Both the position numbers and the translations under genes were made by a program. This document shows, piece after piece, positions 1 through 28,742 of a stretch of DNA of 28,742 nt. The stretch lies in IMG/VR virus record IMGVR_UViG_3300031759_000117, positions 1 through 28,742 of that record; one strand, written 5' to 3'. Origin of the DNA: a virus. Within the stretch, counting starts at the first letter, position 1; each line of letters opens with the position of its first letter. The notes under the pieces are model-generated. The model had not been told where the DNA came from and did not search any database. It saw nothing but the letters and a program-made list of their open reading frames with translations.

Positions 1-38
1 CGCCGCCGTTTGTGTGAGTTCGATTCTCACCGCGCGCC
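1..38 (+). tRNA. 3' end of a tRNA, cut by the window edge
   Basis: Positions 14-18 (GTGAG) and 26-30 (CTCAC) form a perfect five-pair T stem around the seven-base loop TTCGATT at 19-25. Positions 31-37 would be the 3' half of the acceptor stem and 38 the discriminator base. No CCA is encoded. The anticodon lies outside the window, so the identity cannot be given. It could be a phage-borne tRNA. An attachment site is less likely because no integrase follows and virion-type genes do. Confidence 0.45.
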
Positions 39-60
39 CTTCAGTTCCGGGAAAGGAAAA

Positions 61-291
61 ATGAAAATCAAAGCCAACGAAGAGCCGCGCGGAGATCTCG
101 CGCTCGCGGAACTAACCGCGCTGGGCCGCTTGATCGAAGCGCAACCCGCCCCGCCGACCCCGCATATGGTTCCGGCCGCGTCGATGCAGAATCGGTTCAC
201 CGGCCGCTGTTTGAAATGCGGCGCCGTCGCGACGGAATACAGCACCACGTGGCAATGCGCGGCGTGCGGAGCCAAAGGAAATCTGGTCTAA
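61..291 (+). CDS. Small zinc-ribbon-like protein (76 aa)
   Basis: The protein has a charged N-terminal helix-like half, a Pro-rich linker, and a C-terminal CLKC...CAAC pair of CxxC knuckles that should bind one zinc ion. The ATG at 61 is chosen because AAGGA lies just upstream at 53-57; the earlier in-frame start at 10 falls inside the tRNA-like sequence. It ends two bases before the ATG of the next gene. The function is unknown. It is one of several short CxxC proteins in this window, and a structural zinc ribbon is the most that can be said. Confidence 0.7.
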   Translation: MKIKANEEPRGDLALAELTALGRLIEAQPAPPTPHMVPAASMQNRFTGRCLKCGAVATEYSTTWQCAACGAKGNLV

Positions 292-293
292 CG

Positions 294-2036
294 ATGCTTA
301 GCCGACGATGCACACTCGCGGTTCTGTTTGCTGCGACATTTGCCGCGACACTAGGAGCGCAAGTGTTCCCGCCGCCGGCCGGAGGCGGCGGCACCGGATC
401 GGGAACGGTTACGCAGGTCGTCGCGAGTCCACCGCTCAGCGGCGGCACCATCACCGCCAACGGATCTGTCGGCTGCCCTACCGCCACATCGCTCGTAGCC
501 GGCTGTCTGGCGGCCGCGGATTGGTCCTCGTTTAACGCGAAGGGCGCGGGCACGCTTACGCAGCTCGTATTCTCCAGCCCGCTCACCGGCGGAACTGTGA
601 CCAGCACCGGAAGTATCGGATGCCAGACCGCGACGGCCATCGTGGCCGGGTGTCTCTCCGCCGCGGATTGGGCCACGTTCAACGGCAAAGGCTCGGGCAC
701 GCTTACGCAGGTTGTCGCCACCGCGCCGCTGACCGGCGGCACGATTACGGGCAGCGGCTCGGTCGGCTGCCAGACCGCCTCCGGATCGCAGGCGGGATGC
801 CTCGCCGCGGCCGACTGGACCACATTCAACGGCAAGGGCGCGGGCACTGTATCAATCCTTTCTGCCGTATCCGCCGCGTGTCTCACGACGTTTGTAAGCA
901 CGGGCGTGCAAATCCAGTGTCCGAACGGCTCCGCAACGCTCGACGCGTCTGGCAATCTAGTAACGCCCGGCAACGGCAACTTCGGAGTCGCTTCCGGAGT
1001 CGTTGGCGCCGTCGTGCTCAACGACGGATCGGGCAACCCTTATGTGCTGTCGGCCGCGGCCGGCGCGTCGGGAGGTATCGCTCTCGATCTGCCTCAAGCG
1101 CTTGGCACGGGCACGGCATCGCTTGCCGGCATCCTCACAGTAGGCAGCGGCTTCGTCTATTCGGCGACGTATACAAGCGGCGTCACGTGGGCCACCGCGC
1201 CCGCCACATGCACGTGGACCGTCACCAGCCCGAACGGCGGAACCAACGCGGTGCTCACGATGATCTACAGCGTGACTCCCACCGCGGGCACGCCGTTTTC
1301 CGTCACCACCGCAGGAACTGGATTCAATCTTCCCGTCACGACCGCGGCTTATACCAGCGGCGCGGGCTGCAGCGGGACGGCTACTATCGCCGCGGTGGTT
1401 GGCGCGCAAGTCAGCATCAGTCCCCAGGTACCCGCAGACACGACGGCCGGCCAGCTCGAGGTGACCGGCGCTTCCGCGCCTTCGACGATCTTTACGTGCG
1501 GCGTTGATAACGTCCCGTTTTATGCGGCGGCCACGAATGTCCTGAGTTGCTCGCACACGATCCAACTCGGGCAGGCCTCCACTTCGAACGGGCTTCTGTC
1601 GCTGGCGAGCGCCGGCGCGGCGGGCATCGGCTCGATTCAATATCGCGGCGCAAGCACCTATAGCTTCAGCCTTCCCGATGGCGCGGGCACAACCGGCGCG
1701 GCACAAACGTTAGGGACCAACGCGTGCGCGGGTAGTCTGACCAATTCCTCCAGCTTCGGATCGGTCCTGACCTCGGCGGGCGGAAGCCCCAATCCCAACA
1801 TCTGGGCGGCTCCCTACGCGGCGGGATTGTATACGAGCGCCACGACCGGCACGTGCGCCTTCACGATTACGTTCCCGGCCGGCTTGACCGCGGCGCACGG
1901 ATGGGCTTGCCATGCTGAGGACACCGGCACATCCATAGGCGCGATCACGCAGACCGGCGGCTCGGCTTCGACGGCCACATTCTCGGGAGTCACCACCACC
2001 GGCGATCCAGTGAGGTATCTATGCGCACCCTACTAG
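294..2036 (+). CDS. Exported or tail-fibre-like protein with three 49-residue repeats (580 aa)
   Basis: The N-terminus has two Arg followed by a hydrophobic stretch ending in an Ala-rich site (residues 4-23), like a Sec signal peptide. Residues 37-183 are three tandem 49-residue repeats. Each starts GT(V/L)TQ and ends with a DWxxFNxKG motif, a repeat style common in phage tail fibres and bacterial surface proteins. The rest is Gly/Ser/Thr/Ala-rich beta-strand-like sequence with scattered Cys, and the C-terminus (about 500-580) looks like a compact fibre-tip domain. The ATG at 294 fits the signal peptide and follows the upstream stop; an in-frame ATG at 216 would lie in the previous gene. It overlaps the next gene by 16 bases, so the two are probably translationally coupled. 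Tail fibre or side fibre is the best guess, but a signal peptide is unusual for one, so a surface protein made by the lysogen remains possible. Confidence 0.65.
   Translation: MLSRRCTLAVLFAATFAATLGAQVFPPPAGGGGTGSGTVTQVVASPPLSGGTITANGSVGCPTATSLVAGCLAAADWSSFNAKGAGTLTQLVFSSPLTGGTVTSTGSIGCQTATAIVAGCLSAADWATFNGKGSGTLTQVVATAPLTGGTITGSGSVGCQTASGSQAGCLAAADWTTFNGKGAGTVSILSAVSAACLTTFVSTGVQIQCPNGSATLDASGNLVTPGNGNFGVASGVVGAVVLNDGSGNPYVLSAAAGASGGIALDLPQALGTGTASLAGILTVGSGFVYSATYTSGVTWATAPATCTWTVTSPNGGTNAVLTMIYSVTPTAGTPFSVTTAGTGFNLPVTTAAYTSGAGCSGTATIAAVVGAQVSISPQVPADTTAGQLEVTGASAPSTIFTCGVDNVPFYAAATNVLSCSHTIQLGQASTSNGLLSLASAGAAGIGSIQYRGASTYSFSLPDGAGTTGAAQTLGTNACAGSLTNSSSFGSVLTSAGGSPNPNIWAAPYAAGLYTSATTGTCAFTITFPAGLTAAHGWACHAEDTGTSIGAITQTGGSASTATFSGVTTTGDPVRYLCAPY
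402..842 (+). repeat. Three tandem 147-bp coding repeats
   Basis: Units at about 402-548, 549-695 and 696-842 lie inside the fibre-like gene. Each encodes 49 residues running from GT(V/L)TQ to the DWxxFNxKG motif. The copies have diverged but stay in register, so copy number could change by recombination without breaking the frame. Confidence 0.8.
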
Positions 2037-3562
2037 CAGCGATTCTATTTTGCGCTTCAGCGTGCGCGCAGTTCGTGGTTCCGACGAACCATTCGAACTA
2101 CCGCGAGCACGGGACCAATCTGGTGGATCAGAACGCGAGCGGGTTCGCGGCGCCGGCCACCGTCTCGTTCTCCTTCCAGGACACCGGAACATCCGGCGGC
2201 TCGATCGGCAGCGTGACAAACGGAACGCTGGTGGCCACCAAGAACTCGACGGCCCCGTACCTGCGCGTATACAACAGCGCGGGCCTGGTCTTTACCGACC
2301 AAACGAACACCGTCCCGGTCACCATGGGACCGCTCGGCGTAAGCACGCCAGTGATCGACGCCAACGGGCAGGTCTGCATGGCGGACCAACTCAAGTTCGT
2401 TTGCTTTTCCAGCACTGGCGCCGTCCTGATCAATACGGCGTTTGTCTTTGGCACAAACGCTCCGGCCGTCTCCGCGTTCTCTCTGATTCCGAGTTCGGAC
2501 GGCTCGAAAATCACCATCCTAGGCGGCGGGCCCGTGATTTCTATCTGCATGTCCACGTGCGGATCGTACACCGCCGGCCAGCAGATCGGCGCGGCGCTTT
2601 ATGTATACCTGGCGACGGCGCCTCAGACCGGCACTTACCAGAACTATTACCAGGACACCAACGACGCGTGCTCGATTTCGGATGTGATCTTTTTCGACGG
2701 CCAGCGCGGGACGTGCGGAACGACAGGCTGCTCGATTGCCGCGGTGGCGCAGCCGAACAACGCTATCACCGCCGTCCAGATCACCAACACCGGCCCAATC
2801 GAGATCGCGCAGTCCGCGCTCTATGACGGGCCGTCGCAGGCCTCGCCCTCCTGCAATAACGGAAACGTATACTCCGACAGCGGGAACGGCGGCGCGGGCA
2901 CCGTCGCGCCATGCAACAGCAGCAGTACCGTTACCCCGTGCATCGTGGCGTTTTCTACCACTCCCTCGGGGACTACGCTGCCGGCCGTCTGCTCAACATC
3001 CGGCCAGCCCGGCGTCGTGGCTCCCAGCTCCACGGGCACATCGTATGCATATTCGTATACCCTCGGGAAGATCATCGCGCACTACGGCGGGCAGAATTCC
3101 GTGTATCTGATCAACCCCGCCGATTGCAGCATTGCGGGCACGTGGAACGTCGCGAGCCTCGCCACCGTGTGCGCGCCGAATTGCCACATCGGATCGGAAC
3201 AGGAGATTGTCCCGTGCCCAACGGGAACCGACGAATGCATGCTTGTGAGCATCACCCGCAACAGCGGGAACTATCCCTCTGTCGTGGTGTTGCTCGATCT
3301 GACCGCGTGCGGCACAGCGGCAGCGACGTGCCCCACCGCCCCGATCTGGAGTTACACGGAGCCGATCAACGGCAGTACGAACAACTCTACGCAAGGGCAG
3401 ATTGTGGTGTTCACCGGCGGCGGCGAAACGCGCGTCGGCTTCACATCGCAAAATAACCTGGGGACGCAGAACGCGGGCTGGACGATGCTCACGAGCTACT
3501 CCGGGGCGAACGCGCAAACGCAAGGCAGCGGACGCACGGCCGGCAGTGTGAGTGTGCGCTAA
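2021..3562 (+). CDS. Exported Cys-rich protein of unknown function (513 aa)
   Basis: Residues 1-17 form a signal peptide with two Cys near the cleavage region (FCASACAQ), so either Sec cleavage or a lipoprotein-type signal is possible. The mature part is rich in Thr, Gly, Asn and paired Cys and has repeated strand-turn segments resembling propeller blades (for example YLINPADCSIAGTW), but I cannot assign a family. GTGAGG just upstream may be the ribosome site. It starts inside the end of the fibre-like gene, and its TAA directly abuts the ATG of the next gene. The shared leader type and composition suggest the two proteins work together at the surface of the virion or cell. The function is not recognised. 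Confidence 0.6.
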   Translation: MRTLLAAILFCASACAQFVVPTNHSNYREHGTNLVDQNASGFAAPATVSFSFQDTGTSGGSIGSVTNGTLVATKNSTAPYLRVYNSAGLVFTDQTNTVPVTMGPLGVSTPVIDANGQVCMADQLKFVCFSSTGAVLINTAFVFGTNAPAVSAFSLIPSSDGSKITILGGGPVISICMSTCGSYTAGQQIGAALYVYLATAPQTGTYQNYYQDTNDACSISDVIFFDGQRGTCGTTGCSIAAVAQPNNAITAVQITNTGPIEIAQSALYDGPSQASPSCNNGNVYSDSGNGGAGTVAPCNSSSTVTPCIVAFSTTPSGTTLPAVCSTSGQPGVVAPSSTGTSYAYSYTLGKIIAHYGGQNSVYLINPADCSIAGTWNVASLATVCAPNCHIGSEQEIVPCPTGTDECMLVSITRNSGNYPSVVVLLDLTACGTAAATCPTAPIWSYTEPINGSTNNSTQGQIVVFTGGGETRVGFTSQNNLGTQNAGWTMLTSYSGANAQTQGSGRTAGSVSVR

Positions 3563-3925
3563 ATGGAAGTCATCTACCGCGCCTGGCTGCCCATCCGCAA
3601 CGCGGCCGTCAGGGTCGCGAACGTCGGGATCCGAATGTGGATCCACTTTTGCCGCCGCACGACGGGACGCGAGAAATGCCCCGGCTGCGGGCAGCGCAAG
3701 CAGCACAAGGTAATCTGGCGCGGGGAGTACGAGCGGCTGATCCACCAGTGCGCGTTCTGCACCGCGGTGTGGGGCACAGACCCGCTCGTCAGCGCGCAGG
3801 CCTGGCGCGTCGAGATCGTGGCGCCTCCGGAGCCCGGCCCCGAGGCGTTGCAGCGCATGCCGTTCGGCGCGTCGCGGGAACCGTCGCGCGAGCCGCTGAA
3901 ACACGAGATGCCGATTCAGAGTTAG
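3563..3925 (+). CDS. Zinc-ribbon-like protein (120 aa)
   Basis: The start codon follows the preceding TAA directly, so translation probably depends on termination of the upstream gene. The N-terminal 30 residues are basic. CPGC and CAFC, about 28 residues apart, form a likely four-Cys zinc ribbon. The C-terminus is Pro/Glu/Arg-rich and looks disordered. The family is not recognised; the fold suggests nucleic-acid or protein binding. The large reverse-strand frame across this gene is a GC-driven shadow. Confidence 0.65.
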   Translation: MEVIYRAWLPIRNAAVRVANVGIRMWIHFCRRTTGREKCPGCGQRKQHKVIWRGEYERLIHQCAFCTAVWGTDPLVSAQAWRVEIVAPPEPGPEALQRMPFGASREPSREPLKHEMPIQS

Positions 3926-3937
3926 GGAGAAAACACG

Positions 3938-4504
3938 ATGAACGAACAACAAAAGGTCGCTGGCGCTGTCGCGCTGTTGCGCGGCGAGTTGGGCAGCGAG
4001 ATCAAGGACATGATCCGCAAGAAATCGGCGGAGTTGCCGTTGACCTGGTGGGCGGAAACGGCTTTCGGCTTCACCAGCTTTCATTTCGGTCTGGGCATGG
4101 CGATCCGCAACACGCTCCGCCACTACGGATTTGACGAAGCATACTTCGGCGTTCAGACTCTCGATGGCATCTACATCAAGCTCGTGGAACTCGCATGCCA
4201 GGAGCAGGCGCCGGAACCACCGCCCCCGTCCACCTGGCAGGAAGCGCTACTGCCCGAGTGGCATCTGAAGCCCCGCCCGCTGCACGCCGCGAAGATCCTC
4301 ACCGTGCAACGGTCCACCGCGAGCCAAAGCGTAATGAAGCTCGACGCGCTCGACGACAATGGCGGCCCGCTCTACGCGGTCGGCACGCCCGGCTGGGCCG
4401 ACGTAAACAATCCGCAGCCCGGCGATTACTACGTCAGCGGCTGCCACGGCAGCGCGGTAGTGGGCCCCGAGGCATTCGAGTCGATCTATGAGCGCGCCGC
4501 ATAG
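3938..4504 (+). CDS. Conserved-looking hypothetical protein (188 aa)
   Basis: AGGGAGAA just upstream supports the ATG. The N-terminal third ends in a segment with LPLTWW and HFGLGMAIRN, which resembles a small domain seen in many bacterial and phage hypothetical proteins (a DUF6794-like look, from memory and unverified). A Pro-rich linker follows at about 90-100. The C-terminal part, containing GDYYVSGCHG and GPEAFESIY, looks like a small beta domain. It overlaps the next gene by 17 bases. No catalytic motif is visible and the function is unknown. Confidence 0.6.
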   Translation: MNEQQKVAGAVALLRGELGSEIKDMIRKKSAELPLTWWAETAFGFTSFHFGLGMAIRNTLRHYGFDEAYFGVQTLDGIYIKLVELACQEQAPEPPPPSTWQEALLPEWHLKPRPLHAAKILTVQRSTASQSVMKLDALDDNGGPLYAVGTPGWADVNNPQPGDYYVSGCHGSAVVGPEAFESIYERAA

Positions 4505-4781
4505 TTACGGCATGGTCAGCCCGCGCGCGCTTGCAAAGATGATCGCCAGCGGAACTCCGCCGCCGCCGGCAAAGAAAACATCGCCGCTGGCGCTGGGCAG
4601 TCTCCCCATCGTCCGCACCATCAACGTGACCGACGCGGTTACGGAGGCGGCGCACGAAGCGCGGCTGCGCCAGATCGCAGTGAAGCTGGCGCGCAAGCAA
4701 GGCTCTTGGATGTGCCCGAAATGCCAAGCCGTGCGAATCTCCGCGAACGCGGAAACCTGCGCCGCGTGCGCGTCGTTATGA
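4488..4781 (+). CDS. Small C-terminal zinc-ribbon-like protein (97 aa)
   Basis: The gene starts inside the end of the preceding one and ends in an ATGA overlap with the next. The N-terminal half is basic and Pro-rich, the middle is a charged helix (EAAHEARLRQIAVKLARK), and the last 25 residues hold CPKC...CAAC, a rubredoxin-knuckle-like zinc site. It may be an adaptor or nucleic-acid-binding protein. No specific family is recognised. Confidence 0.6.
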   Translation: MSAPHSYGMVSPRALAKMIASGTPPPPAKKTSPLALGSLPIVRTINVTDAVTEAAHEARLRQIAVKLARKQGSWMCPKCQAVRISANAETCAACASL

Positions 4782-4978
4782 GAGCGCAAATTGCTAAGTC
4801 CATCGCCATCGCTCGCGGATGCTACCGGCAGCCGGAGGGCGGCTCCCGGGCCGAAAAGCGCAGATGGCCATACGAGGGCGGCGGTTCGGCCGAGGGCTGG
4901 CGCGATGCCTCAATCGGTGGCCCCGCGCCCCCGCCGTTGCCGCGCAACAAGGAAAACGACAATGCTCCGATCCGATGA
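4778..4978 (+). CDS. Possible small basic protein (66 aa)
   Basis: The ATG shares the tetranucleotide ATGA with the stop of the preceding gene, an arrangement used repeatedly in this window, and the frame fills the gap to the next gene. The product is basic, Gly/Pro-rich and of low complexity with no recognisable domain, so coding status rests on coupling and position. If it is not a gene, this stretch of about 180 bases is a leader for the gene at 4962. Confidence 0.35.
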   Translation: MRAQIAKSIAIARGCYRQPEGGSRAEKRRWPYEGGGSAEGWRDASIGGPAPPPLPRNKENDNAPIR

Positions 4979-5126
4979 AGAGATCGCGCGCGAAAACGAC
5001 GCTATCGAGTACGAGGCCACCCGCGCCGCGTTGCTTCGGTTGCTCCCGGACGCCGTGTTGCTCGACCGCTTCGCGCAGTCCGTCGCGAATCGCGCTATAC
5101 GAGCCGCGGTGGACGCGAAGTGCTAG
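4962..5126 (+). CDS. Small helical protein (54 aa)
   Basis: AAGGA at 4949-4953 lies eight bases before the ATG, which decides the start against longer frames. The product is acidic then helical (LLRLLPDAVLLDRFAQ). It resembles the short helical open frames common in phage operons. Its stop overlaps the GTG start of the following HTH gene. The function is unknown. Confidence 0.5.
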   Translation: MLRSDEEIARENDAIEYEATRAALLRLLPDAVLLDRFAQSVANRAIRAAVDAKC

Positions 5127-5437
5127 GCGCGACGCTGGACAGCCCGAGCCGGAGAGCGCCGCGAACGCATGAAATCGAGGGTATCGCGCCCGTGCATCGG
5201 TTCCATCTTGCGCCGCGATTCCTTCAACTTGCCGCGCTTGCCTGCGAGGGCAACGGCTACAAAGAGATCGGAGAAGCGATGGGACTTACGGCGGGAACGG
5301 TGAAGGTGTACGGCGCGTTGGCGATGCGATCATCCGGCGCGCGCAATCGCACCCAGCTTGCGGTCTGGTACGACCGGGGCTACTTCGATCCGCCCCCCGT
5401 GGATTGTTTCCCCGGAGTAGAACTGAGCGACACTTAG
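5120..5437 (+). CDS. LuxR/GerE-type helix-turn-helix protein (105 aa)
   Basis: Residues of about 38-90 match the C-terminal DNA-binding domain of LuxR-family regulators: a helix LAALACEGNG, then YKEIGEAMGL, a turn, TAGTVKVYGAL as recognition helix, and a closing NRTQLAVW segment. There is no receiver or ligand-binding domain, so it would be a stand-alone DNA-binding protein. Translation probably starts at GTG 5120 overlapping the previous stop; GTG 5192 is an alternative that keeps the HTH. Its place ahead of the portal gene makes a late-gene regulator plausible. A small terminase subunit, which also often uses an HTH, is a weaker alternative. Confidence 0.65.
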   Translation: MLGATLDSPSRRAPRTHEIEGIAPVHRFHLAPRFLQLAALACEGNGYKEIGEAMGLTAGTVKVYGALAMRSSGARNRTQLAVWYDRGYFDPPPVDCFPGVELSDT

Positions 5438-5440
5438 ATC

Positions 5441-6163
5441 ATGGAACACACCCGCCGTTCGCTATTCGCTTCGCTTATCGCTTTGCCCGTCGCGGCTGTC
5501 GCGGCTGTGCGGGGGAAAGCCGTTTACGGTCGCAGCAGGTTCGAGCCGCCGCGCACCTCGCCCGCGTTTAAGTGCTTCAACTGTGGCACGCTCGCTACAA
5601 GCGGCTTGCTTCCGGAGGGCATCACCATACCGGGCGAGTATCGCACTCTTGGGGGAGCGATCCTCTGCGATCCGTGCATCCTAGCGCTTCGGCACTGCGC
5701 GACGTGCGGATGCGGGATCAATTTCGTGCCGCGCTGCCATCATTCACTGGAGAGCTTTAACCGGCCCCACGGCGTGCCGCGGCTGCTGCACGATGGGGAG
5801 TCGCTTCATTGGCGCTCGTGGCAGGGTCTTCCCGTCGTGACCAAGGAAGTTGTCGCGCGCACCCTCTTAATCGCGGAGGCAGACCACCAGGATCTGTGCG
5901 GCGAATACGGCGGTCGCGATCAAATCGTGGCCGACTGCCCCGGGTGCGTTTCGGCGCGCGCGCGAATAGGCGAGATCCCCGACATAACGAGGTTCGGAGA
6001 TGGCAGTCTGTATATCACGCGCAACGAAGAGCGCCACTTGATCGGCCACATTGCAGATATCACAGTTGACTCCTCGCCAACAGCTAGGATCGACTCTTCG
6101 AAGTTGCTAGCGCTTCTGGATGCCGACGAAGCGCGCATGGCCGCGTTCGGCAAGTCTCTTTAG
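5441..6163 (+). CDS. Cys-rich protein with a Tat-like leader (240 aa)
   Basis: The N-terminus has TRRSLFASL followed by an Ala/Val hydrophobic stretch to about residue 24, which resembles a twin-arginine export leader. The next 80 residues carry CFNC, CDPC, CATCGC and a CHH, suggesting two treble-clef or zinc-ribbon sites. Another CPGC lies near residue 165, and the last 60 residues are a mixed charged domain. Tat export would fit a protein that loads metal before secretion. It is the last gene before the 350-base non-coding stretch ahead of portal. The family is not recognised. Confidence 0.6.
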   Translation: MEHTRRSLFASLIALPVAAVAAVRGKAVYGRSRFEPPRTSPAFKCFNCGTLATSGLLPEGITIPGEYRTLGGAILCDPCILALRHCATCGCGINFVPRCHHSLESFNRPHGVPRLLHDGESLHWRSWQGLPVVTKEVVARTLLIAEADHQDLCGEYGGRDQIVADCPGCVSARARIGEIPDITRFGDGSLYITRNEERHLIGHIADITVDSSPTARIDSSKLLALLDADEARMAAFGKSL

Positions 6164-6512
6164 CGCTCCCAAAGTTCCCAACCGCGTGCGCAAGCCGCGA
6201 GAACGGGGGAGCGGGCGGCTGTCGCCGTTTCACCGACGGACCGCCCGCTAAAGTTTCCGTGGAGAGATAGAGCACCTGGCTCAGACCCGGGGAGTGAAGG
6301 CAGAAAATCGTATCGGGTAGGCGGGATAGCTCAAGGCCTTTTCCCGCCGCGCAACCCGATTAGCGGAAGTCCACTGACTTCATCCAAAGCACCGCGCGCC
6401 CCGCCGCTCTCTCACTATCCCGCCCAGGATCGGAGAGCGGCAGGGCGTCCAACGACGCGCATATGTCCGGAGGGTTCCGAGGCCCAGCCGGGACTTTTTC
6501 ATTTTACATCCA
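6164..6512 (+). other. Gene-free stretch with a chain of hairpins ahead of the portal gene
   Basis: No convincing frame exists on either strand. The DNA forms consecutive stem-loops: 6210-6218 with 6241-6249 (nine pairs, with an inner four-pair stem); 6312-6318 with 6354-6360 enclosing 6320-6326 with 6342-6348 (seven plus seven pairs); 6366-6371 with 6376-6381 (six pairs, loop CACT); and 6403-6411 with 6433-6441 (nine pairs, extended by 6398-6401 with 6443-6446 past one mismatch). It could be a structured leader, a non-coding RNA, or a DNA site such as a packaging signal. Confidence 0.6.
6210..6249 (+). terminator. Possible terminator-like stem after the early gene cluster
   Basis: A perfect nine-pair GC-rich stem starts 47 bases after the preceding stop codon, with an inner GTCG/CGAC stem. 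Only AAAGTTT follows, not a proper T tract, so intrinsic termination is weak. It may instead be the first element of the structured region. Confidence 0.35.
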
Positions 6513-8057
6513 GTGGCTAAAGGCCAGTCCGATTTCTTCGGCAACACCCAAGCCGGAGGCGGCAAAAAGACACGTCTCCTACCGCTTAACGCCATCGCTC
6601 CATCGACTGTAAACGGCATCAAGGATATCTCGTCGGACTACTGGTTCGGCCCGCTCCAGCCTACGAAGGTAATCGCGCCATCGTCTTACCGGCCGCGCCA
6701 GTACGGGTATACACCCGGCGCGAATATGTCGTGGACCCCGAAGGGGGAAGACACTCCGATCACGTTCGATATCCTCCGCGCGCTGGCCGACCAGTGGGAC
6801 ATTCTCCGAATCGCGATCGACATCAAAAAAGACCAAATCGTCGGCGTGCCCTTCGAGCTGCGTCCCATCCGCCAGCCGGGCGAGATGGTTACCGATTTCA
6901 AGGCGCGCACAGCCGGTGACAAGACGCTCCGCGATCTCACCGCGTTCTGGAAAAAGCCGGACGGCCATCACCCGTGGAAACAGTGGCTCCACCTTTGGCT
7001 TGAGGATCTGATCGTGCTCGACGCCGTCGCGCTGTGGATGTCGCGCGATAAGCAGGGGAAGGTGGCCACCGTCCACCCGCTGGCGGGCGACACCATCGGG
7101 CGCATGCTCACGGATCAAGGCTTCACGCCGCCGCCCGGGTCGACCGCGTACCAGCAGGTCGTATACGGCATGCCGTGCTGGGACTTCGACGTCACCGACC
7201 TCGTGTACGGAATGCAGAACGAGCGCACCAACCGGCGCTACGGCTTCTCCAAGGTCGAGGGAATCATCAACACGGTTTGTTTCGGCTTGCGCCGCCAGGA
7301 GTGGCAAATCTCGGAGTATACATCCGGCACGGTGCCCGAAGCGCTCGTGTTTCTGCCCGCGGATTTGCCGGTCAATCGCGTAAAGGAAGTCCAGGACTGG
7401 TTCGATTCGATCCTCGCCGGCGACCTCGGAATGCGCCGCCGCGTGCGCTTCCTCCCCGGTATGGGCTCGGGCGAGAACGCGCGTCCGAACGTGATCTTTC
7501 CGAAAGAGCCGCTGCTTAAAGACGAGCTGGACGTGTGGCTCGCCCAGGTCGTTTGCGCGCACATCGGAATCAGTGCTCAGAAGTTTCTGAAGATGGCGAA
7601 CCGCGCCAGCGCGGAAGAGGCGAACGACGCGGCCGCGCAGGAAGGCCTGAAGCCCGACGTAGATTTTGTCATCGACGAGCTGAACGAGTGCCTATCGCGC
7701 ATGGGCATGGCCAACGACTACGAGTGGGCCAGCCAGACGCACCGCGATGTGGATCCGCTCAAGGCGGCGCAAGCGGACAATCTGATTGTCGGCAAGATCG
7801 TAACCGTTAACGAGTCCCGCGAGGACCGCGGGCGCGATCCGCGTCCGGAGCCGGAGGCCGACCAGCTCGGCTCGTACTCGCCACAGTTTGGCTTCCTGCC
7901 GCTTGGTCAGCTCCCCCCGACCATGCAGGCGGGCGGACCCGCCGGCGGCGAGACGGGCGAAGACGGCAAGCCGAAAACGCCGGCCGCAGGCGCTGGCAAA
8001 GATCCCGCAGGCGACGAGCCGCCCCAAAAAAAAAAGCCGGTAAAGCTGCTCTACTGA
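6513..8057 (+). CDS. Phage portal protein (514 aa)
   Basis: The portal is the twelve-subunit ring at the capsid vertex through which DNA enters and to which the tail joins. Residues of about 85-130 (ILRALADQWDILRIAID, then KDQIVGVPFEL) match the N-terminal core of the portal superfamily, and the length of about 500 residues is typical. The central part holds wing and stem regions; the C-terminal 60 residues are Gly/Pro/Lys-rich and flexible. Translation starts at GTG 6513 without a clear ribosome site. The neighbouring minor head, protease and capsid genes confirm the role. The last codons include an A10 run with an A AAA AAG slippery heptamer in frame, and the -1 frame there is open into the minor head gene. 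Confidence 0.92.
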   Translation: MAKGQSDFFGNTQAGGGKKTRLLPLNAIAPSTVNGIKDISSDYWFGPLQPTKVIAPSSYRPRQYGYTPGANMSWTPKGEDTPITFDILRALADQWDILRIAIDIKKDQIVGVPFELRPIRQPGEMVTDFKARTAGDKTLRDLTAFWKKPDGHHPWKQWLHLWLEDLIVLDAVALWMSRDKQGKVATVHPLAGDTIGRMLTDQGFTPPPGSTAYQQVVYGMPCWDFDVTDLVYGMQNERTNRRYGFSKVEGIINTVCFGLRRQEWQISEYTSGTVPEALVFLPADLPVNRVKEVQDWFDSILAGDLGMRRRVRFLPGMGSGENARPNVIFPKEPLLKDELDVWLAQVVCAHIGISAQKFLKMANRASAEEANDAAAQEGLKPDVDFVIDELNECLSRMGMANDYEWASQTHRDVDPLKAAQADNLIVGKIVTVNESREDRGRDPRPEPEADQLGSYSPQFGFLPLGQLPPTMQAGGPAGGETGEDGKPKTPAAGAGKDPAGDEPPQKKKPVKLLY

Positions 8058-8083
8058 AGGCCGCGCTAACCCGCGCCGAGGCC
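8026..8083 (+). promoter_or_regulatory. A10 slippery run, candidate -1 frameshift site joining portal to minor head protein
   Basis: Ten A residues at 8026-8035 are followed by G. Read in the portal frame this includes A AAA AAG at 8030-8036, the type of heptamer used by E. coli dnaX. A -1 shift (or an added A in the transcript) enters the frame of the minor head gene, which has no stop from before 7922 through 8171. A weak stem, 8059-8066 with 8073-8083, lies downstream but farther away than usual. Transcriptional slippage on A10 would give the same product. Confidence 0.55.
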
Positions 8084-8170
8084 GAGCCGCGCATCGCCGC
8101 GACGGTCCACAAGTTCCTGCAGGCCACCGCCGCCGACCTGGCCGGCCGGCTCCGCAAGCACATTGCAAAG

Positions 8171-8821
8171 ATGCGCAAGGCGGGAAGCGACCAGGACGCG
8201 ATCGACAAGCTGCTGGACCCGATCGACTGGACCGGTTTGCCCGACCAGCTCCAGCCGGATCTCGACGCGATCGCGCGCGCCGCGATTCTCGACGCGCTGA
8301 AGTCGATCGAGGAAAGCATCACCGCGTCTCCGGACATGATCTCGGCCGCCAACACGGTCGCCGGCGACTGGGCACACGCCCGCGCCGCCGAAATGGTCGG
8401 GATGCACTGGACCGCGGACGGCGTGCTCGCGGAAAACCCGAGCGCGCACTGGGCGATCAGCGAAACGACGCGCGAGAACGTTCGCGAACTGGTAGCCGAA
8501 GCGTTCGCGCAAGAGACGCCGCTATCGACGCTGGCCACCAGTATCGAAGAGTCCGCCACGTTCGGCGAATCGCGCGCCGCCATGATCGCGAAGACGGAGT
8601 CCGCGTTCGCCGCGAACCAGGGGAACCTTGCGGGGTGGGTGCAATCGGGCGTGGTGCCCGAAGTCGCCGTGCTGTTGAGCGGCGATCACGTCGGCCCCGA
8701 CGAATGCGACGAGCTGGCGGAGGACGGGCCTTACAAGATTGGCGAGGCTCCTATTCTACCGGCGCATCCTCGCTGCGAGTGCCGCTACAAACCGATTTTG
8801 ACAAAGAAGACCAAAACATGA
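8171..8821 (+). CDS. Mu gpF-like minor head protein (216 aa from the first ATG, probably longer)
   Basis: Residues of about 95-205 carry the Mu gpF/SPP1 gp7 fold: TTRENVRELVAEAF, ESRAAMIAKTES, then the diagnostic C-terminal HPRCECRYKP motif. Members are minor capsid proteins bound near the portal and act in head assembly or early ejection. The first usual start is ATG 8171, but the 38 codons before it are clearly coding-like (TRAEAEPRIAATVHKFL). No ATG, GTG or TTG precedes it in frame back to 7922; only CTG 8054 overlaps the portal stop. The true N-terminus therefore comes from CTG 8054 or, more interestingly, from frameshifting out of portal. The stop overlaps the next gene as ATGA. Confidence 0.88.
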   Translation: MRKAGSDQDAIDKLLDPIDWTGLPDQLQPDLDAIARAAILDALKSIEESITASPDMISAANTVAGDWAHARAAEMVGMHWTADGVLAENPSAHWAISETTRENVRELVAEAFAQETPLSTLATSIEESATFGESRAAMIAKTESAFAANQGNLAGWVQSGVVPEVAVLLSGDHVGPDECDELAEDGPYKIGEAPILPAHPRCECRYKPILTKKTKT

Positions 8822-9252
8822 AAACACTAACGACCGCTGCTTTATCGTTCCTGCTCGCTCTCACGCTCTTGCTGGCTCCGCCGGCATCGGCACAGACCAC
8901 CACCGTAATCGCGCACAACGGATTCACCGTCGCGCAACTCCAGCCGCTCTGGCAGCACGGCGCGCTGGGGCAGAACACGTGCCCTCCCGGAGGCGGGCCG
9001 TACGAGCTATACGACACGTTCCTCGCTACCGGACAGACGGGCGCTTGCCCCACGAGCGCGGAGCAACAGTATCGCGACAACGCGATGGCCGGATGGCACA
9101 TGGTAAATCCGAACGCGAACGACAGCGCGTATCTGGCGGAGGCCGCGTCGATCTACAACAGCGCGCCAGGGACATTCGTCGCGCTGGAAAACGCGTTTCT
9201 GGCTAGGATGTTTGCGAACCTAAAGCCCGCGCCAAAACCCGCTGTGAAGTAA
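8818..9252 (+). CDS. Small exported protein of unknown function (144 aa)
   Basis: Residues 1-26 are a textbook Sec signal peptide: MKT, a Leu-rich core, then PASAQ. The mature part is about 118 residues with two Cys that could form a disulfide, and is helix-rich towards the C-terminus (YLAEAASIYNSAP, VALENAFLARMF). It starts in an ATGA overlap with the minor head gene, so it is made together with virion proteins, yet its leader targets it out of the cytoplasm. It might be a superinfection-exclusion or envelope-modifying protein, but that is only a guess. The family is not recognised. Confidence 0.65.
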   Translation: MKTLTTAALSFLLALTLLLAPPASAQTTTVIAHNGFTVAQLQPLWQHGALGQNTCPPGGGPYELYDTFLATGQTGACPTSAEQQYRDNAMAGWHMVNPNANDSAYLAEAASIYNSAPGTFVALENAFLARMFANLKPAPKPAVK

Positions 9253-9370
9253 GTTCCGCGACGGCTTCGTCGAAGCTGATATCTCCCTCGCGGTACGCGT
9301 TGAGAATCGATCCGGGCTTGCGGTAAGAAAGTATGGCTGGGACGCCAGCGCTAATCCCGCGCGAGCGCAC
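9203..9370 (-). CDS. Possible small minus-strand protein (55 aa)
   Basis: The frame reads a natural-looking segment (SYRKPGSILNAYREGDISF, then DEAVAELTSQR) across the 80-base gap between two plus-strand genes. It overlaps the 3' end of the exported-protein gene by 50 bases and the 5' end of the next gene by 38. GTG 9370 is the only usual start and has no clear ribosome site, so the start is uncertain. The pattern of a minus-strand frame filling a gap matches firmer cases later in the window. Confidence 0.4.
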   Translation of the reverse strand: MRSRGISAGVPAILSYRKPGSILNAYREGDISFDEAVAELTSQRVLARALGSQTS

Positions 9371-9479
9371 CCAGCGCTTGATCCATATGGTGGACAGCTA
9401 CATGGATCTGTTGCGCGAGCACAAGCTGCTGCACCCGGAGTGCCGCGTGGAGCACACGCCGCACCCATGGAACTGCTGA
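9333..9479 (+). CDS. Small protein (48 aa)
   Basis: The frame from ATG 9333 encodes a short amphipathic helix (RERTQRLIHMVDSYMDLLRE) followed by a His/Pro/Cys-rich tail. Codon use and residue make-up look genuine. The upstream ribosome site is weak (TAAGAAAG). The stop overlaps an ATG that opens an 11-codon frame, and the next real gene follows at 9511. It competes with the antisense frame 9203-9370 over its first 38 bases. The function is unknown. Confidence 0.5.
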   Translation: MAGTPALIPRERTQRLIHMVDSYMDLLREHKLLHPECRVEHTPHPWNC

Positions 9480-9510
9480 TGGCTCCATTCGAAACGCGCA
9501 CCCAAGCGGC

Positions 9511-9714
9511 ATGATAGGACCGCGCCATCTCAAAGCCGCGCGCATGGCCCTGGGCATGTTCGCCCGCCGCCAGATGGACGCCTTCCATTTTTTGTGGCTG
9601 AGCCTGACCTACGCGCTGGGATTCGATCTCGGCACAACGAAGCACAGCCACAAGTTGCTCGACGAGGCGCAAGCCCAACTGAACCGACTGACCGACAAGG
9701 AAACAACCAAATGA
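9511..9714 (+). CDS. Small helical protein (67 aa)
   Basis: The product is basic at the N-terminus, has an aromatic/Leu-rich segment (FHFLWLSLTYALGF) at about 25-38 that is too polar-flanked to call a membrane span with confidence, and a charged helical C-terminus. It ends in an ATGA overlap with the next gene. Internal ATGs, for example at 9544, are alternative starts. The function is unknown. Confidence 0.55.
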   Translation: MIGPRHLKAARMALGMFARRQMDAFHFLWLSLTYALGFDLGTTKHSHKLLDEAQAQLNRLTDKETTK

Positions 9715-10046
9715 CGGACACCATGGACCTTATCGAACGGCTACGCAAACTTGGAGAACTGGCCGGGGGCGATGGCCGCGCCAGCCTGCAACTGCACGTG
9801 AACGTCAAGCAGCAGGAACACTACGACCAGATTTCGCTGTTCGTGAGCCTTCCGAACGGATGCAATATCAGCGAGAGCCGCAACGGCCGCACACTCGAAG
9901 GGGTGTTTGAAACGGTCGAGGCCAAATTAACGAAAAGCGCTCTCGTGAAAGCCGTCGAAGACCTGCGGGATCACGCCAAGGCCCTCGATTCCGAAGCCGG
10001 CCGCGTGCTGTCGGAAATGCAAAAAAAACTCGGAAATCAGGCGTAA
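9711..10046 (+). CDS. Hypothetical protein, charged and helical (111 aa)
   Basis: AAGGAA at 9698-9703 and the ATGA overlap at 9711 fix the start. The N-terminal helix (MDLIERLRKLGELAGG) leads to a strand-rich centre with LQLHVNVKQQEHYDQISL, then a long C-terminal helix (ALVKAVEDLRDHAKALDSEA) that may form a coiled coil. It lies between the minor head and protease genes. It does not match any virion family I recognise. Confidence 0.6.
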   Translation: MTDTMDLIERLRKLGELAGGDGRASLQLHVNVKQQEHYDQISLFVSLPNGCNISESRNGRTLEGVFETVEAKLTKSALVKAVEDLRDHAKALDSEAGRVLSEMQKKLGNQA

Positions 10047-10048
10047 AA

Positions 10049-10276
10049 ATGGACAACCCGAAAATGCCGGATTACACGGCCGAGATCGAAGCCGCGCGTA
10101 AAGCACAAAAGCCCGCGCCCGACCAGCCAGGGAGCGTATTCCCGGTAGTGGTTGGAGTCGGAGTGCGGCTCCTCGGAGTGGCGAAGACCCGCGACGAGGC
10201 CGAGAAGTTGGCGGCAAAGAACACGCCCGCTGGATTTTCGGCGAAGCCGCAAGTGTTCTCCGCGGTACCGGCGTAG
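10049..10276 (+). CDS. Small hypothetical protein (75 aa)
   Basis: The ATG follows the previous stop by two bases. The N-terminal third is charged and Pro-rich. The rest alternates strand and helix (VFPVVVGVGVRLLGVAKTRD, EAEKLAAKN), like a small ferredoxin-like or SPOR-like fold. No motif identifies a function. Confidence 0.55.
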   Translation: MDNPKMPDYTAEIEAARKAQKPAPDQPGSVFPVVVGVGVRLLGVAKTRDEAEKLAAKNTPAGFSAKPQVFSAVPA

Positions 10277-10414
10277 CGAAAAACCGCCCGTGGAGGCGAG
10301 ACTCCAACTCAGTTCGCGGAAACCCTTGCGGCAAGCACCGCGTGACAGAACGACGCCGCACACGGGCCTGTCGAATCGAGGGAGCGTTGCGCCACGAAGC
10401 CCCCAAAAGACGAA

Positions 10415-10546
10415 GTGGCGTATCCGATACCTAAGACTCTGGCTATGGATCTGGTGGCAATGGAGAGGCTGGTAAAAGACCATGCTGATAGTCAAAGTCC
10501 CCAAGAACGAAGACACGCGCACCCCGGAAGAGCGCGCCCGCGATGA
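10415..10546 (+). CDS. Doubtful small frame (43 aa)
   Basis: Between the genes ending at 10276 and starting at 10482, this frame from GTG 10415 (or ATG 10445) reads a protein-like stretch (VAYPIPKTLAMDLVAMERLV) before running into the next gene in another frame. The coding-like residues extend upstream of the GTG, where no start exists, so it may be the remains of a longer gene. There is no ribosome site. The rest of the 10277-10414 interval shows nothing I can identify. Confidence 0.25.
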   Translation: MAYPIPKTLAMDLVAMERLVKDHADSQSPQERRHAHPGRARPR

Positions 10547-10658
10547 CGCGGCATTCTGGGACCGAACCCGCAACGCACCGCGCGCGCATCCGGTGAATGA
10601 GGCGCACCGCCTCGCCGAGCGCGCCAAAGAAAAGGCCGAGGAACTCAAAAGGGCATGA
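10482..10658 (+). CDS. Small charged protein (58 aa)
   Basis: The product is very rich in Arg, Glu, Ala and Asp (TPEERARDDAAFWDRTR, then RLAERAKEKAEELKRA) and is predicted almost wholly helical. It is the last plus-strand gene before a convergent minus-strand gene. The function is unknown. The start is the only ATG before the conserved-looking part. Confidence 0.5.
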   Translation: MLIVKVPKNEDTRTPEERARDDAAFWDRTRNAPRAHPVNEAHRLAERAKEKAEELKRA

Positions 10659-10703
10659 AGACCACCACTCTCAAGCTCTCCTTTTGTTTGTGACTCCGAA
10701 ACA

Positions 10704-10731
10704 CGGCGCGCCAGTGCGGGCCGACGCGCCG
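10704..10731. terminator. Hairpin between convergent genes
   Basis: CGGCGCG at 10704-10710 pairs with CGCGCCG at 10725-10731 (seven GC pairs, 14-base loop). It lies between the plus-strand gene ending at 10658 and the minus-strand gene ending at 10750, the right place for a two-way terminator. Neither side has a good T tract, so it is only a candidate. Confidence 0.35.
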
Positions 10732-10749
10732 CATCCGTGAATCGGCGGG

Positions 10750-11019
10750 TTAGCCTTGCGCCCCGGAGCCGTGCTCTTTGCCCCACGCGTCGTTGATCAG
10801 CGTGGATACCTCGTGCGGATTCGCCAGAAGCTTTTGCGCCTGAGCGGCCGAGACGCCGACAGACTCGACGTACTCGATGAACGGCTCGTAATTCGTCGTA
10901 AGCGTCTTGGCCATCTTCGTGAACTTCGTGGGGTCGGCGTCGATCCCCTTGGCCAGTTTCTCCGCCAAAACCGTGGACATGCCAACCTTCACTGCGTAAT
11001 CGATAAATCGTTGTCTCAT
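10750..11019 (-). CDS. Minus-strand small helical protein (89 aa)
   Basis: GGAG at 11027-11030 (read on the minus strand) lies seven bases before the ATG at 11019, a clear ribosome site that decides the start. The product is helical (RQRFIDYAVKVGMSTVLAEK, then FIEYVESVGVSAAQAQKLL), with two similar helix-turn segments that could be a duplicated small domain. It is opposed to all flanking structural genes, like a moron with its own promoter, although I cannot point to one. The function is unknown. Confidence 0.7.
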   Translation of the reverse strand: MRQRFIDYAVKVGMSTVLAEKLAKGIDADPTKFTKMAKTLTTNYEPFIEYVESVGVSAAQAQKLLANPHEVSTLINDAWGKEHGSGAQG

Positions 11020-11065
11020 TAAAGGACTCCTTCGTTTGTAATTGTATACCCGCGCGGCCCACCCC

Positions 11066-12844
11066 ATGAAAAAGCTACTCAAGCACTTCCCGCTTTCGAA
11101 GGTCCTCGAACACCCCGACGGCTCCGTTACCGCGTACGGCCTGGTGACCGCGGAAGTCCCCGATTCCGACCACGAGATTTGCGATTACGAGTTCGCGAAG
11201 AACGCGTATACAACGTGGTCGAGCGAGGCGTTCGACTCGACCACCGCCGCGGGACAGGATTCGAGCTACGGCAATATCCGGCTCATGCACGTGGGGACAA
11301 TCGCTGGCAAAGCCACGGCCCCGCCCGTGTTCCTCGACGACCTCAAAGAGATTCACCTCGCCACCGTGACCGCCACCGGCGACGCGGCCCGGCTGCTCAA
11401 GGGCGGGTTTATCCGGGGCTTCAGCCAGGGCGGCGATTACGCGTTTCGCAAATGCAACGTGTGCGCCACCGCCATCCCCGAGGGCAACGAATGTCCCGTC
11501 TGCAAAAAGACGGTGGACGTGCGCTACGGCCCCATCATCGCCGAGGTGTCCTATGTCGATTCGCCCTCGCTGAAGAAGGCCACATTCTCACTCGTGAAGG
11601 CGGACGGCTCACAGCAGTTAGTCAAGTTCGCCGAAAGGACTATCGAAATGGCAGCACCCGCAGCAGTAGTTCCCGCCCTCCCCGCCGGCATCGATCTCGA
11701 CGCACTCACCGCGCGCATTACCAAGAGCGTCGTGGATTCGCTGGCGACGGCCGGCGCCGAAAAGAAGACGGCCGCTAAAACGGCGAAGTGCGCGAAAGCG
11801 GCGCACGCGGCGCTTGAGAAGGCCGGCACAAAACTTAATCTCAAAAAGGATCTGTGGGACGTGGCGCGCTTCGCCGGCGTCCTGCAGGACGTGGCAAATC
11901 TCCAGTGGTCGGCGCGGTATGAAGCCGAGTACGAGAGAGACGATTCCGAAATCCCCGCCCAGCTCGGCGAGGACCTCGCGACTCTGGCGGAGACATTCCT
12001 CGCCTGGTCGGAGGAAGAAGTCAAAGAGCTAACCGCCAGCGCGGCGGCAATCCAAAAACTCGCTAAAGGAGCGAACAGTAACATGACCCAACTGGAAAAA
12101 TCCAAGTCGCTGACGGCTCACATCGCCAAGATGAAGGAGTGCGTCGGTGACCACTGCGACAAATTCACCAAGGCAATCGCCAGCCACAAAACGGCGATGA
12201 ACGATCACTGCGACAAAATCGCCAAGATGGCCGGCGGCGGCGAAGACGAGCCCGAGAAAAAGGCCGCGGGCGAAGGCGACGGCAAGGCTGCGACCGGCGA
12301 CGGTGCATCCGAAGCCATCAACATCCAATCCGCCGGCACGCAGAGCGATTACGGAAAGGCCGTAGCACCGGATGGCTACTCGTTCACGAAGGCGGAGGAC
12401 GGCACGCTGTCGCTCGTCAAGAGCGGCCCCGAGACCTTCACGAAGGCCCAAGTGCAGACCATCGCGCAGGCCGCCGTAAACGAGGCTCTGACCGAATTCG
12501 TCAAGGCGCTGTCGAGCAGCGAAGACCCCGAAGAGGACGACGACGACGGCGAGAAGAAGCCCAAGGGCAAAGCCAAGAAGGTAGCGCCCGCCGCCGGCAT
12601 CGGCAACCGCGGCGAAGCGCTGGCGGCCGGCGGCCCGCAGATCCGCGTCATGCCGGTAAGCAAGGCACAGGACGGCGTCGCGCTTCCCGCGCCTGGCGCA
12701 ACCCCGGCGGCCGATGCTCCGGTCGATGTCGCGACCATGAAAAAGGTCATGGGCGGCGACCGCACGGCGCAGCTTGCGTTCATGAAATCGGCCGGCGTCG
12801 CGCACGAAGTGCCTCAGACCATCGTCGAAGCGATGAGCCGGTAG
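11066..12844 (+). CDS. Prohead protease of XkdF type fused to a scaffold-like C-terminal region (592 aa)
   Basis: The protease domain spans about residues 15-180. It opens with VTAYGLVTAEVPDSDHE, has a likely catalytic His75 in LMHVG and Ser120 in GFSQGG, and ends with AEVSYVDSP, the pattern of XkdF and related HK97-type assembly proteases. Between Ser120 and the closing strand sits an inserted four-Cys zinc ribbon (C130, C133, C143, C146). The remaining 400 residues are charged, helical and partly acidic (PEEDDDDGEKKP), as expected for a scaffold that the protease later destroys. Two internal ATGs with ribosome sites (11648, 12083) could make the scaffold separately. The ATG at 11066 fits the domain start; TTG 11042 is an alternative. 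Confidence 0.82.
   Translation: MKKLLKHFPLSKVLEHPDGSVTAYGLVTAEVPDSDHEICDYEFAKNAYTTWSSEAFDSTTAAGQDSSYGNIRLMHVGTIAGKATAPPVFLDDLKEIHLATVTATGDAARLLKGGFIRGFSQGGDYAFRKCNVCATAIPEGNECPVCKKTVDVRYGPIIAEVSYVDSPSLKKATFSLVKADGSQQLVKFAERTIEMAAPAAVVPALPAGIDLDALTARITKSVVDSLATAGAEKKTAAKTAKCAKAAHAALEKAGTKLNLKKDLWDVARFAGVLQDVANLQWSARYEAEYERDDSEIPAQLGEDLATLAETFLAWSEEEVKELTASAAAIQKLAKGANSNMTQLEKSKSLTAHIAKMKECVGDHCDKFTKAIASHKTAMNDHCDKIAKMAGGGEDEPEKKAAGEGDGKAATGDGASEAINIQSAGTQSDYGKAVAPDGYSFTKAEDGTLSLVKSGPETFTKAQVQTIAQAAVNEALTEFVKALSSSEDPEEDDDDGEKKPKGKAKKVAPAAGIGNRGEALAAGGPQIRVMPVSKAQDGVALPAPGATPAADAPVDVATMKKVMGGDRTAQLAFMKSAGVAHEVPQTIVEAMSR
11634..11650 (+). promoter_or_regulatory. Internal ribosome site and start for a nested scaffold
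   Basis: AAAGGA at 11634-11639 is followed after eight bases by ATG 11648, in frame with the protease gene and just after the protease domain ends. Its match and spacing are better than those of most gene starts in the window. Confidence 0.6.
11648..12844 (+). CDS. Nested scaffold protein by internal in-frame start (398 aa)
   Basis: This is the C-terminal part of the protease gene from residue 195 on, translated from its own start. The product is Ala/Lys/Glu-rich and helical, with an acidic stretch near the end and a small C-terminal domain (MKKVMGGDRTAQLAFMKS) that may bind the coat protein. The layout copies lambda C/Nu3, where the scaffold is the independently started end of the protease gene. 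A second candidate start at ATG 12083, preceded by AAAGGAG at 12065-12071, would give a 253-residue form. Confidence 0.5.
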   Translation: MAAPAAVVPALPAGIDLDALTARITKSVVDSLATAGAEKKTAAKTAKCAKAAHAALEKAGTKLNLKKDLWDVARFAGVLQDVANLQWSARYEAEYERDDSEIPAQLGEDLATLAETFLAWSEEEVKELTASAAAIQKLAKGANSNMTQLEKSKSLTAHIAKMKECVGDHCDKFTKAIASHKTAMNDHCDKIAKMAGGGEDEPEKKAAGEGDGKAATGDGASEAINIQSAGTQSDYGKAVAPDGYSFTKAEDGTLSLVKSGPETFTKAQVQTIAQAAVNEALTEFVKALSSSEDPEEDDDDGEKKPKGKAKKVAPAAGIGNRGEALAAGGPQIRVMPVSKAQDGVALPAPGATPAADAPVDVATMKKVMGGDRTAQLAFMKSAGVAHEVPQTIVEAMSR

Positions 12845-12860
12845 CTTTCCCCAAGCACCA

Positions 12861-12887
12861 CACCCCTTCGGTTTATCCGAAGGGGTG
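12861..12887 (+). promoter_or_regulatory. Strong hairpin in the major capsid leader
   Basis: Eleven perfect pairs (12861-12871 with 12877-12887) enclose a TTTAT loop, 17 bases after the protease stop and 86 before the capsid start. No T run follows, so a processing or stabilising hairpin for the capsid message is more likely than a terminator. A leaky terminator is possible. Confidence 0.6.
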
Positions 12888-12973
12888 AACCGATGTTCTT
12901 AAGTCTCCCGAACCTGTCGCGGGGGACAACCCAAGTAAACAGCAACACCAATTCCCGCGACTCAGGAGACCTT

Positions 12974-14539
12974 ATGCAACTGTCCGAAAGCACGCTCGCT
13001 CTTATCAAGGGCTTGCGCAAAGACCAAACCACGCAGGGGATCTCGACGGCTTCGCAGCTCCAGTTTTATTATCTGGAACCGCAGGCAAAGAACATCTACC
13101 CGATGTTCTACCCCGTCCTGGCCTCGACCCCCCGCGTCAATCCGATGTTCAACGGCATGAAAATTGGCGGCCCGGCCGTCAATTGGAAAGCCGTAGTGGG
13201 CATCGATGCCGGCGGGTACCCCGGCATCAGTGAAGGCAATCGCAACGCCTTCATGAATATCACGACCCGGAATTATTCCGCGGCGTACAAGTACCTCGGC
13301 AAAGACACTCAGACGAGCTACCAGGCGCAACAGCAAGGCCTCGGTTTCGACGATAACGTCGCGCTCGCCCGCTTGTCTTTGCTCAACGCGCTGCTGAACG
13401 ACGAAGAGCGCATGATCATTTTCGGCAACTCGGGGCCCGCCTCGGTTGGCGGAAACGGCTATGCCCTCGGCACCACGCCGACCGGCGTTCTCACGCAGGT
13501 GGTTGTCGCCGGCACGAACCTTGTGCCCGGCATTCCCGCCTCGGCCCAGAACACCGTATACGCTGTCGCGCTCACCCCATGGGGCGTTACGATGGCCAGC
13601 ATCTCGGGAGTGCGTCTCCCGTTCGTGCGCTCGAACGCCGACGGATCGCAGGATCTGATCAACGGCGGCACCGGAATCATTTCCGCCGCTTCGAATTCGG
13701 TTGTGACCGACGCCGCGCACACCCAGATCACCGTGACGGTCAACCCCGTGGTCGGCGCCGTAGGCTACGCGTTCTACGTCTCGCAGAACGCCGCGCCCAC
13801 CACGGCCAACGCATATTTCTCCGCCGTCAGCTCGACCAGCGTCGCCACGCTCTCCGTATACAACACGGGCAACCAGACCGCCGCGGCCGTCGATCCGACC
13901 TCGAATCGCGGACTGACGACGGACAACAGCTACAACACGCTGGACTTCGACGGCGGCATGACGTGGGGCTTCGGCACCTACGGCAGCTCGCAGCCCGCGT
14001 ATCTTAAGGACCTCGCCGGCGCCGGATTCACCTCCGGCGGCGATGGCACGATTGTCGAGTTCGAAGCGGTCGCGGATTATCTGTGGCTCAGCTACAAGAT
14101 CTCGATCGACGCGATCTATCTCGGCGGCACGCTGATTCAATCCGCGTCGAAGGCCATCCTGACGTCGAGCACCGGCCCAGGCGCACAGCGCTTGATTCTG
14201 GAGCGCGATTCGACTGGCGCTCTCACCGGCGGCCAGCTCGTGACCGAGTACAACTGGAAGTACTCCGGCTTCGCCACGCGCAAGACCGTGCCGATCATGG
14301 CGCACCCGTGGATTCCCCAGGGCGTCGTGTGGTTCGATCTGACGACCAATCCGTATCCGGCGGCGGGCGCGTCCATCCCCGCGGTGCGGCGCATCGTTTC
14401 GCTGGAGGATCATTTCAGCATCCTCTGGCCGCCACGGAAATTGCAGTACGAGACGGGCGTATATTGCTTCGAAACTCAGGAGCACTATATTCCTTTCGGA
14501 CAAGCAATTCTGACTGGCGTCGGAAATAAGGTCAACTAA
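12974..14539 (+). CDS. Major capsid protein, HK97 fold with an inserted Ig-like domain (521 aa)
   Basis: The protein builds the icosahedral shell. The N-arm (residues 1-50), the following strand region (NWKAVVGIDAGGYPGISEGN), the helix ALARLSLLNALLNDEERMII (about 130-149) and the C-terminal part read like an HK97-fold coat. The large size comes from an inserted beta domain at about 190-300 (NTVYAVALTPWGV to VATLSVYNTGN) of Ig/FN3 character, which would stand out on the capsid surface. AGGAGA at 12964-12969 fixes the start at 12974 rather than the upstream ATG 12893. It follows the protease/scaffold gene and precedes another Ig-bearing virion protein. Confidence 0.85.
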   Translation: MQLSESTLALIKGLRKDQTTQGISTASQLQFYYLEPQAKNIYPMFYPVLASTPRVNPMFNGMKIGGPAVNWKAVVGIDAGGYPGISEGNRNAFMNITTRNYSAAYKYLGKDTQTSYQAQQQGLGFDDNVALARLSLLNALLNDEERMIIFGNSGPASVGGNGYALGTTPTGVLTQVVVAGTNLVPGIPASAQNTVYAVALTPWGVTMASISGVRLPFVRSNADGSQDLINGGTGIISAASNSVVTDAAHTQITVTVNPVVGAVGYAFYVSQNAAPTTANAYFSAVSSTSVATLSVYNTGNQTAAAVDPTSNRGLTTDNSYNTLDFDGGMTWGFGTYGSSQPAYLKDLAGAGFTSGGDGTIVEFEAVADYLWLSYKISIDAIYLGGTLIQSASKAILTSSTGPGAQRLILERDSTGALTGGQLVTEYNWKYSGFATRKTVPIMAHPWIPQGVVWFDLTTNPYPAAGASIPAVRRIVSLEDHFSILWPPRKLQYETGVYCFETQEHYIPFGQAILTGVGNKVN

Positions 14540-14554
14540 TCCGGTTTCCTCGCC

Positions 14555-14600
14555 GCGCGGCACGTCCCTCCCGCGTAGCGATGAACCGCGCGTGCCCCGC
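14555..14600 (+). other. GC-rich gap with a weak stem between capsid and decoration genes
   Basis: The 180 bases between 14540 and 14719 carry no gene I can support. GGCACG at 14559-14564 pairs with CGTGCC at 14591-14596, with further partial pairing outside. There is no T run. Confidence 0.3.
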
Positions 14601-14719
14601 AAGAGCTTAATCGCTCAAGGCGAGCCGCGCGGGATCGCGTCATCGCCGGGAACGCTTCGACAGGGGCGATTTCCGGCGCGGGCGTGATCGACCGAACTTC
14701 CAAACAAAGGAAAACGAAA

Positions 14720-15628
14720 ATGCTGAATACCAGAATCAACTACCCCGTCAACACGGGATCGAACATCGTCACCGCGACCGAGCTGGAAGTCCTCAACGAC
14801 CAGGCTCTCTTGTTCGGCACCGGCCCGAACAACGCGGACATTTCGCTTACCGCGCTTGCCGCGCCCGGCGGCATCGCCGTCGGCCAGCTCGGCACCGCGG
14901 GCGCAACGTCGTATACATATGTGGTGGCCGACACCTCCGCGCTCGGCAGCGCGCCGTCCGCCGGAACCACCACCGCCACCGGCAACGCCACGCTCACCCC
15001 CGCGAACGCGAACGTGATCACGTGGACCGGGATCGTCGGGCACACGTACAACGTGTACCGCTCGGCTTCCGCCGGCACGCCTTCCGGCCTAGGATTCATC
15101 GGCACGGTTACGGTTACCGCCGTCGCCGCTCTCGGATCAACCGCGCCGAATACGCAGCTCGCGTCCCTCACCGATACCGGCATCGTCGCCACGCTCAACG
15201 TCCCCACGGTAAACACCACGGGCGCGCTGGGCCTGGCCGGGCCGCTTTTCTGTGCCAGCGTGCTTCTATCGCTCGGCACGCCGCAAACCGTCACCAACAC
15301 GGGCGCGGCCACTTTCACGGTCGCCAACATGGCCACCGCGATGCTGATTCGCGCGGGCGCCACCGGCTCCGCCGTCTCGGACGTGACGCCCACCGCGGCC
15401 GCTCTTGTGGCTGCGTTCCCCGGCGTCAAGGCAGGCCAGAGCTTCAAGTTCTGGTTCAAAAACACGACGGGATTCAACGTGTCGCTTACCGGCGGCGCGG
15501 GCGTAACCGTCGTGGGGACCGCTGTCGTTCCCACCGTCAACACGCGCGACGTGTTGGTGGTTTTCAACAACGTGACTCCGGGCACGGAGTCCGTCAGCGT
15601 GTATACCGGCCAGACGGCCGCGTACTAG
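14720..15628 (+). CDS. Probable capsid decoration or head-associated protein with FN3-like insert (302 aa)
   Basis: AAAGGA at 14706-14711 precedes ATG 14720 by eight bases. Residues 1-55 and 157-302 look like a beta-rich virion protein, ending in a jelly-roll-like stretch (SFKFWFKNTTGFNVSLTGG, then DVLVVFNNVTPGTESVSVY). Residues of about 56-156 form an FN3-like insert with the signature YNVYRSASAGTPSGLGFIG and TDTGI. It lies directly after the major capsid gene and before a strong terminator, where decoration proteins usually lie. The assignment is by position and composition, and a minor spike is the alternative. Confidence 0.6.
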   Translation: MLNTRINYPVNTGSNIVTATELEVLNDQALLFGTGPNNADISLTALAAPGGIAVGQLGTAGATSYTYVVADTSALGSAPSAGTTTATGNATLTPANANVITWTGIVGHTYNVYRSASAGTPSGLGFIGTVTVTAVAALGSTAPNTQLASLTDTGIVATLNVPTVNTTGALGLAGPLFCASVLLSLGTPQTVTNTGAATFTVANMATAMLIRAGATGSAVSDVTPTAAALVAAFPGVKAGQSFKFWFKNTTGFNVSLTGGAGVTVVGTAVVPTVNTRDVLVVFNNVTPGTESVSVYTGQTAAY

Positions 15629-15640
15629 CACATCGCAGCA

Positions 15641-15682
15641 CTGGACATAAGGCCCGTCCGGGTCTTGTGTCCAGGGTTTTTT
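15641..15682 (+). terminator. Strong intrinsic terminator ending the head module
   Basis: CTGGACA (15641-15647) pairs with TGTCCAG (15668-15674), and an inner stem 15651-15655 with 15660-15664 extends it. The run TTTTTT at 15677-15682 follows after two G. It lies 12 bases after the stop of the decoration gene. This is the clearest terminator in the window and separates head genes from the glycosyltransferase cluster. Confidence 0.85.
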
Positions 15683-15701
15683 CGAGCAGAGGGAGGGATC
15701 T

Positions 15702-16847
15702 TTGAAATTTATTTTCTATTCGCCGGACTTCGGCCCCGCGTGGGACTATACGTCGGTCGAGCATGGCCTCGGCGGATCCGAAACGTACCACGTCGAAATG
15801 GCGTTGCGGCTTGCCGCGCGCGGGCACGAAGTCGATAGTTACAACAATCTGGCGGGCGCTGCGTGCGTGCGCGGCGGCGTCCACTGGCGCGATCTGCACA
15901 GCCTCCGCACGATTACGCCGTACGGGGAGCACAAGGGCACGTGGATCATTCAGCGCCAGCCCGAGTTCATCGACCGGCTTGCGTACGACCACCTCCTGGA
16001 TGGTGCGGCGCAGCAAAGGTTCTGGCACGTCTACCACGACGTGGACTACCCCACGGCCACGCTGGAGCGCATGGCGCGGTACGACCGCCTAATCGCGCTG
16101 TCGCCGTTCCACGCGGAGTATCTGCGCAACCAGGAGCACCGCAACGTCTCGGTAGGGCAATCTGGGATCGCGAGTGACCGCATGGAGGCGTTGCCGCACA
16201 GCGATAGCATACGCAACCCCAGACGCCTGATCTATTCGAGCACACCCGATCGCGGCCTGGAGCATCTCCTTAAATCGTTCGCCCGCGCGCGCGAGCAGGT
16301 CGAGGATCTGGAGCTGCACTGCTTTTACGGCTGGGAAGGCTTCGACGCGCGGATCGCCCGCGACGTGACCGGCGAGTGCGCCCGTCAGAAGGCCGCGATT
16401 GTCGAGGGGCTGAAGCAACCCGGCGTTACATGGCACGGGCGCGTCGGCCAGACCGAGCTATGGCGCGAGTTTCTCAAGTCGGGGATCTGGTGCTACCAGA
16501 CCGAGTTCTTCGAGACCGCGTGCATCACCGCGATGGAAGCGCAGGCGCTCGGCGCGGTTCCGATCTTCAATCCGCTCTGGGCATTGCAGGATAACGTGTT
16601 CGCGGGCATCTCCATCGAAGGCGACTGCTGGCGCGACCGCCTGGTCAAAGCGCGCTTCGCTTACGAGATCGTGAAGCTGGCCAGATCTCCGGAAGCGCAG
16701 GAAAACATGCGCGCGGAAATGATGCCCATCGCGCGGGAACGATTCTCGTGGGATCGGGCTTGCGAGCAGTTTGAGGCTATGGCGGCTGAGGATCTGGGGG
16801 AACGCGTTTCGGAGAAACCACAGATAGACACGGATGAACACAGATAA
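15702..16847 (+). CDS. GT4-type (GT-B fold) glycosyltransferase (381 aa)
   Basis: The enzyme would move a sugar from a nucleotide sugar to an acceptor in the cytoplasm. The N-terminal Rossmann half has GLGGSE at 22-27 and the usual LAARGHEV. The C-terminal half has YSSTPDRGLEHLL (178-190) and the EX7E motif at Glu271/Glu279, typical of retaining GT4 enzymes. TTG 15702 is the start, with GGGAGGG at 15691-15697 upstream. The last residues (QIDTDEHR) are encoded by a decamer repeat that seems to have run over the original end. Its place after the capsid cluster, paired with a second glycosyltransferase, suggests glycosylation of virion proteins, but surface-polysaccharide modification in the host is also possible. 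Confidence 0.85.
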   Translation: MKFIFYSPDFGPAWDYTSVEHGLGGSETYHVEMALRLAARGHEVDSYNNLAGAACVRGGVHWRDLHSLRTITPYGEHKGTWIIQRQPEFIDRLAYDHLLDGAAQQRFWHVYHDVDYPTATLERMARYDRLIALSPFHAEYLRNQEHRNVSVGQSGIASDRMEALPHSDSIRNPRRLIYSSTPDRGLEHLLKSFARAREQVEDLELHCFYGWEGFDARIARDVTGECARQKAAIVEGLKQPGVTWHGRVGQTELWREFLKSGIWCYQTEFFETACITAMEAQALGAVPIFNPLWALQDNVFAGISIEGDCWRDRLVKARFAYEIVKLARSPEAQENMRAEMMPIARERFSWDRACEQFEAMAAEDLGERVSEKPQIDTDEHR

Positions 16848-16848
16848 A
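16819..16848 (+). repeat. Three imperfect 10-base repeats overlapping the glycosyltransferase stop
   Basis: CACAGATAGA, CACGGATGAA and CACAGATAAA lie in tandem. This decamer family (CACRGATRRA) is known from intergenic arrays in many soil bacteria. Here it supplies the final codons and the TAA of the enzyme, which points to passage of the gene through a bacterial chromosome. Confidence 0.65.
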
Positions 16849-17075
16849 CGCTGGCGTCCGGGTTAGGTCCCCGGTAGAGCTGACTCCAGCGGCCACGGAC
16901 GCAATCCTAAACCGCCTTCTGTCCCATGTCCTGCCACAGGCATTGGGGGAGCTACTGTGGCCGATGCCCGGCCTACTACTTTTGGGAAGGCTCCCCGCCT
17001 ATCCCATTTCGCAGCCCGCTCGATCCGTCGAGTCCGACGCCAGCGCATCCCAGTATAAGAGTTGAGGGAGAGAAA

Positions 17076-17771
17076 ATGCAACCAATCAGGCGCAAGTGCC
17101 TCGGCACCATCGCGTATATCGGCGTGGGCAACGTGCCCGAGGCGTTCACCTGGTCGATGATCCAGCTCGTACAATTCTGCAACGAGTACGTGTGCGAGCC
17201 GGGCGAGTGGATCCACTTCGACCACGCCGTGAAATCGGGCCAGGTCATGCAGCGGAACATCCTCGCGCAGCGCATGCTGGGCGACTGGATTCTGTACATC
17301 GACTCCGACCACGATTTCGAGCCGGACCTGGCGTACCGCCTGCTCTCGATCTTCGTGGCGCGGCGGCTCGACGTGCTGTCCGCCTTTTACCAGTTTAAAG
17401 AGTACCCGCACCAGCCGATGGCGTGGATGTATCTCAAGGACAAAGAGGGCTATGCGCAAATCGCGAATTGGGATCGCAACCTCACATTGATGAAGACGCA
17501 GGCGACCGGCGCGGGGTGCGTGCTGATCCGGCGCAGCGTGATCGAGCGCTTGGTCACGCACTACGGGGCCGCGCCGTTCGATCCGATCGGCAAGTACTCG
17601 ACGGACGATTTCGACTTCTTCGAACGGTGTAGGCTAGTGGGTATAGAGTGCTGGTGGGCACCGAAGATAGAGTGCCCGCATCTTATGACGCGCGCACTGA
17701 CGGCAGCCGATTACGATCTGGAGTACGTGATGGCGCAGTCGCAACAGGATTTGCAGAAGGTGGCGGCGTGA
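17076..17771 (+). CDS. GT-A-type glycosyltransferase, family 2-like (231 aa)
   Basis: GAGGGAG at 17064-17070 fixes ATG 17076. The key feature is WILYIDSDHDF, with DSD at residues 76-78 as the metal and nucleotide-sugar-binding DXD motif, preceded by an Arg/Asn-rich helix (VMQRNILAQRMLGD). Later segments (GAGCVLIRRSVIERL, then DDFDFFERC and CPHLMTRA) match the acceptor side and a metal-binding His of small GT2-like enzymes found in phages. An in-frame extension back to ATG 16926 encodes a Cys/His cluster (SCHRHWGSYCGRCP) and could be a longer 281-residue form. Otherwise the gap 16848-17075 shows nothing certain. It overlaps the next gene as GTGA. Confidence 0.8.
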   Translation: MQPIRRKCLGTIAYIGVGNVPEAFTWSMIQLVQFCNEYVCEPGEWIHFDHAVKSGQVMQRNILAQRMLGDWILYIDSDHDFEPDLAYRLLSIFVARRLDVLSAFYQFKEYPHQPMAWMYLKDKEGYAQIANWDRNLTLMKTQATGAGCVLIRRSVIERLVTHYGAAPFDPIGKYSTDDFDFFERCRLVGIECWWAPKIECPHLMTRALTAADYDLEYVMAQSQQDLQKVAA

Positions 17772-18064
17772 AGGCTCCCGTGGCAAGCCGTCCGCTCGTT
17801 CTCAAGATGCCGGAGGGCGTCCATGCGCCCGCCCCAGCCTACAAGCCCGCGTATACACTCACGCTCGTAACCAAGCAAATCGACCGCACCACCTGGTGGA
17901 AGAACTGCGACCGCAAGCAGCCCGCGAACGTGTGGTGGTTGACGGGCGGCGGGTTGAATCGGCTGGCGACGGACGTGGAAGTGGATCTCTGGCTACAGTT
18001 GCAAGCGGCCAAGGGGACGTTGGAACCCGCGATGATTCCGAAAGCGGACTGGTTCGAAATATGA
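17768..18064 (+). CDS. Hypothetical protein (98 aa)
   Basis: GTG 17768 overlaps the stop of the glycosyltransferase, so the pair is coupled. The N-terminal third is Pro-rich. The rest has strands and Trp-rich turns (IDRTTWWKNC, then NVWWLTGGGL) and a helix DVEVDLWLQLQAAK. It ends as ATGA with the next gene. The function is unknown. Confidence 0.6.
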   Translation: MKAPVASRPLVLKMPEGVHAPAPAYKPAYTLTLVTKQIDRTTWWKNCDRKQPANVWWLTGGGLNRLATDVEVDLWLQLQAAKGTLEPAMIPKADWFEI

Positions 18065-18213
18065 CCGCGTTTGGCTGGGCGCTTATCGCCGCATTGATCG
18101 CGGCGCTTTTGGCGGGCGCGTTTTGGTCCGGACGCCAGCGGCGACGGCATGACCGGGACGAAGAGATGAAACGCCACGTGCGGTACGAGGATCTTCGGCG
18201 CGGCCTGCACTGA
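18061..18213 (+). CDS. Small single-span membrane protein (50 aa)
   Basis: Residues 3-23 (FGWALIAALIAALLAGAFW) form one membrane helix, followed by a strongly basic stretch (SGRQRRRHDRDEE) that should stay in the cytoplasm. The start is in an ATGA overlap. Size and layout resemble small phage membrane proteins such as pinholins or Rz-like parts, but no lysis enzyme is nearby, so that role is only possible. Confidence 0.6.
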   Translation: MTAFGWALIAALIAALLAGAFWSGRQRRRHDRDEEMKRHVRYEDLRRGLH

Positions 18214-18325
18214 TCTTTCCGTCCTCCAGCGCGCGAATCGCGGCATACCATTCAACTCGATCATGCAAGCGAGCCAAGCCGTCTATAAGCCGGTCAACCC
18301 GTCTCCATTTTTCCTCGGTCGTCAT
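18083..18325 (-). CDS. Minus-strand small helical protein (80 aa)
   Basis: The first 45 residues (TEEKWRRVDRLIDGLARLHD, then RVEWYAAIRALEDGKI) are clearly protein-like and probably a helical hairpin. The remainder is Arg/Pro-rich and overlaps the plus-strand membrane protein, so the functional end may be less constrained. Its ATG shares ATGA with the stop of the minus-strand gene before it (18322-18567), forming a two-gene reverse operon. The function is unknown. Confidence 0.6.
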   Translation of the reverse strand: MTTEEKWRRVDRLIDGLARLHDRVEWYAAIRALEDGKISAGRAEDPRTARGVSSLRPGHAVAAGVRTKTRPPKAPRSMRR

Positions 18326-18567
18326 AGGATCATCCGCAAAGGTATCGCCAACACCGCGACCGATGGCGCGCGGTGCTCGCGGCTCTTCAGTTCGGCTTCG
18401 AACTGGCTTTGATCCTGATCGTCCGCCACCGCCAGGCGCGTGATGTAGCAATGCACCGGGATGCCCCGGTCCGTGACTCCCTCCCAGATGCGCGCTTCGA
18501 TCTCCGCACCGCCGTGCGCTGCCGCGAGGGTCACGATTTTCGTAGTGCTCTCGACCGTGATTTTCAT
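18322..18567 (-). CDS. Minus-strand conserved-type hypothetical protein (81 aa)
   Basis: The protein has strands typical of a small beta domain (KITVESTTKIVTL, ARIWEGVTDRGIPVHCYITR) and ends in a pattern I recall from many short phage proteins (FEAELKSREHRAPSVAVLAI, then PLRMIL). It starts at an ATG that shares the CATG tetranucleotide with the plus-strand connector gene, so the two genes diverge from the same four bases. It heads a two-gene minus-strand operon. The role is unknown. Confidence 0.65.
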   Translation of the reverse strand: MKITVESTTKIVTLAAAHGGAEIEARIWEGVTDRGIPVHCYITRLAVADDQDQSQFEAELKSREHRAPSVAVLAIPLRMIL

Positions 18568-19522
18568 GCAACCCATCATAGCGAGTCTCAATCCGCCCTC
18601 CGCGCTCTCCGGAGGCGCCGCATTTGCGCTCGTTCTGACGGGATCGAATTTCGGCACCGATAGCGTGGTCTTCTGGGGATCCCTGGCGCTGGCCACCAGC
18701 TACGTCTCGGCCACCCAGGTTTCCGCGGCCGTGCCCGCTGCGCTGATCCAGTTCGGCGGAGGCGTACAGATCTCTCTCGCCACCGGCGGCTTCACCAGCC
18801 CGCCCGGCGGCCCCATATTCGGCATCTTGAACGCCCCGACGCTTATCGATCTTTGCACCGTGGGCCAGGTCAAGTCGTGGCTCTCGGCGAACGGCGCGCC
18901 GACGCTCAACGCCGGCGACGACAACAACATCCAGTCGGCCATCACGAGCTGGGGAGCGGAGTTCCTACGGCGCACGGGGAACGAGAATAGCGACGGCTCT
19001 ATTCCGCCTGTGTCGCCCTTTGTGGCGCCCGTGGCCTACAACGAGACCTATGACGGGACCGGGACTACCGAACAGTTCCTACGCCATTTTCCGTGCGTCT
19101 CCGTTCAGCAAGCGATGATCAACGGCGTGGTGATCCCCGGCTCCACCGGCTATGGCGCGCTGGGCTGGCTGATCGCTCCCGGCGGCCGAAGCCTTATCCT
19201 GGTTCCCGGCGGCGCGTACGGCGCCAACGCACCGATCGTCTCGGCGTTCTACTTCTGCTGGGATTTCACGTGGACCAAGGGCGGCCAGCTCAATCGCATG
19301 AACGTCAACATCCAGTACACCGCTGGCTACGCGGCCACGCCGGCGGATGTGACGTTGCTGGCGATTGAGACCGTGGCTCTCACCTATCGGCGGCGGGATT
19401 ACATCGATCAGGCGAGCCAGTCTATGGCGCAGGGCGCGGGCACTACACGGTATCGGGATTGGGAGCTTCCGCCGCACTCGCTGAAGGTGATTCGGGGATA
19501 CGCGCGTCTGGCGGTCGCTTAG
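18566..19522 (+). CDS. gp6-like head-tail connector with N-terminal IPT/TIG domain (318 aa)
   Basis: The C-terminal part (about 92-318) reads like the gp6-type connector that docks under the portal: LCTVGQVKSWLSANG, then DDNNIQSAITSWGAEFLRRTG, followed by a strand-rich region with NETYDGTGTTEQFL and INGVVIPGS. Residues 1-84 form an IPT/TIG-like Ig domain (ASLNPPSALSGGAAFALVLT, GSNFGTDSVVFWG). Joining the two puts an adhesive-type domain at the neck. ATG 18566 fits the domain start. The end overlaps a minus-strand gene by 80 bases. Confidence 0.75.
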   Translation: MQPIIASLNPPSALSGGAAFALVLTGSNFGTDSVVFWGSLALATSYVSATQVSAAVPAALIQFGGGVQISLATGGFTSPPGGPIFGILNAPTLIDLCTVGQVKSWLSANGAPTLNAGDDNNIQSAITSWGAEFLRRTGNENSDGSIPPVSPFVAPVAYNETYDGTGTTEQFLRHFPCVSVQQAMINGVVIPGSTGYGALGWLIAPGGRSLILVPGGAYGANAPIVSAFYFCWDFTWTKGGQLNRMNVNIQYTAGYAATPADVTLLAIETVALTYRRRDYIDQASQSMAQGAGTTRYRDWELPPHSLKVIRGYARLAVA

Positions 19523-19631
19523 GCCAATGCCAGCATGGCCCGTGAACCGGGCAGGTTTTAATTTGGCATTCCGTTGGCCGAATCTCCGGAATATCGGAAA
19601 ATTCGCACCACTCGCACGTCCAAACGATCAT
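19443..19631 (-). CDS. Minus-strand Cys-rich small protein (62 aa)
   Basis: The first 36 residues hold CEWC, a later CQIKTC and HGPCWHW, a plausible zinc site. The C-terminus is Pro/Ala-rich. It starts as ATGA within the stop of the minus-strand gene ahead of it, so both come from one message. It overlaps the end of the connector gene. The function is unknown. Confidence 0.6.
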   Translation of the reverse strand: MIVWTCEWCEFSDIPEIRPTECQIKTCPVHGPCWHWPKRPPDARIPESPSASAAEAPNPDTV

Positions 19632-19846
19632 TGCGCGCTCTCCGACGACGAGTCGTCTTCCAGCGTTTCCGAGTCGGACTCTTCACCGTCCGCGCATGTG
19701 CATGGGACACCTGGAACGCCGAGATCGCAGGCGTCGCACGGTGGGTACTTTGCTCTGAGCCGTTCCAACGCTTCGCGCGCCTCGCGGATTTCCTCCGAAG
19801 ATAAGCGTTGCCGGCGGCGGGTGAGACGGTCCAGACCAAGGCTCAT
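19628..19846 (-). CDS. Minus-strand helical, Cys-bearing protein (72 aa)
   Basis: The N-terminal helix is charged (RRRQRLSSEEIREAREALER), followed by CDACDLGVPGVPCTC, which may bind metal, and an acidic Ser-rich tail (EESDSETLEDDSSSE). ATG 19846 lies only six bases from the start codon of the plus-strand gp10-like gene, so the two leaders overlap fully. It is the first of two coupled minus-strand genes. Confidence 0.65.
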   Translation of the reverse strand: MSLGLDRLTRRRQRLSSEEIREAREALERLRAKYPPCDACDLGVPGVPCTCADGEESDSETLEDDSSSESAQ

Positions 19847-19852
19847 GCTGAC

Positions 19853-20449
19853 ATGGTAAACCTTTCCTTCCAGATCCGCGCCGAGGGCGTCCGCCAGCAA
19901 TTCGATGCGGTCCAGCCGCGCATCGTGGAAGCCGTCCGCCGCACGATGGACGAGCAGCACGTGGCGCAGCAGGCGCGGATCATAGATAAGCTATCGGGCG
20001 AGGTATTGCAGTCGCACACGGGCGAACTGGTGGCCAGCGTTCGGCTGCTGAACGCGGTTATCGACGCGTCGGGTGTCGAAGGCGGCGTCGAGGCTGGCGG
20101 CGGCACCGCGTTCTACGGCAAGTTCTTAGAGGACGGATCGGAGCCGCATATCATCGCGCCCGTGAATGCGAAGGCTCTCGCGTTCTTTCCCTCGGGTTCG
20201 GAAGGCGCGGGGATCGGCAGCGGACCGGTCGCCCAGGCGCTCTATCAGGGGACGCGCGGCGTGAATCGATCGATCAAGCCAGGGAAGGGACCGGCGGCGT
20301 CCGGACTAGGCGGCGTGGTCGTGATGTTCGTGCATCACCCCGGCACGAAGGCCACGCACTTCATGGCAGGCACACAGGACGAAATGAAGGACGAAGAGAT
20401 CGCGGCTTATCAAGAGGCGATCAACGACGCGCTGCAACCGGGCGGTTAG
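19853..20449 (+). CDS. HK97 gp10-like neck/tail-completion protein (198 aa)
   Basis: The protein has the layout of the gp10 family: an N-terminal helix (RQQFDAVQPRIVEAVRRTMD), then TGELVASVRL, FYGKFLEDGSEPHII and a C-terminal HFMAGTQDEM followed by a helix. In HK97 and relatives these proteins sit in the neck between connector and tail. Order supports this: connector before, tail terminator after. The stop TAG overlaps the stop of a minus-strand gene in TTAG. Confidence 0.78.
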   Translation: MVNLSFQIRAEGVRQQFDAVQPRIVEAVRRTMDEQHVAQQARIIDKLSGEVLQSHTGELVASVRLLNAVIDASGVEGGVEAGGGTAFYGKFLEDGSEPHIIAPVNAKALAFFPSGSEGAGIGSGPVAQALYQGTRGVNRSIKPGKGPAASGLGGVVVMFVHHPGTKATHFMAGTQDEMKDEEIAAYQEAINDALQPGG

Positions 20450-20568
20450 CTCAGACTCAGCAGGATCGACGCTCCGCGAATACACCAGACGTGCGTACAG
20501 CGCAGGCAGCGCCACTTGCAGCCGATGAACGGCGGCCCGCAGTAACCCTCCGCCACGGGCGTTATCAT
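20446..20568 (-). CDS. Minus-strand mini-protein with a Cys cluster (40 aa)
   Basis: The frame fills the 160-base gap between two plus-strand genes. It encodes a compact Cys-rich peptide (EGYCGPPFIGCKWRCLRCTH, then VWC) whose CxxC spacing looks like a zinc knuckle. The stop overlaps the stop of the gp10-like gene. The start at 20568 lies 44 bases ahead of the likely start of the next plus-strand gene. It is short but unlike a random frame. Confidence 0.5.
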   Translation of the reverse strand: MITPVAEGYCGPPFIGCKWRCLRCTHVWCIRGASILLSLS

Positions 20569-20611
20569 GCCGACGCTCGCAAGCGGCGTTCTTCCCGACT
20601 CGACCAGCACC

Positions 20612-21085
20612 ATGAATACCTCCCGATCCGCAGTCTCGAAGGCGCTGTTTCAACTCTGCACCCGCGCCTACTCGTTCCAGTATACAGAACGCCGCGGCGA
20701 GGTGCCGATGGACGTTGCCGCGAATGCGCAGCCCGCGTTCTATCTGGTTCGCCCGTTCGAAGATCAGAAGCAGCCGCAGGCCTACGGGCTGGGCAAGTAC
20801 GATCTGCACTACGGCGGGCTCGTGTATCTCTTGCGCGATCAGATCCGCGGCGATCTTCAGTATCTCGACGTGCTCGACGCGATCTTAGACGGCTTCGATA
20901 TCGCGTTTCTGCGCACAAATCCCGACGGCTCGCCTAAGCCTCCGAACGTCCCGCAGATGCTCGTGACCAACGGCACGCCGCTGGTGCAGAACGCGTGGAT
21001 CGACGGGACTGTACACATCATGTCGGGGATTCTCGGGAAGTACACCGCGATCACGATTCCGATTCACGTCATCACCGGGATGTAA
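20612..21085 (+). CDS. Probable tail terminator/completion protein (157 aa)
   Basis: ATG 20612 is preferred because the product then opens with SRSAVSKALFQLCTRA, the usual first helix of this protein group. An in-frame ATG at 20567 would add 15 residues. Further segments (AFYLVRPFEDQKQ, KYDLHYGGLVYLL, YLDVLDAILDGFD) match a mixed alpha/beta tail-terminator fold of about 150 residues that caps the tail tube. It is assigned mainly by order between the gp10-like and tail tube genes. Confidence 0.6.
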   Translation: MNTSRSAVSKALFQLCTRAYSFQYTERRGEVPMDVAANAQPAFYLVRPFEDQKQPQAYGLGKYDLHYGGLVYLLRDQIRGDLQYLDVLDAILDGFDIAFLRTNPDGSPKPPNVPQMLVTNGTPLVQNAWIDGTVHIMSGILGKYTAITIPIHVITGM

Positions 21086-21159
21086 CAGCTTTTTCCGCGC
21101 CTCTCTCCTGTCGGAGCGGCCCTCACGTTTTCAATTTCGCTTCGACAAGGAGACCCATC

Positions 21160-21924
21160 ATGGAAGTACAGTTTGGCATCGGCGGCGCAATGGCCGTCTC
21201 TGTAGGGGGCAACAAGGCCACCCCCGACGTTCCGATTCAACTATTCGCAATCCAGGAAGCCACCGCGGATATCAGCCAAAAGCTGGTCGCCCTCATGGGG
21301 CAGTTCAAAGGTCCGGACGACGTGGCGCCCTCGGATATGAAGATCACGGGCAAGTGCGGCTTCGGCCACCTCGATGTGAACACTTACAACGCGCTGATGT
21401 TCGGCGAGACGATCACGACCGGCCTTACTGTCTCGGTCCCCATTCCCGGAATCCAGACCACCATCGGAGCGACCGTTACCCCGACCGTGCCCAACACCGG
21501 AACGTGGATCAAGGATGGCGGTGTGTTCTATTCCGCCACGGGGCAGCCCTTGAAGCGCGTCGCCTCGTCGCCGAGTACGGGGCAGTACGCGGTCTCGACG
21601 GGCACGTATACATTCAACACGGCGGAGCCGGCGGTGGCCGCGCAGTTCTATTTCGTATACACGGAAGCGGCCGGCCAGACCCTCACTGTGACCAATCGCC
21701 TGCAGGGCTACGGCCCGGTCTTCGAGCTGTATCTCTCGATGCCCTATTCGCAGTTCCAGGGGCTCACCACCAACCAGAACGGGCTGCACATCTACCAGGC
21801 GCGCTTCAGCAAAACGAGTTTCCCGCTGAAACGCGACGCCTATGTGCTCTCGGATTTCGAATTCGAGGCGTACCCCAACGCGGCGGGCAACTGGTTCGAT
21901 TTCTTCGAGGCGGACTCGTTCTAA
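21160..21924 (+). CDS. Probable major tail tube protein (254 aa)
   Basis: AAGGAG at 21147-21152 gives a clear start. The beta-rich sequence without Cys-rich or enzymatic motifs, the segment DISQKLVALMGQFKGPDD, and the C-terminal DFEFEAYPNAAGNWFDF fit tube subunits that stack in hexamers along the tail. The gene lies between the tail terminator and the tail chaperones, the standard place. There is no sheath gene next to it, hence a siphovirus tail. Confidence 0.72.
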   Translation: MEVQFGIGGAMAVSVGGNKATPDVPIQLFAIQEATADISQKLVALMGQFKGPDDVAPSDMKITGKCGFGHLDVNTYNALMFGETITTGLTVSVPIPGIQTTIGATVTPTVPNTGTWIKDGGVFYSATGQPLKRVASSPSTGQYAVSTGTYTFNTAEPAVAAQFYFVYTEAAGQTLTVTNRLQGYGPVFELYLSMPYSQFQGLTTNQNGLHIYQARFSKTSFPLKRDAYVLSDFEFEAYPNAAGNWFDFFEADSF

Positions 21925-21989
21925 GGAAGACAGCGCCGCTTTGTTTCAGTGAGCAGCACCGGGACACTAAGCCGGGATGTTTGTCACGT

Positions 21990-22006
21990 GCCGAAGTCTC
22001 TTCGGC
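21990..22006 (+). promoter_or_regulatory. Small hairpin before the tail chaperone
   Basis: Seven pairs (21990-21996 with 22000-22006) with a TCT loop lie 66 bases after the tube gene. No T run follows. It may lower expression from the abundant tube message into the chaperone gene. Confidence 0.4.
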
Positions 22007-22054
22007 CACCATACGCGGCGCTTCGATTCCAACATACCAAAACAGGGAGTGATC

Positions 22055-22399
22055 ATGCGGAGACGCAAACAAGTAGAGATGGACGGGGCGAGGTTCACGA
22101 TCTCGCCCTTGACGCTGGAGCAGGTAGGCGTGCTTGGCGACGACGGCGAAGTGCGCCCCGTTCCAAAGTCCGTATACGAGACGGTGGTCGACGGGCTGAA
22201 TAACGGGCAACTGGCGATCGCTGAGGATCTTTGCGGCGCCGGATTGACGGCAGTCCCATGGACGGTCCAACGCGTCAAGAGCGAGATGGATCTTCTGCTC
22301 TGGAAATTTCTCCACGCCGAAATCCTGGACTTCTCAGGATTGAAAATCGAGGCCAAATCCGCGGGGGAAACCGAGGCTCCGGCTCCCGTGGCTCCGTAG
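22055..22399 (+). CDS. Tail assembly chaperone, short form, lambda G-like (114 aa)
   Basis: The protein resembles the G-type chaperones that hold the tape measure during tail assembly: a strand start (FTISPLTLEQVGVL), a central helix and EMDLLLWKFLHAEILDFSG near the end. CAGGGAG at 22043-22049 marks the start. Near the 3' end a G5A3 run allows a -1 shift into the following frame, which has no start of its own at the right place. This is the standard G/GT arrangement. Confidence 0.75.
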   Translation: MRRRKQVEMDGARFTISPLTLEQVGVLGDDGEVRPVPKSVYETVVDGLNNGQLAIAEDLCGAGLTAVPWTVQRVKSEMDLLLWKFLHAEILDFSGLKIEAKSAGETEAPAPVAP

Positions 22400-22737
22400 C
22401 CGAGATTCGGAGCCGCATCATCACCGCCCTGCACTACACCGCCGGCCAGGCGAACGCCATGGAGTGGCCGGACGTGCAGGACCTGCTGGACTACTGGGCT
22501 TTACATCCGCCTATCCACGATCTCGCGCGCATGGTGGCGGAAGCTTTTGGAGTAAAAATCAAAATGACGAAAACGACGAATCTGAACAAGGGGAACGGCG
22601 CGATGCCGGGCGGCCTGGCTGTGCCGCAGACCGAGCCGGGCCACGCACCTCCCGCGAACGTGAAGACGTTCGATCAGCTTCCCCTCGCGGTACAGAAGCT
22701 TTTCCACGACGCCAAACACGCCAACGATCCGAAGTAA
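22363..22737 (+). CDS. Tail assembly chaperone, T-type extension made by -1 frameshift
   Basis: This frame is -1 to the short chaperone and is coding-like from about 22399: VAEIRSRIITALHYTAGQAN, then MEWPDVQDLLDYWALHPPIH. That matches the T domain that follows the shift in many siphoviruses (helix, W, short loop, PPxH). The only ATG (22459) would cut the domain. The shift most likely happens at 22363-22370 (GGGGGAAA), where a P-site GGG codon can slip back one base with no mismatch. The full product would be about 228 residues. The last 50 residues are Pro-rich and may contact the tape measure. Confidence 0.72.
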   Translation, partial: GGNRGSGSRGSVAEIRSRIITALHYTAGQANAMEWPDVQDLLDYWALHPPIHDLARMVAEAFGVKIKMTKTTNLNKGNGAMPGGLAVPQTEPGHAPPANVKTFDQLPLAVQKLFHDAKHANDPK

Positions 22738-22742
22738 ACTAA

Positions 22743-25136
22743 GTGCCCGACGAAGGAACGCTGAAAATTACTACCGCGGTCGATCTGTCCGGCCTGCAAA
22801 CCGGTATGACCGGAGCCGCGTCCATCGTGCAGACGACCACCAATCAGATGGCGTCGGATGCCCAGTCGGCCGCGGCTCGCGTAAAGGCCGCGCAACTGGA
22901 CCTCGCCAGCGCGCAACAGCAGATGGGGGCGTGGGCGGCGGCCGGAAACGCGGAGGCCGCGGCGTCCATCGCGAGCTACGAGGCGGCACTGGCCGAAGCT
23001 ACGGCCGCACTGAACGCGGAGAGCGAAGCGGCGGCTACCAACGTGGTGGCCATCGATTCGGTCGCCACGTCTCACACCCAGGCGCGCTTCGCCGCTCAGT
23101 TATTGGCCCGCGATTTAGGCGTGGCTATGCCGCGAGCTCTTTCGAGCGTGGCTGCTCAATCCGAGATGCTCGCGCCTCTGTTGCAAGCCGCGTTCCCCGT
23201 CGTGGCAGGAATTGCGCTTATCGAGGTGCTGGTAAAGGTCGCCGAGAAGATCGGGACAGTCATTGACTCGCTTGGCGGGTGGGATGCCAAGACAAAGGAA
23301 GTGTACGCCGAGATCGAGGCGGAGAACGTAAAGATATACAACTCTTACGAGCACGTCGCCGAACAGATCGACCACATCAAAAACATTGGGAAGACCGGCA
23401 GCGGGGCGGCCGCGGCTACACAAGACGAAGTCGCGGCGTCCATTGCGCGGGTCAACCATGAGTTGGGTATCAACAAACAAGCGCTTGCAGATGCGGAGGT
23501 TGCCGTAACCAAGTGGATGGCTCCGTTTGATACGGCGGCGCACCACCTCGAAGACGAAGCCGAGAAGAACATCCCGTTCTACCGCGAGCAAATTCAGCGG
23601 CTCACGCTCGCTCTAAACGAGCTGAACATGATCAAGCGGCCGACGGCGGCCGCGGACGCGGGCAAGGTCGCGACCACTGACAACGACGCGCTGGATAAGG
23701 CCAAGATCGAAAACCAGCACAAGGTAGACGAATCGATCTACCACTCGCGGGTCGATTACATCAAGCAGTGGGCGGAACAGGAGCGGGCGTCCGGCGTTGA
23801 CGAGGCCTTTATCATTGCGGACACGCTCAAGCGCACGGTAGAAGCCGATCAGCAGAAGCTGGTTGCCGACCGCGCGTACTATGACGCCAAGAAGTCGTTG
23901 GCCGAGCGCGAGGGCCGAACCGGCAAAGACGTACGCCCGGAGCTGTCTACCCTCGTCACAGACGAGGCTCTCGCCACGGATGAGGCCATCCGTAAGGGCG
24001 TCGAGGCGCAGCGCATGGCGGAAAAAGAGTACGAGGAACTGTATCGCAAGCAGGTCGAAAAGGCCAAGCAGGCGCAGGAAGCCATCGCGAAAATCTTTGG
24101 CACGCTGGGCGGTCCCATCGGCGAGATCGGCAAGGAGTGGGAGCGGGAGTCTCAGGTAGAACGCGAGGCCGCCGGCAAGACGCTGGAGGACGCGAAGCGC
24201 ATTGCGATGGAGAAACTCGCGCTTGCGAAAGAGACTGCGAACAACGAATTGAAGGCCGCCGAATTCGCGGACGACGAGGCTCTGAAACACGGGCGCATGT
24301 CCTCTGCGCAGTGGGCGCAAGCCAAAATCGACGCGATCAATAAGTGGAAGGCCGAGCAGCTCCAAGCCATCGACGCGGTCCTCGCCGCTAACAAGCGGAG
24401 CGACGCGGAAGAGTTGCAAGCCTACAAAAAGCTGAAGCAGGAAGAGGTCCAGGTCAGCCAGCAAGCGGCTCAGCAGATTGAGAAAATACAGGATCAGCAA
24501 GAGCAGAAGGCGATGCAGCTTTACAAGACGCTGGCAAATACCGTCGCCAACTCGCTGAACCAGATGCTCACGTCGCACAAAAAGTTCAGCCAGGAAGTCA
24601 TCCAGCTTGGCGACGCCATGCTGATGGATCTTATTAAGTTCGGCGAACAGGAATTGATCGCGTACCTTGGAAACCTCGTAAAGAAAGATGTCCTCGACAA
24701 GGTTTTCGCCACTCAGAAGAAAGTAACGACCGCGGTGAGCAACGATGCAACCATTGTCTCGGATGCGGGCGCGGCGGCTGCGGCTGCCTTCGCTTCGGTC
24801 ATGGAAGCGCTGCCTTTCCCGGCCAACGTGGCGGCGGCTCCCGGCGTTGCTGCCGCGGCGTTCGCGCAGACGCTTTCGTTCGTCGTGGCCGGCTCCGCGG
24901 CCCAGGGCGGCATTGTCCCCATCAACGCGCACGCCGGCGAAATGATCCTACCCGCGCACATCTCGCGTTGGGTGCAGAACGCGGCGGGCGAGGGCGGCAA
25001 GAGCGGCGCGAGCCATAGCTTCCACATCGCGCCCACGTTCATTTCGAAAAAGGATTTCACCGAGGCGGATATCGCGCGGCACTCGCGTACCATCGCGGCC
25101 ACCGTCGAGCGCGAGCATCGGAAGTTTAATCGGTAA
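22743..25136 (+). CDS. Tail tape measure protein (797 aa)
   Basis: The longest gene in the tail module, starting at GTG 22743. It has a short strand segment (LKITTAVDLSGLQTGM), long Ala/Lys/Glu-rich coiled coils (about 40-110, 230-520, 540-610), one hydrophobic segment near 137-165 (FPVVAGIALIEVLVKV) and another Ala-rich one at about 675-720. The C-terminus has GGIVPINAHAGEMILPAHIS, a motif typical of tape measures. It sets tail length; about 800 residues suggests a tail of roughly 120 nm by the usual 0.15 nm per residue rule. It follows the chaperone genes as expected. The large reverse frame across it is a shadow. Confidence 0.9.
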   Translation: MPDEGTLKITTAVDLSGLQTGMTGAASIVQTTTNQMASDAQSAAARVKAAQLDLASAQQQMGAWAAAGNAEAAASIASYEAALAEATAALNAESEAAATNVVAIDSVATSHTQARFAAQLLARDLGVAMPRALSSVAAQSEMLAPLLQAAFPVVAGIALIEVLVKVAEKIGTVIDSLGGWDAKTKEVYAEIEAENVKIYNSYEHVAEQIDHIKNIGKTGSGAAAATQDEVAASIARVNHELGINKQALADAEVAVTKWMAPFDTAAHHLEDEAEKNIPFYREQIQRLTLALNELNMIKRPTAAADAGKVATTDNDALDKAKIENQHKVDESIYHSRVDYIKQWAEQERASGVDEAFIIADTLKRTVEADQQKLVADRAYYDAKKSLAEREGRTGKDVRPELSTLVTDEALATDEAIRKGVEAQRMAEKEYEELYRKQVEKAKQAQEAIAKIFGTLGGPIGEIGKEWERESQVEREAAGKTLEDAKRIAMEKLALAKETANNELKAAEFADDEALKHGRMSSAQWAQAKIDAINKWKAEQLQAIDAVLAANKRSDAEELQAYKKLKQEEVQVSQQAAQQIEKIQDQQEQKAMQLYKTLANTVANSLNQMLTSHKKFSQEVIQLGDAMLMDLIKFGEQELIAYLGNLVKKDVLDKVFATQKKVTTAVSNDATIVSDAGAAAAAAFASVMEALPFPANVAAAPGVAAAAFAQTLSFVVAGSAAQGGIVPINAHAGEMILPAHISRWVQNAAGEGGKSGASHSFHIAPTFISKKDFTEADIARHSRTIAATVEREHRKFNR

Positions 25137-25144
25137 GCAGGCAT

Positions 25145-25264
25145 ATGATGCTTCCCTGGGACTGGCCCGAAGACGAACTTTACGAGCTTACGAGCTGGGA
25201 TTTGCCCGCACGTGCGCGAGCCTCACTTAAGGAAAAACCATGGCAAACATCACCGCGTCTCTGA
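25145..25264 (+). CDS. Possible small acidic Trp-rich protein (39 aa)
   Basis: The frame starts eight bases after the tape measure stop with two adjacent ATGs. It reads a protein-like segment (LPWDWPEDELYELTSWDLPA) and overlaps the start of the next gene by 25 bases, covering its ribosome site. Translation of it could control the next gene. It has no recognised family and could be only a leader. Confidence 0.4.
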   Translation: MMLPWDWPEDELYELTSWDLPARARASLKEKPWQTSPRL

Positions 25265-25992
25265 ATGCATCGATCGTCGCCGGCGACGGCCTCACCGGCA
25301 ACGGCGCCCTCACCAAACTGATCACGGGACTGTCGTTCGCCACCGCGGTGAACATGCAGTATCTGTTCCCGGAGACCATCGGAGTCGCCCCGCCCGCCCA
25401 GCCGGTCTGCACGCCGGGTACCGGGGGGTCCATGACCTCGGGAAACTATCTGGTCAAGATCACCTATGTGAACGCGCCGCAAGGCGAGAGCCTGCCGTCT
25501 GTCGAAAGCGCGTCCCAGACGGTTTCCTCCAGCGGAACGCTGGTGGTCACATCGCCAGCCGCGTCCTCGCCGGCCACCGCGTACAACGTATACATCACGG
25601 CCTCCGGAGGATCGACGGGCACGGAGACGCTTCAGAACGTCGCGCCGATCGCCATCGGAACGAACTATACGCAGACCGCGGCCGTCTCCGCCGGCGCCGC
25701 GCTTCCGGGGGCGAACACTACCCTCGTTTTCCAGTTCACTCTGCCACAGTCGCCCGCCCAGGCCGTCTACGTGCGAAACCTTTCCACGTCCTCGCAGGTG
25801 GCATCCGTCGCGTGGACCAAGCAGGGCGGTACGTCTGTCGCGGTGTGCGATTTAATCGCCGGCGCCGCCGGCGTCGGCTCGTCGATCATGCTGTGGGAAG
25901 TTGCGGCGGGCACGAACCAGGGCGGCATCACGGCGGTGAACGTCACCGTCTCCGCGGTGCAAGCCGTGGTGGACGCGTTCTTCGCGGGCTAG
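25240..25992 (+). CDS. Minor tail/virion protein with FN3-like insert (250 aa)
   Basis: AAGGAA precedes ATG 25240. Residues 1-50 and 160-250 form a beta domain (TLVFQFTLPQSPAQAVYVRN, VASVAWTKQGG), split by an FN3-like insert at about 52-158 with NYLVKITYVN and AYNVYITASGG, similar in style to the inserts of the capsid and decoration proteins. It lies between tape measure and tip genes and is probably exposed on the tail. The stop TAG shares CTAG with the stop of the minus-strand gene that follows. Confidence 0.6.
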   Translation: MANITASLNASIVAGDGLTGNGALTKLITGLSFATAVNMQYLFPETIGVAPPAQPVCTPGTGGSMTSGNYLVKITYVNAPQGESLPSVESASQTVSSSGTLVVTSPAASSPATAYNVYITASGGSTGTETLQNVAPIAIGTNYTQTAAVSAGAALPGANTTLVFQFTLPQSPAQAVYVRNLSTSSQVASVAWTKQGGTSVAVCDLIAGAAGVGSSIMLWEVAAGTNQGGITAVNVTVSAVQAVVDAFFAG

Positions 25993-26204
25993 TCTGTCGA
26001 GATTTCATAGAAGTGGTCGGAAGCCGGGACCGACAACTCCTGTTCCTCGCCGTCGCAATCCGTTATGTATTCGTCCTTGGTCGCTTCCCGCAGCACAAGG
26101 AACGGCTGGTTGGGATGATATTTGCGATTGTCGTCCGAAAGGCCGTGTTCGATCTCTCCCACACGCAACCGAAGCACGCTGTGAATTATCACTTTGCCGT
26201 TCAT
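25989..26204 (-). CDS. Minus-strand small protein (71 aa)
   Basis: This gene fills the gap between two plus-strand tail genes. The product has strands and a charged centre (NGKVIIHSVLRLRVGEIEHG, then DEYITDCDGEEQELSVP) and looks like a small beta barrel. Start and end lie within 20 bases of the adjoining genes; the stop shares CTAG with the preceding gene. The function is unknown. Confidence 0.62.
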   Translation of the reverse strand: MNGKVIIHSVLRLRVGEIEHGLSDDNRKYHPNQPFLVLREATKDEYITDCDGEEQELSVPASDHFYEISTD

Positions 26205-26221
26205 ATTAGCTCAGATCCCAA

Positions 26222-26950
26222 ATGTCCAACGCCGTCTTTCCCGCCAACATCAAAGGCTTGACCTGGACGGTAACTAAATCTTTCGAATTCGCCACCATCT
26301 CTCAGAAGTCGCCCAATCAGTACGAGCAAACCATCTCGCAGACGCAGAATCCCATCTGGCACTGGGTGCTGATTTACGACTATCTGTACGACGGCTTTGT
26401 CACTCCCAACGATCTGATGCCGTACGCGCCATACACGGACTTCCGGACGCTGCTTGGCTTCATGCTGGCGCGGCAGGGGATGTTCGACTCGTTTTTGTAT
26501 ACGGATCCCACGGATCACTTCGTGGGCCCGGGCGAAACGCTGGGCGTGCCGAATCCGCAAGCGCAGCTTCAGCTCGTCAACGACGGCGCCGGCAACTATT
26601 ACTCGCCGATCCAGCGCAACATGGGCGGCCTGTTCCTGGAGGACATCACCGATCTGAACGGCGCGCTCGCGCTCTATCAGAACGGCGTGCTGGTGACCTC
26701 GGGCTATACGCTCATGGGGCCCGGCCTGGCGCTTCCTGGCTATTCGTTTCAGGGACTGTACGTCAAGTGGAGTGTCATCCCGGCCGCTCCGGTCACGGCG
26801 TCATTTAATTTCTACTTCCGAGTCAAGTGCGAACTCGACACTCAGGACTACGAGGAATTCATGGCGGGCCTGTGGACCATCGGCGGCTCCGGATCGAAGA
26901 ACGGATCGGGGCAACTCAAGCTGATGACGCGGCGGCCGCCTACGGCTTAG
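26222..26950 (+). CDS. DUF2460/TIGR02217-like distal tail protein (242 aa)
   Basis: The opening FPANIKGLTWTVTKSFEFAT and the later NPIWHWVLIYDYLYD and FFVKWSVIP-like pattern (GLYVKWSVIP) resemble the first protein of the gene-transfer-agent tail-tip cassette (ORFg12 type), which forms the ring at the end of the tube. The next three genes keep the same order (DUF2163, NlpC/P60, tip), which is strong support. It is somewhat diverged and longer than usual in the middle. Confidence 0.75.
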   Translation: MSNAVFPANIKGLTWTVTKSFEFATISQKSPNQYEQTISQTQNPIWHWVLIYDYLYDGFVTPNDLMPYAPYTDFRTLLGFMLARQGMFDSFLYTDPTDHFVGPGETLGVPNPQAQLQLVNDGAGNYYSPIQRNMGGLFLEDITDLNGALALYQNGVLVTSGYTLMGPGLALPGYSFQGLYVKWSVIPAAPVTASFNFYFRVKCELDTQDYEEFMAGLWTIGGSGSKNGSGQLKLMTRRPPTA

Positions 26951-26974
26951 TCGGATGCGACGAGGTAGAAAACA

Positions 26975-27898
26975 ATGCGTCAAGTAATCTCCGGCTACCT
27001 TCAGGACTCGACCGCAGCGGCACAAGCTTATCTCCAGACGGCGCAACAACTCACCCTCCCAAATCTGTATCTGATCGGCTACCCCGAGGACCCGAACGCG
27101 CTGTGGCTCACCGATTGGGAGTCCCCGATCTGGTGGCCGTGCTGGGGCAGCTCTGCGTACCTCCCCGCGAATATCTCGCGCGGCGCGGTCCCGAGCAAAA
27201 CGGGCTTGGACGTGGACACGCTCGATCTGACGTACACCCCGAGCTATGTGACCTACGGCCTCACTACGGCCACCGCAAACGTCTGGCAGGCCGCGCAACA
27301 AGGGCTGTACGATAACATCCCCGTGCGCGTGTGGACGTGCTATCTGCTGCCCGGCGGCGACGCCATGACCCTCGGGTGCTCGACGTGCTTCGGCGGGCGC
27401 ATCGGCCGGGCAAAGGTGGACCGCGGCAAAATCGTCTTCACGGTCAACTCGTTTTTGGACGTGGTGAACCAGCAGCTTCCGCCGAACACAATCGAGATGT
27501 ATTCGCAGACGGCCGCCTATTCCGGCGCGACGCCGCCGGCCGGCTTCTCGATCATCCCGCAGTTCAACGTGGAACGCGGCGCGTCGACGACCGTCGTCGT
27601 CGGCGACTGCACAAATATCGGGCCGCATCACATCTTCGGCACGAACGTGCTGCGGGGCGGCTATCTCGTTTTCAATCCCGGCTCGACGCTGGGGCCAACG
27701 AGCTGGTCGGCGATTCAGCAAAACGTGGAAGTGAATATCGGCGGAAACAATTACAACCAATTCGTCCTGTATGCGCCGCTGCTGTTTCCCCCGACGTTTC
27801 CAGGGGACACGTTTTACGTGAGCGCGCCCTCGCCGAACGGCGGGACGGAAGAGAACGGCTTCCTCTTTTTGCCTGCCCCAGCCATCGGCGGATCATGA
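26975..27898 (+). CDS. DUF2163/TIGR02218-like tail-tip protein (307 aa)
   Basis: The second protein of the gene-transfer-agent-like tip cassette. LYLIGYPEDPNALWLTDWES near the N-terminus, KTGLDVDTLDLTY in the middle, and RVWTCYLLPGG followed by IGRAKVDRGKIVFTVNS match the family, which builds the hub at the tail end. The C-terminal 100 residues are beta-rich (GGYLVFNPGSTLG). It overlaps the next gene as ATGA. Confidence 0.78.
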   Translation: MRQVISGYLQDSTAAAQAYLQTAQQLTLPNLYLIGYPEDPNALWLTDWESPIWWPCWGSSAYLPANISRGAVPSKTGLDVDTLDLTYTPSYVTYGLTTATANVWQAAQQGLYDNIPVRVWTCYLLPGGDAMTLGCSTCFGGRIGRAKVDRGKIVFTVNSFLDVVNQQLPPNTIEMYSQTAAYSGATPPAGFSIIPQFNVERGASTTVVVGDCTNIGPHHIFGTNVLRGGYLVFNPGSTLGPTSWSAIQQNVEVNIGGNNYNQFVLYAPLLFPPTFPGDTFYVSAPSPNGGTEENGFLFLPAPAIGGS

Positions 27899-28383
27899 TT
27901 TATTACGACCTCGGCGGCCGGCGCGCGGCTCTTGTGGAGATCGCGAAGACCTTCGTTGGGACGCCTTACGTTTTGGGCGCGCGAGTCAAAGGCGCAGGAA
28001 TTGACTGTGCAAGTTTTCTTGGTCAGTGCCTCATAGAATCGGGGCTGGCGACGGCAGAGTCAGTGTACGGCGGGCTCGAAGTCTACCACCAGGACTGGCA
28101 CCTCCACGCGCCCGACGAGCGCTACATGCTGCGTTTGCTGCGGCACGCGCAGAAGGCGATGGAAGGCGTGGCCAGCAAGTCGTCGCGCATCGAGCCGGGC
28201 AACCTACTGCTCTGCCGCGCGTTCGGAACGCGGAAGTACTCGCACGGGGGAATAGTGATCAAGTGGCCGATGATCCTGCACGCGATCGCGCCGTGCGTGC
28301 GGTGGGCGGACGCGACGCGCGATCCTATGTGGGCGCATCGGGAGATAGCGGTGTTCGATCCATTCGCAACGCGGACCGGCTGA
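27895..28383 (+). CDS. NlpC/P60 tail-tip peptidase (162 aa)
   Basis: This papain-like fold cuts peptidoglycan peptides and usually acts at the tail tip to open the cell wall. Residues visible are catalytic Cys38 in GIDCASF, His117 in YSHGGIVI and a polar third residue, His129 in LHAI. It starts in an ATGA overlap with the DUF2163 gene, the order seen in gene transfer agents (ORFg13 and ORFg14). Its length of about 160 is normal. Confidence 0.88.
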   Translation: MIYYDLGGRRAALVEIAKTFVGTPYVLGARVKGAGIDCASFLGQCLIESGLATAESVYGGLEVYHQDWHLHAPDERYMLRLLRHAQKAMEGVASKSSRIEPGNLLLCRAFGTRKYSHGGIVIKWPMILHAIAPCVRWADATRDPMWAHREIAVFDPFATRTG

Positions 28384-28428
28384 AGGCACGGTCCGCGCGC
28401 GTTCCTCTCACCTTTTAGTCCGTTTCGC

Positions 28429-28467
28429 ACCTTCCTTTCTTTTCTTTCTCTTTACAACACTACCAAA
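28429..28467 (+). promoter_or_regulatory. Pyrimidine-rich leader without ribosome site
   Basis: Between the peptidase stop and the tip gene the DNA is a run of C and T (28429-28453) followed by an A/C-rich stretch up to the ATG. No Shine-Dalgarno-like sequence is present, unlike most other genes here. It might be bound by ribosomal protein S1 or be a transcript end. Confidence 0.4.
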
Positions 28468-28742
28468 ATGATCGGCGGCAAACCTTCCTCTAAGGTCAAA
28501 CCAGTCGCGCTTGGCACGGATGTAAACAGCGGCTCGTACGGCCAGACCATCCCGGTCGGGTGGGGCATGACCAAGGGCTCCGTCTATCTGATCTGGATGG
28601 CAAATCTCCGCCAGGGCAGCGGCAAGAAAGCGAAGAAATCGAAAGCTCCGCCCGATTACGTCGCGAACATCGACGCGCTCGTCTGCACGAATCCTTGCAT
28701 GGGGATTCTGCAGATGTATGTCAATCAAAACCAGTGGCTCCA
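28468..28742 (+). CDS. Tail tip/host-specificity protein, N-terminal part (cut by window end)
   Basis: Only the first 91 residues are in the window. They include DVNSGSYGQTIPVGWGMTKG and VYLIWMANL, which match the start of tip attachment proteins (lambda J/gene-transfer-agent ORFg15 type), where the virion faces a host receptor. A Lys-rich loop (SGKKAKKSKAP) follows. The product should run well past the window. Position after the NlpC/P60 gene supports it. Confidence 0.7.
   Translation, partial: MIGGKPSSKVKPVALGTDVNSGSYGQTIPVGWGMTKGSVYLIWMANLRQGSGKKAKKSKAPPDYVANIDALVCTNPCMGILQMYVNQNQWL

Follow-up and report, generated by a model that had tools for sequence, protein, structure and literature searches.

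The portal gene of viral-contig record IMGVR_UViG_3300031759_000117 (28,742 bases, analysed at full length and referred to here as the window) ends close to a run of ten A's, and a MuF-like head domain follows in the −1 frame. How is this domain expressed, when the first usual start codon of its frame is found only at 8171? Comparison with relatives suggests that the run, which is conserved at the portal-MuF hinge, is probably a programmed slippage element; polymerase slippage there would yield both a plain portal and a portal-MuF fusion.

Portal and head-domain frames in the window

The features of the locus are listed below.

6513..8057, + strand: portal protein gene (514 aa, default product) with GTG start and TGA stop at 8055-8057; PHROG 2662, Pfam Phage_portal
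8026..8035, + strand: A10, the putative slippage run at the portal-MuF hinge, read from the sequence; A AAA AAG in the portal frame
8036..8821, + strand: MuF-like head domain in the −1 frame, 261 codons after the run, with its stop at 8819-8821; predicted C-terminal part of a fusion of ~770 aa
8041..8043, + strand: TAA in the third (+1) frame, directly 3' of the run, read from the sequence; a slip in the opposite direction would also give plain portal
8054..8057, + strand: CTGA, the portal stop overlapping a CTG in the MuF frame; a possible but weak non-standard start
8171..8173, + strand: ATG, the first ATG, GTG or TTG in the MuF frame, at residue 46 of the post-run domain

The portal codons at the run read ...CCC CAA AAA AAA AAG CCG GTA AAG CTG CTC TAC TGA, and the initial annotation was correct in placing A AAA AAG inside A10 in the portal frame. 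It had also described a −1 frame that is open into the head protein and has no usual start before 8171, and both statements were borne out; no stop interrupts the frame between 7811 and 8819-8821, where it ends. Portal and −1 frame read across the run give a 769-aa protein, and a slip on A10 is needed to connect the two frames. In the frames that do not lead to MuF, stops were found at 8041 (TAA) and 8055 (TGA). When A, C, G and T were checked, A10 was the only homopolymer of at least 9 nt in the window, the runner-up being an A8 at 10021. Two almost identical assemblies, 3300032677_000072 and 3300032605_002143, also have A10, and thus three assemblies agree.

The portal ORF matched the PHROG 2662 portal over residues 57-488 (E 9.6e-46) and Pfam Phage_portal with 38.3 bits, slightly below the cut-off of 39.1; relatives of the portal were 50-62% identical to it. 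The MuF frame matched PHROG families of head morphogenesis and minor head proteins, with a sub-threshold match to Pfam Phage_Mu_F. Because the PHROG 2662 profile spans both reading frames (positions 28-446 correspond to the portal ORF and 473-653 to the MuF frame), a portal-MuF fusion is the norm of the family, and PHROG 2662 relatives were mostly single fusions of about 750-800 aa.

An AlphaFold model of the 261 post-run residues had pLDDT 89; in it, the first eight residues are disordered and a confident helix occupies residues 13-45 (pLDDT about 91-98 over most of its length). Since ATG 8171 is residue 46, a start there would be predicted to remove this conserved long helix. The claim that the stretch of the −1 frame before 8171 is coding-like therefore stood, as the stretch aligns with fused relatives and is predicted to form the ordered helix. 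Against a viral fold library, the model matched head morphogenesis proteins and a portal protein/fusion of 817 aa; Foldseek of the model against the PDB gave no significant match.

Conservation of the run among relatives

Relatives were surveyed with two alignment searches, and the loci obtained were mostly uncultured contigs. Both domains were present in 117 loci, 71 of them single fused ORFs and 38 with MuF in −1. Clustering at 80% portal identity gave 67 clusters, of which the 60 with the fused or the −1 arrangement were kept. PHROG 2662 portals of one bacterial order were left uncounted; these were mostly too distant and had no adjacent MuF match. Genomes added from one phylum and one class contributed few new members and zero runs.

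The comparison of relatives for split or fused genes that had been proposed with the initial annotation gave mostly fused genes, and some split ones with an ordinary start. Single fused ORFs include L004, L009 (Brevundimonas phage Polewnik), L010 (THSA-485A), L011 (Sonali), L021 and L025, and the record of Sonali is annotated as a portal and MuF-like fusion. The first distant relatives with a displaced MuF frame were L022, L023 and L024 (29-33% identical), all in −1 and all with A9 or A10 at the hinge. In L023, a Nitrosomonadales prophage (6308-7084), an in-frame stop lies about 90 codons after the run in the MuF frame, and that gene may be decayed. The −1 loci without a run use an ordinary start that lies at the portal stop or beyond it (L015, L121, L161/L068, L069, L155 and L222): a GTG overlapping the stop in L015/L016, an overlapping start in L121 and L161/L068, and an ATG 5 nt on in L069. 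A normal start for the head protein in relatives had been named in advance as evidence against the fusion; it was found only in run-less members of the clade, L015 and L069.

A9 or A10 was present at the hinge in 23 of the 60 clusters, a fraction that is not an unbiased prevalence because the seeds included run-bearing phages; the other 37 had no such run. MuF is in −1 in 10 run-bearing clusters (default plain portal) and in frame in 13 (default fusion). The observation made at the window thus held there and had to be corrected for the family, many relatives bearing the run with MuF already in frame. One locus with A9, L178, was excluded from the run-bearing clusters because its MuF is displaced and in another frame. 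Among the cultured phages that were found, only the Thermoanaerobacterium phage THSA-485A (L010) has the run, an A9 at the hinge of its fused portal-MuF gene (3815-6184). That gene is AT-rich, so that its A9 is weak evidence alone; it would still make a practical test case.

Runs of at least nine A or T (A9+/T9+) numbered 23 in the 240-nt hinge segments versus 1 in the other 374,861 nt of these loci, so that 23 of the 24 such runs in about 389 kb (60 clusters) sit at the hinge; this is conservation at the nucleotide level, as expected of slippage elements. The Poisson probability of this difference (P 1e-55) is indicative only, as clusters are related and the segments of run-bearing loci were centred on the run. 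The longest A-run at the hinge was bimodal in length, with either 7 or fewer or 9-10, no 8 and none above 10, and no run of C, G or T of at least 8 was found in the surveyed portal and MuF genes. Outside the run, 36% of lysine codons were AAA (pooled). The run is retained in genes where AAA is rare among lysine codons (1 of 34 in L030, 3 of 47 in L211 and 3 of 49 in L223), and therefore lysines alone do not account for it. Its length was identical among the members of every cluster, including the L211/L213 pairs, which are 12-15% apart. The A10 at the portal-MuF hinge is not due to chance.

Of the three frames downstream of the run, one continues into MuF; the remaining two reach stops early, beyond expectation from the same genes (Fisher P 9e-7, computed on a set of 24 that still included L178, which opposes the trend). 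Defined products would thus be set by the sequence, with MuF in one frame and early stops in two. In the L126-L221 group, the nucleotide differences found from the portal stop up to the first possible MuF start were distributed 121/124/259 by MuF codon position, and those within the overlap itself 56/55/110, the counts being pairwise and not independent. Constraint in this group acts on the MuF frame, starting at the run.

On a tree of 61 portals, presence of the run requires at least 10 changes of state, 8 of them forced by starred branches, and the frame among run-bearing rows requires at least 3. Gain and loss of the run are indistinguishable on this tree. The window lies in a starred clade of eight as the sole run-bearer, the others being fused or conventionally split; a scan of this closest clade for a second run-bearing member found none. 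As the nearest relatives and 37 of 60 clusters do not have the run, the element is not essential.

Candidate mechanism and alternatives

The claim that one gene yields a plain portal and a fusion of ~770 residues is supported at the sequence level by the fused relatives, the missing usual start for MuF, a MuF frame that is under constraint as soon as the run ends, and the family-wide recurrence of the run at the hinge. RNA polymerase would slip on the run and produce mRNAs with a varying number of A's. In the window, exact copies (A10) would encode the 514-aa portal, and A11, or two A fewer, would bring MuF into frame and give the portal-MuF fusion of ~770 aa; other run lengths would end at TAA 8041-8043 and again give plain portal. 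Where relatives have MuF in frame in the DNA, the same run would work in reverse, and slippage would give plain portal. Rings assembled from both forms would hold covalently attached MuF domains in limited number. We consider it rather likely that the A9/A10 run acts as a family-wide switch by which polymerase slippage determines how much plain portal enters the ring relative to portal-MuF, the default frame having shifted back and forth while the run was kept, with selection for both products.

How the slip takes place had been put down, in the initial annotation, to −1 recoding at A AAA AAG. In programmed −1 ribosomal frameshifting of the E. coli dnaX or IS3 type, a tandem slip on this heptamer would lead into MuF and yield the same 769-aa protein. 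A AAA AAN (A AAA AAG or A AAA AAA) is present in the portal frame of every run-bearing gene of the −1 set, the commonest context is CAA AAA AAA AAG, and recoding is frequent in phage structural genes (SPP1 17.1 and 17.5, PMC6316719). Every run of 9-10 A also includes A AAA AAA or A AAA AAG in frame, so that ribosomes may slip on any of them. Among −1 hinges that lack an ordinary start, a bare A6G or A7 is never seen; all have 9-10 A. Selection for a heptamer leaves unexplained this length without shorter runs, the varying phase and downstream base, and the presence of the run in genes that are already fused in frame. No consistent SD-like element was seen at the run in the run-bearing hinges, and no downstream structure of the kind that stimulates frameshifting was found at the 23 hinges (mean z +0.03, with 1 of 23 below −2). 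With a bare A6G never found, a variable phase and no stimulator, ribosomal frameshifting is not favoured and we regard it as unlikely, but ribosomal slipping may contribute to the yield of fusion. Polymerase slippage has been tied to homopolymers of at least 8, with 9 A or T in known cases (PMC3711429, PMC5009743); the window has A10, and the 23 clusters have only A9 or A10. The length of 9-10 A, the indifference to phase and default frame, the near stops and the lack of stimulators are features that polymerase slippage would account for, and by these patterns it is the most likely mechanism.

Three further explanations dispense with slippage of either kind. MuF could be a separate gene, its translation coupled at the portal stop from CTG (CTGA, 8054) or begun at ATG 8171. 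Close relatives do start MuF separately (L015/L016, L121, L161/L068 and L069), and TTGA stands at the portal stop in two further run-bearing clusters, L184 and L030. In the window sequence no SD was seen before CTGA 8054 or ATG 8171, a start at the latter would lose the confidently predicted helix of residues 13-45, and conservation of the −1 frame begins at the run, upstream of any start. As a separate gene would explain neither the run nor its occurrence in fused genes, independent initiation appears very unlikely. Homopolymers are error-prone and fused relatives exist, and the initial annotation had allowed for a miscounted A (true A11, one fused ORF); an error of sequencing or assembly, or decay of the gene, is nevertheless scarcely credible, since A10 was found in three assemblies, run length is constant within lineages, the arrangement is repeated in 10 clusters (several of them represented by more than one assembly, all with the same run length) and in-frame members also have the run. 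Long homopolymers are classic contingency loci, and both frames are found in the family, as would be expected if changes in the genomic length of the run toggled the MuF domain. Such phase variation at the DNA level is highly improbable given the uniform run length of each cluster, even between L211 and L213 at 12-15% apart, and the only 3 changes of frame that the tree requires of run-bearing genes.

Relation to known systems and other features of the loci

The portal ring starts head assembly, packages DNA and ejects DNA. To our knowledge, purposeful transcriptional slippage is known from few genes, none of them a portal gene. In work by Xu, Hendrix and Duda from 2004, a programmed −1 frameshift is reportedly described in phage tail assembly chaperones (lambda G/GT). 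That system resembles the present one in being a phage structural gene with a short and an extended form made from one start; it differs in that the genes here encode portal and MuF, in the long A-run here versus a varied heptamer there, and in that here the extension is a head protein which elsewhere is a separate gene or a plain fusion.

The dnaX gene of Thermus thermophilus undergoes transcriptional slippage on 9 A/T, and each of its two remaining frames soon reaches a stop (PMC5009743). Like that gene, whose products are tau and gamma, the hinge combines an A/T run (9 there, 9-10 A here) lying within one ORF with closely following stops and with an N-terminus common to two products, which are predicted here. 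The two systems differ in gene and function; at the hinge, some phages have a fused default product and others an unfused one, and occurrences of the element are spread across a large phage family. Portal-MuF fusions have been described as gene 3 of Arthrobacter phage Sonali and in Microbacterium clusters EA and EB (PMC7302621). The window is a PHROG 2662 member and has the same domain order as the fusions of that family; the annotated ones are constitutive, and that of the window appears from its sequence to be conditional on slippage. In SPP1, a few copies of gp7, a MuF protein, enter the head with the gp6 portal, and of the virions that lack gp7 only about 25% are infectious (PMC6316719). 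If a mixed ring forms, the window would be like SPP1 in having the MuF domain in few copies at the portal; unlike here, SPP1 uses separate genes and non-covalent binding. On this analogy, the likely purpose of the dual output is a portal ring with some MuF domains.

Taken singly, A-run slippage, portal-MuF fusions and the recoding of phage tail genes have precedents (PMC5009743, PMC6316719, PMC7302621). Searches of the open-access literature for recoding at the portal or at MuF brought up no earlier report and none that links these three, and portals are absent from the main text of a genome-wide survey of frameshifting (PMC3711429). If slippage is confirmed, it would account for the way in which phages with fused portal-MuF genes escape having twelve MuF domains per ring, with a stoichiometry that can be tested, and the hinges would form a family of natural slippage sites with both frame settings. 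For annotation, MuF has no normal start ahead of it in 10 clusters and would be miscalled or truncated there; in 13 clusters the second product would be invisible. MuF and portal bear injected effectors in other phages (PMC5512222), and the hinge may govern the number of cargo copies that enter the head.

Other sequences were observed at or near the hinge. The portal gene of L019 (1796-6844; also L008) contains an in-frame intein-like insert of about 400 aa, which starts CYMEGTEVLTRNGWKIFDDV and ends WCGNS, and in L255 and L256 the portal match is in two pieces in one frame, possibly intein-like as well. The hinge hosts a 2H-phosphoesterase-like domain in L019, and the same domain lies upstream of MuF in L155 (2402-3601); 2H domains fused to MuF or portal have been described (PMC5512222). 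L017/L018 have other C-terminal domains with a DGHHRWAA motif at the hinge, and L068 is also among the loci with other domains there. In L155, L068, L237, L178 and L193, the MuF core does not adjoin the portal; it is found 1-2 kb further downstream, past other sequence. Rfam gave no intron or motif in L155, L068, L178 and L193, where MuF is displaced, and no match in the window.

Elsewhere in the window, an overlapping pair (21977-22399 and a −1 frame to 22737) occupies the G/GT tail chaperone position; no standard slippery heptamer was found in the first frame of this pair. Two glycosyltransferase-like genes, 15702-16847 (Pfam Glyco_transf_4/Glycos_transf_1) and 16926-17771 (Glycos_transf_2), lie within the structural module.
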